From an uncultured Clostridia bacterium (GTDB lineage Bacteria; Bacillota; Clostridia; Christensenellales; UBA1242), in assembly GCA_930990975.1 (NCBI GenBank), contig CAKNRR010000009.1, forward strand, positions 1-49,877: 49,877 nucleotides of DNA, given 5' to 3'. Position numbers and translations under genes: made by a program. Below are positions 1 through 49,877 of the stretch, one piece after another (position 1 is the stretch's first letter; every line of letters starts with the position of its first letter). Under the pieces are notes generated by a model. That model was not told where the DNA came from and searched no databases. It was given only the letters and a program-made list of their open reading frames with translations.

Positions 1-10
1 AACCTCCTTG
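1..10 (-). promoter_or_regulatory. Shine-Dalgarno of a gene starting just left of the window
   Basis: Read on the minus strand the first ten bases are CAAGGAGGTT, a full-strength ribosome binding site. A minus-strand gene of the same element probably begins a few bases beyond the left edge. Confidence 0.35.
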
Positions 11-26
11 TAATAAAATAAAAAAG

Positions 27-43
27 TGTTAGGTATCCTAACA
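27..43 (-). terminator. Hairpin terminator downstream of relaxase gene
   Basis: Perfect 7-bp stem (TGTTAGG/CCTAACA) with a 3-nt loop. On the minus strand it is followed by CTTTTTT and an A/T run, as expected for intrinsic termination of the relaxase transcript before the next minus-strand gene. Confidence 0.5.
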
Positions 44-181
44 GCTTTCAAAAAAATGACGAGAAAACAAAAAATTGCTTGATTCTACAAAAGTCCTTTA
101 TTTTAAGGATATTTGTAGATTTCAAAAGCAATTTGTTTCTCGCTTATCCTGTTTTCGCGTCAAAGCACTCACTTTTGCTCA

Positions 182-206
182 AAATTGCAAATAATATTTG
201 CAATTT
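182..206. repeat. 25-bp palindrome (12-bp arms)
   Basis: Arms AAATTGCAAATA and TATTTGCAATTT are perfect inverted copies around one central A. It lies in the 287-nt non-coding stretch between the relaxase stop and the left edge. It could be a protein-binding site or part of a transfer origin; there is no T-run, so it does not look like a terminator. Confidence 0.5.
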
Positions 207-234
207 GTATCGCCTTTTCGTTCGGCTTTTCCTT

Positions 235-271
235 TCCCCAAAAACTCTAGCAAGCAAGAGTTGTTCGGGGA
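235..271. repeat. Nested hairpin next to the relaxase stop codon
   Basis: An outer stem TCCCC (235-239)/GGGGA (267-271) encloses an inner stem AACTCT (243-248)/AGAGTT (257-262). This GC-containing structure stands out in AT-rich sequence beside a relaxase gene, so an oriT role is possible. An alternative is an mRNA-stabilising 3' structure. Confidence 0.4.
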
Positions 272-287
272 CCCCAATTTTGTATTT

Positions 288-1487
288 TTATATCTCAAAT
301 TCATTTTCATATTGTTCTATCAAATTTTGATATCTTAATTCTTCTAACTTATTATAAAATTCTTGAAATGTCTTTATTATCTCATAATTAACCTTTTGAC
401 TGATATATAAGCACTCTTGAATTTCGTTAAACAATTTTTTCTTTTGCTTTATTTTTTGTGCTTTGAATTTTGCATTTAGTTTTAATCTTTTATCATCTTT
501 TGCTTTTAAATTTTTCGATTGCTCAATAACAACATTTCCAATTCTTCGGTAAAAATCTTGCATATATTTTTTCTCAAAATTAAAAGGTTGTTTAACGCGA
601 TTTCGCTTACAATATGCTTCAAACTTTTCATCTTTCTCTTTTGCTAAATTTATAAAATCTTCCTTTAAAGTTTTTGCTTGATAGTCCTTTGATAAAATGT
701 AATTTGTAATACTATCAATTTTAGGTTTTAGGGATTTCATATTCTCACAGTCATAATATGTGTGTCTATTTTTTGGGAATTCGTTTGCAAGAGATAAAAG
801 TTTATTCTTTAAAATATACCCAACATTTGTTATTAAACTTTCTTTCATTTTGTCGTTTAGTCTTTTTCTTGCAAGTATTTCTCTTGCCTTAAAGTCAGTT
901 GCGGAAAGTTCAATATTTGCTTTTAACTCATTGATTTTATTTAATGATAGCTTCCCATTAGAGTATTGCTTTCCTTTTTTATTTGGTCGTATTCTTTGTG
1001 GACTATTTTCAAAAAAAGAAATGTGAATATGTCTGTTGTCTGTATTCTCGTGAAGTCCTGCAAACCAAGTTATATTGTTGGGATTTAGTCCAACACTTTT
1101 AAAAAAATTTGGTAGTTCACTTTTAATCATATTGTATGCTTGTTCATAACTATCACACCAAGTTTTACCAAACTTTTCTTCAAAACTTATAACCATATCC
1201 CAAATAACTGATTTTGTTTTCCTTAAAGCCTGTCTTATCTCTTTTCTTTCATCACTTGTTAAAAGTCCATTTTTACCAAATACTCCAGCACTTTTATCTT
1301 TGTTATTCATATATGAAAGATAGTCAAATTTTTTCGTGTCATTTATTCCAGTCAAAATGTAATTCATATAATCTTTATTTGTGTTAGATGAATAAAATTG
1401 CCTTTTGTTTTGATATTCTTTACTCCCACCATGAGAGTTGTAATAATGCAAAAATATATTCACATTAGGAACAATTCTATCTGACAT
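288..1487 (-). CDS. MobL-type relaxase (conjugative mobilization nickase)
   Basis: A 399-residue protein expected to nick one strand at oriT and pilot it to the recipient. Seen: a histidine cluster in GLHENTDNRHIHISFFE, with H146, H153 and H155 forming the metal-binding HUH-type triad. The N-terminus is tyrosine-rich (Y15, Y16, Y25, Y32, Y40), and one of these could be the transesterifying tyrosine. The C-terminal half is lysine-rich and helical, with no recognisable helicase or primase domain. Known: this arrangement matches the MobL/MobP relaxases of Firmicutes mobilizable elements. The ATG is preceded by AAAGGAAAC and overlaps the end of the upstream MobC-like gene by 11 nt, implying translational coupling. 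Family placement is from motif recognition, not a search. Confidence 0.82.
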   Translation of the reverse strand: MSDRIVPNVNIFLHYYNSHGGSKEYQNKRQFYSSNTNKDYMNYILTGINDTKKFDYLSYMNNKDKSAGVFGKNGLLTSDERKEIRQALRKTKSVIWDMVISFEEKFGKTWCDSYEQAYNMIKSELPNFFKSVGLNPNNITWFAGLHENTDNRHIHISFFENSPQRIRPNKKGKQYSNGKLSLNKINELKANIELSATDFKAREILARKRLNDKMKESLITNVGYILKNKLLSLANEFPKNRHTYYDCENMKSLKPKIDSITNYILSKDYQAKTLKEDFINLAKEKDEKFEAYCKRNRVKQPFNFEKKYMQDFYRRIGNVVIEQSKNLKAKDDKRLKLNAKFKAQKIKQKKKLFNEIQECLYISQKVNYEIIKTFQEFYNKLEELRYQNLIEQYENEFEI

Positions 1488-1917
1488 TTGTTTCCTTTAT
1501 GCAATTAAGTTCTTCATCTAACAAATCAAATAATCCGTCATTTATATCGTAATCACATTTTTTATTACATTCCAAGTTATAAACGACATAAGCTATATAA
1601 TTTAGCATTTTCTTGATTAAAGCAATATCTATTTTGTATTCGTTTTTGTTTTGTTTAATTTCGCATTTTATGTTTTTAATTTCTTCATTAAGATAATACA
1701 AATTTTGTCTTATCTCATCTAAATTTGCTCTTTGGTCAACTTCATTATCTCCAAGTAATTTTTCAGCACCAGTAACAGTGCAATAACGAATAAAGTCCGA
1801 AAGATTATCAAATCCCTTTTTTGTCCTGTTGTATGCTTTATCTAAAATATCTTTATCTTCTTGATTGTAAATTCGCAGTGTTAATTGTGATTTTAATGTT
1901 TGTTTTATTTTTGGCAT
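1477..1917 (-). CDS. MobC-like ribbon-helix-helix relaxosome accessory protein
   Basis: A 146-residue protein directly upstream of the relaxase gene and overlapping it. The start is set at MPKIKQ because AGGAG sits 8 nt before that ATG; the open frame runs 14 codons further upstream without a ribosome site. Seen: an N-terminal segment with a short strand (SQLTLRIYNQ) followed by helices ending in NLSDFIRYCTVTGAEKLL, the pattern of a ribbon-helix-helix DNA-binding domain. A charged helical region around residues 70-110 could form a coiled coil. Known: MobC-type proteins with this layout bind oriT beside the relaxase. The function is inferred mostly from position and the N-terminal pattern. Confidence 0.6.
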   Translation of the reverse strand: MPKIKQTLKSQLTLRIYNQEDKDILDKAYNRTKKGFDNLSDFIRYCTVTGAEKLLGDNEVDQRANLDEIRQNLYYLNEEIKNIKCEIKQNKNEYKIDIALIKKMLNYIAYVVYNLECNKKCDYDINDGLFDLLDEELNCIKETNVR

Positions 1918-1960
1918 GTTGTTTTCTCCTTTTGTTTTAGTTTTATAAAGGGGCAACAAA

Positions 1961-1990
1961 AAAGAACTATCAAATTTTTAATAGTTCTTT
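1961..1990 (-). terminator. Intrinsic terminator between sigma-like gene and mob genes
   Basis: Perfect 10-bp stem AAAGAACTAT/ATAGTTCTTT with a 10-nt loop, 6 nt after the sigma-like gene's stop. On the minus strand it is followed by TTTTTG. Only about 40 nt then separate it from the MobC-like start, so it may act as an attenuator controlling mob expression. Confidence 0.65.
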
Positions 1991-1996
1991 TGCTCA

Positions 1997-2773
1997 TTAT
2001 GAAATTTTATGTTTTGCTAATTCTTGAAGTATTTCGTAAGTTGGAATATTCAAATATACTTTTTCTTTTTCATTAAACTTCCCACATTGTTTTAGTTGTT
2101 TTAAAAAATCCCACACAGGTTTTGTCATCTTTTCTAATTTTTTTATTGTTGTAATAGGAATTTTTATTCCTTTCTTTTCCGCTATTTTCTTTATTTGAGT
2201 TACATTTTTCATTAAATCCATAACTTGTCCTAAATCAATTGAGATAAAATCTTTACTTGCCGATTTTATAACTTCTTCTATAACATCATCTGCAAAATCT
2301 TTATAATGAGATTGATAAAAATTTGTATTGCTAAATTCAGGGTCAAAAGAAAGCAAAATATGTAAATGTTTTAATGCTGTTGCTTTAAATTGACAAAAAG
2401 CACTAGTGCTCATTTTTAAGTAACTTGCAAGTTCTTTATTTTTATAGCCATATTTATAATAACCTTTTATAATCTTCGCTTGCTTGTCTTCGAGTTCGTC
2501 AACAACTCGCCAAATACATTTTGCAAATTCTTTTTTCTCTAAATTCTTTTCAATATAAGCATTCTCATCTGCAATTATTTCGTGATATGTTAATGCTTCC
2601 TCACCATTATAATCTGTTTGTTCATCCAAAGAAATTGCAATATATTGCCTATCTCTTTTTTGTTGACGTTTTAGTCTTTTATTGTCACTACGCAAAAATA
2701 GAGCAACTTCATCGTTTACTTCCAAATCTATAAATTTATTGTGAATTCTATCGTAATATTTGATTGTTTCCAT
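1997..2773 (-). CDS. Sigma-70 region 4-like regulator of the mobile element
   Basis: 258 residues. Seen: residues 70-150 contain a helix-turn-helix like sigma region 4 (ELEDKQAKIIKGYYKYG, then NKELASYLKMSTSAFCQFK). The N-terminal 60 residues are basic (KRLKRQQKRDRQY), and the C-terminal 100 residues are helical and of unknown role. Known: similar sigma-like proteins with this N-terminal pattern are common in Firmicutes conjugative and mobilizable elements and are thought to control transfer genes. There is no clear region 2, so it is unlikely to be a complete sigma factor. AAGGAAGG precedes the ATG. It lies between the integrase and mob genes on the same strand and ends just before an intrinsic terminator. 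Confidence 0.6.
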   Translation of the reverse strand: METIKYYDRIHNKFIDLEVNDEVALFLRSDNKRLKRQQKRDRQYIAISLDEQTDYNGEEALTYHEIIADENAYIEKNLEKKEFAKCIWRVVDELEDKQAKIIKGYYKYGYKNKELASYLKMSTSAFCQFKATALKHLHILLSFDPEFSNTNFYQSHYKDFADDVIEEVIKSASKDFISIDLGQVMDLMKNVTQIKKIAEKKGIKIPITTIKKLEKMTKPVWDFLKQLKQCGKFNEKEKVYLNIPTYEILQELAKHKIS

Positions 2774-3012
2774 TTTTCCTTCCTTTATTTAACTAGGTAG
2801 AACTTTGTTTTTTGCAATCATCTCATTTACGAAAAAAGCCCAGTTCACCTATATGATACTTCTGGTCGGGTATCGATTTCGGTGCACTAAGGCTCACTCA
2901 GATTTTATCTTTTGTTGGAACGCTAAGGTTCGCTATAAATTTGAAGTTAAACTCTAACTTCTGTTTTTATTATAGAACAAATGTTTGATTATTGCAAGTG
3001 AAATTTAAGAGT
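2774..3012. other. Repeat-bearing non-coding region between integrase and sigma-like gene
   Basis: No gene is visible. It contains two near-identical words, CTAAGGCTCACT (2887-2898) and CTAAGGTTCGCT (2923-2934), 36 nt apart. It also has a perfect 7-bp inverted repeat GAAGTTA/TAACTTC (2943-2961) followed on the plus strand by TGTTTTTA. Candidate roles are integrase arm sites, the promoter region of the sigma-like gene, or a terminator. Confidence 0.4.
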
Positions 3013-3951
3013 TTATATAGCACATAAAAGTTTTCCAAATTTATTCATCATATCTGTTTTGTAAGACATAAGAGAATGCGTGTATCTTTGCAGTGTTATC
3101 ATAGGATTTTTATGTCCTAAAATTTCGGAAACAGTTTTAACATCCATGCCAAATTCAAGAGCACGAGTTGCAAATGTATGACGAAGTGCATGGAAATTTT
3201 TGTATGGGATATCTAACTTATTTAATATCCTTTCAAATGTTCGTTGATAAGACCTTGTTCCAACCATTCCATTGTTTTTTGTTGTTATGACATATTTTGA
3301 TGTGGATTTTTTCTTAATTTTCTTTAAAATATCAACAAGTTGTTTAGGAAGTGGAATAACACGATTAGAATTCTTTGTTTTAGGTGTGTCAACAATAATT
3401 GTAATCTTATCATTTTGCTTGCCTTGAAAAGCGGATTTTGAAATTGTCATATAGTTTCTATTAAAATCAATATCGTCCCAAGTAAGCGCCAAAAGTTCTC
3501 CGATACGCAAACCCGTATATAAACAAATAACAATTCCAATATAGTTTGATTTTTTACAAGACAAACAATATTTTTCTATTTTGTCCTGTTCACTTTTTTC
3601 AAAAGCGCAAACTTTTGTTTCTTCTTGTAAGGGCATTTTAATTTTTTTACAAGAATTTTTATTTGTTATTTCCAAAACATTAGCTTCTTCAATTGCTTGC
3701 TTTAAGATGTTTGTCATAACAATAACTGTGTTGTTTGCCAACTTCTTACCTGTTTTCAAATTTCCTTTCTCTAATTTTTCTAAAACAAATTCTTGAAGAA
3801 CCTGTGGGGTTAATTCTTCAAGTTCAAAATCTCCGAGTTTTGGATTTATGTGTTTTTCTATAAATTGTAAATAAGTGTTATAGGTCCTTATTTTAACCGT
3901 GTGCTTAATATATTTGTTTAGCCAAATATCAAGCCAATCTTTTAATTTCAT
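3013..3951 (-). CDS. Tyrosine site-specific integrase
   Basis: A 312-residue recombinase of the lambda-integrase/Tn916 type that catalyses integration and excision of the element. Seen: an N-terminal SAM-like core-binding domain (about residues 1-100) and a C-terminal catalytic domain. The catalytic set is complete: R149 in YTGLRIGE, lysine near 191-193 in the hairpin, H254 and R257 in HALRHTF, H280 in LGHKNP and the nucleophile Y290 in RYTHS. AGGAGG lies 9 nt before the ATG. It is slightly shorter than Tn916 Int, with no extended arm-binding domain. The gene points left like the mob genes, with a 316-nt repeat-bearing intergenic region upstream. Confidence 0.93.
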   Translation of the reverse strand: MKLKDWLDIWLNKYIKHTVKIRTYNTYLQFIEKHINPKLGDFELEELTPQVLQEFVLEKLEKGNLKTGKKLANNTVIVMTNILKQAIEEANVLEITNKNSCKKIKMPLQEETKVCAFEKSEQDKIEKYCLSCKKSNYIGIVICLYTGLRIGELLALTWDDIDFNRNYMTISKSAFQGKQNDKITIIVDTPKTKNSNRVIPLPKQLVDILKKIKKKSTSKYVITTKNNGMVGTRSYQRTFERILNKLDIPYKNFHALRHTFATRALEFGMDVKTVSEILGHKNPMITLQRYTHSLMSYKTDMMNKFGKLLCAI

Positions 3952-4267
3952 ATTTGTTTACCTCCTAAAATATTTTAATTGATTTTTGCCCCTCACATAT
4001 ATAAGGACATTTAAAAATCAAAAATTTAGGCAGTAAACGAAAAATTTTTAAATATTCTAAAATATTTTTTACTTTTCATATAAAAATGGCCATCTATTAA
4101 TCCAACAAATGGCCATTAATTTATATGTATATGTACATTATATCATATATTTTTAAAAAATAAGCCTATTATTTAAAAAATATATGTGAATTTTTTTATC
4201 TTATTATAATTAATTTATCTGAGTTGTCTTCTTATGGATTAATAGATGGCTGTTTAAGGAGTTTTAA
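3952..4267. other. Divergent intergenic region with inverted repeats (int / mod)
   Basis: No gene. It contains a 9-bp inverted repeat AATGGCCAT (4085-4093)/ATGGCCATT (4109-4117). A separate perfect 16-bp inverted repeat pairs 4089-4104 with 4235-4250 (read on plus at the second site: TGGATTAATAGATGGC). The second copy lies between a TATAAT box (4205-4210) and the mod ribosome site, a position suited to an operator. The region must supply promoters for both int (minus) and mod (plus). Confidence 0.5.
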
Positions 4268-5896
4268 ATGTCATCTAATATTTCAAAAGAGAAGAGAGAA
4301 AAACTTATTGCAGAGATAAATGAAATAAAACGTTTTATTGAATCGGCAACCCCTGACACGAACACAAAAAATTTGTTGTCATATGTATCTAATATTGAAA
4401 AAGAATTAAAGACTAAAAAATATGGCTTAGTCTTTGAAGAACATAAAGAAAATATTGATAAAATTCTTGAAACTCATCTTCCATATCTTGAAGAAGAAAA
4501 AAAATTGTTTATAGATAATGGTGGAGAATTGAATTTTTTAATTGAAAGCGATAATTTGGCAAGTCTTCAATTATTAGAAAAAACACATAAAGGCAAAATT
4601 GATTTTATTTATATAGACCCACCTTATAACACTGGTAATAAAGATTTTGTTTATGGAGATTCATTTGTCGATTATGTTGATTGCTATAAACATAGTAAAT
4701 GGTTATCATTTATGAAAAGTAGATTAACTATAGCTAACAAATTGTTAACAAATGATGGAGCTATTTTTATTAGCATTGATGATAACGAACAAGCAAACTT
4801 GAAAATGCTTTGTAATGAAATATTTGATGAAAATAATACAGAACAATATATTTGGTGTTTACAAGATAAATCAGAGGGCTCTTTTGTTAAAACTGCAGGA
4901 TTAACTGTTAGAAAGGAACACGAATATATAATTGCATGTTTTAAAAAATCAAATAAAAGATTTTCAAGATATGTTGGCAAAAGGGAATTTGCAGAAAATT
5001 TAGACAACAATCCAGACAACGACCCAAGGGGACCTTGGTTTTCAGGCAATATATCAAGGAACGGAATAAAAAGTACAACTGGTAGTAAGTATTATACAAT
5101 TACAAATCCCGCGGGAGAAAGTTTCACTAGAAATTGGACATTATCAAAACAAGAGTATGAAGAAGCATTAGCAGATAAAAGAATTTACTTTGCAAAAGGT
5201 GGTGCAGGAGTTCCTCGCCTAAAAGTTTTTGCTAATCAGGAAGCATTACTTATTCAAAGTAGTTTGTTTAGTGATGTCCACACTTCAGTGACTGGTAAAA
5301 ATGAATTAAAACAACTTTTTAATAACGAATCGCCTTTTAATTTTCCGAAGCCAACAGATTTAATAAAAAGACTTCTGCAAATTTCTACTTTTAAAAATGC
5401 TGTAATATTAGATTTCTTCGCTGGTTCAGGAACTACTGGTCATGCGGTTATGAAACTTAATGCAGAAGATGGTGGCAATAGAAAATTTATACTATGCACA
5501 AATAATGAGAACAATATTTGTCGTGATATAACTTATGAAAGAATTAAACGAGTTATAAATAAAGAAAATTATCAAGCAAGTGTAAAATATATGAAAGTCG
5601 GTTATTTGCCAATTGATAATAAATTGTATTATGAATATGCCGATGAATTATTAAAACATATCAAGGAGCTAGTTGAACTAGAAAATGCAATTAACTTTGA
5701 TGACAATCAATCCATTGCTATAATGTTAACAGAAGAAGAATTAGATAAGTTTACCAAGAATATACCAGCTGAATGCAAGTCTATCTATCTTGGACACAAT
5801 GTTTTACCTACACAAGAACAAGAAGATTTATTTAGAACAAATGATATAAAAATAAATATAATACCAGATTATTATTATAAAGAATTGGAGAATTAA
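4268..5896 (+). CDS. mod: Type III restriction-modification DNA methyltransferase (Mod)
   Basis: A 542-residue adenine-N6 methyltransferase of the beta class, which provides both target recognition and protective methylation for a type III system. Seen: motif IV DPPYNTG at 117-123 comes before motif I DFFAGSGTTG at 382-391, the order defining the beta class. The variable central segment (about 190-350) should hold the target-recognition domain. An N-terminal helical region (1-80) is typical of Mod dimerisation. AAGGAG precedes the ATG. The res gene follows after 4 nt, so the two are co-transcribed. No simple-sequence repeat of the kind that drives phase variation was found. The recognition sequence cannot be read from the sequence. 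Confidence 0.93.
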   Translation: MSSNISKEKREKLIAEINEIKRFIESATPDTNTKNLLSYVSNIEKELKTKKYGLVFEEHKENIDKILETHLPYLEEEKKLFIDNGGELNFLIESDNLASLQLLEKTHKGKIDFIYIDPPYNTGNKDFVYGDSFVDYVDCYKHSKWLSFMKSRLTIANKLLTNDGAIFISIDDNEQANLKMLCNEIFDENNTEQYIWCLQDKSEGSFVKTAGLTVRKEHEYIIACFKKSNKRFSRYVGKREFAENLDNNPDNDPRGPWFSGNISRNGIKSTTGSKYYTITNPAGESFTRNWTLSKQEYEEALADKRIYFAKGGAGVPRLKVFANQEALLIQSSLFSDVHTSVTGKNELKQLFNNESPFNFPKPTDLIKRLLQISTFKNAVILDFFAGSGTTGHAVMKLNAEDGGNRKFILCTNNENNICRDITYERIKRVINKENYQASVKYMKVGYLPIDNKLYYEYADELLKHIKELVELENAINFDDNQSIAIMLTEEELDKFTKNIPAECKSIYLGHNVLPTQEQEDLFRTNDIKINIIPDYYYKELEN

Positions 5897-5900
5897 GATT

Positions 5901-8090
5901 ATGAAATTAATGAATTTTCAATTAAATGCTATAAAAGAACTACATGAGAGTGTAGAATCTGGTTTTAAAAATATTGTATTAAAAAGCCCAACTGGTAGTG
6001 GTAAAACTATCATTTTAACACATTTTATGGACGAATATCTTAAAGGTCATCCTAAAACAATATTTGTTTGGCTTACTCCTGGTAAAGGTAGTTTGGAAGA
6101 ACAAAGTAAAGCGAAAATGGATAAATACATTCACAACTCACAAACAAAGCTCTTGCTTGACGTTATGACAAATGGTTTCGCTGAAAATGATTGTTGTTTC
6201 ATAAACTGGGAAAAACTAACAAAAAAAGGAAACAATGCACTAAAAGATAGTGAAAGAACAAACTTTTTGGAGTATATAGAAAAAGCTTTTGACAATGATT
6301 TAGAATTTAAAATTATTATTGATGAAAGTCATCAAAATTTTACAGAAAAATCTGATGCTATTGTCCAATTATTCCACACAAGCAATATTATAAGATGTTC
6401 CGCCACCCCAATTGTAAATAAACAAGATAAACTTATAGAAATTAAAGAAGAAGATGTTATTGCAGAAGGTTTAATAAAAAAGCTTGTTGCTATTAATGAG
6501 AATTTTCCACATGTAATATCAACAAACAATCAAACTCAATATTTATTGGAACAAGCTCTTAATAAGCAAAGAGAATTAAAACAATTATATTTATCTATTG
6601 GTGTTGATATAAATCCTTTAATTATTGTTCAAATGCCAAACAATTCTGATTTATTGCTAGAAACAATAGAAGACTTTTTTGAAAAACAAAATATCAATTA
6701 TGAGAACACTTTAGCATTATGGTTATCAGGTAGACACAAAAACTTAGATAGAATAGAAGAAAATAATGCTCCACAAATTGCTGTTATTATTAAACAAGCA
6801 GTTGCTACAGGTTGGGATTGTCCAAGAGCACACATACTTGTTAAACTTCGTGAAAATATGGACGAAACTTTTGAAATTCAAACGATTGGAAGAATTAGAC
6901 GTATGCCAGAAGCTAAACACTATGAAAACGATGCTTTGGATACATGTTATCTATATACATTTGATAGTAAATTTACCGAAGGAGTTAAAAATTCACTTGG
7001 TAAAGGAGCTTTAGATGTTAAAACAATTTTCCTTAAAAATGAGCACAAACAAATATCTCTAGTAAAAGAACAACGAACAATGATAACTGATTTTAGAAAC
7101 CCTAGAAAAGCACTTTCATCTATTAATCAGTATTTAAAAAATGAATATAATCTAACTGGCAATAAAACAGAAAATAAAACTAGACTTCAAACTGCTGGAT
7201 ACATATTCTCACAAGACATTATTAAACATTCAGTTTCAGGGAATATCGCTACACTGGATAAATTTTCGGAAAAAGACAATTTTAATGATATTCAATTAAC
7301 CGAAGCTATAAACACACACTATCACGGCAGAGATTTCCATAATAGAGTTGGTAGAATTGGCTTAGAAATTGGATTGGAATATAGTTATATGAACACAATC
7401 ATTTCAAAGTTATTTGGTGAAAAATTTGAATATAGAGAAAAATTATTAAACCTTACAACAAGAGAATTATATGCTTTTGTGATAAACAACTTTGATAAGC
7501 TAAGAATTGATGTTAAAAATGCTATGGCAGTTGTTATGTCACAATTAGGTATGGACTTAAAGAACATATCATTAAAAGAATTTAAAATTCCACAATCAAT
7601 GATGTTTACTTATGATAGTCAAAACAAAATACAAACAGAAAGTGAAAGCAATGTTTATCAGGGATATTTAATGTCTGCCGAACCTCGTTCTTCATCAGAG
7701 AAGAAGTTTGAAAAATTTTGTGAAAATTGTAAAGCTGTTGACTGGTTTTATAAAAATGGCGATAAGGGTGAAGAATTTATGTCTATTGTATATTTAGACA
7801 ATGCTGACGGACAAAAACTTTTCTATCCTGATTATATAATATCAGTAAATGGGCAAACTTGGATTGTAGAAACTAAAGGCGGTTTTACTAGAACTGGCGA
7901 AAGTGAAGATATTGATAAATTTTCACCTAAAAAGTTTGAAGTATTACAAGCATATTTAAAAAATCACAACTTACAAGGTGGCTTTGTTCGTTATGACAAA
8001 CAAAGCGAAGAATTGTGTATTTGTATGGACAATTATAGCGATGATATACATAGCGAACATTGGAAAATATTAAGTGATGTTATCAAGTAA
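5901..8090 (+). CDS. res: Type III restriction enzyme helicase-nuclease subunit (Res)
   Basis: 729 residues; the ATP-dependent translocase and nuclease partner of the upstream Mod. Seen: helicase motif I SPTGSGKT (29-36), motif II DESH (141-144), motif III SATP (167-170), a second RecA-like domain with QTIGRIRRMP resembling motif VI, and a C-terminal PD-(D/E)xK nuclease with D644, E657 and K659 (PDYIISVNG, then VETKGG). It is shorter than classical Res subunits of about 900-1000 residues but has all domains, so it is probably a compact variant rather than a truncation. GGAG lies 10 nt before the ATG. A 14-bp terminator follows immediately. Confidence 0.92.
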   Translation: MKLMNFQLNAIKELHESVESGFKNIVLKSPTGSGKTIILTHFMDEYLKGHPKTIFVWLTPGKGSLEEQSKAKMDKYIHNSQTKLLLDVMTNGFAENDCCFINWEKLTKKGNNALKDSERTNFLEYIEKAFDNDLEFKIIIDESHQNFTEKSDAIVQLFHTSNIIRCSATPIVNKQDKLIEIKEEDVIAEGLIKKLVAINENFPHVISTNNQTQYLLEQALNKQRELKQLYLSIGVDINPLIIVQMPNNSDLLLETIEDFFEKQNINYENTLALWLSGRHKNLDRIEENNAPQIAVIIKQAVATGWDCPRAHILVKLRENMDETFEIQTIGRIRRMPEAKHYENDALDTCYLYTFDSKFTEGVKNSLGKGALDVKTIFLKNEHKQISLVKEQRTMITDFRNPRKALSSINQYLKNEYNLTGNKTENKTRLQTAGYIFSQDIIKHSVSGNIATLDKFSEKDNFNDIQLTEAINTHYHGRDFHNRVGRIGLEIGLEYSYMNTIISKLFGEKFEYREKLLNLTTRELYAFVINNFDKLRIDVKNAMAVVMSQLGMDLKNISLKEFKIPQSMMFTYDSQNKIQTESESNVYQGYLMSAEPRSSSEKKFEKFCENCKAVDWFYKNGDKGEEFMSIVYLDNADGQKLFYPDYIISVNGQTWIVETKGGFTRTGESEDIDKFSPKKFEVLQAYLKNHNLQGGFVRYDKQSEELCICMDNYSDDIHSEHWKILSDVIK

Positions 8091-8093
8091 TTC

Positions 8094-8130
8094 AAAAAGA
8101 CCATCTAATTTCATAATAGATGGTCTTTTT
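8094..8130 (+). terminator. Intrinsic terminator of the mod-res operon
   Basis: A 14-bp perfect stem (AAAAAGACCATCTA/TAGATGGTCTTTTT) with a 9-nt loop and a T-run, starting 4 nt after the res stop. The stem contains the word AATAGATGG that also occurs upstream of mod. Confidence 0.88.
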
Positions 8131-8240
8131 TTTCTTCCCTTTTCAGTCTTTTTCATTAAGTTTTTATGCAAAACTATTTCATTTTAGCCTTTATAATTCC
8201 ATTGATTGATAATTTTAAATAACATTTTTATTACCATTTG

Positions 8241-8279
8241 CCACTTAATATGAAAATAGAAGTTAGTTATAATAAGTGG
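8241..8279 (+). promoter_or_regulatory. Putative promoter with flanking inverted repeat (SLOG gene)
   Basis: A TATAAT box (8268-8273) has a weak TTAATA 17 nt upstream. CCACTTA (8241-8247) and TAAGTGG (8273-8279) form a 7-bp inverted repeat bracketing the promoter, consistent with a repressor site. Confidence 0.4.
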
Positions 8280-8319
8280 AAATACCATCTATTTTATTCC
8301 CTTTTTATAGGTGAGTAAA

Positions 8320-8772
8320 ATGGATAGATCTAGAAATAAAATTGTTGCTTTTGCAGGCCATAGATATGAATGGCAATCAATAGGAGTAGAAGAAAAACTA
8401 TTACAAGTGTTAGAAGATTTAATCAATAGGGGGTATACAATATTTTATGATGGCAATTATGGTGCTTTTGATAATAAGTGTAGAAACGCAGTTTTAAAAC
8501 TTAAAAATAAATATCCACATATAAAACTTGTTTTAATCTTAACATATTATCATCACGACAAAGAAAAATATACAATACCATCATATTACGATGAAACCAT
8601 TTTACCAGAACTAGAAGATTTACACTACAAACAAAAAATTACAAAACGAAACGAGTGGATAATCGACAACTGCGACATCCTTATTTGCCACATCCAAGAA
8701 ACTTACAAAAGCGGTGCTTATAACACTGTCAAATACGCCCAAAAACAAAACAAACCAATAATTTATATCTAA
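8320..8772 (+). CDS. YpsA-like SLOG-family nucleotide-binding protein
   Basis: A 150-residue protein. The start is set at the ATG at 8320 because AGGTGAG lies directly upstream; a GTG nine nt earlier is the alternative but overlaps that ribosome site. Seen: N-terminal IVAFAGHRYEW, resembling the glycine-containing nucleotide loop of YpsA/DUF1273 proteins. An acidic/aromatic segment (YDGNYGAFD) follows, and later CDILICHIQ and SGAYNTVKYAQKQNKPIIYI, the typical last Rossmann strands of the SLOG fold. Known: SLOG domains bind nucleotides or nucleotide-derived ligands and several act in bacterial conflict systems. Here it is a single gene between two defence operons with its own promoter. Its ligand and role are unknown. 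Confidence 0.7.
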   Translation: MDRSRNKIVAFAGHRYEWQSIGVEEKLLQVLEDLINRGYTIFYDGNYGAFDNKCRNAVLKLKNKYPHIKLVLILTYYHHDKEKYTIPSYYDETILPELEDLHYKQKITKRNEWIIDNCDILICHIQETYKSGAYNTVKYAQKQNKPIIYI

Positions 8773-8775
8773 CAA

Positions 8776-8804
8776 AAAAGAAGACTAGTTGCTAATCTTC
8801 TTTT
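8776..8804. terminator. Bidirectional terminator between convergent genes
   Basis: A 9-bp stem AAAAGAAGA/TCTTCTTTT flanked by A- and T-runs lies between the plus-strand SLOG gene and the minus-strand nuclease-like gene, overlapping the latter's last codons. Confidence 0.7.
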
Positions 8805-9442
8805 ATTATTAAATTTTCAACTTTAAATATAAAATGTTTCATTTCAATTATCTTATTATTTAATGAGTATTTTGATATTATTTGTTCATTATCCACAATC
8901 TGCAAATCATTAACTACACATACATCCCTATCAGAAGATTGTAAACAATTTATTGACTTGATACATTTTTGAATATCTATGTTATCATTTTTTATATACA
9001 TTACCATCATTGCCTTATTATTATAGAATGTGTAATAATTATTGCTTTTTGACACAAAACGTTTTATCCCATTTATATAATATTCTTTATTCAATTTTAG
9101 TTTACCATCTATTCTTTTACATTCAATAATATAATAAGCAGACACATTTTCAAATGAAATAGGTGATATAGTAACTTTAACATCAACATGTCCTGTTTTT
9201 GCTGGCAAATAATTTTCTTGAGTTTCCCTATCGAATCTATAGAGTAAAACATTATTTTGTTTTCTGTATGAATCATTCATAAGAGTTGTAGAAATCCATA
9301 TGTCTGTTATTTCATTTTCTATAAAGTTTACATTAGTTTTAACTAAGCTCATATATTTTATGCTTTGTATAATAACATTTTCAATATCTTGATAAACAAG
9401 AGATTGGCACTTTTTGTTTAATTTAGTATTTAAAAATCCCAT
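8792..9442 (-). CDS. PD-(D/E)xK nuclease-like protein paired with the adjacent methyltransferase
   Basis: 216 residues, not a named family I recognise. Seen: HVDVKVTI with D87, followed by a strand ending YYIIECKRIDG with E107 and K109. This is the D...ExK signature of the restriction-endonuclease fold, and an upstream acidic residue near 41-43 could be part of the site. The C-terminal third has a helix and a strand but no motif. It starts 2 nt after the methyltransferase stop with GGAG overlapping that gene's end, so the two are certainly co-translated. Inference: it supplies DNA cleavage for the methyltransferase, whose own N-terminus shows no clear nuclease motif. An accessory or inactive role cannot be excluded. 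Confidence 0.6.
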   Translation of the reverse strand: MGFLNTKLNKKCQSLVYQDIENVIIQSIKYMSLVKTNVNFIENEITDIWISTTLMNDSYRKQNNVLLYRFDRETQENYLPAKTGHVDVKVTISPISFENVSAYYIIECKRIDGKLKLNKEYYINGIKRFVSKSNNYYTFYNNKAMMVMYIKNDNIDIQKCIKSINCLQSSDRDVCVVNDLQIVDNEQIISKYSLNNKIIEMKHFIFKVENLIIKED

Positions 9443-9444
9443 AA

Positions 9445-12258
9445 TTAATCTCCATAATGCGTAATTATTGAAGATATCATTTGTTGTAAATCTATTTCAG
9501 CATTCATTATGTGCCAATTATAATCAAAGCTGCTTTTAATAATATAATAACTATTTTCATCAAAATAATAGATATCATTTTTATTTATTATATTTTTACA
9601 TTTAGTATAAATAATATTTTTCAATATATTAATATCGTTTTGCTTATTTTCATTTTTCTCATCTAATATTATTCTTACAATAGTATATTCATTATCGATC
9701 AAATATTGAGTTTTACATTTAAAATTGTTTTTACTAATTTTATTCCAATAGTCTTCAAAATATTTTATATAAAATTTAATTTTCGATTCTGTTACACGTT
9801 TGTGAATGTATGAATGTGTTGCAAATGGGATAGAAAACTTAAGTGCATAATCTACATAAGGATTTTCATCAAGATGAAATTTTTTCAAAATTAGATTGTC
9901 TAATTTTGTAATTAATTCACCAGAATTGTTTATTAACTTTTCCTTTTCTAACTGTATTTTTTCTACCAACCTACTTATTTCTGAATCTAATATTGCAGGA
10001 AATGTAAGGATTTGTTCAAATATTGATTGTTCCCGTTCTATACCTGCAGAAGAACCCAGCATTAAATTTAAGTATGAATATAATGATGAATTTAATAAAC
10101 CAGTAATACTTAAAAGTAAATCTTTTTGATCGGGATTTGCCTTCAACCCAATTACTGATCTTTTGTAAACAAAATTTTTATTAGAAAATACAGCTTTTAA
10201 TTTAAGTGTTTTAGGGTCAATTCCGACAGTTAGTAATGTGTAAGGAGGATTAAATAATTTCTCATTGCGAGCTCTATGGACATTTGAATAATTAAAAATT
10301 GTTGATTTACTATCATTATAAAAGAAAGGTTTAATACATTCTGCGGTTATTAATTTTCTTCCTATATATTTTCTTGTATCATACAAACCCGGATTTGTTA
10401 ACATACCCGTACCATAGATTACATTATGTTTCTTCAATAAATCACCTAAAGATTCATAGTTTTGAAAAAGATTTTTAATTGTATAGCAATCAAGCATTGT
10501 TCCATAAACGAATGTTTTCCAAGCCCAGTCATTTTCATATAAATAACTTTGTTTAACATTTTTTATATCTTTACTTTCTAAAACAAATATTTTAAATAAT
10601 TTATAATAAATATTTGATTTCATAGAAATAAAAGAAATATTGTTCTGCTGTGTATTATTTGTTGATGACTTATACTTTAAAATTAATGCTGGACCTATTG
10701 CATTTTTAAATATTTCTTTCCTAATGTTAGACAATTCAATTATATTAGAAATTGAACAAAGCTCTAAAAACTTTTTCCTAAAAATTCTTGCCTTATTATC
10801 AAAATTATAAAAAATTTTTGATGGCAAAACAAATATTATATCAGTAGTAAGAGTAGCAAATTCTAGAGCTTTTATCATAAAGGCTCTAGCAATTTCATTG
10901 TTTTGATTTGGAATTTTGACAGCCTTACAGAATTTTAATGCAAGTGCGTCTTTTACATTACCCCAAGGCGGATTACCAATTATATAATCAAATTTCTTTT
11001 TTAGTTTAAGTTTAATATCATCTTCGAAGAAATTTCCAACAATTAAATTTTTATTTTTCAACTTTGGCAATTTAAAATCTTTTAAAGTTTTGGGATCTTT
11101 ATAATCAAGCATAGTTAAGTATAATGAAAAAATTGTTATATCAATAGCTTCTTCATTTTTATCTATCCCGTATATACAATTATTCAGTAGATTAATTAAA
11201 ATGTTGTCATTATTACAAAAATCCTGTTGACCTATATTTTTTTTAATAAGATTTCTATAAAATTTAATTAAAAATATACCAGATCCGCAGGCCGGATCTA
11301 AAATGGAACTATCAATTCTGGATTTAACAAAGAAATTGTTAATATAATCAACAAGAAATAAGGGGGTGTAATATGCTTTATCTTTGTTTTGTTTTTCTTC
11401 TCCTAACAAAACTTCATAAATATTACTTATTAATTCTATAGGAATAATGTCAAAATCATAAAGTGAAAATAAAGCTAATTGTCCATTATACATTAATTCC
11501 TTTCCTTCAAAAAACCTATATAATAGCATTAAATCATCATTTGTTAATGTTTCTAAATTTTTGGTATTTAAATCATCAAACAAATTCCCATTAAATTTTT
11601 TGTTAAGATAGTCAAATAATAAAATTAGCTTGCTTTTATCTTTAATAGTTTCTAAAAAATTATACTTCGTGTTATCTTTTGTAAAATATTTATACCCCAA
11701 ATCAACTTGTCTATCTATTAAGTAAATTGTAAAAAGCAAAGCTAATATTAATTTCGTTGAAAATTCATATTTAAATTTGAATTTATCTGTAATAAATTTA
11801 AGATTATTTAATAAAGAAGAGTATAAATTATTATCACTTAATGTTTTTTGTAGTTCACGCAATGTTTCATATTTTTTTATATTAGAATAGCAATAGAGAG
11901 TTTTATTATTACAATTATTAATATCTATAGAGCTTATAAATTCTAATTTATCATTGTTTAAGTGAGCACCGTTATAAATAAATAATTTATTGTCAATATA
12001 ACAAAAAACAAGAGGTATTTGAGAATTCCATATATTATAAATTTCTTTATTAGTTATATTTTTATTAAAGAAAATAATGAATGGTTTATTAAATTGACAA
12101 AAGATTAAACTAGGGTTAATTTTTTTAATTATTTTTTTATAATAAGTATCAAAATTATTGCTTTCTAAAAAAGAATTCGCTGTATAAACATCATCATTAT
12201 TTTCTACATATCCTAATGAACTTAGCAAAGATATAAAATTTTCTTTAATATTTTCCAT
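9445..12258 (-). CDS. Eco57I-class N6-adenine DNA methyltransferase
   Basis: 937 residues. The start is chosen at MENIKENF because AAGGAG lies 7-8 nt upstream; the frame stays open 30 codons further into the Fic gene without a ribosome site. Seen: YYTP at about 296-299, motif I DPACGSGIF at 321-329 and motif IV NPPWG at 429-433, the order of gamma-class adenine methyltransferases of the Eco57I/type IIG group. An N-terminal domain of about 280 residues includes NIWNSQIPLVFCYIDN, resembling the N-terminal region of type IIG enzymes but with no obvious PD-(D/E)xK residues. The C-terminal half (about 560-937) probably contains target recognition (YGTGMLTNPGLYD, then LGSSAGIEREQ). It is the middle gene of the Fic-methyltransferase-nuclease operon. 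Confidence 0.88.
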   Translation of the reverse strand: MENIKENFISLLSSLGYVENNDDVYTANSFLESNNFDTYYKKIIKKINPSLIFCQFNKPFIIFFNKNITNKEIYNIWNSQIPLVFCYIDNKLFIYNGAHLNNDKLEFISSIDINNCNNKTLYCYSNIKKYETLRELQKTLSDNNLYSSLLNNLKFITDKFKFKYEFSTKLILALLFTIYLIDRQVDLGYKYFTKDNTKYNFLETIKDKSKLILLFDYLNKKFNGNLFDDLNTKNLETLTNDDLMLLYRFFEGKELMYNGQLALFSLYDFDIIPIELISNIYEVLLGEEKQNKDKAYYTPLFLVDYINNFFVKSRIDSSILDPACGSGIFLIKFYRNLIKKNIGQQDFCNNDNILINLLNNCIYGIDKNEEAIDITIFSLYLTMLDYKDPKTLKDFKLPKLKNKNLIVGNFFEDDIKLKLKKKFDYIIGNPPWGNVKDALALKFCKAVKIPNQNNEIARAFMIKALEFATLTTDIIFVLPSKIFYNFDNKARIFRKKFLELCSISNIIELSNIRKEIFKNAIGPALILKYKSSTNNTQQNNISFISMKSNIYYKLFKIFVLESKDIKNVKQSYLYENDWAWKTFVYGTMLDCYTIKNLFQNYESLGDLLKKHNVIYGTGMLTNPGLYDTRKYIGRKLITAECIKPFFYNDSKSTIFNYSNVHRARNEKLFNPPYTLLTVGIDPKTLKLKAVFSNKNFVYKRSVIGLKANPDQKDLLLSITGLLNSSLYSYLNLMLGSSAGIEREQSIFEQILTFPAILDSEISRLVEKIQLEKEKLINNSGELITKLDNLILKKFHLDENPYVDYALKFSIPFATHSYIHKRVTESKIKFYIKYFEDYWNKISKNNFKCKTQYLIDNEYTIVRIILDEKNENKQNDINILKNIIYTKCKNIINKNDIYYFDENSYYIIKSSFDYNWHIMNAEIDLQQMISSIITHYGD

Positions 12259-12269
12259 AAACACTCCTT

Positions 12270-13316
12270 TTAGTTTCTTGTGTAATATGTCGATTTGCGG
12301 TCGCCATGTTTTTTTATTAATCCCTTGTTTAGCAATTCTTTTAAACATCTTTCTATCGTTGTTTCAGATAATGTAGGACACAAAGAAACGATTTCAGATT
12401 TTGTAAACTTACCAATTTTTGTATTGATAATGTCTTGGACTTGAGTTAATGCTTTTGATTTCTTTTCAAGTAATATGTTTGCTCTTTCTTCCAAATCTCT
12501 ATATGCTTTTAATATCACAGATAACATATATTTAATAAATTCGGTTGGATTGTTTTTTCCATCAATCCAGTTTATCGAACTTGATTGTAAAGAATCATAA
12601 TATCTATTTTTGGTCTCTTCAATTATTTTTTCAATAGAAATAAACTTTCCGACACTATATTCCTGTTTATATAAAAGAAGTAAAGTCAAAAGTCTACTCA
12701 TTCGCCCATTTCCATCATTAAAAGGGTGAATACATAAAAAATCCAAAACAAAGATTGGTATTAAAATTAATGGATCAACATATTCTTTGCTAACTGCGAT
12801 ATTAAATTCCTCGCAAAGTCTATCAATAGCATCAGGAGTTTCGTATGGCTCTAAAGGTTGGAATCTTACAAAAGAACTTCCATCAGTTCTTGTTTCTGAA
12901 ATATAGTTTTGAACATTTTTAAACTTTCCTCCAATAGATTTTTCAGAAAATTTGTACAAATCTCGGTGGAGTTGAAGAATATAAGAACTATTAATTGATA
13001 TGAATTCATAATTTTCATGAATTGTATTAAGAACATCACGATATCCAAGGATTTCTTTCTCATCTCTATTTTTTGGCGTTGTTTTGTTTTCACAAATTTG
13101 TTTAATTCTTGTTGATGTTGTTACAATTCCTTCAATCTTATTTGATGATTCTATGCTTTGAATTTTTGCAATTTCTACAAGTTTATTAATTTTAGTTTTG
13201 TTTTTATATTCAATATTCGCTAATTTACCTTTGTATTCATGTATTTGAGATATGTATCCTAAAATTTCATTGTCCCAAGTAACATTTTTGTATTGTGAAT
13301 AATTAAAAATTTTCAT
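12270..13316 (-). CDS. Fic-family protein with C-terminal winged helix
   Basis: 348 residues. Seen: the Fic catalytic motif HPFNDGNGR (H197-R205) is complete. The autoinhibitory motif SSNKIEG with S58 and E62 lies N-terminal, which makes it a class II Fic protein. The last 50 residues (GKFTKSEIVSLCPTLSETTIERCLKELL) look like a winged-helix DNA-binding domain. Known: Fic proteins usually transfer AMP to target proteins and are held inactive by the inhibitory glutamate; Fic-wHTH proteins can also bind DNA. AGGAG precedes the ATG and the methyltransferase follows 11 nt downstream. Two matching inverted repeats at the promoter suggest autoregulation through the winged helix. The AMPylation target is unknown. 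Confidence 0.88.
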   Translation of the reverse strand: MKIFNYSQYKNVTWDNEILGYISQIHEYKGKLANIEYKNKTKINKLVEIAKIQSIESSNKIEGIVTTSTRIKQICENKTTPKNRDEKEILGYRDVLNTIHENYEFISINSSYILQLHRDLYKFSEKSIGGKFKNVQNYISETRTDGSSFVRFQPLEPYETPDAIDRLCEEFNIAVSKEYVDPLILIPIFVLDFLCIHPFNDGNGRMSRLLTLLLLYKQEYSVGKFISIEKIIEETKNRYYDSLQSSSINWIDGKNNPTEFIKYMLSVILKAYRDLEERANILLEKKSKALTQVQDIINTKIGKFTKSEIVSLCPTLSETTIERCLKELLNKGLIKKHGDRKSTYYTRN

Positions 13317-13336
13317 TTAATCTCCTATCTGCTCTT

Positions 13337-13423
13337 TTATTGCATCATTTTAGCATGTTTAATGCAATAAGTCAACTATTTGTGACATTTTATTGCATCA
13401 TTTTATAATTTATGGTGCAATAA
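13337..13423. repeat. Twin 34-bp inverted-repeat operators of the Fic operon
   Basis: IR1 has arms TTATTGCAT (13337-13345) and ATGCAATAA (13362-13370). IR2 has arms TTATTGCA (13390-13397) and TGCAATAA (13416-13423). Both span 34 bp. They share an identical 18-bp left half (TTTTATTGCATCATTTTA at 13335 and 13388), 53 bp apart, or about five helical turns. IR1 covers the -10 box and spacer of the promoter. Confidence 0.8.
13347..13375 (-). promoter_or_regulatory. Promoter of the Fic-methyltransferase-nuclease operon
   Basis: On the minus strand TTGACT (13370-13375), a 17-nt spacer and TAAAAT (13347-13352), placing the transcript start about 20-25 nt before the Fic ATG. The promoter is embedded in the IR1 operator. 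Confidence 0.75.
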
Positions 13424-13448
13424 ATATTGAAAGTGAGATTCGCTATTT

Positions 13449-13817
13449 TTATTTCTTTTCAGCTTTCCATTTTAAAAATTCTTCAAGATCTTCATCAGTC
13501 ATCTTTCTTTTTATTTTTGCAAGTTCTTGCTTTCGCTTTTTCTTTTCGGCTTGTTCCTTGAAAAAATCATCAGCATATATTGTCCCAAGTTTAGTGATAT
13601 CTAATCCATTTCCAATTGCTTTAAATAATTCGTCAGCTAAAATTTTTGCAAAATTATTCATCATTTCATCATATCCCTTTTGCAATTCAGGGGTCCAATC
13701 TTGGTAGATAGGTTCACTTGTTGTACCTTCAGGTATAATCCTGCCTTTTTTGTCTCTTTGAAAATAACACTTAATACCAACTTGAATTTGTTTTTTCTTT
13801 TGTCCTATATTTTCCAT
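13449..13817 (-). CDS. Small charged protein of the mobile element, unknown function
   Basis: 122 residues that I do not recognise. Seen: a short N-terminal part that may be strand-forming (QIQVGIKCYFQRDKKGRII), then a helical middle (ELQKGYDEMMNNFAKILADELFKAI) and a strongly charged C-terminal helix (EKKKRKQELAKIKRKMTDED). There is no signal peptide or membrane segment. GGAGG lies 6-7 nt before the ATG. It is the last gene before the tRNA-fragment boundary and is read in the same direction as the Fic operon, upstream of it, but about 130 nt and the Fic promoter separate them. It could be an element accessory or DNA-binding protein; there is no motif evidence. Confidence 0.6.
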   Translation of the reverse strand: MENIGQKKKQIQVGIKCYFQRDKKGRIIPEGTTSEPIYQDWTPELQKGYDEMMNNFAKILADELFKAIGNGLDITKLGTIYADDFFKEQAEKKKRKQELAKIKRKMTDEDLEEFLKWKAEKK

Positions 13818-14079
13818 ATAACACCTCCATTGAAATAATACAAAATTTCAAACTATGCTACAAATTTTTGCAGGAAAAATGCAAGATTTTTGCAAATGGG
13901 GTGTTTTGTGTTGTATTTTATCGTGTTTGTATTGTATAATATTGTGTATTAAGATGAAGTGGCTAAAATGCTGATAAATAAAGGGATTGACCGATTTTTT
14001 ATATGATATTTTATGGTAAAATATGATACGAAAAGTTGAACTCGCAATAATTGGTTTTAATTTCTTCGGAACTATTATG

Positions 14080-14107
14080 GAGGGTTCGAGTCCTTCTGGG
14101 TGCACCA
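14080..14107 (+). other. Orphan tRNA 3' end: probable attachment-site scar (att)
   Basis: The sequence folds as a T-arm, GAGGG-TTCGAGT-CCTTC (14080-14096), followed by the acceptor 3' strand TGGGTGC, discriminator A and CCA. A matching 5' strand GCACCCA and a D-arm are absent from the preceding 80 nt, so this is a fragment and not a functional gene. The acceptor would suit a tRNA-Arg-like gene, but identity is uncertain. Its plus orientation predicts the intact tRNA to the left of the element. Confidence 0.72.
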
Positions 14108-14489
14108 AAAGGGGGAAATGCACTTCTGCCTAGCCTCGCTTTTAGACGATGCAGTACGGTGGTGGTGCTTATTTTTTTTTCTTATCCGCGCAAACGAAAA
14201 TAAGTTCTCATTTTATGCGTTTTGTTATTTAAAATTTAGCTTTATCTCGTATGTGGTTTATAATGGAGAAGCAATTTATAAAAAACAAAAAACAAAAAAA
14301 TCGAACCTACAAAATCAAGTAACTTATGATTTGTAAATTCGATTATATTAATATAAAAATTTTAAATTTTGGATTAAAATCTTTAAATTTTAGTTTGGAA
14401 TTTGTAAAAAGTTAAATGTCGAAAAGTTTATTATTATTTCTTTTAAATTTTTGCAAGAATGGCTGCAATATTTATTAAGTGTCAGTAGG
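14108..14489. other. Non-coding boundary segment right of the tRNA fragment
   Basis: No supported gene. A CTTATTTT...AAAATAAG inverted repeat around 14168-14205 surrounds a GC-containing loop. The rest is AT-rich with no clear promoter. The short open frames here have no ribosome sites. Confidence 0.4.
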
Positions 14490-15404
14490 TTAAATGTTTT
14501 GATCTTTTGGATTATCCTCGTCTTTTTTGTTATTTTTTCTTTTCTTTAGCTCTTTTTCATCTGTTTTTTGTTCCTCTTTTTCTATAGGAAGTTCTTGAGG
14601 TTGAACTTGTTCTTCTTCTGATATTTGTTTTTGATTTTTATTTATTATCTTAATTTTAAATGATTTAAAATAGTTGACGCAAACACAATAACACTTATAC
14701 AAAGATTGTTCGTGCCATTTTAAAGTTATTGCTTCATAGATAAGGCTGACGATAATAGCAATTATCATTATTAAAATTCCAGTCAACCACCAAGTTAAAG
14801 GTGTTCCTTCAAGAAGAGGGGAATTTAAGAACATATTGTTTGAGTAACCAAAAACTTGATTTGAGAAAACTCCATAAACAACCATGATGCTTAAGCCAAC
14901 AGACAATCTTGGAACTTTATTTAATGTTGGTTTGGAATATTTAACAGCGACACATAGCATTGCAAGAGTAACCATAAGGCTATGATAGAAATAGCTTATT
15001 AATGTGTTTTGGACTCTTTCCTGTCCAATATCGTCTCCTGAAAATAGAGTTATAAGTCCACCCATAAAGCCTGCAAATAACGCATAATACAAGTTTTTAC
15101 TGTCTTTTTTACAGAAAAGAACAAACAAAGGTGTAATAAAGCCCATTGTGCTACAAAATGAACTTGGAAGGAAGTCAAGAATGGAAGGTGTCCAAACATT
15201 GTAAATAAATCTAGATAAAATTGTCGCTAAAAGTAAAACACCGGCAGTTATTTTTATCACTAAAACTCTTGATTTTTCTGTCTTAGCAAAAAGGCAAGTG
15301 AAAAGAATGAGTAAAGTTGTCGTTATTGCCCATAATGCAATAATTAAAATGTGTGGACCTTCAAAAGCTGAAGAACCTACAAAAAAATCTTTAAGCCATC
15401 CCAT
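14490..15404 (-). CDS. YwaF/TMEM164-like integral membrane protein
   Basis: 304 residues. Seen: about six or seven hydrophobic segments over residues 17-225 (such as HILIIALWAITTTLLILF, ITAGVLLLATILSRFIY and WLTGILIMIIAIIVSLIYEA). A conserved-looking loop LPSSFCSTMGFITPLF is followed by GGLITLFSGDD. A highly charged cytoplasmic tail of about 60 residues rich in K, E and Q (EEEQVQPQELPIEKEEQ) completes it. The pattern resembles the YwaF/TIGR02206 membrane family, whose biochemical role is not established in bacteria. AGGAG precedes the ATG and a strong promoter lies about 40 nt upstream, so it is a single-gene unit. Confidence 0.65.
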   Translation of the reverse strand: MGWLKDFFVGSSAFEGPHILIIALWAITTTLLILFTCLFAKTEKSRVLVIKITAGVLLLATILSRFIYNVWTPSILDFLPSSFCSTMGFITPLFVLFCKKDSKNLYYALFAGFMGGLITLFSGDDIGQERVQNTLISYFYHSLMVTLAMLCVAVKYSKPTLNKVPRLSVGLSIMVVYGVFSNQVFGYSNNMFLNSPLLEGTPLTWWLTGILIMIIAIIVSLIYEAITLKWHEQSLYKCYCVCVNYFKSFKIKIINKNQKQISEEEQVQPQELPIEKEEQKTDEKELKKRKNNKKDEDNPKDQNI

Positions 15405-15445
15405 AATTATCTCCTATAATAAATATTATTATAAATCCTTTTGTA

Positions 15446-15474
15446 AGTATAGTATAAAGTAAAAATAAAGTCAA
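15446..15474 (-). promoter_or_regulatory. Promoter of the YwaF-like gene
   Basis: On the minus strand TTGACT (15469-15474), a 17-nt spacer and TATACT (15446-15451). Confidence 0.7.
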
Positions 15475-15988
15475 TGCTTTATACATTTTAATAACTTAAA
15501 TTCCGTTTTCTTTGATATAAATTTCAACCAAAACGCTAAAAAATTAATTTTAATTTTTATTTTGATTTCTTTTGAATTTTGCAAGTGGTTTAGTATAATT
15601 AAAAAACGACCAATTCAAAATTAACGCAACCATTTTTTAATATGCGATTGTTTTTTGCTATCCAAAGTTATTGGTTTTTTCTAATTATAATGGACATACA
15701 AAGAATATCGGTATGACACATCTGTTTTCGTAAACAAACTTCTTTAAAACCCTTTTCCATAGGTGTCGATTTATTCCAATCAACAAGTTTTTTATTCTTT
15801 TTGTTTTGGGGAGTTTGCAAATTTTTAAAGTGACTCCAATTTAAAAAGTCTAGCAACAATATAATCGCTAGATTTTTTATTTATTTTTAATTTATTTTTT
15901 TAATTTTTTATTTTTTCATTTAAAAACCAATTATTTAAAATTTGAATGGATTTTATAAATAATTTTAAATTTATTCTTAAAATAATTT
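15475..15988. other. Intergenic region between YwaF-like and phosphatase-like genes
   Basis: Nothing coding is supported. A 63-codon minus-strand frame (15668-15859) lacks a ribosome site. The right part carries the terminator at 15843-15878; the rest is AT-rich with occasional GC-containing words at 15690-15790 of unknown meaning. Confidence 0.4.
15843..15878 (-). terminator. Terminator downstream of the ABC-F/hydrolase/phosphatase genes
   Basis: A 12-bp stem (AAAAAGTCTAGC/GCTAGATTTTTT, one G-T pair) with a 12-nt loop, suitable for termination in either direction. It lies 110 nt after the phosphatase-like stop. Confidence 0.7.
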
Positions 15989-16735
15989 TTAATTATTTAT
16001 ATCAGTTGCAGTTACTGTATCTGATTGAACGCTTCTTGCGTATTTATAAAGCAAGTCCGCAAATTCTTTAGTGTTGGTTGCTATATGGCAGCCATCTTCA
16101 TCTCTGATATAACCTCCAGCTTGTTTAACAAGATATTGTCCTGGCACATAGTCCCAAAAGTTTTCATGTCTAAAGATTGTTCCGCCAAAGATGCCTCTGG
16201 CTATATATGCAAAATTTATAGCTGAACAATATGTGATTCTATAATGTCGAGCAATTTTATCTAATCTGACGAGGCTAGGTAAGTTATTTCTGCCTTCCAC
16301 GACATAGAGGCTTTTATCTGGTGAGAAATTGTTTACATGTATTTTTTTGTCATTTAAATAACAACCAGTTTCATCTGCCCAATAAAGTTCATCGAATCTA
16401 GGTAAATAAATAACAGCTGCACAAGTTTCTCCATTTTTTACACAAGCGACTTGAATTGCATAAAAAGGGAAGCCATGTGCAAAATTTATTGTTCCATCTA
16501 TTGGGTCGACAGTAAAACAATTATCTGTTAATTTCTCATTAGTGTTGAATTCTTCGCTTACAATATCAAAGTTAGGGTAGTTTTTCTTTATTTCGCCATT
16601 TATAAATGTTTCGATCTCATAATCAAAATTTGTGACTAAGTCGCCTTTATCATCTTTGGCTTTTACAACGACATCACTTGTTATTAACTTGCTTGCTTTT
16701 AAAACTAAATCTTTTAAAAAATCTATTTCTTTCAT
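15989..16735 (-). CDS. Inositol monophosphatase-family enzyme
   Basis: 248 residues. Members hydrolyse small phosphorylated substrates (inositol phosphate, fructose-1,6-bisphosphate or nucleotide phosphates) with Mg2+. Seen: E61/E62 in VSEEFN, the metal site DPIDGTINF (D77-F85) and the third aspartate D195 in FWDYVPG. The length is normal for the family. The usual WDxAAG motif reads WDYVPG, a modest deviation in the substrate pocket. AGGAG overlaps the stop of the upstream serine hydrolase gene (7-nt gap), so the two are co-translated. The true substrate cannot be told from sequence. Confidence 0.85.
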   Translation of the reverse strand: MKEIDFLKDLVLKASKLITSDVVVKAKDDKGDLVTNFDYEIETFINGEIKKNYPNFDIVSEEFNTNEKLTDNCFTVDPIDGTINFAHGFPFYAIQVACVKNGETCAAVIYLPRFDELYWADETGCYLNDKKIHVNNFSPDKSLYVVEGRNNLPSLVRLDKIARHYRITYCSAINFAYIARGIFGGTIFRHENFWDYVPGQYLVKQAGGYIRDEDGCHIATNTKEFADLLYKYARSVQSDTVTATDINN

Positions 16736-16742
16736 AATTCTC

Positions 16743-17678
16743 CTAAATAATATCTCTTAATATTTCTGTAACATAGCTCATTTCATTTTCAGATGATAAA
16801 ATAGAAATAAGTAGATTTTTATTGAAGTTTACAATCAAATATTGTCCGTTTGTGCCATCCTTAAAACAGAAACCATCTCTTGAAATGTGCATTATATAAC
16901 CAACGCCAACTTTAGGCAGAACCTTCTCTGGTTTTGCGGCATATGGTGTTTCTATTTGCGTTGAGCACATTGTATCAATATAATTTTCAGAAATAATTTG
17001 ATTTCCGTTATAATTCCCTTTATGTAAAATCAGTTCACCGATTTTGAATAAGTCATTGTGGCTTAGATAAAGTCCAGTCCCTCCAGGGCAATACTTTCCA
17101 TAGTTTTCCCAAATAAAATTCCTTATTTCTAGTGGCGCAAAAAGTTCTTTTTCAATAAAATCTTTTATGTTTATTCCAAAGGCTTCTTGGAAGAAAACTG
17201 ACAAAATAAAAAGTTCTGCGTTATTATAAACATATTTTTCATCAGGCTGGTTTTTTAATTCATAATTTAAGACATAGCTTAGATAATCTTTTTCATCAAT
17301 ATCTTCTATATATTTTTTTGAAAACATTTGCTTTTCATAGCCTGCGGAATATGTTAATAATATTTTAATTTTCCATTTTTTAATTTTTTCTATATTTTCA
17401 TCTTTAATATGTGCAAGATTTTTAATAATTGGATAAATATAAGTATTTTCAGTCAGAGGCCTCCCGTTGACAAGCATTTTTTTGTCAATAGCTATTCCAT
17501 AGGCGAGGGCTATCATGACTTTGCTTATGCTTCGCATTTCATGCAAATCATCAGGCTTATAGAAATGAGATTGCAATTTGCCATTATCATCAAGCATAAT
17601 GCTGTCTATATTTACATTATTGCCATTTGAAGTGAAAACTTTTTCTTTTTGAATTTTTATTTTTTCAATCAAATTCAT
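16743..17678 (-). CDS. Beta-lactamase/penicillin-binding-type serine hydrolase
   Basis: 311 residues. Seen: nucleophile motif S50-I-S-K53 in EMRSISKVM, the second motif Y151-N-N153 in VYNNAEL, and a third-motif region FKDGTNGQYLIV near the C-terminus in place of the usual KTG/HTG. These place it in the class C beta-lactamase-like esterase group. There is no signal peptide or membrane anchor, so it is predicted cytoplasmic, unlike true penicillin-binding proteins. AAGGAG precedes the ATG. It lies between the ABC-F gene and the phosphatase-like gene on one strand. A physiological esterase or peptidase is more likely than antibiotic resistance; the substrate is unknown. Confidence 0.8.
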   Translation of the reverse strand: MNLIEKIKIQKEKVFTSNGNNVNIDSIMLDDNGKLQSHFYKPDDLHEMRSISKVMIALAYGIAIDKKMLVNGRPLTENTYIYPIIKNLAHIKDENIEKIKKWKIKILLTYSAGYEKQMFSKKYIEDIDEKDYLSYVLNYELKNQPDEKYVYNNAELFILSVFFQEAFGINIKDFIEKELFAPLEIRNFIWENYGKYCPGGTGLYLSHNDLFKIGELILHKGNYNGNQIISENYIDTMCSTQIETPYAAKPEKVLPKVGVGYIMHISRDGFCFKDGTNGQYLIVNFNKNLLISILSSENEMSYVTEILRDII

Positions 17679-17734
17679 GTCTTTCTCCTTAGTTTTTAAG
17701 GTCGTTTGCTAGTTTTTTGTAATAAATATCAATT

Positions 17735-19357
17735 TTAAATAAAGTCTGTGTTAAGAATATAATAGTAGTTCAATAACTCTCTTGAATAATCAACAATCTT
17801 TCCTTCAGGCAATATCAGCATTCTTGTAATTCCGATTTGCTCAACAAATTCTGGATTATGGCTGACGAGCAAGATTGTGCCAGTGTAATCTTTAAAGTTT
17901 TCGCCAATAATGGCTTGCGTGTCTGGATCAAGATGGTTTGTTGGCTCGTCAAGAATAAGTAGGTTGGCTTTTTGAAGCAGAAGCTTACAAAGGGCAATTC
18001 TTGCCTTTTCACCAGGGGAGAGCAAAGATACTTTTTTAAACACACTGTCGCCTTGGAATAAAAAGTTGCCAAGGATATTTCTTCTTAATGTATCACTTAA
18101 ATCATATTCAAGGGTGTTTTCAAGAATATTTTTGTTTTCATCAAGAAGCTCAAGCTCTTGTGCGTAATAAGCAATATCAGTTTTAAGCCCGTATTTTATC
18201 TCTCCACTCTTTGGTTTAAGCAATCCCATAATCAATTTTAGCAGTGTTGATTTGCCCACACCATTTTCGCCCACAACAAGGAAGCGCTCATTGATATTCA
18301 ATGCAAAAGAAAGATTGTCATAGAGCTTTGGTTTGTTTTCATAGTTAAAATTTAAGTTGATGACTTCAAGAGGAATTTTGTTTCCAACTCGATTAGGCTC
18401 CAAGCGAATTTTTACATGCTTATATTCTTTATCTCTTTTTTCAAGTGAAGCCAGTGCCTTTTCAAGTTTAATCTCACGGTCTTTACCCATTCTTTTTATA
18501 TTATGGTTTGTCCTTGATGCTTGCCTTGCTTTTTCAACGAAATCGGATAGTTTTTTAATTTCTCTTTCTTGTTGTGTTATTCGCAGTTCCTTCAAAAGTT
18601 GTTCTTGTGCATATTTCTTTTTAAATGTAGTATAATTCCCTTCATAAACGGATATTTTGTGAGTTACTTTGTTTATAAATAGAATTTTGTTGACTATTTC
18701 ATTTAAAAAATCAATATCATGGCTTATAATCAGCACGCTGCCTTTATAGTTTTTTAGATATTGAGTTACAAATCCTTTTGTTACTGCATCAAGATGATTG
18801 GTTGGCTCGTCAAGGAGCAATATTTGAGGTTTTGAAAAAAGAAGGTGAGCAAATGCTATCTTAGATTTTTGTCCACCTGATAAATCAGCGAGTTTCATAT
18901 CAAGAAGATCGCTGTCAATCTTCATGTCGTCAATAAGTTTGAGTAAATCATTTTCGGCATTGTATACATCAAATTCTTCTAATTTTGCCTGCAATCTTCC
19001 CATCTTATTAAGAAGAGGTGGTTGTTCATCTTCTGTGACATATGTCAGTTTTTCATATATTTCATTAAGTTCTTTTTCAATTTGTCGTATTGGCCTTGCA
19101 TCATATAAATAATCCCATACAGTTTTTTGTTTGTCTTCAAAATCTATCACTTGAGGAAGATATCCTATGCGAGAATTTCCTGTTGAAATAGTGCCACCGT
19201 CAAGTTCAAGTTGTTTTAATATTATTTTAAATAGGGTGGTTTTCCCTGCACCATTGACACCTACGACACCGGTTTTATCTGTGTCATTAAGATAAAAATT
19301 TGTGTCATCATAAATTATTTCTGTGCCAAAAGCCAACTGTAAGTTTTGTCCTCTCAT
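17735..19357 (-). CDS. ABC-F family ATPase (ribosome-associated)
   Basis: 540 residues with two ABC domains and no membrane segments. Seen: the first Walker A GVNGAGKTTLF (about 33-43), signature LSGGQKSKIAF and Walker B LLLDEPTNHLD. The second set is GENGVGKSTLL, LSPGEKARIAL and LILDEPTNHLD. A charged linker between the domains (about 240-310, EQLLKELRITQQEREIKKL) matches the P-site tRNA interaction motif of ABC-F proteins. Known: ABC-F proteins bind the ribosomal E site and modulate translation; some confer resistance to ribosome-targeting antibiotics. Nothing here separates housekeeping from resistance types. AGGAG precedes the ATG. Confidence 0.92.
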   Translation of the reverse strand: MRGQNLQLAFGTEIIYDDTNFYLNDTDKTGVVGVNGAGKTTLFKIILKQLELDGGTISTGNSRIGYLPQVIDFEDKQKTVWDYLYDARPIRQIEKELNEIYEKLTYVTEDEQPPLLNKMGRLQAKLEEFDVYNAENDLLKLIDDMKIDSDLLDMKLADLSGGQKSKIAFAHLLFSKPQILLLDEPTNHLDAVTKGFVTQYLKNYKGSVLIISHDIDFLNEIVNKILFINKVTHKISVYEGNYTTFKKKYAQEQLLKELRITQQEREIKKLSDFVEKARQASRTNHNIKRMGKDREIKLEKALASLEKRDKEYKHVKIRLEPNRVGNKIPLEVINLNFNYENKPKLYDNLSFALNINERFLVVGENGVGKSTLLKLIMGLLKPKSGEIKYGLKTDIAYYAQELELLDENKNILENTLEYDLSDTLRRNILGNFLFQGDSVFKKVSLLSPGEKARIALCKLLLQKANLLILDEPTNHLDPDTQAIIGENFKDYTGTILLVSHNPEFVEQIGITRMLILPEGKIVDYSRELLNYYYILNTDFI

Positions 19358-19891
19358 AAGTATCTCCTAAAATGTTGTCGTTCAAAAAAGATTCTCAAAT
19401 ATTTACTATAATGACAAAATAAAATAAGTCATACATCAATATTTAATCATTCAAGAATTATTATATCATTTAATATTCATAATTTCAAACATTATATTGT
19501 TTTGTTGTAGACTATTAAGAGATAAATTTAAAAGAACAAATTTTAATTTGTTGTTATAAACTTGTATTGTCAAAGTTTTTACTTTAAATAATCTTTAAGA
19601 TTTTAATTAAACAACATTTTTTGTTTGTGCTGATTGTTGTTCAAACAAAAGTAAAAATGATTTGAAGCAAAAAGATAAAAAATATTTCATCTTTTTTAAC
19701 TGTTACTAACATTTTATTACTTTCTATGTATATATAATTAATGTTTAGTAGTTTTGTTTAAGGTTGTTATGCAGATATTTAATAAAAAATAAAATATGAG
19801 CTAAAATATATAGAATCAAATTTTAGATAAATAGAATAATTTTATTTCAAAATGGTTTGGTTAAGAAAGGAGTTTGTGGTATTATAAAACT
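19358..19891. other. Long divergent intergenic region
   Basis: No gene. It contains two hairpin-forming repeats, TTTTGTTTG/CAAACAAAA (19619-19627 with 19642-19650) and AAAAAGAT/ATCTTTTT (19669-19676 with 19689-19696, followed by a T). The second resembles a terminator although no gene precedes it on plus; a small untranslated RNA ending there is conceivable but unproven. Confidence 0.35.
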
Positions 19892-21361
19892 ATGAAAAAA
19901 TTTTTTAAAGTATTTTTTGTTATTGTATTAATTTTGGCAATCTTTTCATGTCTTTACTTTTTTGTGTGGAAAGATGATGAACCGAGGAAGACAGATAAAC
20001 CTTCTACAGAAGTTGAAGTAAACATTGAAGATTGCGACAATTATATTGATTATATAAGGAAAAATCAGGACGATGAAACAAATTATTATCTTTTGAAAAT
20101 ATATAATGCTTTTATTGATAATCTTGATGAGATGAAGGCTGGCGAGAATTCAATATCTTTAAAAAATTATTTATCAAGAGATGAACTTAATGAAGCCTAT
20201 TATTATATTGCAGATGCGACAGCGGGTGCTCTTACATGTTTAATTTTTGACAATCCTGAATTATTTTATTTGTCATTTGATAATATGACAATAAATGTTG
20301 AAACTTCTTTCAATATAGTAACAGATATAATATTTGAAAGAGGAAACAATTTCTATGAAAGTTCATTCTCAAACGAAACCGAAATTGATGAGGCATTGGC
20401 TGACATGAGGTCTGCTCGTGAAGAATTTTACGAACAAATGCCAACAGGACTCAATGATTATGAAACTGTTAAATATGTAAATGATTTCCTTGTTGAAAGT
20501 GTTGAATATGACCAAACTTTAAGCCAAGATTTGGTGCACTCAGCATATGGAGCTTTGGTAAATGGTCTTGCTGTATGTGATGGTTATTCTTATGCTACAA
20601 AATACTTGCTTGATGGGCTTGATATAACTTGTTTTGTAGGTGCAGGGGAAGCAACAGCAAGCATGCCTCCTGAGGGACATATGTGGAATTATGTTCAACT
20701 TTATGGAAATTGGTATGGTCTTGATGTGACTTGGAATGACCCAGATTTAGGCGACCTTATAAGTTATGATTACTTTTTACTTGGTGGCGATATGCAAAGA
20801 AGCACTGGCTTTTATTCAGTAAAATATGTCAGAAACTATATTTATTCATTTGGAAGTGATTACTATGCTTTTCCAGTTCCAAAAATTTTAGAAACAAATT
20901 TTGTATTCCCAAAAATAAATAATATAACAATGCAAGAAATTAAGGAAGGAGATTCTGTAATAGGTGTAGAGTTCAGCTTTACAACAACAGGGCTTGTAAA
21001 CAACAACACAATTGCATATGCAGTAAGCAAAGATGGCGGCAAAACCTACTCTGATTATATTGCTATAAACGGCAACCTTTCATTAGATGATGTTTCACAA
21101 AATGGTATATATAAATTTAGAATACAAACAAGCAAAGGTGGCGAGGTGATTTTTGAATATAAAGACACTTTCACAGTCGCTATTGCAGAGGGCTCTACCG
21201 AAAATGTAATAAATTTTGAAACTGTAAAATTAAATCAAGCTGAAACACTACAATTAAACGAAATAAACATAATCAAATTAAATGAAACTGATAATTTCAT
21301 ATTTGATGTGCAACCAAAGGATATAGACGGACTTACACTTAAAAAAGTTGAATTAATATAA
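19892..21361 (+). CDS. Membrane-anchored or lipoprotein transglutaminase-like protein
   Basis: 489 residues from the ATG at 19892; an in-frame TTG six codons earlier lies only 1 nt after AAAGGAG, so the exact start is uncertain. Seen: a hydrophobic N-terminus (KVFFVIVLILAIFSCLYFFVW) acting as anchor or signal, with a cysteine (IFSC) that may be lipid-modified. The transglutaminase-like core has C229 (AVCDGYSYA), H263 (GHMWNYV) and D278 (LDVTWNDPD), a complete catalytic triad. The C-terminal 150 residues are strand-rich, Ig-like (VIGVEFSFTTTGLVNN). Inference: an extracellular peptidase or cross-linking enzyme acting on the cell envelope. The next gene follows after 17 nt and is probably co-transcribed. 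Confidence 0.82.
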   Translation: MKKFFKVFFVIVLILAIFSCLYFFVWKDDEPRKTDKPSTEVEVNIEDCDNYIDYIRKNQDDETNYYLLKIYNAFIDNLDEMKAGENSISLKNYLSRDELNEAYYYIADATAGALTCLIFDNPELFYLSFDNMTINVETSFNIVTDIIFERGNNFYESSFSNETEIDEALADMRSAREEFYEQMPTGLNDYETVKYVNDFLVESVEYDQTLSQDLVHSAYGALVNGLAVCDGYSYATKYLLDGLDITCFVGAGEATASMPPEGHMWNYVQLYGNWYGLDVTWNDPDLGDLISYDYFLLGGDMQRSTGFYSVKYVRNYIYSFGSDYYAFPVPKILETNFVFPKINNITMQEIKEGDSVIGVEFSFTTTGLVNNNTIAYAVSKDGGKTYSDYIAINGNLSLDDVSQNGIYKFRIQTSKGGEVIFEYKDTFTVAIAEGSTENVINFETVKLNQAETLQLNEINIIKLNETDNFIFDVQPKDIDGLTLKKVELI

Positions 21362-21378
21362 GAAAATGTTGAGGGAAG

Positions 21379-21933
21379 ATGTTTAATATATTTAAATATA
21401 ATAAAGAAAGGAAATTAATAGACAAAGATGTTGTTTGTGACGAAAATGACAAGGCTTTAATCAATATTACAATAAAAGATAAGCAAGAAGTGTTGTCCCC
21501 ATTTATTTTGGACAATAAAGAAACAATAAATGTTGAGTTTGCAAATCTTTTAGATAACACAATGAAGTCTATCCCACCACAAAAAGACATTCATTTAAAT
21601 TTACATTGTCTAAATATAAAGGAAGAAGACAAAAACACATTTTCACAAGCTATAAAAAATTATTATTTCAACAGTTCTTTAGATTCTCAACGAAAGCTTA
21701 AAAATAATACAAAAATATTGATGATTATGATTATATTATCTATTATATCTTTGACCGTTTTATTTTTAGTCAATTATTTTGAAGTGCATTGGCTTATATG
21801 TGAAGTAATTGACATAGTTGCTTGGGTGTTTGTTTGGGAAGGAGTTGACATTTTTGCATTTCAGCGCAGTATAACAAGGTTTGAAAGACGACGAAATTAT
21901 GCTTTATATTCTTGCGAAATAACATTTAATTAA
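21379..21933 (+). CDS. Small protein with two membrane segments, unknown function
   Basis: 184 residues of no family I can name. Seen: a polar N-terminal domain of about 110 residues with alternating strands (ALINITIKDKQEVLSPFIL) and conserved-looking SIPPQKDIHLNL. Two transmembrane segments follow at about 112-133 and 136-158, then a basic tail (RSITRFERRRNY). The soluble domain and the tail are probably both cytoplasmic, by the positive-inside rule. GAGGGAAG lies just before the ATG. It is co-transcribed with the upstream transglutaminase-like gene and closed by an intrinsic terminator. Confidence 0.7.
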   Translation: MFNIFKYNKERKLIDKDVVCDENDKALINITIKDKQEVLSPFILDNKETINVEFANLLDNTMKSIPPQKDIHLNLHCLNIKEEDKNTFSQAIKNYYFNSSLDSQRKLKNNTKILMIMIILSIISLTVLFLVNYFEVHWLICEVIDIVAWVFVWEGVDIFAFQRSITRFERRRNYALYSCEITFN

Positions 21934-21958
21934 AGAGGAATAAGCTCCCTCTTTTTTT
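21932..21958 (+). terminator. Intrinsic terminator of the 19.9-21.9 kb operon
   Basis: 7-bp stem AAAGAGG/CCTCTTT followed by a T-run, overlapping the stop codon. Confidence 0.72.
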
Positions 21959-21990
21959 TACAATTTGCCTCTATTATTTAAAATTTGCTC

Positions 21991-22019
21991 TTGAAAAAGC
22001 CTTCAAAACTTGATATAAT
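21991..22019 (+). promoter_or_regulatory. Strong promoter of the 22.0 kb gene cluster
   Basis: TTGAAA (21991-21996), 17-nt spacer, TATAAT (22014-22019). It rules out the upstream in-frame ATG at 21985 and fixes the start at 22036. Confidence 0.8.
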
Positions 22020-22035
22020 ACGAAAAGAGGGTAAG

Positions 22036-22806
22036 ATGAAACTAGACTGGTATAGAGATGGGTTTATAAAAATCGACAATAAGATATATAGTTTGGCAGA
22101 AGCAGTTACATTTTTTCCAAATTCGATAAAAGAGATTAGCATTTTTGTAAAAACAGAGATTGATAGGGCAGAAAATACTAAACAAATTCACCAAAACAAT
22201 ATAGACAAAATTTTAGTGATTGAGGAAAAGGTCAAAAAGATAATAGCTTCTTTGAATTTGAAAAAGTGTGGCAAGGATTGGCAAGAAAACAAAGAAAATA
22301 TATACAAAATATTCAAATATATTATACAATCTTCAAAGTATGATGAAAAAATCATGCTGGAGAAAAAGGCTATATTAAATCTTAATATAGATGACCAAGA
22401 GAAAGCCCATACTATGGAAATAAATGAAATCTATAATTGTTTAATAAACCATAAATCAGTTTGTACTAGTGATAGTTTCGCGATGTCGTTTATATTAAGA
22501 GCGCTTGGTTTCAAAGCTTATCATGCCACAACACAAAACTTGACTGATGGTGGATATCATGAAGTTGTTTTAATTATATTTGACAACGAAAGTTACATAT
22601 GTGATCCTACAATTTTTAGAGAAGCATTTGAAACAGGGTGGCTAAAAGATATTTCTAAAGATTATTTTATCTTTAAAGAGAAAGATTATTGTCAATATAT
22701 ATGCAGTGGTGAAAGAGAGGTTGTATATGTTCATCCACCAATAATCTTTACAGAAGATGGGGAAGATATGTTTAAAAAAGGAGAAGATGAGAATGGAAGA
22801 CAATAA
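22036..22806 (+). CDS. Cytoplasmic transglutaminase-like superfamily protein
   Basis: 256 residues. Seen: C143 in SVCTSDSFAMSF, H175 in GGYHEVVLI and D190 in YICDPTIF, in the order and spacing of a papain-like transglutaminase core. The N-terminal 130 residues are charged and helical (IDRAENTKQIHQNNID). There is no signal peptide. Unlike the secreted transglutaminase-like protein 2 kb upstream, this one looks intracellular. The start is chosen because GAGGG precedes it and the promoter ends 17 nt before it. The next gene begins inside its last 14 nt, so the two are translationally coupled. The substrate is unknown; peptidase-type activity is as likely as cross-linking. Confidence 0.65.
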   Translation: MKLDWYRDGFIKIDNKIYSLAEAVTFFPNSIKEISIFVKTEIDRAENTKQIHQNNIDKILVIEEKVKKIIASLNLKKCGKDWQENKENIYKIFKYIIQSSKYDEKIMLEKKAILNLNIDDQEKAHTMEINEIYNCLINHKSVCTSDSFAMSFILRALGFKAYHATTQNLTDGGYHEVVLIIFDNESYICDPTIFREAFETGWLKDISKDYFIFKEKDYCQYICSGEREVVYVHPPIIFTEDGEDMFKKGEDENGRQ

Positions 22807-23242
22807 AAAAGAAATAAGTTTGGAAGATTTGGTAGAGGTAGCAAGTGTTGACCCTGGAGTTTTAAAAGATCATTTGATTTTAAAATATAGCCCAAAATAT
22901 AAATTGATGAGTTTAAAGGAATTAGGGATAATAGCGTGGGATAAATTTTCGACATTCCAAAAAAACAAAAATTACAACACTTTGTATGATTTTTTAAAAG
23001 CATATAAAGATTTTGTTATTGATGATTTTGTTGGAGTGTTGAAAAGACCAGACAATGATTTAGAACAAAATGTATATGATGCACGACTATCAAACTTGTT
23101 GATGAATAACACTAGATTGGCAAAAAAAGTGGTGGTTTCATTGGAAAATTCTGGGATAGATTGGGTTGCAATGCCTTATTTTTACAGCAAAGTTAGAAAC
23201 AAGTTGACTTCTCCATTTGTGGAATTTGAAAAAATTTTATAG
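22793..23242 (+). CDS. Unknown 149-residue protein coupled to the transglutaminase-like gene
   Basis: I do not recognise this protein. The ATG at 22793 has AAAGGAG 9 nt upstream, better spaced than the ATG at 22787. Seen: an acidic N-terminus with a possible helix-turn-helix-like stretch (SLEDLVEVASVDPGVLKDHL), a helical middle with KNYNTLYDFLKAYKDF, and a C-terminal part containing NSGIDWVAMPYFYSKV. There are no membrane segments or catalytic motifs. It overlaps the upstream gene by 14 nt. Inference: it works with the transglutaminase-like protein, perhaps as partner, substrate or inhibitor. Confidence 0.6.
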   Translation: MEDNKKEISLEDLVEVASVDPGVLKDHLILKYSPKYKLMSLKELGIIAWDKFSTFQKNKNYNTLYDFLKAYKDFVIDDFVGVLKRPDNDLEQNVYDARLSNLLMNNTRLAKKVVVSLENSGIDWVAMPYFYSKVRNKLTSPFVEFEKIL

Positions 23243-23255
23243 TATTAAATAATGC

Positions 23256-23284
23256 TTTCAATTTCATTAAAATTATTATATAAT
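23256..23284 (+). promoter_or_regulatory. Putative promoter of the acidic coiled-coil gene
   Basis: TTTCAA (23256-23261), 17-nt spacer, TATAAT (23279-23284), 19 nt before the chosen ATG. Confidence 0.5.
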
Positions 23285-23302
23285 AGTTTACGGAGCGTAA
23301 AT

Positions 23303-23782
23303 ATGAAAGAAAATTTAATTTATAATGAAAAACAAGATGAAGAAAAAGAAATTTTAGGCAATCATTCTGCAGATGATTGTGATGAATGTGATGATGAATA
23401 TGGTGACTCTCATGATGGGATTGACAATGAAGAGCATATTTTAGATATAGAAAAACAAATCGAAATGCTTATTGAAAATATAAAAGACAACACAGATACA
23501 GCATTTGATATTTTGAAGTTGCATCAAGAGGATAAAGAACAAGACATTGTTGATGTTTATAGAATAAATTGCAGTCAAATATTAGATTGTGAAAAACTGG
23601 CACAAAAGACATATAAAAAATACAATAATTTGAAAGATAAATTGAATACAGGATATACGACCGATAAAAAAGATGCCGTAAAAAAACAAATTGAAAAATT
23701 AATCAATTTTTATAAAGAAATTGAAACCTACGAGAAAGAATCAGTTGAGCTTTTAAATTCATTGATTAAAAAAAGCAAATAG
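23303..23782 (+). CDS. Acidic coiled-coil protein, unknown function
   Basis: 159 residues. The ATG at 23303 has CGGAG 8 nt upstream, and the promoter overlaps the earlier in-frame ATG at 23252, excluding it. Seen: a very acidic N-terminus (about residues 10-45, containing DDCDECDDEYGDSHDG), then a long helical region with heptad-like spacing (IEKQIEMLIENIKD, KTYKKYNNLKDKL, EKLINFYKEIETYEKE). It is predicted cytoplasmic. The acidic patch could bind cations or mimic nucleic acid, but there is no direct evidence. It lies in a run of four short unknown genes; the next gene follows after 9 nt. Confidence 0.6.
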   Translation: MKENLIYNEKQDEEKEILGNHSADDCDECDDEYGDSHDGIDNEEHILDIEKQIEMLIENIKDNTDTAFDILKLHQEDKEQDIVDVYRINCSQILDCEKLAQKTYKKYNNLKDKLNTGYTTDKKDAVKKQIEKLINFYKEIETYEKESVELLNSLIKKSK

Positions 23783-23791
23783 GAGGGAGAT

Positions 23792-24148
23792 ATGGGAATT
23801 TTAAAAAGCAGAAAAATGGCTAAAGTGGCAAGAGAAAATGGGCTTAAGGTTTTGACAGCGAAAGGTGTGAGTGCGTGGATTGCTTATGTATTTCATAAAA
23901 TAATCAACAATGAAGAAACACTCTCTTCATTTAAAGAGAAAATGAAAGTATTTTATTTTGACGAACAAAAAGATGTTGAACTCGCAAGAGAAGAGAAAAG
24001 AGAATCTCTTAGTTATGGAGCGCTTAAATCATCTGACCCAAAATTAACAAAAAGGTTGAGAAAAACTCTTTCAGAAAAAGGCATCAATGTAGATGCTATG
24101 TTAGATTTGTATAAAGAGGATATTATTGACAGCGAAATGTGTTACTGA
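23792..24148 (+). CDS. Small basic protein, unknown function
   Basis: 118 residues that I do not recognise. Seen: a basic N-terminus (ILKSRKMAKVARENGLKV), a hydrophobic helix (GVSAWIAYVFHKII) too short and polar for a confident membrane span, and a charged C-terminal half with KLTKRLRKTLSEKGINVDAM. AGGAGGGAG lies 5-6 nt before the ATG. The gap from the acidic coiled-coil gene is 9 nt, so the two are co-transcribed. The pairing of one acidic and one basic small protein suggests they might interact. No terminator is evident before the HD-domain gene. Confidence 0.58.
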   Translation: MGILKSRKMAKVARENGLKVLTAKGVSAWIAYVFHKIINNEETLSSFKEKMKVFYFDEQKDVELAREEKRESLSYGALKSSDPKLTKRLRKTLSEKGINVDAMLDLYKEDIIDSEMCY

Positions 24149-24255
24149 TTAAGTGAAAGAAGGTTTAAATAATTGGAATAAATTTTGATTTTTGTTTTAA
24201 TTATTTAAATCTTTTTTGTTATAATGAAATTACAAATTTAAACAAGGAGTTAATT

Positions 24256-24843
24256 ATGGATGCAAGAGATGAATTTTTAGATATTTTTTATGACAATATT
24301 GATAGGGATGGTGCAGATAAGTTGCTTGACTGGCTTGAGAAGTCCGACTTTTTTACTGCCCCAGCAAGCACAAGAGGACATTGTTCATACAAGGGTGGAT
24401 TATGCAGGCATTCAATCAATGTATATAAACGCTTTATCAAACTTTTAGAAATGGAATATGGTGACAATTGGACAAAGAAAGTCAGTCCAGAAAGTGTGGC
24501 AATAATGGGACTTTTGCATGATGTATGCAAAGTTGATATGTATAAAGAGGACTTTCGAAATGTTAAAGATGAAAATGGCGTCTGGGTTAAAAAGCCTTGC
24601 TATAGAATAGAGGATAGTTTGCCTTATGGTCACGGAGAAAAGTCCGTCTATATTTTATCAGCTTTCATCAAACTTACACGAGAAGAAGCACTTGCTATAA
24701 ATTGGCATATGGGAGAATATGACCAAAGAGTTCAAAATGGTTCATATATGATAAGAGATGTTTTCTATAAGTATCCAACTTGTTTTTTGATGCACCTTGC
24801 TGATTTGACTGCTACTTACTTAGATGAAGAAATGGGAGAGTAA
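24256..24843 (+). CDS. HD-domain phosphohydrolase
   Basis: 195 residues. Seen: metal ligands of the HD superfamily, H52 in GGLCRHSINVY, the H88-D89 doublet in LLHDVCKVDMY, a later histidine in INWHMGEYD and an aspartate in HLADLTATYLDE. RGHCSYKGG just before the first histidine is typical of a subgroup annotated as HD family hydrolases in Firmicutes. Known: HD proteins cleave phosphomonoesters or phosphodiesters, often of nucleotides. AAGGAG lies 7 nt before the ATG, and TATAAT (24220-24225) suggests its own promoter. The substrate cannot be assigned. Confidence 0.82.
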   Translation: MDARDEFLDIFYDNIDRDGADKLLDWLEKSDFFTAPASTRGHCSYKGGLCRHSINVYKRFIKLLEMEYGDNWTKKVSPESVAIMGLLHDVCKVDMYKEDFRNVKDENGVWVKKPCYRIEDSLPYGHGEKSVYILSAFIKLTREEALAINWHMGEYDQRVQNGSYMIRDVFYKYPTCFLMHLADLTATYLDEEMGE

Positions 24844-24984
24844 TGTTTAAAAACATCAGATAAAGTATCGAAAAACATGATTATTCCGATTTTTGGGCTA
24901 TATTATAAAATTTTATAAACTTAAAAAGTGCGTCAAAATTAAATAATGAATAAACAAAACATGACAAATTATTTTAAATGACTA

Positions 24985-25013
24985 TTGACAAATTATAGGT
25001 TATGGAGTATAAT
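24985..25013 (+). promoter_or_regulatory. Consensus promoter of the 588-residue surface-type protein
   Basis: A perfect TTGACA (24985-24990), exact 17-nt spacer and perfect TATAAT (25008-25013). It is the strongest promoter by consensus in the window, followed by an AGGAGG ribosome site, implying high expression. Confidence 0.9.
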
Positions 25014-25041
25014 ATAGGTAAATAACAGGAGGTAATGTTAT

Positions 25042-26808
25042 ATGGCAGCAAATACAGCAGATTTGGAAGCTCGTAGAAGAAAGTTAGCAGAAGTACAAAA
25101 CTCAAAAGAAGAAAAGAAGTCAAAAAAGGTTAAAGAACCTGAGCTTCATGATGCATCAAGTAATACAAAATATAAACCAAGCAAAGGAAAGGGTTTATTT
25201 AAATCTACTGCAAGCAAAGTATTAGCTTTGGCTGTAGCAGGGATAATGGTTATTGGAGCAGCAGTTGCAGTATGGCAATGGGCAGATAATGCCAAAGGCA
25301 AGGGTGATGCAGAAGTGGTAGCTTCTGAAATGGCTGAAAGATACTTTAATTCTTCAGAAGGATTGGTTGCTGGTGCAAACAGCAACTTAACAAATGCTGA
25401 TACTGTTTTAACAGAAGCTGAAAATAAAGTTGAATTTGTTCAAGATGGTTTTGTTGTAAGTTTTAGCCTTGAAGACAATGTTAGTGATATGGAAAATAAA
25501 TTGGAAGAGGCTCAAACAGCAATGACAACTGCTAAAGAGGCATTTGAAGATATGACTACATTGGAAGATGGCAAAAATGCTGTTGAGACCTTAAAAAATG
25601 AATATAATGCGAAAAATTATGACAAAGTAAATGAAATTGGAGCACAAATAGAAGCAAATTCTAAAATTGTAAATGAACAAACTAAAGTAGTTACAGAAAA
25701 TGCTACTGCAATAAATGTTGCGTACACAGCAACAGTAAATGAATTTGCAACAACTCTTTATACAAAGACTATTCCAAATTTGACAACAATTGTTAATAGT
25801 AATGTAAAAGACTCAGAAGAAGCTGCAAAGAAAGCAAATGATATCTTTAACATCATAAATGCTACATCAGCTTCTCAAGAATTTAAAGATAGCGTAAAAG
25901 AAAACAGAGATCTTGCAGAAGAATATAATAACAAAGTATTGGAAGAAAAAGAAACTTACGATACATTAAATGTGGCAATGACAAGTGCATATAATGCAAA
26001 AGCTTATGTTGAAGCTGCTAATTATGCAGATCAAATGATGGATTCAGCATCTATTATTGAAGAATATTCTGAAGCTGCTGTAAACTACAACTATACAGCC
26101 AATGAAACTTACCAAAGCTATCTCGAAGAAGAAAACGAAACAATAAAAGATGAAAATGAAAGTTTAAATCAATCAACATTTGATGTTGAATTCACTGCTG
26201 GTGAGTTGAAAAATTATGCTAAATCTTTGGTTGGACCTGAACTTAAAGGAAAAGTAGTTGGTGTTGAAAAATGCACATACTCAAAAACTGGAGAAGTTTC
26301 AATTATAGTTAATTGCACTGATATGAAAGGTAATCCATATACAAACCTTATCACTGGGAATATTACAGCTGGGTTATCAAAGGATGAAGTTAATGCTTCA
26401 GTTTTGATGGATAGACTTACAAACAGCGGAGAAAAGGTAAACTATCAAGAATTTGGTTCAACATTGGATATTGTTTCAAAATCTAATTCTAACGCAAGTT
26501 TAATTCAAGGTACAAATAGCGTAAGTGGAGATTTGGATATTAAATATTCAATAGATGCTAAATATAATGGAGAAACTGGATATACAGCTATTTCTGCTCA
26601 TGCAATTGCAGTTATCAGAGATTCAAATGGAGAGATTGTTGCTTACAAAGTTTATTCAACTCCAAAAGAATATTACAAAGGTAATGATCAAGCAAAATAT
26701 AATGAAAAAGCAAATGAACTTAAAAATGATATTATAGAATCAATTACAAATGATGATCTTCTTCAAGCTGATTATGATTTAACTCAAGAAACAGAAGTAG
26801 AAAAATAA
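25042..26808 (+). CDS. Abundant membrane-anchored coiled-coil protein, unknown function
   Basis: 588 residues of no family I recognise. Seen: a basic/charged cytoplasmic N-terminus (1-55) and one transmembrane segment (about 58-78, VLALAVAGIMVIGAAVAVWQW). A long extracellular region rich in A, E, N and T with heptad-like helices (about 95-380) follows, for example KLEEAQTAMTTAKEAFEDM. The C-terminal domain (about 390-575) is mixed alpha/beta, with GELKNYAKSLVGPELKGKV and AIAVIRDSNGEIVAYKVYS. Cysteine is almost absent. A perfect consensus promoter and strong ribosome site predict a major envelope protein. It is a single-gene unit closed by a 10-bp terminator. A structural or cell-surface role is inferred from topology only. 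Confidence 0.68.
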   Translation: MAANTADLEARRRKLAEVQNSKEEKKSKKVKEPELHDASSNTKYKPSKGKGLFKSTASKVLALAVAGIMVIGAAVAVWQWADNAKGKGDAEVVASEMAERYFNSSEGLVAGANSNLTNADTVLTEAENKVEFVQDGFVVSFSLEDNVSDMENKLEEAQTAMTTAKEAFEDMTTLEDGKNAVETLKNEYNAKNYDKVNEIGAQIEANSKIVNEQTKVVTENATAINVAYTATVNEFATTLYTKTIPNLTTIVNSNVKDSEEAAKKANDIFNIINATSASQEFKDSVKENRDLAEEYNNKVLEEKETYDTLNVAMTSAYNAKAYVEAANYADQMMDSASIIEEYSEAAVNYNYTANETYQSYLEEENETIKDENESLNQSTFDVEFTAGELKNYAKSLVGPELKGKVVGVEKCTYSKTGEVSIIVNCTDMKGNPYTNLITGNITAGLSKDEVNASVLMDRLTNSGEKVNYQEFGSTLDIVSKSNSNASLIQGTNSVSGDLDIKYSIDAKYNGETGYTAISAHAIAVIRDSNGEIVAYKVYSTPKEYYKGNDQAKYNEKANELKNDIIESITNDDLLQADYDLTQETEVEK

Positions 26809-26821
26809 ATTAAATAATTGT

Positions 26822-26850
26822 AATAGGAGGTACACACCTCCTATTTTTTA
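26822..26850 (+). terminator. Strong terminator after the coiled-coil protein gene
   Basis: Perfect 10-bp stem AATAGGAGGT/ACCTCCTATT with a 4-nt loop and T-run. Confidence 0.92.
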
Positions 26851-27004
26851 TGTCATAAAATTTTGAAATTTAAAAAGATGTTTTTTAATAAATAATAGAA
26901 GAAATATGATTTGACTTTTAAGTGAACTTTTTGTTATATTAAAAAAGATTTAAAGAGAAGATTTTGATATATATAATTAAGAATATTATAATTTATAATA
27001 GTTT

Positions 27005-27277
27005 ATGTTTATTGCATATTTTATTGCGACTTATAAAGTGTCAGCAGTGCTTCTTGCTCATAACCATCCTTATGGCTCGTGTCATCCTTCACAATAGGAC
27101 CTTGTTTCGCATGAGCGTTTGGCAAGTATATTTCAATTTGCAGGGTGCAGACTGCTTGATAACCTTATTGTTGGCAATGATGGTATTTATAGCTTAGAAA
27201 AGAAGGGCATTCAAAGAATTTTCCTAGACAGCGAAGAGGCTTATAATGAAGCTATAAAGCAATTGAAAAATAAATAA
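27005..27277 (+). pseudogene. radC: RadC/JAB-domain gene remnant with in-frame TAG
   Basis: Reading the frame from 27005 gives YKVSAVLLAHNHPYGSCHPSQ, then TAG at 27095-27097. It continues as DLVSHERLASIFQFAGCRL, LLDNLIVGNDGIYSLEKKG and on to a stop at 27275-27277. Known: RadC/JAMM proteins have HNHPSGDPxPSxED followed by a 'RRL...LGI.VLDHIIIGD' block, so the TAG sits where glutamate is expected (GAG to TAG is one change). Only about the last 90 codons are present and no ribosome site precedes it. It is best read as a decaying fragment of a RadC-like gene rather than a working protein. Confidence 0.75.
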
Positions 27278-27489
27278 TTTAAAATAAACAAACGGAAAAT
27301 AAATAGATTAAAAAATTAATTAAAAATTAACAAATTAAAATAAATGACAAAAAATTAAAATAAATAACAAAAAATCATGATTTTATTAAAAAATGTTTGT
27401 TTTTTAATAATTTTTATTAAATAATTTATTTTTTAATAATTTTTTATATTAGATGAATATTATTTTTTGATATTATACATAATAGAAAT
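27278..27489. repeat. A/T-only repeat region, A-rich then T-rich
   Basis: Two tandem 20-bp units (27334-27353 and 27354-27373) differ at one position. They are followed by two copies of a 17-bp T-rich word beginning TTTTTTAATAATTTTT (27400 and 27429). The first half is A-rich and the second T-rich on the plus strand, so the region could fold back on itself. The promoter of the next gene must lie at its right end. Confidence 0.6.
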
Positions 27490-28176
27490 ATGAAAAAATT
27501 ATTACCAATCATTTTATCTTGTATGCTTTTGCCTAGTCCAACTTATATTGAAAATAGTAAGGCGGGCTTTTTGATTGAGAGTGACAAGGTGAGCGTTGTA
27601 AGCATCTATAGCCAAGGAGATAATTTTAAAGAAGATATTGAAATATCGGTAAAGACACAAAGCGAAGAAATTTGTTTTTCGCCAGAAGTTGATATAGGAT
27701 ATTTTCCTAATGTCTTTATTGGAAACTTTTTAGATAATGGACTTGATCAAATATTGTATAGTGTCAATAGTGGTGGAAGCGGAGCTTATTCTTTCTATCA
27801 AATATTTTCTTTAAAAGGAGGGACTGAAACAAGTGTATTTAACAGCAACGACTTTAATCCTCTGATAAGTGCTTCGTATATTGAGAATGACATTATTGAG
27901 ATTGATTATCAGGGGAAGAAATTATACTTGGATAGTTCGACTTCGGCATGTGAAAACAAAGAGGATTGCTCGTTGACTATAAGTGCTGTTAATACAATAC
28001 TTCCTTATTATAATATAGAGCTTGATAGATATTATTTGCAAGTGTTGCAAAAGATATATGGAGGGTTTACTGCAAACAACTATGGCTATATAGTTTCGTT
28101 ATTGGAAGTCAATGAGGATGGATTTTCAACAATAGATATTGGGGTTTTGTCAAATTTTGATTATAGGAATTTATAG
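27490..28176 (+). CDS. Secreted protein, VCBS/FG-GAP-like, unknown function
   Basis: 228 residues. Seen: a signal peptide (MKKLLPIILSCMLLPSPTYI) with likely cleavage around residues 18-26. A motif GNFLDNGLDQILYSVNSGG followed by SGAYSFYQIFSLKGG resembles beta-propeller-type VCBS/FG-GAP repeats of secreted Firmicutes proteins. Two nearby cysteines (ACENKEDCS) could form a disulfide. The rest is strand-rich. No clear ribosome site is visible directly before the ATG in the AT-rich leader. It is flanked by the A/T repeat region and a terminator, so it is a single-gene unit. The function is unknown. Confidence 0.62.
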   Translation: MKKLLPIILSCMLLPSPTYIENSKAGFLIESDKVSVVSIYSQGDNFKEDIEISVKTQSEEICFSPEVDIGYFPNVFIGNFLDNGLDQILYSVNSGGSGAYSFYQIFSLKGGTETSVFNSNDFNPLISASYIENDIIEIDYQGKKLYLDSSTSACENKEDCSLTISAVNTILPYYNIELDRYYLQVLQKIYGGFTANNYGYIVSLLEVNEDGFSTIDIGVLSNFDYRNL

Positions 28177-28219
28177 AACAATATTGATTAACAATAATTA
28201 ATTATTGCAAAATTATCAA

Positions 28220-28255
28220 AAAAACGCTATTTTAATTGCAAAAAGCGTTTTTTTT
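28220..28255 (+). terminator. Intrinsic terminator after the secreted protein gene
   Basis: 9-bp stem AAAAACGCT/AGCGTTTTT with a T-run, 43 nt after the stop. Confidence 0.82.
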
Positions 28256-28320
28256 AGTATAATTATTATTAAGATGTGCTTTGAAAAGTAAAGATTATTT
28301 TGATAGGAGAAGGGACAACT

Positions 28321-28890
28321 ATGATAAAAGTAAAAGATAAAAAAGACAGCATAATCAAAATGCAGGAGTTGGGGTTAAATTATTTTCCTTTAAACTTTTT
28401 TGAAACAAGTGATCTTGAAGGCATTGAAATGTTTTTTAAGAAATATCCAGCCGAAGAATATGTTCTTAGAAGTGTAAACAAGGCAAAAGGTAAGTATTTT
28501 TATGTCAAAAACTTTGAAGAGGCAAAAGACTATTTAAAAGAATTTGATGGAGAACTTACCATCAGCGTGTCCTACAATCCTTACAAGGAAGATTTGGTTT
28601 TGGTTGGGGACATAAAAGTGCATAAAGGCTTTGGGGCAGATGAGGTTGACTTAACTGCCAGAACAGACACTGATGCAACACATAGAAATATCTATGAAAA
28701 TCCTCAATATAATCTTCACACAAACCTAGAAAACAATAAATTGTGGGATATTCCTGGATTTTCAAAAATAATGCGCTATATTTCTGATCATGAGTTATAT
28801 GATGTTATAGTTGAGTTTCAAGTTTATGATATAAAGCTTGGAATAAATAAAGAGAATGTAGTTATAACCGAACTTAGAACTGGTTATTAA
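28321..28890 (+). CDS. Unknown soluble protein upstream of the ppdK region
   Basis: 189 residues. The start is at the ATG 28321 with AGGAGAAGGG upstream; a TTG seven codons earlier overlaps the ribosome site. I do not recognise the family. Seen: an alpha/beta pattern with LGLNYFPLNFFETSDL, then YPAEEYVLRSVNKAKGKYF, and ELTISVSYNPYKEDLVLVG, followed by a polar segment with TDTDATHRNIYENPQYNLH. There is no membrane segment. The basic strand-loop (VLRSVNKAKGKYFYV) faintly resembles the ATP-contact part of ATP-grasp enzymes, but the protein is too small and lacks the metal-binding set. It is followed after 86 nt by another unknown gene with its own ribosome site. Confidence 0.6.
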   Translation: MIKVKDKKDSIIKMQELGLNYFPLNFFETSDLEGIEMFFKKYPAEEYVLRSVNKAKGKYFYVKNFEEAKDYLKEFDGELTISVSYNPYKEDLVLVGDIKVHKGFGADEVDLTARTDTDATHRNIYENPQYNLHTNLENNKLWDIPGFSKIMRYISDHELYDVIVEFQVYDIKLGINKENVVITELRTGY

Positions 28891-28976
28891 AAAAGGATAT
28901 GCTTTAAATAATTTTATAGATTTTACAGAATAAATAAGATATCAATTAATATTATGCAAAAAAAGGAGCAGGACTT

Positions 28977-29378
28977 ATGGAAGATAAATACTGGAAGCAA
29001 GTTTTTGCAAAGATAAAAGATGAAATTTTTAGAGCTGATGTTGAAAATTCCGCTAGACTTTTGATGTCTTTATCACAACATTTTAAGATTGAGCTTGATA
29101 AAGAAGGGAAAAAGGTGGTAAAGTCAAGTCAAAAAGACGCACTTGCGAAAAGAACTATAAATTTTTTATTAGATGAAGAAATCGGACATGAGGCATTTTT
29201 TGCTCTTAAAGAATATGTAAAAACTAATAAGTTGCCTATATTTACAAATAAAACATTGGAAGACCAAGCAAAGCAAGCCGTTGATGTTTGCAGATACTTC
29301 ATGCTTCACAAGGGGATAGTTGTGGAGAAAAAAGAAGATTATGGTTATCATGATGGAAATGAAAAAGATTCTTTTTAA
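28977..29378 (+). CDS. Small helical protein, unknown function
   Basis: 133 residues that I do not recognise. Seen: an almost entirely helical, lysine-rich sequence with VENSARLLMSLSQHFKIEL in the first half and EDQAKQAVDVCRYFMLHKG in the second. The tail is polar (DYGYHDGNEKDSF). It has no membrane segment and no catalytic motif. AAGGAG lies 9 nt before the ATG. It is probably co-transcribed with the preceding unknown gene, as no terminator is seen between them, and a clear terminator follows. Confidence 0.58.
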   Translation: MEDKYWKQVFAKIKDEIFRADVENSARLLMSLSQHFKIELDKEGKKVVKSSQKDALAKRTINFLLDEEIGHEAFFALKEYVKTNKLPIFTNKTLEDQAKQAVDVCRYFMLHKGIVVEKKEDYGYHDGNEKDSF

Positions 29379-29427
29379 TGATGAAATTTTATTAAAGTTA
29401 TATGAATAATATGAGCATTAAAGAAAG

Positions 29428-29459
29428 CAAGCTGGATTTAATTTCCAGCTTGTTTTTTT
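29428..29459 (+). terminator. Intrinsic terminator after the 28.3-29.4 kb gene pair
   Basis: 9-bp stem CAAGCTGGA/TCCAGCTTG with a 7-nt loop and T7 run. Confidence 0.9.
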
Positions 29460-29844
29460 GTGTTTTATGCTATTTCAATTCATTAGCGAGTTTCTTTAAA
29501 TGCTTAGCATATTCTTTTTTACACCTTTTAAATATCATAGCATTAATGAGAAATTTTTATAAAGTACTATGATTGTGTAATTTAAGTTGTTTAATTGTAA
29601 TTATATATTGTGTGAATATAGAAATAATGTAATATTATTTTAAGAATGTTATGAATTGTGTAACTTTGTTATAATTAATTTTATAGAATCTTTATAAATT
29701 TCAATTTTGAAATAAAAATAAATCAAGTAAATTTTATATAAAATAAATTTACAATATTAAATTATATTTGTTTAAAATTTAAGAAATCGTTTGGATATTT
29801 GAAGGCATTGTTATATAATAACTCTTGTGAAAAAAGGAGAGTTT
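29453..29844. other. Long AT-rich region before ppdK
   Basis: About 390 nt without a gene. Apart from the ppdK promoter at 29791-29819 nothing is recognisable. No structured leader of riboswitch or T-box type is evident between the promoter and the start codon, since only about 20 nt are transcribed. Confidence 0.5.
29791..29819 (+). promoter_or_regulatory. Promoter of ppdK
   Basis: TTGGAT (29791-29796), 17-nt spacer, TATAAT (29814-29819), giving a short leader before the ATG at 29845. Confidence 0.68.
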
Positions 29845-32472
29845 ATGAAAAAATTTGTTTACTTATTTAAAGAGGCTGATGGAAAAAATAAAGCACTCTT
29901 TGGTGGAAAAGGTGCAAACCTCGCTGAGATGACAAATCTTGGAATGCCAGTTCCTCAAGGTTTTACTGTTACAACAGAAGCTTGTACACAATATTATGTT
30001 GATGGAAGAAAAATTAATGATGAAATTTTAACTCAAATTGAAGAAAAACTTACTGAACTTGAAAAAATGACAGGAAAGAAGTTTGGTGATAAAAACAATC
30101 CTCTTTTAGTTTCTGTTCGTTCAGGTGCCAGAGTTTCTATGCCTGGTATGATGGATACTATCCTCAACCTTGGTCTTAATGATGAAGTTGTTGAAGGACT
30201 TGCTTCACTTACAAACAATCCTAGATTTGCTTACGACTCATACAGAAGATTTATTCAAATGTTCAGTGATGTTGTTATGCAACAAGAAAAATCAAAATAT
30301 GAAAGAATTCTTGACAAAGTGAAAGCAGAAAAGGGTGTTCAATTTGATAAAGACCTCACTGCTGATGACCTTAAAGAAATTGTAGGTATGTTTAAAGACC
30401 TCTACAAGAAGGCTCAAGGTGAAGAATTCCCACAAGACCCACAAGTTCAATTGATTGAAGCTGTAAAAGCAGTATTCCGTTCTTGGGATAATGACAGAGC
30501 AAATGTTTATAGAAGAATGCACGACATTCCTTATGAATGGGGAACAGCTGTCAATGTTCAATCAATGGTATTTGGAAACATGGGCGAAGATTCTGGTACA
30601 GGTGTTGCTTTCTCTCGTAACCCTGCAACTGGAGAAAACAAATTATACGGCGAGTATTTGATGAATGCTCAAGGGGAAGATGTTGTTGCTGGAATAAGAA
30701 CTCCACTTCCTATATCAACTCTTGAAGAGCAAAATCCAGAAGTATACAAACAATTTGCAAACATAGCAAAAACTCTTGAAAAACATAATAAAGATATGCA
30801 AGATATGGAATTTACTATTGAAAAAGGTAAACTCTATATGCTTCAAACAAGAAATGGTAAGCGTACAGCAAAGGCTGCTTTAAAAGTTGCTGTTGATCTT
30901 GTTAAAGAAGGGCTTATCACAGAAAAAGAAGCACTTATGATGATTGATCCAAAACAACTTGATGCACTCTTGCACCCACAATTTGAAGCAGAGTCATTGA
31001 AGAAGGCAACTCCTATTGCAGAAGCATTGCCTGCATCTCCTGGTGCTGCTTGTGGTAAAATCTGCTTTACAGCTGAAAAAGCAAAAGAAATGGGAGCAAA
31101 CAAAGAAAAGGTTGTTCTTGTTAGACTTGAAACATCTCCAGAAGATATTGAAGGTATGGCAGCAAGCCAAGGCATCTTGACTGCGCGTGGTGGTATGACA
31201 TCTCACGCTGCTGTTGTTGCTCGTGGAATGGGAACTGCTTGTGTAGCAGGCTGCTCAGCTTTAAAATTTGCTGAAGATGAAAAATCATTCACATTGAATG
31301 GCAAAGTATATAAGGAAGGCGATGTTATTTCTTTTGATGGATCTACAGGAAAGGTTTATGACGGAGAAATTAAAACAGAACCAGCAAAAATTGTAGGCGA
31401 ATTCGCTACTATTATGGAATGGGCTGATAAATATCGTGCTTTGCAAGTAAGAACAAATGCTGATAACCCAAGAGATGCTAAAAATGCGTTCAACTTTGGC
31501 GCTCAAGGTGTTGGTCTTTGCAGAACAGAGCACATGTTCTTTGAAGCTGACAGAATCCCTGCAGTGAGAGAAATGATTGTTTCAACAACTGTAGAAGAGA
31601 GAAAGAAAGCTCTTGCAAAACTTCTTCCAATGCAAAGAAAAGACTTTATTGGAATTTATAGAGCAATGGAAGGACATCCTGTTACAATTCGTTTCCTTGA
31701 CCCACCACTTCATGAATTCTTACCTCACGAAGATGATGAAATCGCAGCTCTTGCAAAAGAAATGGGAATCTCTTTTGACAGATTAAAGCAAACAGTTGCA
31801 GATCTTCATGAATTCAACCCAATGATGGGACATCGTGGACTTAGACTTGCAGTAACATATCCTGAAATTGCAGAAATGCAAACACAAGCTGTTATTGAAG
31901 CTGCAATCACAGTAAATAAAGAAAACGGATACAATATTGTTCCTGAAATCATGATTCCTCTTACATGTGACTGGAAAGAATTTAAGTATGTTCGCGATAT
32001 CGTAGCAAACAAAGCTGATGAAGTTATCAAAGAAAACAATGCTAAATTAACATATAAGATCGGAACAATGATTGAAATTCCTCGTGCTGCAGTTACAGCA
32101 GACGAAATTGCAAAATATGCTGAATTCTTCTCATTTGGAACAAATGACTTGACTCAAATGACATATGGATTCTCTCGTGATGACGCAGGAAAATTCCTTG
32201 ATGTTTACTATGCTAAGAAAATATTTGAAAGCGATCCATTTGCAAGACTTGACCAAAATGGTGTTGGCAAACTTGTAAAAATGGCTTGCGATCTTGGAAA
32301 ATCTACAAGACCTGATATTAAACTTGGAATTTGTGGAGAACATGGTGGAGATCCATCTTCAATTGAATTCTGCCACAATGCAGGACTTACTTATGTTTCT
32401 TGCTCTCCATTCAGAGTTCCTATTGCAAGACTTGCTGCTGCTCAAGCAAACATCAAAAATCCAAGAAATTAA
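29845..32472 (+). CDS. ppdK: Pyruvate, phosphate dikinase
   Basis: 875 residues, the usual length. Interconverts pyruvate + ATP + phosphate with phosphoenolpyruvate + AMP + pyrophosphate; in anaerobes often run towards pyruvate to gain ATP from PPi. Seen: an N-terminal ATP-grasp region (GGKGANLAEM; SVRSGARVSMPGMMDT), the phosphohistidine domain with H454 in GGMTSHAAVVARGMG, and the C-terminal PEP/pyruvate barrel (MIEIPRAAVTADEIA, SFGTNDLTQMTYGFSRDD, GICGEHGGDPSSI). The start is chosen because AAAAGGAG precedes ATG 29845; a GTG six codons upstream overlaps that ribosome site. It has its own promoter and terminator, and its codon use is less AT-extreme than its neighbours, consistent with high expression. 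Confidence 0.97.
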   Translation: MKKFVYLFKEADGKNKALFGGKGANLAEMTNLGMPVPQGFTVTTEACTQYYVDGRKINDEILTQIEEKLTELEKMTGKKFGDKNNPLLVSVRSGARVSMPGMMDTILNLGLNDEVVEGLASLTNNPRFAYDSYRRFIQMFSDVVMQQEKSKYERILDKVKAEKGVQFDKDLTADDLKEIVGMFKDLYKKAQGEEFPQDPQVQLIEAVKAVFRSWDNDRANVYRRMHDIPYEWGTAVNVQSMVFGNMGEDSGTGVAFSRNPATGENKLYGEYLMNAQGEDVVAGIRTPLPISTLEEQNPEVYKQFANIAKTLEKHNKDMQDMEFTIEKGKLYMLQTRNGKRTAKAALKVAVDLVKEGLITEKEALMMIDPKQLDALLHPQFEAESLKKATPIAEALPASPGAACGKICFTAEKAKEMGANKEKVVLVRLETSPEDIEGMAASQGILTARGGMTSHAAVVARGMGTACVAGCSALKFAEDEKSFTLNGKVYKEGDVISFDGSTGKVYDGEIKTEPAKIVGEFATIMEWADKYRALQVRTNADNPRDAKNAFNFGAQGVGLCRTEHMFFEADRIPAVREMIVSTTVEERKKALAKLLPMQRKDFIGIYRAMEGHPVTIRFLDPPLHEFLPHEDDEIAALAKEMGISFDRLKQTVADLHEFNPMMGHRGLRLAVTYPEIAEMQTQAVIEAAITVNKENGYNIVPEIMIPLTCDWKEFKYVRDIVANKADEVIKENNAKLTYKIGTMIEIPRAAVTADEIAKYAEFFSFGTNDLTQMTYGFSRDDAGKFLDVYYAKKIFESDPFARLDQNGVGKLVKMACDLGKSTRPDIKLGICGEHGGDPSSIEFCHNAGLTYVSCSPFRVPIARLAAAQANIKNPRN

Positions 32473-32494
32473 TATTTTATAAACAAATTTTAAT

Positions 32495-32523
32495 AAAAAG
32501 TCGCTTGAAAGGCGACTTTTTTG
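32495..32523 (+). terminator. Intrinsic terminator of ppdK
   Basis: 10-bp stem AAAAAGTCGC/GCGACTTTTT with a 7-nt loop and T-run, 22 nt after the stop. Confidence 0.92.
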
Positions 32524-32621
32524 TTTATATTTTAATATTTAATTGTTATAACTCTTGTAATTTCAAGATTTTTGGGCTAAAATAAAAATATAGAAAATAT
32601 AAGATTGTAAGAGAGGAAAAA

Positions 32622-33329
32622 ATGATAGAGAAATTAGATGAAATTTTATTAAGTGATAATGTTGTCAAAAAGTTCTATGAAAACTATGAAAAAAGTGATT
32701 TTAAAGAAGAGTTATTGAAAATCTTGCCAGAGATTGAAGATTGCAAAAACACAAAACAAGACAATCCTTGGCATATCTATAATTGTCTTGACCATATTTT
32801 GCATTCAGTTGAAAGTGTAAATAAATTTAGCAAGGGCATGGACGAAAACACACGACGCATTCTTGCCTATACAATGTTTTTGCATGATATTGGAAAACCA
32901 ATGTGTTATATCAGAAGATATTCAAAATTGTATAAAAGAGAGGTTGACAGTTTCTTTAACCATAATTTAAAAAGCGTTGAAATAGCAAAAAGAGTTCTTC
33001 CAAAATTAAATTTTAGCGAAAATGAACAAAAAATTATAGAACTACTTATAAAAGAACATGATATATTCATGTTTATAAGTTTAAAACCAACATACAACCA
33101 ACATCATAAGGTTTTAGATATGAAACTTATTGAGGATAAAATAAATAGCTATGACCAAACGGGTAATGGCGAAGAACTTTTAAAAATGCTTTTAATGGTT
33201 GGCAGGGCGGACAGTTCAGCACAAAATCCAGAGATGACAAAAAGCTCTTTTGAATTGTTGGATGCCATGGATAATTTGTTGAATGAGTATATTGAAGAAA
33301 GCAAACATGAGGAAAGAACAAACCTATAA
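32622..33329 (+). CDS. HD-domain phosphohydrolase (nucleotidyltransferase-HD-like)
   Basis: 235 residues. Seen: metal ligands typical of HD hydrolases, H58/H61 in YNCLDHILHSVESV, the H88-D89 doublet in FLHDIGKP, H114 in FFNHNLKSVEIAKRV and a late aspartate in VGRADSSAQ. The DNPWHIYN-H...HDIGKP layout resembles the HD region next to the nucleotidyltransferase domain of CCA-adding enzymes, but no nucleotidyltransferase domain is present here. It is likely a free-standing phosphohydrolase with an unknown nucleotide or phosphoester substrate. AGAGAGGAA lies before the ATG. It sits between ppdK and rpoZ, each with its own promoter or terminator. Confidence 0.83.
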   Translation: MIEKLDEILLSDNVVKKFYENYEKSDFKEELLKILPEIEDCKNTKQDNPWHIYNCLDHILHSVESVNKFSKGMDENTRRILAYTMFLHDIGKPMCYIRRYSKLYKREVDSFFNHNLKSVEIAKRVLPKLNFSENEQKIIELLIKEHDIFMFISLKPTYNQHHKVLDMKLIEDKINSYDQTGNGEELLKMLLMVGRADSSAQNPEMTKSSFELLDAMDNLLNEYIEESKHEERTNL

Positions 33330-33385
33330 AAGCTACAAAAAACATACTTTTGTGCTTCAAAACATATAAAAAGGCTTTTGAATGC

Positions 33386-33414
33386 TTTACAAATTAAAAA
33401 TCATATGCTATAAT
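33386..33414 (+). promoter_or_regulatory. Promoter of rpoZ
   Basis: TTTACA (33386-33391), 17-nt spacer, TATAAT (33409-33414), followed by AGAGGTG and the ATG. Confidence 0.78.
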
Positions 33415-33445
33415 TTAGAGTAGTATAAATTTAGAGGTGATTATT

Positions 33446-33643
33446 ATGATGATTGAACCAGCAATTGACACACTTTTAAGCAAAACTAAAAACAATAAAT
33501 ATGTTTTGTGCACAATAATAACAAAGCGTGCAAAAGAAATTGAAAGTGTAAGAAGACTTGAACTTGCAAACCAAGATAAAAAAGCCATCAGTTTGGCATG
33601 TGAGGAAATAGCAAAAGGTAAAGTTAAACCAAGTGATTTCTAA
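33446..33643 (+). CDS. rpoZ: DNA-directed RNA polymerase omega subunit
   Basis: 65 residues, normal size for omega in Firmicutes. It assists assembly of the RNA polymerase beta-prime subunit. Seen: the family pattern IEPAIDTLLSKTKNNKYVL, TIITKRAKEIE and KKAISLACEEIAKGKV, matching the conserved 'R/K-A-x-x-I' helix and the 'A-x-x-E-I-x-x-G' end. Two ATGs are possible; 33446 is 6 nt and 33449 is 9 nt after AGAGGTG. It precedes priA as in many Bacillota, but the usual partners gmk and coaBC are absent here. It has a consensus-like promoter and its own terminator. Confidence 0.88.
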   Translation: MMIEPAIDTLLSKTKNNKYVLCTIITKRAKEIESVRRLELANQDKKAISLACEEIAKGKVKPSDF

Positions 33644-33647
33644 ATAT

Positions 33648-33680
33648 AAAGAATAGCGTTGCTATTCTTTTATTTTTTTA
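33648..33680 (+). terminator. Intrinsic terminator of rpoZ
   Basis: 10-bp stem AAAGAATAGC/GCTATTCTTT with a 3-nt loop and T-rich tail. Confidence 0.85.
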
Positions 33681-33753
33681 TAAAATCAAATAAAAATTTT
33701 TTAGTGATTAGAAAGGCTTTAAAAAAGTCTTTTATTTTATCTGCCTATAAATA

Positions 33754-33782
33754 TTGTGAAAATTTGATTTATATGATATAAT
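33754..33782 (+). promoter_or_regulatory. Promoter of priA operon
   Basis: TTGTGA (33754-33759), 17-nt spacer, TATAAT (33777-33782), 24 nt before the priA ATG. Confidence 0.65.
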
Positions 33783-33805
33783 TTAACTTGCTTAAGGAAG
33801 AAAAC

Positions 33806-35980
33806 ATGTTTGCTAAAGTTATAATAGATCAAGATGCGAAAGCATTAGATAAAATTTTTGAGTATATTATACCCGACAATCTTGATATTGATGTTGGCAT
33901 GCGTGTTTATGTGCCATTTGGCAATCGTGTTTTGCAAGGGTTTGTTGTAGGTGTTGAAGAAACTTGTGAATATGATGAGAATAAACTAAAAAAGATAATT
34001 TCAAAGATTGATGATTTCTCTGCAATAAAGAAAGAGCTTCTTGCACTTATGGAGTTTATGAGCAAAAAAAATCATTTAAAATTAGCTTCAATTTTAAGGC
34101 TTTTCATACCTGCAGAAATGCGAGAGGGGAAGGTAAAAGAATTGTTTGAAACACATTATATTTTAAATAATGATGTTGAAATAAATCTTTCTAAAAATGC
34201 AATCAAGCAACAAAGCATTGTTGATTTTATGAAAAACAACGATTATCAAGCTTCCTCAACGCAATTATCACAATTTGGCTATGGGGCGATAAAGGGATTG
34301 CTTGATAAAAATATTATTATAAAAGAAAAAAGAGAAACCAAAAGAACGCCATTTGTGATTTCTTCCGAGAGAAAGAATATAAAACTTAATCAATCGCAAA
34401 TTCACGCAATAGAAACAATGACAGAAGACAAGACTTATCTTTTGCATGGTGTCACAGGAAGTGGGAAAACAGAAGTTTATATGAACCTTATAGAGAAGGT
34501 TTTATCTAATGGAAAAAATGCAATAATGCTTGTCCCAGAGATTTCATTAACACCTCAAATAATGTCAAATTTCAAGGCGAGATTTGGTGAAGCCGTAGCG
34601 TTGCTACATAGTGGTCTTTCTGCAGGAGAAAGATTTGATGAGTGGAAAAGACTTTTCAGTGGCGAGGCTCGTATAGCAATAGGGGCAAGATCTGCTATTT
34701 TTGCACCAATTGAAAATATTGGTGTGATTATAATTGATGAAGAACATGAACAGAGCTATATTTCTGAGTCCAATCCGAGATTTGATACACATGATGTTGC
34801 TCAGTTTAGAGCGCGTTATAACAAATGCCCATTGATTTTAGGAAGTGCAACTCCATCAATAGAGAGCTATGAAAAAGCAAAATTGGGAGAATATCAACTT
34901 ATAGAATTACCAACAAGAGCCAATGGAAAAGAATTGCCTAAGATACAAATCATTGATATGATGAATGAAATTAGGACGGGTAACAGTGGGATTTTTTCAA
35001 ATCAACTTTTGGCTGACCTTGTCAATGTGGTAAACAATAAAAAACAAGCCATGATTTTTATAAATAGAAGAGGTTACTCTTCATTTATGAGGTGTCGAGA
35101 TTGCGGATATATTGCAAAGTGCATTGATTGTGATGTGAGTTTGGTTTATCATAGAGAGGACAACAGACTTAAATGTCATTATTGCGGAAAACAATATAAG
35201 GTTTTGACGAGATGCCCAAAATGTAACAGCGAGAATATAAAACATGGCGCAGTAGGCACAGAGCAAATCGTTACAAAGCTGAAGGAATATTTCCCAGATG
35301 TAAAAATCTTAAGAATGGATAATGACACGACAACAATAAAGAATTCTCATCAAAAGATTTTAAACGAATTTAAAAATTCGCTTCCGGGAATTTTGGTTGG
35401 GACGCAAATGATAGCAAAAGGACACGACTTTGAAAATGTTGTTTTAGTAGGGATTGTTGATGCTGACCAAAGTTTGTACCATGCAGATTATAGAAGCACA
35501 GAAAGGACATTTCAGTTGATAACTCAAGTTTCTGGAAGGGCTGGAAGAAGTGAAAATGAGGGAAAGGTGGTTTTGCAGACATATTCTCCAAGACACTATG
35601 TCTATAAATTCGCTGCCAATTATGATTATAAAGGATTTTTTAGAAAGGAAGAAAATATAAGGCAAACCGCGCAATTTCCACCTTTTACAAGGATTTTACG
35701 CATATTATTTGCTGATCACGATGAAAATTATGTACGCGAACTTTTAAAAGTATGCTATACTGAAATAGAAAAGTTGAAAGAAAAATACGGAGATGATATA
35801 ATATATTTAGATGCTATGAAATCACCAATAAAGCGTATTCAAGATAAATATAGATATCAAATCATGATGAGATTTAAACTTGACAAAGCGGATGAAATAG
35901 AAGAAGATGTCTTTAATATAGTTGACAAATCATCCAAGACTTCGGTGTTTTTTGAAGTCAATCCACAAAATTTATCTTAA
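33806..35980 (+). CDS. priA: Primosomal replication-restart helicase PriA
   Basis: 724 residues. PriA recognises stalled forks and reloads the replicative helicase. Seen: an N-terminal fork-binding domain (VGMRVYVPFGNRVLQGFVVG), Walker A HGVTGSGKTEVY (about 214-225), DEEH box at 311-314 and SATPS after it. The zinc-binding insertion has paired cysteines starting at C430/C433 and C439/C442, then KCHYCGKQY and RCPKCNS. Helicase motifs V/VI are VGTQMIAKGHDF and QVSGRAGR. The start at 33806 follows AAGGAAG; the frame opens six codons earlier with TTG but without better spacing. def begins 13 nt after its stop, so priA-def are co-transcribed. Confidence 0.96.
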   Translation: MFAKVIIDQDAKALDKIFEYIIPDNLDIDVGMRVYVPFGNRVLQGFVVGVEETCEYDENKLKKIISKIDDFSAIKKELLALMEFMSKKNHLKLASILRLFIPAEMREGKVKELFETHYILNNDVEINLSKNAIKQQSIVDFMKNNDYQASSTQLSQFGYGAIKGLLDKNIIIKEKRETKRTPFVISSERKNIKLNQSQIHAIETMTEDKTYLLHGVTGSGKTEVYMNLIEKVLSNGKNAIMLVPEISLTPQIMSNFKARFGEAVALLHSGLSAGERFDEWKRLFSGEARIAIGARSAIFAPIENIGVIIIDEEHEQSYISESNPRFDTHDVAQFRARYNKCPLILGSATPSIESYEKAKLGEYQLIELPTRANGKELPKIQIIDMMNEIRTGNSGIFSNQLLADLVNVVNNKKQAMIFINRRGYSSFMRCRDCGYIAKCIDCDVSLVYHREDNRLKCHYCGKQYKVLTRCPKCNSENIKHGAVGTEQIVTKLKEYFPDVKILRMDNDTTTIKNSHQKILNEFKNSLPGILVGTQMIAKGHDFENVVLVGIVDADQSLYHADYRSTERTFQLITQVSGRAGRSENEGKVVLQTYSPRHYVYKFAANYDYKGFFRKEENIRQTAQFPPFTRILRILFADHDENYVRELLKVCYTEIEKLKEKYGDDIIYLDAMKSPIKRIQDKYRYQIMMRFKLDKADEIEEDVFNIVDKSSKTSVFFEVNPQNLS

Positions 35981-35993
35981 AAGGAGAATAATT

Positions 35994-36467
35994 ATGGCAA
36001 TTAGAAAAGTTGTAAAGATAGGAGAAAGCTCATTGAGAAAAAAATCAAAACCAGTAAAAGATTTTGATGAAGATCTTTGGCAGCTTCTTGACGATATGAA
36101 AGAAACAATGTATGAAAATGATGGTATGGGCTTTGCTGCTCCACAAGTGGGAATACTTAGAAGAGCCATTATTGTTGAAGTAAATAATGCATTTATTGAA
36201 CTCATAAACCCAGAAATTTTGTCTAAGAAGGGGGAAGATGTTGAAGAAGAAGGTTGTTTGTCTGTTGGAAACTTCAGAGGAAGAGTTAAAAGACCTTATG
36301 AAATTACAGTTAAAGCTTATGATAGATTTGGTTATCCATTCACATTGAAAGCAGAAAAATGGCTTGCAAGATGTATTTGCCATGAAGTTGACCACTTGGA
36401 TGGAATACTTTTTGTTGATAAATGCTTGGACAAAGACAAATACATTGCTCAAGGCGGGAAGATATAA
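35994..36467 (+). CDS. def: Peptide deformylase
   Basis: 157 residues. It removes the formyl group from nascent N-terminal methionine. Seen: the three diagnostic motifs, GMGFAAPQVG (44-53), EGCLS with metal ligand C88, and HEVDH (H130, E131, H134) with LDGILF after it. These ligands bind Fe2+/Zn2+. AAAGGAG lies 9 nt before the ATG at 35994; longer in-frame starts lie inside priA and lack ribosome sites. It pairs functionally with the formyltransferase gene fmt, but a 241-nt A/T-only spacer separates them, whereas in most genomes they are adjacent. Confidence 0.96.
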   Translation: MAIRKVVKIGESSLRKKSKPVKDFDEDLWQLLDDMKETMYENDGMGFAAPQVGILRRAIIVEVNNAFIELINPEILSKKGEDVEEEGCLSVGNFRGRVKRPYEITVKAYDRFGYPFTLKAEKWLARCICHEVDHLDGILFVDKCLDKDKYIAQGGKI

Positions 36468-36708
36468 AATAAGACTTTAAAAATAAAAAAGTGTTACAAA
36501 ATATAAAATTAAATTATTAATATAATTTATTAAAATAAAAATAAAAATACAAAAAAATAAAAAATAAATCAAAAATTAATTTATTTTTAAATATTTTTTA
36601 TATTTTAATAAAAAAATATTAAATTATTTGTTTTTTATTAATTAAATAAAATTGATTATTTTTTATATTTTTTATTATTTTAGAGAGAAATAAATTTGAG
36701 GTGTGAAA
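36468..36708. other. A/T-only spacer between def and fmt
   Basis: An almost G/C-free stretch, A-rich on its left side and T-rich on its right. AATTTATT/AATAAATT-type words could pair. It is the same kind of spacer as at 27278-27489. No hairpin with a defined T-run stands out; a promoter for fmt may lie at the right edge. Confidence 0.5.
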
Positions 36709-37623
36709 ATGAAGATTTTGTTTCTAGGGAGTTCTAGATTTTCTGAGATTGTCATGCAGAAGATGCTGGATTTGAATTTAAACATTGTTGCATGTATAAC
36801 TCAACCTGATAGACCAAGTGGCAGAGGTCATAAAATGCAAGCGACAGAAGTAAAAAAACTGGCTCTTAAAAAGGGAATTGATGTTTATACTTTTGAGAGA
36901 ATAAAACCAAATTTAGATACTATCAAGGCAATTGATTATGATGTTGCAGTTGTTGCTTCTTTTGGGCAAATTTTGCCACAAGATTTTTTATCAATAAAGC
37001 TTACTATAAATGTTCATCCTTCACTTTTACCTAAATATAGAGGGGCAACACCAATACAAAACGCAATTTTGAATGGCGACGAGATGACAGGTGTTACAAT
37101 CATGAAGGTTGCAAAAGAGGTTGATGCTGGAGATATCATCTTGCAAAAACAAATGCATATAAAAGATGAATATTATAATGCACTTGAAGAAAAGCTTGCT
37201 TTGCTTGGTGGAGAGATGGTTTATGATGTGATTAAACAAATTGAAGAAAAAACAATCAAATTCACTCCTCAAGATCACAGCAAGGCAACTTTGGTGTCAA
37301 AATTTAATAAAGAGGATGGAAAGTTGCAGTTTGATAAAACTGCAAAACAAATTGTAAATCAAGTCAGAGCGTTGGCTGAAGAACTTGGTTGCTACATAAA
37401 TATAGATGACAGAACAATAAAAGTTGCAAAAGTTCAAGATGTATCTTCTCAATTTAGTGTTATGCAAAACAAAATTTTAGAAAACAAGAAAAATTTTGTA
37501 ATTGGTTGCAAAGATGGTGCGATTGAAGTTTTGCAATGTCAAGCACCATCTGGGAAGATGATTTCAGGGAGAGATTTTATCAATGGGCACAACAATATTT
37601 TAGGCAAAAGTGTTTCAAACTAA
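36709..37623 (+). CDS. fmt: Methionyl-tRNA formyltransferase
   Basis: 304 residues. Formylates initiator Met-tRNA using 10-formyl-tetrahydrofolate. Seen: an N-terminal Rossmann-like domain with catalytic N101 and H103 in NVHPSLLPKYRGATPIQ, then GVTIMKVAKEVDAGDI with D139. The C-terminal OB-like domain (about 205-304) ends GKMISGRDFINGHN, which matches the family end. The start at ATG 36709 has GAGGTG five nt upstream; a GTG two codons earlier overlaps the ribosome site. The gene normally following, rsmB, is missing, and rlmN comes next after an 88-nt gap. Confidence 0.96.
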   Translation: MKILFLGSSRFSEIVMQKMLDLNLNIVACITQPDRPSGRGHKMQATEVKKLALKKGIDVYTFERIKPNLDTIKAIDYDVAVVASFGQILPQDFLSIKLTINVHPSLLPKYRGATPIQNAILNGDEMTGVTIMKVAKEVDAGDIILQKQMHIKDEYYNALEEKLALLGGEMVYDVIKQIEEKTIKFTPQDHSKATLVSKFNKEDGKLQFDKTAKQIVNQVRALAEELGCYINIDDRTIKVAKVQDVSSQFSVMQNKILENKKNFVIGCKDGAIEVLQCQAPSGKMISGRDFINGHNNILGKSVSN

Positions 37624-37711
37624 AAAACTGCTATAAAAAACTTTTGCTATAAGCCGAAAAAATGCGTTAGTTATTAATTTAGAGATTTAAAACATAGAAA
37701 CTGGAGAAATG

Positions 37712-38746
37712 ATGTTAACAGATTTGAATTTTGAAGAGATAAAAGAATATGTCAAAAAAATAGGTTTGCCTGCGTTTAGAGGCGAACAAATTTTTGATGC
37801 AATTTATAGTGGTAAAGAGCTTCAAGAGATTTCAAATTTGCCTCAAGCATTAAAAGACATCATAAGTGCAGATTATCCTCAATATAAAATTATTCAATGT
37901 CTGGAAAGCAAAGAAGATGGCACAAGAAAATATATTGTGCAATTCGCTGACAATAATATAGTTGAATGTGTTTTGATGAAATATAAATATGGCTACACTT
38001 TATGTGTTTCAACTCAAGTTGGTTGCAGAATGGGGTGTAAGTTTTGTGCATCAACATTGCATGGTCTTGCAAGAAATTTGTCTGCTGGTGAAATATTGGG
38101 ACAAGTGCTTCTTGTAAACAAAGCATTGGGAGGAAGTCGTAAGAACAGGATGATAACAAATATTGTTATGATGGGCTCTGGCGAACCATTAGATAATTTT
38201 GACAATGTCGTAAAATTTATTGATTTGGTTAGCACAGGCAAGGGATTGAATATAAGTCAAAGAAATATCTCTCTTTCGACTTGTGGGCTTGTGCCTCAAA
38301 TTTATAAACTTATGGAAAAAGATTATAATATAACTTTAACAATCTCTCTTCATGCGACAACTGATGAAAAGAGGGCGGAAATTATGCCTATTGCAAATGC
38401 CTACAAGATTTCAGAAATTATCAAGGCTTGCAAAGATTATTACGAGAAAACCAATCGAAGAATATATTTTGAATATACCTTGATAAAGGGTAAAAATGAT
38501 AGCGAGGAAGATGTAAAAAGACTGGCAAAACTTTTAAAAGGTTTTAATTGTCATATAAATGTTATTCCTCTCAACAGCGTGAAAGAACGAGAACTTGAAG
38601 GCACTACAAGACTGTTTGCTTATAAATTTGTTGATAAATTAAAAGCCTGTGGACTTTCTGCCACTGTTCGCCGAACGATGGGCGAAGATATAGAAGGGGC
38701 ATGCGGTCAACTAAGAAACAAAATATTAAGACTAAAAAGCAATTGA
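37712..38746 (+). CDS. rlmN: 23S rRNA (adenine2503-C2)/tRNA methyltransferase RlmN
   Basis: 344 residues. A radical SAM enzyme that methylates C2 of A2503 in 23S rRNA and of A37 in some tRNAs. Seen: the iron-sulfur motif C105-RMG-C109-KF-C112, the N-terminal recognition domain (LPAFRGEQIFDAIYSG), GSGEPLDNFDNV and the C-terminal catalytic cysteine C331 in GEDIEGACGQL. It lacks features of the resistance enzyme Cfr that would change the call. GGAG precedes paired ATGs; the second, 37712, is better spaced (5 nt against 2). Confidence 0.96.
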   Translation: MLTDLNFEEIKEYVKKIGLPAFRGEQIFDAIYSGKELQEISNLPQALKDIISADYPQYKIIQCLESKEDGTRKYIVQFADNNIVECVLMKYKYGYTLCVSTQVGCRMGCKFCASTLHGLARNLSAGEILGQVLLVNKALGGSRKNRMITNIVMMGSGEPLDNFDNVVKFIDLVSTGKGLNISQRNISLSTCGLVPQIYKLMEKDYNITLTISLHATTDEKRAEIMPIANAYKISEIIKACKDYYEKTNRRIYFEYTLIKGKNDSEEDVKRLAKLLKGFNCHINVIPLNSVKERELEGTTRLFAYKFVDKLKACGLSATVRRTMGEDIEGACGQLRNKILRLKSN

Positions 38747-38796
38747 TTGATTCTTTTTGACATTGAAATTCAAAGAAATTTTTAAATGAAAAATAC

Positions 38797-38825
38797 TTTA
38801 ACGGCAGTGATAAATTGTGTATAAT
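38797..38825 (+). promoter_or_regulatory. Promoter of rsgA
   Basis: TTTAAC (38797-38802), 17-nt spacer, TATAAT (38820-38825), 20 nt before the ATG. Confidence 0.6.
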
Positions 38826-38845
38826 TTAAATAATGGAGAGACTGA

Positions 38846-39682
38846 ATGCAAGGAATTGTAAGAGAAAAAAACGCAAATCTTTTTTTAATTGAAAGTCAAG
38901 ATAAGCTCTACCAACTTCATCCAAGCGGGAAGACAAAGTTATCTGGTGTTTTCGTGGGGGATAAGGTGGAGTTTTCTCAATCAATAACAAAGGTTTACGA
39001 AAGAAAAAATCTGTTGATCAGACCTCCACTTGCAAATATAGATAAAATCTTTATTGTTATATGCCCAAAACCAAAACCTGATTTCGTGCTTGTGGATAAG
39101 ATTATGACATATTGCTATTTAAATAAGATTGAACCAGTTTTGACAATCAATAAATGTGATATGGCAGAAGGGAGTTTTATTGATGAAGTTTTCAAAAATT
39201 ATGGCAAAATTTTGCCAATAATCAAAATTTCTGCAAAAAATGATGATATAAAAGAGTTAGAAGAAAATTTAAGTGGAACTTGTGCCCTTGCAGGACAAAG
39301 TGCAGTTGGGAAATCTTCAATAATCAATGCTATACTTAAGGATAATATTGCTGATGTTGGAGAACTTTCAAAGAAGATTGAAAGAGGAAAACAAACGACA
39401 CGACTTGTCAAACTTTATAAGATAGGGCAAAGCTATTTGGCTGATACTGCAGGATTTTCTATGTTAGATTTATCTATGATAAGTGATTTAGATTATCGTG
39501 AATTATCTTATTATTATCCCGACTTCCTTGAAGGGAGGGCAAAATGTAAATATCGTTCATGCCTTCATGAAAATGGAGATTGTGGTGTTTTGCTTTTATT
39601 AAATCAAGGCAAAATTTCAAAATTAAGATATGAAAATTATTTAAAAATATTATATGAATTAAAAAATGCAAAAAAATATTAA
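38846..39682 (+). CDS. rsgA: Ribosome small-subunit biogenesis GTPase RsgA
   Basis: 278 residues. A circularly permuted GTPase that checks late maturation of the 30S subunit. Seen: an N-terminal OB fold (about 1-60), then GTPase motifs in permuted order, G4 NKCD (102-105) before G1 GQSAVGKSS (150-158) and G3 DTAGF (200-204). A C-terminal zinc site has C234, C239, H241 and C246 (CKYRSCLHENGDC). GGAGAG precedes the ATG. The serine/threonine phosphatase and kinase genes (prpC, prkC) usually found between rlmN and rsgA are absent; rpe follows as usual. Confidence 0.95.
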   Translation: MQGIVREKNANLFLIESQDKLYQLHPSGKTKLSGVFVGDKVEFSQSITKVYERKNLLIRPPLANIDKIFIVICPKPKPDFVLVDKIMTYCYLNKIEPVLTINKCDMAEGSFIDEVFKNYGKILPIIKISAKNDDIKELEENLSGTCALAGQSAVGKSSIINAILKDNIADVGELSKKIERGKQTTRLVKLYKIGQSYLADTAGFSMLDLSMISDLDYRELSYYYPDFLEGRAKCKYRSCLHENGDCGVLLLLNQGKISKLRYENYLKILYELKNAKKY

Positions 39683-39783
39683 ATTTTTTATTATTTTTAA
39701 TATTTTAACTATATAAAAATTAAAAATTAATTTTTTGAAAATAATTATTATTTTAAGTATTTTATAATTATTAAGGAGATATT

Positions 39784-40446
39784 ATGAAAAAATATATTTA
39801 TGTTTCTGTTTCAACTGATCCTATCAAGGAATATCAAAGAATTGCAGAGTATACAAAAGAGATGCAAGGATATGCAGACTTTTTGCATTGTGATGTAATG
39901 GATGGAAAGTTTGTCCCAGCCAAGACATACGACAGTCAGCTTGTATATAACATCAACCAACATAGTTTGATTATGCTTGATGTTCATTTGATGTGTGATG
40001 AGCCATTAAAAAGTCTTGATGACTATTTGAAAGCAGGAGCAAATATATTGACAGTACATTACGAAGCATTTAAAAACAAAAATGACTTGATAATTGCAAA
40101 ACAAAAGATTAAAGATGCGCACGCACTTGCTGGACTTGCAATAAATCCAGACACAGATATAAATGAAGTCAAAATTTATGTGCATGATTTTGATGTGATT
40201 TTGGTTATGTCAGTTTATCCAGGTGCAAGTGGTCAAAAATTTATTCCGCAAACAGTGAAAAAAATAGAAGAACTAAACAGTTTAAGAGAAAGCAATGATT
40301 ATAAATATAAAATTGAAGTTGATGGCGGAATAAATGAGGACAATGTCAAAGAAGTCATTGATGCTGGTGCAGACATTGTGGTGAGCGGAAGCTTCATCTA
40401 TAAATCGCATGACAAAATCAAAGCAATAGAGCTTTTGAGAGGCTAA
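39784..40446 (+). CDS. rpe: Ribulose-phosphate 3-epimerase
   Basis: 220 residues, a TIM-barrel enzyme of the pentose phosphate pathway converting ribulose-5-phosphate and xylulose-5-phosphate. Seen: HCDVMDGKFVP with the catalytic aspartate (D43), LDVHLMCDEP with the metal histidine, LAINPDTDI and the second catalytic aspartate in KIEVDGGINEDNV. GSFIYKSHD sits at the phosphate-binding end. Oddity: the phosphate loop reads VMSVYPGASGQKF where most family members have VMSVNPGFGGQ. AAGGAG lies 5-6 nt before the ATG. The 101-nt spacer before it is almost pure A/T. Confidence 0.93.
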   Translation: MKKYIYVSVSTDPIKEYQRIAEYTKEMQGYADFLHCDVMDGKFVPAKTYDSQLVYNINQHSLIMLDVHLMCDEPLKSLDDYLKAGANILTVHYEAFKNKNDLIIAKQKIKDAHALAGLAINPDTDINEVKIYVHDFDVILVMSVYPGASGQKFIPQTVKKIEELNSLRESNDYKYKIEVDGGINEDNVKEVIDAGADIVVSGSFIYKSHDKIKAIELLRG

Positions 40447-40595
40447 ATTATAGAATTTTCTTTGTTTGGACTTAAAATATTGCTTTTGAAGACAATATAA
40501 TTTTTCTATGGTCTTCCAGTAAAAATACCAGCTTTTTGAGTTTTAATCATGACAAATTTATAGAAAACTTGTTGTTGCGACAACCAATTTTTGAT

Positions 40596-40623
40596 TTGAC
40601 ATTTTGATAAAAAGTTATATAAT
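40596..40623 (+). promoter_or_regulatory. Promoter of the PHP-whiA gene pair
   Basis: Perfect TTGACA (40596-40601), 16-nt spacer, perfect TATAAT (40618-40623), 34 nt before the chosen ATG. Confidence 0.82.
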
Positions 40624-40657
40624 CAATAATATGAGATTTTTCTCCAGAGGAGGCTTT

Positions 40658-41416
40658 ATGATACTATATGGTGACTACCATACACATACAAAATATTCAC
40701 GACATAATCATGGGAAAGGGACTATTCTTGAAAATGCTTCAGTGGCACAAAATAAGGGACTTAAGCAAATAGCCATCACTGACCATGGCTTTAATCATAT
40801 GTTTTATGGCGTTCGCAGAAAGGATATTCCAGCTGTAAAAGAGGAAATTTTGAATGCAAAAGAGGTTACAGGTGTTGATATTCTTTTGGGCGTTGAAGCA
40901 AATTTGATTTCAAGTGACGGCGATGTTGATGTTGTTGAACAAGATTTCGAGTTTTTGGATATCTTGCTTATGGGACATCATAGAATGGTCAAAATGACAA
41001 ATAGAAAAGATTATATAGACATGATGATAGCAAACTGGTTTGGCTCTCCTTATGCTCCAAGCAAGGAGAGATTAAATAGAAACACAACAGCATTTTTAAA
41101 AGCACTTGATAAATATCCAATAGATGTGATTACGCACTTAAATTATGGTTGCCCAACAGACACACTTGCTGTTGCAAGAATGGCAAAAGAAAAAGGTACA
41201 TTGATTGAATTAAACGGCAAAAGAATCAATTTTACAGACCAAGAATTGGAAATCATGGCAAGCGAGGGCGTTAAATTTATAGTTGATTCAGACGCTCACA
41301 GCCCAGAAAGAGTCGGAGAATGTAACAATGGAATTAATACTATTTTTAGATTAGGTTTGCCATTATCTCAAGTTGTAAATATAGATAAATTGCCAAAATT
41401 TGCACAAAAAAGATAG
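40658..41416 (+). CDS. PHP-domain metal-dependent phosphoesterase
   Basis: 252 residues. Seen: PHP-family histidine/acid clusters, DYHTHTKYSRHNHG at the N-terminus, AITDHGFNH, VEANLISSDGDVD, LMGHHRM, THLNYG and the C-terminal DSDAHSPERVG. Known: PHP proteins hydrolyse phosphoesters with a trinuclear metal centre; this stand-alone type is commonly found beside rapZ-yvcK-whiA in Clostridia. AGAGGAGG lies 6 nt before the ATG; the longer in-frame starts overlap the promoter. The stop is 15 nt before whiA, so the two are co-transcribed. The substrate is not known. Confidence 0.88.
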   Translation: MILYGDYHTHTKYSRHNHGKGTILENASVAQNKGLKQIAITDHGFNHMFYGVRRKDIPAVKEEILNAKEVTGVDILLGVEANLISSDGDVDVVEQDFEFLDILLMGHHRMVKMTNRKDYIDMMIANWFGSPYAPSKERLNRNTTAFLKALDKYPIDVITHLNYGCPTDTLAVARMAKEKGTLIELNGKRINFTDQELEIMASEGVKFIVDSDAHSPERVGECNNGINTIFRLGLPLSQVVNIDKLPKFAQKR

Positions 41417-41431
41417 AAAAGAAGGTTTTTA

Positions 41432-42397
41432 ATGAGTTTTGCAAAGGATAGTAAATTACAGATACTTGAAAGAGAAATCGAGGACGCAGATTGCGCCCAA
41501 GCTTTTTTATCTGGACTTTTGCATGCAAGTGGAACAATAACAAAAAACAATGAGGGGATAAGACTTGACATTGTCACTGATTTTAAGGAAATTTTTGATT
41601 TTTTAAATCATCTTGTTTGTAAATTGTATGGCGAAAATTTGACCTTGGAAATTTCAGATGATTATATAATTAATAAGACAACATATTACAGAATAAAATT
41701 CCCTTGCGATATATCTCTTCAAATTTTAAAAGATTGTGCTTTGATACCAACAAATGGCGATATTGTTTTTTTAGCAGAGATTGATAAAAACATCATTGCT
41801 GACGACGAAACTAAAAAGAATTTCATTAAAGGTGCTTATGTTGGATGCGCCACTTCCAGCATAAAACTCTCAACCCTTGGTTCACAAAGCCCAACAACAG
41901 GCTATCATCTTGAATTTTCATCGCATAATAGAGTGTTCTTAGAAGGTTTGCAGGAGCTTTTGCAATATTTTGACATAACAAGCAAAATAGCGACAAGAAA
42001 GAAAATATTTGTTTTGTATTTGAAGGATAGCGAGGCTATAAAAGATTTGCTGGCATTGGTTGGTGCTGAGCAAAGCGTGCTTGAACTTTCTGACGAAATG
42101 GCAAAAAGAGATTTAAGAAACACGGTTAATAGACAGGTAAATTGTATAAATGCCAACATTAATAAGACAGTCGAGGCGAGTTTGAAGCAAATTCATGCGA
42201 TAAACTATATCAACAAAAAGATAGGACTTGAAAGTTTGCCTGAAGATTTGCAAGAGGTTGCGGTCTTAAGGCTTGCAAATCCTCAAGAAAGCATGGACGA
42301 GCTTTTAAAGTTGTCGACTATAAAATTGACTAAAAGTGGATTAAACCATAGATTTAGACGAATTTTAAAGATAGCAGATTTGCTTAGAGGAAATTAA
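41432..42397 (+). CDS. whiA: WhiA-family DNA-binding regulator
   Basis: 321 residues. WhiA is a conserved Gram-positive regulator linked to cell division and chromosome segregation. Seen: an N-terminal domain with CAQAFLSGLLHASGTIT, then FIKGAYVGCATSSIK, the two LAGLIDADG-like repeats degenerate for nuclease activity, and SPTTGYHLEFSSHN. The C-terminal HTH has NRQVNCINANINKTVEAS and ends KSGLNHRFRRILKIADLL, the family hallmark. GAAGG lies 8 nt before the ATG. It is downstream of the PHP gene; rapZ and yvcK, which normally lie between them, are missing. Confidence 0.96.
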   Translation: MSFAKDSKLQILEREIEDADCAQAFLSGLLHASGTITKNNEGIRLDIVTDFKEIFDFLNHLVCKLYGENLTLEISDDYIINKTTYYRIKFPCDISLQILKDCALIPTNGDIVFLAEIDKNIIADDETKKNFIKGAYVGCATSSIKLSTLGSQSPTTGYHLEFSSHNRVFLEGLQELLQYFDITSKIATRKKIFVLYLKDSEAIKDLLALVGAEQSVLELSDEMAKRDLRNTVNRQVNCINANINKTVEASLKQIHAINYINKKIGLESLPEDLQEVAVLRLANPQESMDELLKLSTIKLTKSGLNHRFRRILKIADLLRGN

Positions 42398-42547
42398 TAA
42401 GAAATTAATTGGAAAATATAAGAAAACAATAAAAAATAATAGAAATAATGGGAAAATGATGAAAAAATAATTGAAAAACAAAAAAAATATAATAAATTAA
42501 TGAAAAATTAATAACAAATTAATCGGAGGAAATTAAACGGGGGTTTT

Positions 42548-45500
42548 ATGAAAGATTTTGTACATCTACATTTACACACAGAATTTAGTTTGCTTGATGG
42601 GCTTGCAAGAATAAATAAACTTGTAGATATTGTCAAGGAAAGAGGTTGGAAGGCTGTTGCAATTACTGACCATGGTAATATGTATGGTGTAATTAAATTT
42701 TTTGAAGCCTGCGTTCAAAATGGAATAAAACCTGTAATAGGAGAAGAGTTTTATATATGCCATGACAGAAAATCACGAACAAATCGTGAGGATACAGGGC
42801 ATTTGATATTGCTTGCTAAAAATAATACTGGCTATCAAAACCTTTTGAAACTTTCTTCCTATGCTTTTTTGGAAGGAATGTATTATAAGCCAAGAATAGA
42901 CTATGAACTTCTTGAAAAATATAGCGAAGGATTAATTTGTCTATCCGCTTGTCTTGCAGGTCATATACCACAATATATTTTAAAAAGACAATATGATGAA
43001 GCGGATAAACTTGCTTTATGGTTTAAAAGAGTTTTTGGTGAAGATTTCTATCTTGAAATCCAAAATCATAATATTCCAGAAGAAAAAGAAGTTTTGTTGA
43101 AACTCACAGAAATGAGTGAAAGATTGGATATTCCTATGGTGGCGACAAACGATGTTCACTATTTGAATAAGGAGGATGCCGAACTTCAAGATGTTCTTAT
43201 GTGCGTTCAGATGGGAAAGACCATTGATGACCCTGATAGAATGAAATTTGAAACAAATGAATTTTATTTAAAAACTTATGAAGAGATGCTTGAAGCTTTC
43301 CCTGGCTATGAGGAAGCACTTGACAGAACAATTGAAATAGCAAATAAGTGCAATGTTACAATCAAAACGAAATCTCTTCGTGAGATTGCAGCAGATGGCA
43401 ATCCAAATGTCCCAGTAGAAGACCAGCTTGGCGCTACCGAAAACTTTATTCCTAAATATGTTCCTGACACAGGAGAAAGCACATTTGAATTCTTATCTCG
43501 TCTTGCTTGGGAAGGTTTGGCAAGAAATTATAAAACAGTTCCTAAAGAATATGAAGAAAGACTGCAAATGGAACTTGACACAATACATAAACTTGGCTAT
43601 GTTGAATATTTCCTTATTGTGTGGGATTATATAAATTTTGCACGCGAGAATGATATTCCAGTTGGGCCAGGTCGTGGTTCTGGGGCGGGCAGTTTGGTTG
43701 CATATTGCACAGGTATTACACAGGTTGACCCTATGCGATATGAATTGTTCTTTGATAGATTTATCAACCCAGAGCGTGTGTCAATGCCAGACTTCGATGT
43801 TGACTTTTGTATGGACAGACGAAGAGAAGTTATTGAATATGCAAAACGAAGATATGGTGCGGACCATGTTTCAAATATAGTTACATTTGGAAATATGCAA
43901 GCCAAAAATGCGATAAAAGATGTTGCGAGAGTTCTTCGTTTTCCATATTCTGAAGTTGATAAAATAACAAAAGAAATACCAAACAAACCTCTTAAAAAGC
44001 CTCCTGTATTGAAATATTATTTTGGGCAGACAGGCAAACCTGAGGATGAAAAATATATAATTCCAGAACTTAAAGAAATTTATGATAATGATGAAGACAT
44101 CAAAAAAATCATAGATATGGCAATCAAATTGGAGGGCGTGCCAAGAAATGTTTCAATGCACGCAGCAGGTGTGCTTATTGCTCCTGACCCAGTTTTTGAC
44201 CATGTTCCAATGGCAAAGAGCGGTAATGATGAAATCACTCAATTTGATATGACAGAGCTTGAACATTTAGGCCTCTTGAAGTTTGACTTTTTGGGGTTGA
44301 GGACGCTGACAGATATACATAAAACAATAAAATATGTAAAAGCAATTCATGGTGTTGATATAGACTTTACAAAAATGAACTATGATGACCCAGCAGTTTA
44401 TGAGCTTATAAGTTCAGGAAACACTGAAGCGGTTTTTCAACTTGAAAGTGGTGGTATGAAGAAGTTCATGATGGATTTGCAACCATCCTGTCTTGAAGAC
44501 ATCATAGCTGGAATTTCTTTATATCGTCCAGGACCAATGGACTTTATTCCTAAGTTTATAAAAGGGAAGAAAGAGCCTGAATCTATTGAATATGAAGATC
44601 CATGTTTAATACCTATTTTAGGGACAACCTATGGTTGTATTATTTATCAAGAACAGGTTATGAAAATCTTTCAAGTTATGGCAGGCTTTAGTTTGGGTGG
44701 CGCTGACAATGTGCGAAGAATAATGTCAAAGAAAAAGCCAGAAAAGTTGCCTCCAGAGAAAGAGAAGTTCATTTATGGTAAGAAAAACCCTCAAGACCCT
44801 AAAAAAGACATTCCAGGGGCTTTGGCGCTTGGACATGAAAAAGAGGTCGCTGAGCGTGTATTCGACCAAATGGCGAAGTTTGCAGGCTATGCCTTCAACA
44901 AATCTCATGCTGCAGCCTATGCTTATGTATCTTATCAAACTGGATACTTGAAAGCTCATTATGAGGTTGAATATTTGACAGCCGTTTTAAATAACAGAAT
45001 AACAAATGCAGATGCCATAAAGAAATATACAAACTATGCCAAGAAGGAAGGCTTTACAATTTTGCCTCCAGATATAAACAAATCACATACAGAGTTCAGA
45101 GTTGAAAATGGAAATATTCGTTTTGGGTTAGGTGCATTAAAGAATGTTGGCACAGGGCTTGTTGATGTTATTGTTGAAGAGAGAAATAAGAATGGAGATT
45201 ATAAGAGTTTAGAAGATTTCTTGAGAAGAGTAAATTCAAATTCTCTTAACAAAAAATCAATAGAAAGTTTGATTTTGAGTGGAGCATTTAGTTGCTTTGG
45301 CGCTTATCGTTCTCAGCTTATGGATATTTTTCCTGCATACTATGAAATGATTGCAAGTGATAGAAAATCTCAAGCTATGGGGCAATTCTCAATGTTTGAT
45401 ACATTTGAAGAGGCTTCAAGGTCAGTTAATAACATCGCTTTGCCAAACATTAAAGAATACAATAAAGAAACACTGTTGAAATTTGAAAAAGATTATGTTG

Positions 45501-46195
45501 GAATTTATTTTTCTGGACATCCACTAGATAATTATTTGCAAAAATATGATGATTTCAACTTTACATCTGATATGATAGCTGATTTGAAAGTTGATAATGA
45601 TATGCCTAACGATGAAGAAGGCGGTGATGGAGAATCAACAAATTATCAATTTAGCACAGATGATGAAGGCGAAGAGGTGGAAGAAAAAGAAAGTTTGGTT
45701 AAAGATGGGCAACCTGTGCTTGGTGGCGGAATTATAACAAGTGTAAAAAAACTTAATTCAAAATCTGGAAGCATGGCGATATTCTCAATTGAGGACATCT
45801 ATGGAAGCTATGATGTAATGATATTCAGCAAGTTTTATACCAAGTATAAAGACTTGATACAAGAAGACAATTTGGTGACAGTCCGTGGGAGATTGTCGAT
45901 CCGTGAGGGGAAATCTCCAATTGTAATTGCTGAAGTTGTGTTGCCTTGGGAAAGAAATCAGGAAGAACAAAAAGATGACACTCGAAAATTATATCTAAGA
46001 TTTGACACTACCAATTTAGATGTTTATAATAGTGTAAAGAAGATTGAAGCAAGTTATCCAGGACAATCACAAGTAATTGTGAAATGTACAGCTTCAAACA
46101 AAGCCTTTTCTTTTAGTTCAAAAGTTGAAATAAACAACTACTTGTTGAATGAATTGATAGGTTTGCTAGGCGAAGAAAATGTGATTGTAAAATAA
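42548..46195 (+). CDS. dnaE: DNA polymerase III alpha subunit, DnaE type
   Basis: 1215 residues. Replicative or lagging-strand polymerase. Seen: an N-terminal PHP domain (HLHTEFSLLDG, TDHGNMYGV), the palm/fingers with GPGRGSGAGSLVAYC and the catalytic PDFDVDFCMDRR (D415, D417). A helix-hairpin-helix region and a C-terminal OB domain follow (GGIITSVKKLNSKSGSMAIF, then YDVMIFSKFY). There is no exonuclease domain, so it is DnaE and not PolC. An acidic insertion (about residues 1020-1055, NDEEGGDGESTNYQFSTDDE) precedes the OB domain. GGGGG lies just before the ATG. pfkA follows after 56 nt, a clostridial arrangement. Confidence 0.97.
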   Translation: MKDFVHLHLHTEFSLLDGLARINKLVDIVKERGWKAVAITDHGNMYGVIKFFEACVQNGIKPVIGEEFYICHDRKSRTNREDTGHLILLAKNNTGYQNLLKLSSYAFLEGMYYKPRIDYELLEKYSEGLICLSACLAGHIPQYILKRQYDEADKLALWFKRVFGEDFYLEIQNHNIPEEKEVLLKLTEMSERLDIPMVATNDVHYLNKEDAELQDVLMCVQMGKTIDDPDRMKFETNEFYLKTYEEMLEAFPGYEEALDRTIEIANKCNVTIKTKSLREIAADGNPNVPVEDQLGATENFIPKYVPDTGESTFEFLSRLAWEGLARNYKTVPKEYEERLQMELDTIHKLGYVEYFLIVWDYINFARENDIPVGPGRGSGAGSLVAYCTGITQVDPMRYELFFDRFINPERVSMPDFDVDFCMDRRREVIEYAKRRYGADHVSNIVTFGNMQAKNAIKDVARVLRFPYSEVDKITKEIPNKPLKKPPVLKYYFGQTGKPEDEKYIIPELKEIYDNDEDIKKIIDMAIKLEGVPRNVSMHAAGVLIAPDPVFDHVPMAKSGNDEITQFDMTELEHLGLLKFDFLGLRTLTDIHKTIKYVKAIHGVDIDFTKMNYDDPAVYELISSGNTEAVFQLESGGMKKFMMDLQPSCLEDIIAGISLYRPGPMDFIPKFIKGKKEPESIEYEDPCLIPILGTTYGCIIYQEQVMKIFQVMAGFSLGGADNVRRIMSKKKPEKLPPEKEKFIYGKKNPQDPKKDIPGALALGHEKEVAERVFDQMAKFAGYAFNKSHAAAYAYVSYQTGYLKAHYEVEYLTAVLNNRITNADAIKKYTNYAKKEGFTILPPDINKSHTEFRVENGNIRFGLGALKNVGTGLVDVIVEERNKNGDYKSLEDFLRRVNSNSLNKKSIESLILSGAFSCFGAYRSQLMDIFPAYYEMIASDRKSQAMGQFSMFDTFEEASRSVNNIALPNIKEYNKETLLKFEKDYVGIYFSGHPLDNYLQKYDDFNFTSDMIADLKVDNDMPNDEEGGDGESTNYQFSTDDEGEEVEEKESLVKDGQPVLGGGIITSVKKLNSKSGSMAIFSIEDIYGSYDVMIFSKFYTKYKDLIQEDNLVTVRGRLSIREGKSPIVIAEVVLPWERNQEEQKDDTRKLYLRFDTTNLDVYNSVKKIEASYPGQSQVIVKCTASNKAFSFSSKVEINNYLLNELIGLLGEENVIVK

Positions 46196-46251
46196 TTTGG
46201 TATATTGTTTATAATAATTTATAAATCTTTATCTTTAAGAAGGAGAATTGT

Positions 46252-47193
46252 ATGAAACTTTTAGTGCTTACAAGCGGTGGGGATGCACCAGGAATGAATA
46301 TGGTTTTATATTTGCTTTATAAGGAATTTGGGAAGAATCTCTATGCTTGTCGTGCAGGATTTAAAGGCCTTATAAACAATGATATTTTGCCAATCAGCGA
46401 ATTTAAACCTCAAAAATATGCAAGATGTGCAGGAAGTTGCATTAAATGTTCAAGATGTCCTGAATTTAAAGAAGAAAAGTGGTTCAAGATAGCGCTTGAA
46501 AATGCAAAGAAGTTTGATGTTGTAATTGTTATGGGTGGGAATGGCTCCTATAAAGGGTGTCAGGACCTTCATAGAAATGGGGTAAGGACAATATTTATTC
46601 CTTCAACCATTGATAATGATGTAACTGTCAGTGATTATAGCATAGGTTTTCATACAGCAGTCAATGCTTGCCAAGAAATGATTGAAAATATAATGCCAAC
46701 AATGGAAGCTTTTGATAGATGTTGTGTTTTTGAAACAATGGGAAGAAATAGTGAAAAAATAGCAAAATGTACTGCAACTTCCCAGCTTTGTGATTATCTT
46801 ATAGCAAGCAAAGATGATATAGATTATCCAAAGATTGCTGAAATTGTGAAAAATAACCATCAACTTGGGCATTCAAGTTGCATAGTAATGAAAGAAAAAT
46901 TGATGAAGCAATCTACATTTATCAGTTCACTGCAAAAATTAGTTCCAGAAGTTGAAATTCGTGGCACAGTGATTGGATATGTTCAAAGAGGTTCAAAACC
47001 TACAATTATAGAACTTGAATATGCCAAATTTTTTGCTAAATTGATTATAAAAGTTCTATGTACGAAGGATTATTCGGCAGCAATTGTATATAAAAATGGT
47101 AAATTTGATATTCTCTATCAAAAAGATGAAGAGATCATAAGTTGTAATAGAGAAAAATTAGAGAAGAAAATAAAAAAACAAAATATAGATTAA
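46252..47193 (+). CDS. pfkA: 6-phosphofructokinase, atypical with cysteine cluster
   Basis: 313 residues. Phosphorylates fructose-6-phosphate. Seen: SGGDAPGMN (8-16), catalytic D121 in PSTIDND (117-123), GFHTAVNA, METMGRNS-type R165 and RGTVIGYVQRGSKPT (R238, R246), all family motifs. Oddities: the nucleotide/phosphate loop GGDGS reads GGNGS (N97); the glycine before TIDND is serine (S118). The nucleotide-contact segment, usually SARFPEF, is part of a cluster C59-x3-C63-x2-C66-x2-C69. Neither the ATP-type (Gly/Gly) nor the PPi-type (Asp/Lys) selector pair is clean, so donor specificity is open. AAGGAG precedes the ATG. The usual pyk neighbour is absent. Confidence 0.88.
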   Translation: MKLLVLTSGGDAPGMNMVLYLLYKEFGKNLYACRAGFKGLINNDILPISEFKPQKYARCAGSCIKCSRCPEFKEEKWFKIALENAKKFDVVIVMGGNGSYKGCQDLHRNGVRTIFIPSTIDNDVTVSDYSIGFHTAVNACQEMIENIMPTMEAFDRCCVFETMGRNSEKIAKCTATSQLCDYLIASKDDIDYPKIAEIVKNNHQLGHSSCIVMKEKLMKQSTFISSLQKLVPEVEIRGTVIGYVQRGSKPTIIELEYAKFFAKLIIKVLCTKDYSAAIVYKNGKFDILYQKDEEIISCNREKLEKKIKKQNID

Positions 47194-47212
47194 AATCTAT
47201 ACGAGTAGGTAT

Positions 47213-47245
47213 AAAAAATAGCGAATAATGTACTCGCTATTTTTT
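47213..47245. terminator. Bidirectional terminator between pfkA and the GNAT gene
   Basis: 12-bp stem (AAAAAATAGCGA/TCGCTATTTTTT) with a 9-nt loop and U-runs on both strands, between convergent genes. Confidence 0.9.
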
Positions 47246-47277
47246 TAATAAATTTATATTTGTGCAATGATTTTTGC

Positions 47278-47916
47278 TTAAAATTCATGAATACAAGATT
47301 TTTTAACTTCTTTGCTAAAAGCGCCATCAGATTTTGTATATTTAATGTCATTAAAATATTTACCCATATTTAACTTTAAGTATTTTAAACTTATTTTATA
47401 TTCGTTTTTTCGATTGCCAATTTTGTGGTCAGTTAAGATTTTAAATCCAAAATCTGAATAAATTTTTATTGCTCTAAAGCTCCCTGGTTGTGTGTGTAGA
47501 TAAACAGGGTATTCGTCTTTAGGTATAGATTTTATAACTTCAGTTAAAATTGCTCTACCTAAACCAATCCCTTCATAAGATTTTAAAGTTTTAAACCAAT
47601 GTATTGTCCAGAATTTATCATAAGCTTTCCATGCAAAGCATGTGCAAACAGGTTTATCTGTATTATCACATATAACCATACAACTGTTAAAGAATATGTC
47701 TTTTTTCTTTAAATAAACATCATTAAAATATTTTAACATAAATTCTTTATATTGTTTCTTATCTTCGTCATTGTCAAATGGAAATTCAAACCATAGATTT
47801 AATTCGCTTTCTTTTAATTTTCTTATATGATAGTTGTCAGGTATGCTTTTATAAGCTAGCTCATTCACATTTTCACACATCATAAATATATTTTTCTCTT
47901 CAATATTTTTTTTCAT
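47278..47916 (-). CDS. GNAT-family N-acetyltransferase
   Basis: 212 residues. Transfers acetyl from acetyl-CoA to an amine. Seen: the acetyl-CoA loop YEGIGLGRAILTEVI (motif A, G-x-G-x-G/R pattern), followed by PVYLHTQPGSFRAIKIYSDFGFKI (motif B, with the usual A-I-x-x-Y-x-x-x-G-F). The first 70 residues include MMCENVNELAYKSIPDNYHI. AAGGAG precedes the ATG. The length allows one GNAT domain plus a short C-terminal extension. The substrate (small molecule or protein) is not readable. It is transcribed towards pfkA and shares its terminator. Confidence 0.85.
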   Translation of the reverse strand: MKKNIEEKNIFMMCENVNELAYKSIPDNYHIRKLKESELNLWFEFPFDNDEDKKQYKEFMLKYFNDVYLKKKDIFFNSCMVICDNTDKPVCTCFAWKAYDKFWTIHWFKTLKSYEGIGLGRAILTEVIKSIPKDEYPVYLHTQPGSFRAIKIYSDFGFKILTDHKIGNRKNEYKISLKYLKLNMGKYFNDIKYTKSDGAFSKEVKKSCIHEF

Positions 47917-47997
47917 ATATACTCCTTAATACAATATTTGAAATTTGATTTTTAAATAATAATGATTGTGTTAAAAAAATATATTTTAAAATGTATT

Positions 47998-49263
47998 TTA
48001 TACTAAAACCTTTAATTTTTCGATAATTTCATCAAAATTTAAGATATTTTTCACTTTTTCGATAATTTGAGGCTTATCTTCAAAGCCTTCAAAATATTTG
48101 CCATCAAATGAAAATTGCCAATATACACCATTTAAAGTATTCAATTTGTGTTCAGCATATCCTATATAAACCCCAAGGTTTCTTAGTCCTTTAAATATTT
48201 TGTTGGTGTCTACAATTATTTCTGTTCGATATCTTTTAGGGGATAGTGAAATGCCTCTATAAATTATGCCTTCTGCATAGATTTTGTTAGAGTTTTCATC
48301 TGTTATGTTTAAATTAATTTCGTCAAAAATTCCTATATCCAATTTAATTTCTGAATTATTATTTAATTTTTTTATTTTGTTTGCAGCAAATGTGAAAGAA
48401 TTTAACTTTGAAATAGGTTTTAATGAATTTTTGATATTTCCTGATAGAACCTTATCATAATTGAAAGGCTCCAAAAGTTCTGCATAGAAAAAGGCATCTT
48501 TAGCAACTATTATGCTATTAATATCCGGCAATTTTCTGAGTAAATGACTAGGCACATACATAGCAAAATCTCCACCCATTGTTGAAATTATTAATAAAAA
48601 ATATCTTAGGCCAGTAAATTGATTGATATAATTATGTATTTCTTTGATTTGTCCAATAATAGTTGTGTTGGCGCTAATAATTTCTTCCTCATCCTCTTTG
48701 TTGTTTTCATATAAAGGATAAGTTATAATATCTTTTGTGAATTTATTTGATGTGATATTTTCATATTCTTTTTCATTTTTATATATCTCAACTTTCTCAG
48801 CACATATGAAGATGTTTGCTGAATAAATAAAATTTAAAGATATTTTTTCTGTTTCACCTTTTTCATCTAGTAATACTGATTGTTTATTTAATTGATAACT
48901 TGGGCTTTCTAAAGCGATAGCCTTAGATTCATGATAGCCATTTATTAAACTAATTTGGAAACCATAATTTTCGATTTTAGATAATAGTTTGATATAATGC
49001 GTTTGGTTTTTTGCATTTATAGAAAAAGGCAACACTCTATTTACATTTTTTTCTTCGTCAACAGTTAGATAAATGCAAGTTTGACCTATTTCGTCAAATA
49101 TACATATATATTCTTCTCCATCGAAATTTTCAATTCTTGTCATACTATTAAAGCCATGCAGTGAATTTAAAAAATCAAGCAGTTCATCATCTATAAATTT
49201 ATAACCCAAACATTCCCAAACTAAAGGGGTGTATTTTTCATTATCAAATATAGATATAATCAT
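47998..49263 (-). CDS. Unknown 421-residue soluble protein
   Basis: The start is set at MIISIFDN because GAGG lies 6 nt before it; 15 more codons are open upstream without a ribosome site. I do not recognise the family. Seen: the N-terminal 80 residues (YTPLVWECLGYKFIDDELLDF) have a mixed fold. A central acidic/asparagine-rich segment has YENNKEDEEEIISANTTIIG. A C-terminal part has strands (KIYAEGIIYRGISLSPKRY, NLGVYIGYAEHKLN). There is no signal peptide or clear membrane span. It lies between the GNAT gene (81-nt gap, same strand) and the tRNA genes, so it may be co-transcribed with the GNAT gene. Confidence 0.6.
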   Translation of the reverse strand: MIISIFDNEKYTPLVWECLGYKFIDDELLDFLNSLHGFNSMTRIENFDGEEYICIFDEIGQTCIYLTVDEEKNVNRVLPFSINAKNQTHYIKLLSKIENYGFQISLINGYHESKAIALESPSYQLNKQSVLLDEKGETEKISLNFIYSANIFICAEKVEIYKNEKEYENITSNKFTKDIITYPLYENNKEDEEEIISANTTIIGQIKEIHNYINQFTGLRYFLLIISTMGGDFAMYVPSHLLRKLPDINSIIVAKDAFFYAELLEPFNYDKVLSGNIKNSLKPISKLNSFTFAANKIKKLNNNSEIKLDIGIFDEINLNITDENSNKIYAEGIIYRGISLSPKRYRTEIIVDTNKIFKGLRNLGVYIGYAEHKLNTLNGVYWQFSFDGKYFEGFEDKPQIIEKVKNILNFDEIIEKLKVLV

Positions 49264-49694
49264 ATTTAACCTCAAATTAAGAATAATATAATTTTTATTA
49301 AAAGTCAATTAAAGAAAGTGTGAATTATATTAAATTAAGAAACTGTCGAATGTATTGAGTTAAAAATAATGTTGACATTTTCGATAACTTAAAGCATTTT
49401 TTTGCCATATAAGAATCATTCATGTAATCAGGTTTCTTTCAACAATTTAAAGACAGTTTTACAAAGCCATAATTTCATATTTTTTAGGACTTTAATCAAT
49501 TTTTTATATAATTCAATAAAAAGTTTTTAAAAATCGATTTTTGAAAGTTGCAATATTGATATGTTGTTGGCCTGTAATATGGAAGTTTGTTAATAGATGA
49601 ACTAAAATATGTTTATAAAAGTGCCTAATAAAAAATATAAAAAAATACTATAAAAAAATCCCAACCAAACAAATTGTTTGATTGGGGAGTCGAG
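49264..49694. other. Intergenic region between the unknown gene and tRNA-Lys
   Basis: No gene. On the minus strand TTGACT (49303-49308) lies upstream of the unknown gene with a TATATT-like -10 at poor spacing. The tRNA terminator is at the right end. The rest has no recognisable element. Confidence 0.4.
49652..49686 (-). terminator. Terminator of the tRNA operon
   Basis: Stem CCCAA+CAAAC paired with GTTTG+TTGGG (one internal mismatch, 5-nt loop), followed on the minus strand by a T7 run, 9 nt downstream of tRNA-Lys. Confidence 0.85.
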
Positions 49695-49770
49695 TGGTGG
49701 CCTACCCGGGATTCGAACCCGGGACCCCTTGATTAAAAGTCAAGTGCTCTACCGACTGAGCTAGTAGACC
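49695..49770 (-). tRNA. tRNA-Lys (anticodon UUU)
   Basis: 76 nt. On the minus strand: acceptor GGTCTAC pairs with GTAGGCC (one G-T pair); D-arm AGCTCAGTCGGTAGAGC; anticodon arm CTTGA-CTTTTAA-TCAAG with anticodon TTT; T-arm with GTTCGAATC; discriminator A and encoded CCA (49695-49698). All arms are intact. Confidence 0.97.
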
Positions 49771-49824
49771 GAACATAATTCATTAAAAAATTAAGTTTTT
49801 ATTTTATAAGCTTTTAAAAAGCTT

Positions 49825-49877
49825 TGGCTGGGGTGGCAGGATTTGAACCTACGAATGCAAGAATCAAAATCTTGTGC
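49825..49877 (-). tRNA. tRNA-Gln (anticodon UUG), partial at right edge
   Basis: The 3' part only. On the minus strand: anticodon arm CAAGA-TTTTGAT-TCTTG with anticodon TTG, T-arm GTTCAAATC, acceptor 3' strand, discriminator G and encoded CCA (49825-49827). The D-arm and 5' acceptor lie beyond the window. It is upstream of tRNA-Lys in the same operon. Confidence 0.93.

What the first reader, a model, noticed from the sequence alone, without database searches (positions are those of the whole stretch)
8792..13423. Fic + Eco57I-class methyltransferase + small PD-(D/E)xK protein as one operon, a candidate undescribed defence module
Three genes are tightly packed on one strand (11-nt and 2-nt gaps): a class II Fic protein with an intact HPFNDGNGR motif and a DNA-binding winged helix, a 937-residue methyltransferase whose N-terminus shows no clear nuclease motif, and a 216-residue protein with D87...E107-x-K109. 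The nuclease is a separate short protein rather than fused, and a potential AMPylator/regulator leads the operon. The gene pair methyltransferase + nuclease is restriction-modification-like (established families); the role of Fic in it is inference: transcriptional controller, toxin-like guard, or modifier of the nuclease.
Basis: partly seen in the sequence, partly recalled or inferred. Interest (0 to 1): 0.72.

Follow-up and report, generated by a model that had tools for sequence, protein, structure and literature searches.

The report
Fic-led two-gene restriction system
A mobile element in an AT-rich bacterium carries what looks like a DNA-cutting defence pair (a DNA methylase and a small separate nuclease) whose first gene is a Fic enzyme that looks like a self-repressing switch, and relatives of that Fic gene also head other kinds of restriction systems.

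Summary
In detail: three minus-strand genes, gaps 11 and 2 nt, motifs as described. Methylase (9445-12258) and small protein (8792-9442) form a conserved pair. The small protein's E42-D87-E107-x-K109 and H203 are invariant in 24 of 24 aligned copies; the window protein hits no Pfam, PADLOC or NCBIfam model. Methylase and nuclease profiles find the same 5 of 398 genomes. Fic is not part of that conserved unit: of 28 methylase loci, it is directly in front here and one gene away in one other.

Fic is best read as an autorepressing controller. The only two TATTGCA-N16-20-TGCAATA sites in the 1.41-Mb assembly lie in its promoter; 34 of 54 wHTH-Fic upstream regions, this one included, hold such palindromes (shuffles: mean 4.8). 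The Fic-HTH protein CccR is a proven autorepressor (PMC9755527). wHTH-Fic genes head restriction genes in 12 of 61 loci: type I (9), GmrSD, McrBC and this pair, on four separate parts of the tree. Catalytic and inhibitory motifs are intact in all 12. Restriction, DNA binding and AMPylation are inferred, not shown; the nuclease fold is unproven.

The parts
12270..13316 (-). fic: 348-aa class II Fic protein with C-terminal winged helix; predicted AMPylator and operon autorepressor
   Evidence: Pfam Fic 1.6e-16; HPFNDGNGR at H197, SNKIEG inhibitory motif; phmmer to solved Fic proteins 8uqu 1e-73 (residues 22-341), 8cil 3e-07 (5-247), 7xux = CccR 2e-05 (143-328)
9445..12258 (-). methylase: 937-aa N6-adenine-type DNA methyltransferase of the Eco57I class, with an N-terminal domain that shows no conserved catalytic residues; target-recognition region inferred from its length and position
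   Evidence: N6_Mtase 5e-23, Eco57I 1.5e-19; PADLOC REase_MTase_IIG PDLC03603 1e-103; in the first 150 residues of 24 aligned copies no D, E or K reaches 70%, W77 in 23 (L199 lacks the region)
8792..9442 (-). nuclease: 216-aa stand-alone PD-(D/E)xK-type protein, E42-D87-E107-x-K109 plus H203
   Evidence: Five residues invariant in 24 of 24 copies; gene after the methylase in 15 of 16 plasmid loci opened; homologue L004 model has the helix-strand-strand-strand-helix-strand order with the motif on it
13347..13375 (-). predicted sigma-70 promoter TTGACT-17-TAAAAT with extended -10 TG
   Evidence: 10 of 12 matches; the region holds no more such sites than its shuffles, so support comes from position and from the palindrome
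13337..13370 (.). operator 1: TTATTGCAT-N16-ATGCAATAA; one arm just after the -35, the other just after the -10
13390..13423 (.). operator 2: TTATTGCA-N18-TGCAATAA, 53 bp further upstream
   Evidence: the two are the only matches of TATTGCA-N16-20-TGCAATA in the 1.41-Mb assembly (97% complete), 0 in the reversed-pattern control

Best explanation
A two-component restriction-modification system under the control of a Fic autorepressor. The methylase recognises and methylates a DNA site through its own target-recognition region. The small PD-(D/E)xK protein cuts unmethylated DNA, probably as a cleavage subunit guided by, or paired with, the methylase (a 'split type IIG' arrangement). The Fic protein, as a dimer, binds the two TTATTGCA-N18-TGCAATAA operators at its own promoter and holds down transcription of the whole operon, in the role that C proteins play in other type II systems. 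When the element enters a new cell there is no repressor, so Fic, then methylase, then nuclease are made in a burst that later damps. The autoinhibited but intact AMPylation centre probably couples a cellular or phage signal to the switch, or acts as a second-line toxin. Shown here by sequence: gene order, conserved pair, conserved motifs, palindromes, recurrence of Fic-led restriction genes. Inferred: cleavage, guidance by the methylase, dimer binding and repression, the burst, the role of AMPylation.
For: Pair: nuclease signature invariant in 24/24 copies. Of 20 plasmid methylase hits 16 were opened; 15 have the nuclease gene next (12 by profile; L008-L010, themselves rows of the profile), the exception being a truncated methylase. 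Methylase and nuclease profiles find the same 5 of 398 genomes with no orphan nuclease, though three of the five are rows of the nuclease profile. In plasmids, the two nuclease searches that hit (2 and 3 records) landed only on records already found with the methylase; those with the window and L004 proteins found none. Fic as repressor: the palindrome occurs only at the fic promoter. Exact 7-bp arms, span 27-36, in 34 of 54 non-redundant wHTH-Fic upstream regions (window included) against mean 4.8, maximum 11 in 100 shuffles; arms of 6 bp or more on both sides of the -10 in 36 of 53 against mean 11.4, maximum 21 in 200. CccR, a Fic-HTH dimer, represses its own promoter at inverted repeats near -35 and -10 (PMC9755527, passages read). 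Fic as restriction leader: 12 of 61 Fic loci, window included. All 9 methylase-profile hits in those regions, window included, lie directly after Fic or, in L162, one gene after it. On a tree of 58 Fics the label needs 5 gains or losses, 4 forced by supported branches. Leader slot: other copies of the pair have other DNA-binding proteins there (clear Pfam HTH in L007 and L093; RHH or HTH hits below cut-off in L192, L193, L008).
Confidence: 0.6

Rival explanations
1. Guard toxin: Fic is an AMPylating toxin kept quiet while the restriction pair works and released when a phage blocks it, like the anticodon nuclease PrrC beside a type I system (recalled, not looked up) or Sofic, which aborts infection.
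For: All 12 restriction-linked Fics keep HPFxDGNGR and the S-N-x-I-E-G inhibitory motif, which a pure repressor would not need. PADLOC SoFic model hits at 5e-43. Sofic is reported to be toxic and anti-phage (PMC12249575, passages read). Nine of ten Fics of one clade, from nine families, stay with type I genes.
Against: Autorepressor-type operators explain the leader position without a guard role. The other 46 full-length Fics, without restriction genes, mostly keep the same motifs (44 catalytic, 43 inhibitory), so the motifs do not argue for a guard role in particular.
Confidence: 0.2
2. Bystander: a solo wHTH-Fic gene happened to come to lie in front of an unrelated pair and merely supplies a promoter.
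For: Only 1 of 28 methylase loci has Fic directly in front. For 32 of 63 Fic ORFs no same-strand ORF of 120 aa or more starts within 150 nt downstream, some because the contig ends. Fic has higher G+C (27.3%) than methylase (22.6%) and nuclease (22.9%).
Against: Fic leads restriction genes in 12 of 61 loci, with four different kinds of system, and the methylase-profile hits of those regions all lie after Fic. Even a bystander with this operator would still control the operon.
Confidence: 0.15
3. The small protein is not the restriction nuclease but an accessory DNA-processing factor or methylase partner, and the methylase alone is a type IIG enzyme.
For: PADLOC files the methylase as type IIG. 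The nuclease fold is not firmly modelled.
Against: No conserved catalytic D/E/K in the methylase N-terminus, but a fully invariant E-D-ExK set in the small protein.
Confidence: 0.12

Closest known systems
Type II restriction-modification with C-protein control (recalled)
   Same: Leader DNA-binding protein, own operator at its promoter, methylase and nuclease downstream
   Different: Known C proteins are small Xre-type HTH proteins (recalled); here it is a 348-aa Fic enzyme with a C-terminal winged helix
Type IIG enzymes, Eco57I class (PADLOC PDLC03603)
   Same: Methylase with N-terminal extension; profile match 40-798 of the 967-aa ORF to 6-805 of 1016
   Different: Nuclease is a separate 216-aa chain; no conserved catalytic residues in the methylase N-terminus
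CccR of Yersinia pseudotuberculosis (PMC9755527, PDB 7XUX)
   Same: Fic with inhibitory motif plus C-terminal HTH, inverted-repeat operator near -35 and -10, autorepression shown there; sequence match 2e-05
   Different: CccR is a secreted effector encoded upstream of a T6SS locus; arms 26 bp apart instead of 18; no restriction link in the passages read
CbFic2 (PMC10628234, PDB 8CIL)
   Same: Fic plus HTH, dimer; sequence match 3e-07 over the Fic part
   Different: Reported DNA-binding-induced dimerisation and (de)AMPylation, tested on random DNA; no restriction link in the passages read
Sofic (PMC12249575)
   Same: Fic protein with defence role
   Different: Reported with a small downstream antitoxin AS1 (passages); NCBIfam SoFic equivalog score 61.9 against a cut-off of 550 here
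CapK/CapS (PMC13373217) and BrxR (PMC9122589), leader regulators of immune operons
   Same: Regulator genes of defence operons; [quoted passage not shown]
   Different: Kinase plus separate repressor, or WYL protein; here enzyme and DNA-binding domain are one protein (abstract of the first, listing of the second)

Membership tests
Class II Fic (Fido) protein | HxFx(D/E)GNGR catalytic motif | tested here: met
   HPFNDGNGR, H197; Pfam Fic 1.6e-16
Class II Fic (Fido) protein | (S/T)xxxE(G/N) inhibitory helix N-terminal to the Fic core | tested here: met
   SNKIEG; motif as given in PMC9755527
SoFic (NCBIfam equivalog NF046030) | score over curated cut-off | tested here: not met
   61.9 against 550 bits
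Fic-HTH autorepressor (CccR type) | inverted repeat at -35/-10 of its own promoter | tested here: met
   TTATTGCA-N18-TGCAATAA twice, one over the predicted promoter
Fic-HTH autorepressor (CccR type) | binds that site and represses | not testable with these tools
   needs EMSA and a reporter
PD-(D/E)xK nuclease superfamily | D...(D/E)xK motif | tested here: met
   E42, D87, E107, K109 invariant in 24/24
PD-(D/E)xK nuclease superfamily | alpha-beta-beta-beta-alpha-beta core | tested here: inconclusive
Type IIG restriction enzyme | nuclease and methylase in one chain | tested here: not met
   Separate ORFs in all 24 copies aligned; N-terminus of the methylase without conserved D/E/K
Type II R-M (methylase plus nuclease) | linked methylase and nuclease genes | tested here: met
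Type II R-M (methylase plus nuclease) | methylates and cuts one site | not testable with these tools
   needs methylome and cleavage assay
R-M C protein | small Xre-type HTH regulator | tested here: not met
   348-aa Fic with winged helix; analogue, not member

The most novel reading that the evidence does not exclude
Winged-helix Fic AMPylators are a general class of one-protein, enzyme-plus-repressor switches that head restriction systems of four kinds (type I, McrBC, GmrSD and this two-gene pair). Operator binding and AMPylation state are coupled, so that infection or loss of the operator-bound state both de-represses restriction and arms the AMPylator. The pair downstream is an unnamed split type IIG restriction system whose separate nuclease takes its site from the methylase.
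Probability: 0.3. Interest if true: 0.8.

Novelty: new variant of a known kind. Interest (0 to 1): 0.6.

Why it matters
How restriction systems are switched on safely in a new host is an old question, answered so far for C proteins and a few others (recalled). A post-translational modifier with its own DNA-binding domain in front of four unrelated kinds of restriction genes would join AMPylation to immune gene control, and the operators make it directly testable. The stand-alone nuclease family has no clear model in the libraries searched, so its methylase is filed as a one-chain type IIG enzyme, and the nuclease is annotated 'hypothetical protein' in 14 of the 15 plasmid records opened that have it (the other says 'Fis family').

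Tried and rejected
Rejected: the trio as a conserved defence module (Fic directly in front of the pair in 1 of 28 loci). Rejected: methylase N-terminus as the active nuclease.

Led nowhere: covariation of recognition helix with operator half-site beyond relatedness. Foldseek on both models gave no E<0.001. The nuclease profile gave no PDB relative (only GnsA at 0.47). Nuclease searches with the window protein in phages and plasmids and with L004's in plasmids found nothing; the methylase found nothing in phages. Viral-contig scans with the nuclease or with single methylases added little (none; 58 a known contig; 86 three contigs already held; 87 one new). Two flanking genes searched in 8 relatives did not define an empty site: the first is an integrase, the second scattered; I did not pursue it. 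Comparing divergence of the target-recognition region and the nuclease was inconclusive. Weak family hits of other nuclease members (of 13 scanned): PDDEXK_9 in 2 (best 0.009), PADLOC 'Effector' in 2 and GajA in 1 (0.0017).

Not covered: methylase hits L018 and L006 (cut by contig ends), L020 (590 bases held downstream) and a second, broken methylase in G485 (L016/L097) showed no nuclease in what was held. Plasmid hits H11, H12, H13, H17 were not opened. Of the 70 Fic places other than the window, 61 were opened in 60 regions; 9, mostly fragments, were not. For the operator counts 63 Fic ORFs became 54: 6 dropped for an uncertain start or short upstream DNA, 3 as near-copies. Of the four papers two were opened; neither shows Fic leading a restriction operon.

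Full report
On the minus strand lie a 348-aa Fic gene (12270-13316), a 937-aa methylase (9445-12258; its ATG at 12258 follows AAAGGAG, while the longer 967-aa ORF start would overlap Fic) and a 216-aa gene (8792-9442), with gaps of 11 and 2 nt. Pfam finds Fic, N6_Mtase and Eco57I. The small protein matches nothing in Pfam, PADLOC or NCBIfam at E<=1; of 13 family members scanned, two touch PDDEXK_9 (best 0.009) and a few touch PADLOC 'Effector' and GajA models (0.0017).

The pair is conserved and the trio is not. A Clostridiaceae contig (L004) has the methylase (39% identity in the best segment) followed at once by a 222-aa protein with the same E-D-ECKR pattern, and no Fic motif in the 1.1 kb held upstream. 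Alphaproteobacterial plasmids have an 'N-6 DNA methylase' (or 'SAM-dependent methyltransferase') followed by a protein of 214-253 aa, mostly annotated 'hypothetical'. I opened 16 of the 20 plasmid hits: 15 have the small gene next (12 found by profile; three, which are also rows of that profile), and one is a truncated methylase (L007). In 398 genomes of the phylum the methylase profile finds 5 and the nuclease profile finds the same 5 and no others. Three of the five are rows of the nuclease profile, and in G408 the gene seems split over two contig ends, so the informative part is the absence of orphan nucleases. In one genome (L095) the pair sits between a BrxC gene (three BrxC domains in Pfam) and a 1194-aa Eco57I-class gene that I read as PglX-like; another BREX locus carries brxU between brxC and pglX (PMC8565348, passage read).

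Fic carries the marks of an autorepressor. Two palindromes TTATTGCA-N18-TGCAATAA lie at 13337-13370 and 13390-13423. The first straddles the -10 of a TTGACT-17-TAAAAT promoter. The pattern TATTGCA-N16-20-TGCAATA occurs at these two sites and nowhere else in the 1.41-Mb assembly. To see whether this is general I opened 60 regions around wHTH-Fic relatives of the class (62 of 391 genomes have one at E<=1e-25; regions). Of 54 non-redundant upstream regions, the window's included, 34 have an exact 7-bp palindrome of span 27-36 (shuffles: mean 4.8, maximum 11 of 100), and 36 of 53 with a promoter-like site have arms of at least 6 bp on both sides of the -10 (shuffled arms: mean 11.4, maximum 21 of 200). 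Half-site sequences differ between groups, but a partial Mantel test did not separate this from overall relatedness (297 of 2000 permutations). The type-I-linked Fics fit this geometry badly: of 8 tested only two have a palindrome across the -10, with 6-bp arms; by eye theirs often lie upstream of the -35. CccR, a Fic-HTH dimer that the window Fic matches at 2e-05, represses its own promoter at AGATAATCAT-N26-ATGATAATCT near -35 and -10 (PMC9755527, passages). CbFic2, matched at 3e-07 over its Fic part, is reported to couple DNA binding to dimerisation and (de)AMPylation (PMC10628234, passages).

Fic leads restriction genes elsewhere too. Among 61 loci with 63 Fic ORFs (window included), nine have a type I HsdM gene downstream: it starts within a few bases of the Fic stop or overlaps it in eight, and one gene further in L162. 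HsdM was confirmed by Pfam in L151, L152 and L162 (in the others by profile match and N-terminal sequence), HsdS in six loci and HsdR in five; L151 and L156 are cut by contig ends. L172 has a GmrSD enzyme 122 nt downstream, and L181 an AAA ATPase 26 nt downstream followed by a McrBC-family protein. With the window this makes 12 of 61 loci. The nine methylase-profile hits in these regions, the window's included, all lie directly after Fic or, in L162, one gene after it. On a tree of 58 full-length Fics the label needs five gains or losses, four of them forced by supported branches, and none of 500 shuffles is as low; changes may be losses as well as gains, but the four kinds of system lie on separate parts of the tree. 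All 12 keep the catalytic and inhibitory motifs; of the other 46 full-length Fics 44 and 43 do, so the motifs speak for a retained enzymatic role in general. L163 has an HsdM-like start fused to a GmrSD_C-like stretch and was not counted.

The leader slot of the pair appears to be interchangeable. Other copies have an HTH_3 protein 2 nt upstream (L007), an HTH_17 protein (L093), proteins of 61-70 aa with ribbon-helix-helix hits below cut-off (L192, L193 scanned; L190, L194, L196 and L010 alike by eye) or proteins of about 154-160 aa overlapping the methylase start (L009, L019, L198, L201; L009 hits MerR only at 0.22, L198 nothing). L198, a Mameliella plasmid, also has a distant Fic (24% identity over the core and C-terminus) one gene further upstream. 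Several loci have no recognised regulator directly in front (for example L004, L094).

Setting: the module lies beside genes of an apparent integrative mobilisable element, with a MobL relaxase (291-1487), a tyrosine integrase (3016-3951) and a type III R-M pair (4268-8090); its ends were not found. At E<=1e-20 none of the seven same-genus genomes searched has the methylase.

Mechanism, with likelihoods: methylase plus separate nuclease as a restriction pair, about 0.8; Fic as autorepressing controller of the operon, about 0.65; both together, 0.6. A guard-toxin role for Fic (0.2) is compatible with part of this. Ten paper searches over the held library (only looked for the structure code 8UQU) listed no paper whose title or abstract start describes Fic as a leader of restriction operons, or this split pair; I read passages of a few of them only, and the library lacks most subscription papers.

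Noticed in passing
window 4268-8090 (+): Type III restriction-modification pair (Mod 542 aa, Res 729 aa) next to the module.
   Followed up: partly
window 8311-8772 (+): 153-aa SLOG-like protein (YpsA family, 8.7e-06, just below the cut-off) converging on the nuclease gene, 19 nt from its stop.
   Followed up: no
window 291-3951 (-): MobL relaxase, ECF-sigma-like protein and tyrosine integrase: probably a mobilisable element that carries both R-M systems.
   Followed up: partly
window 13382-13409 (+): Near-consensus promoter-like site GTGACA-16-TATAAT between the two operators pointing away from fic, with no obvious gene on that strand.
   Followed up: no
window 13449-13817 (-): 122-aa gene just upstream of the fic promoter with a weak AbiEi hit (3e-04).
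   Followed up: no
L095: The methylase-nuclease pair sits between BrxC and a PglX-like methylase, apparently inside a BREX operon.
   Followed up: partly
L198 1040-6670: Mameliella alba plasmid: distant Fic, 158-aa regulator, methylase and nuclease in a row.
   Followed up: partly
L152, L155, L160, L161, L164, L166 and others: A clade of wHTH-Fic genes heads type I R-M operons in several families; by eye several have a palindrome upstream of the -35.
   Followed up: partly
L172, L181: wHTH-Fic in front of GmrSD and of McrBC type IV restriction genes.
   Followed up: partly
G000:C1:178359-178712 (L002): Second Fic gene in the same genome (423-aa frame).
   Followed up: no
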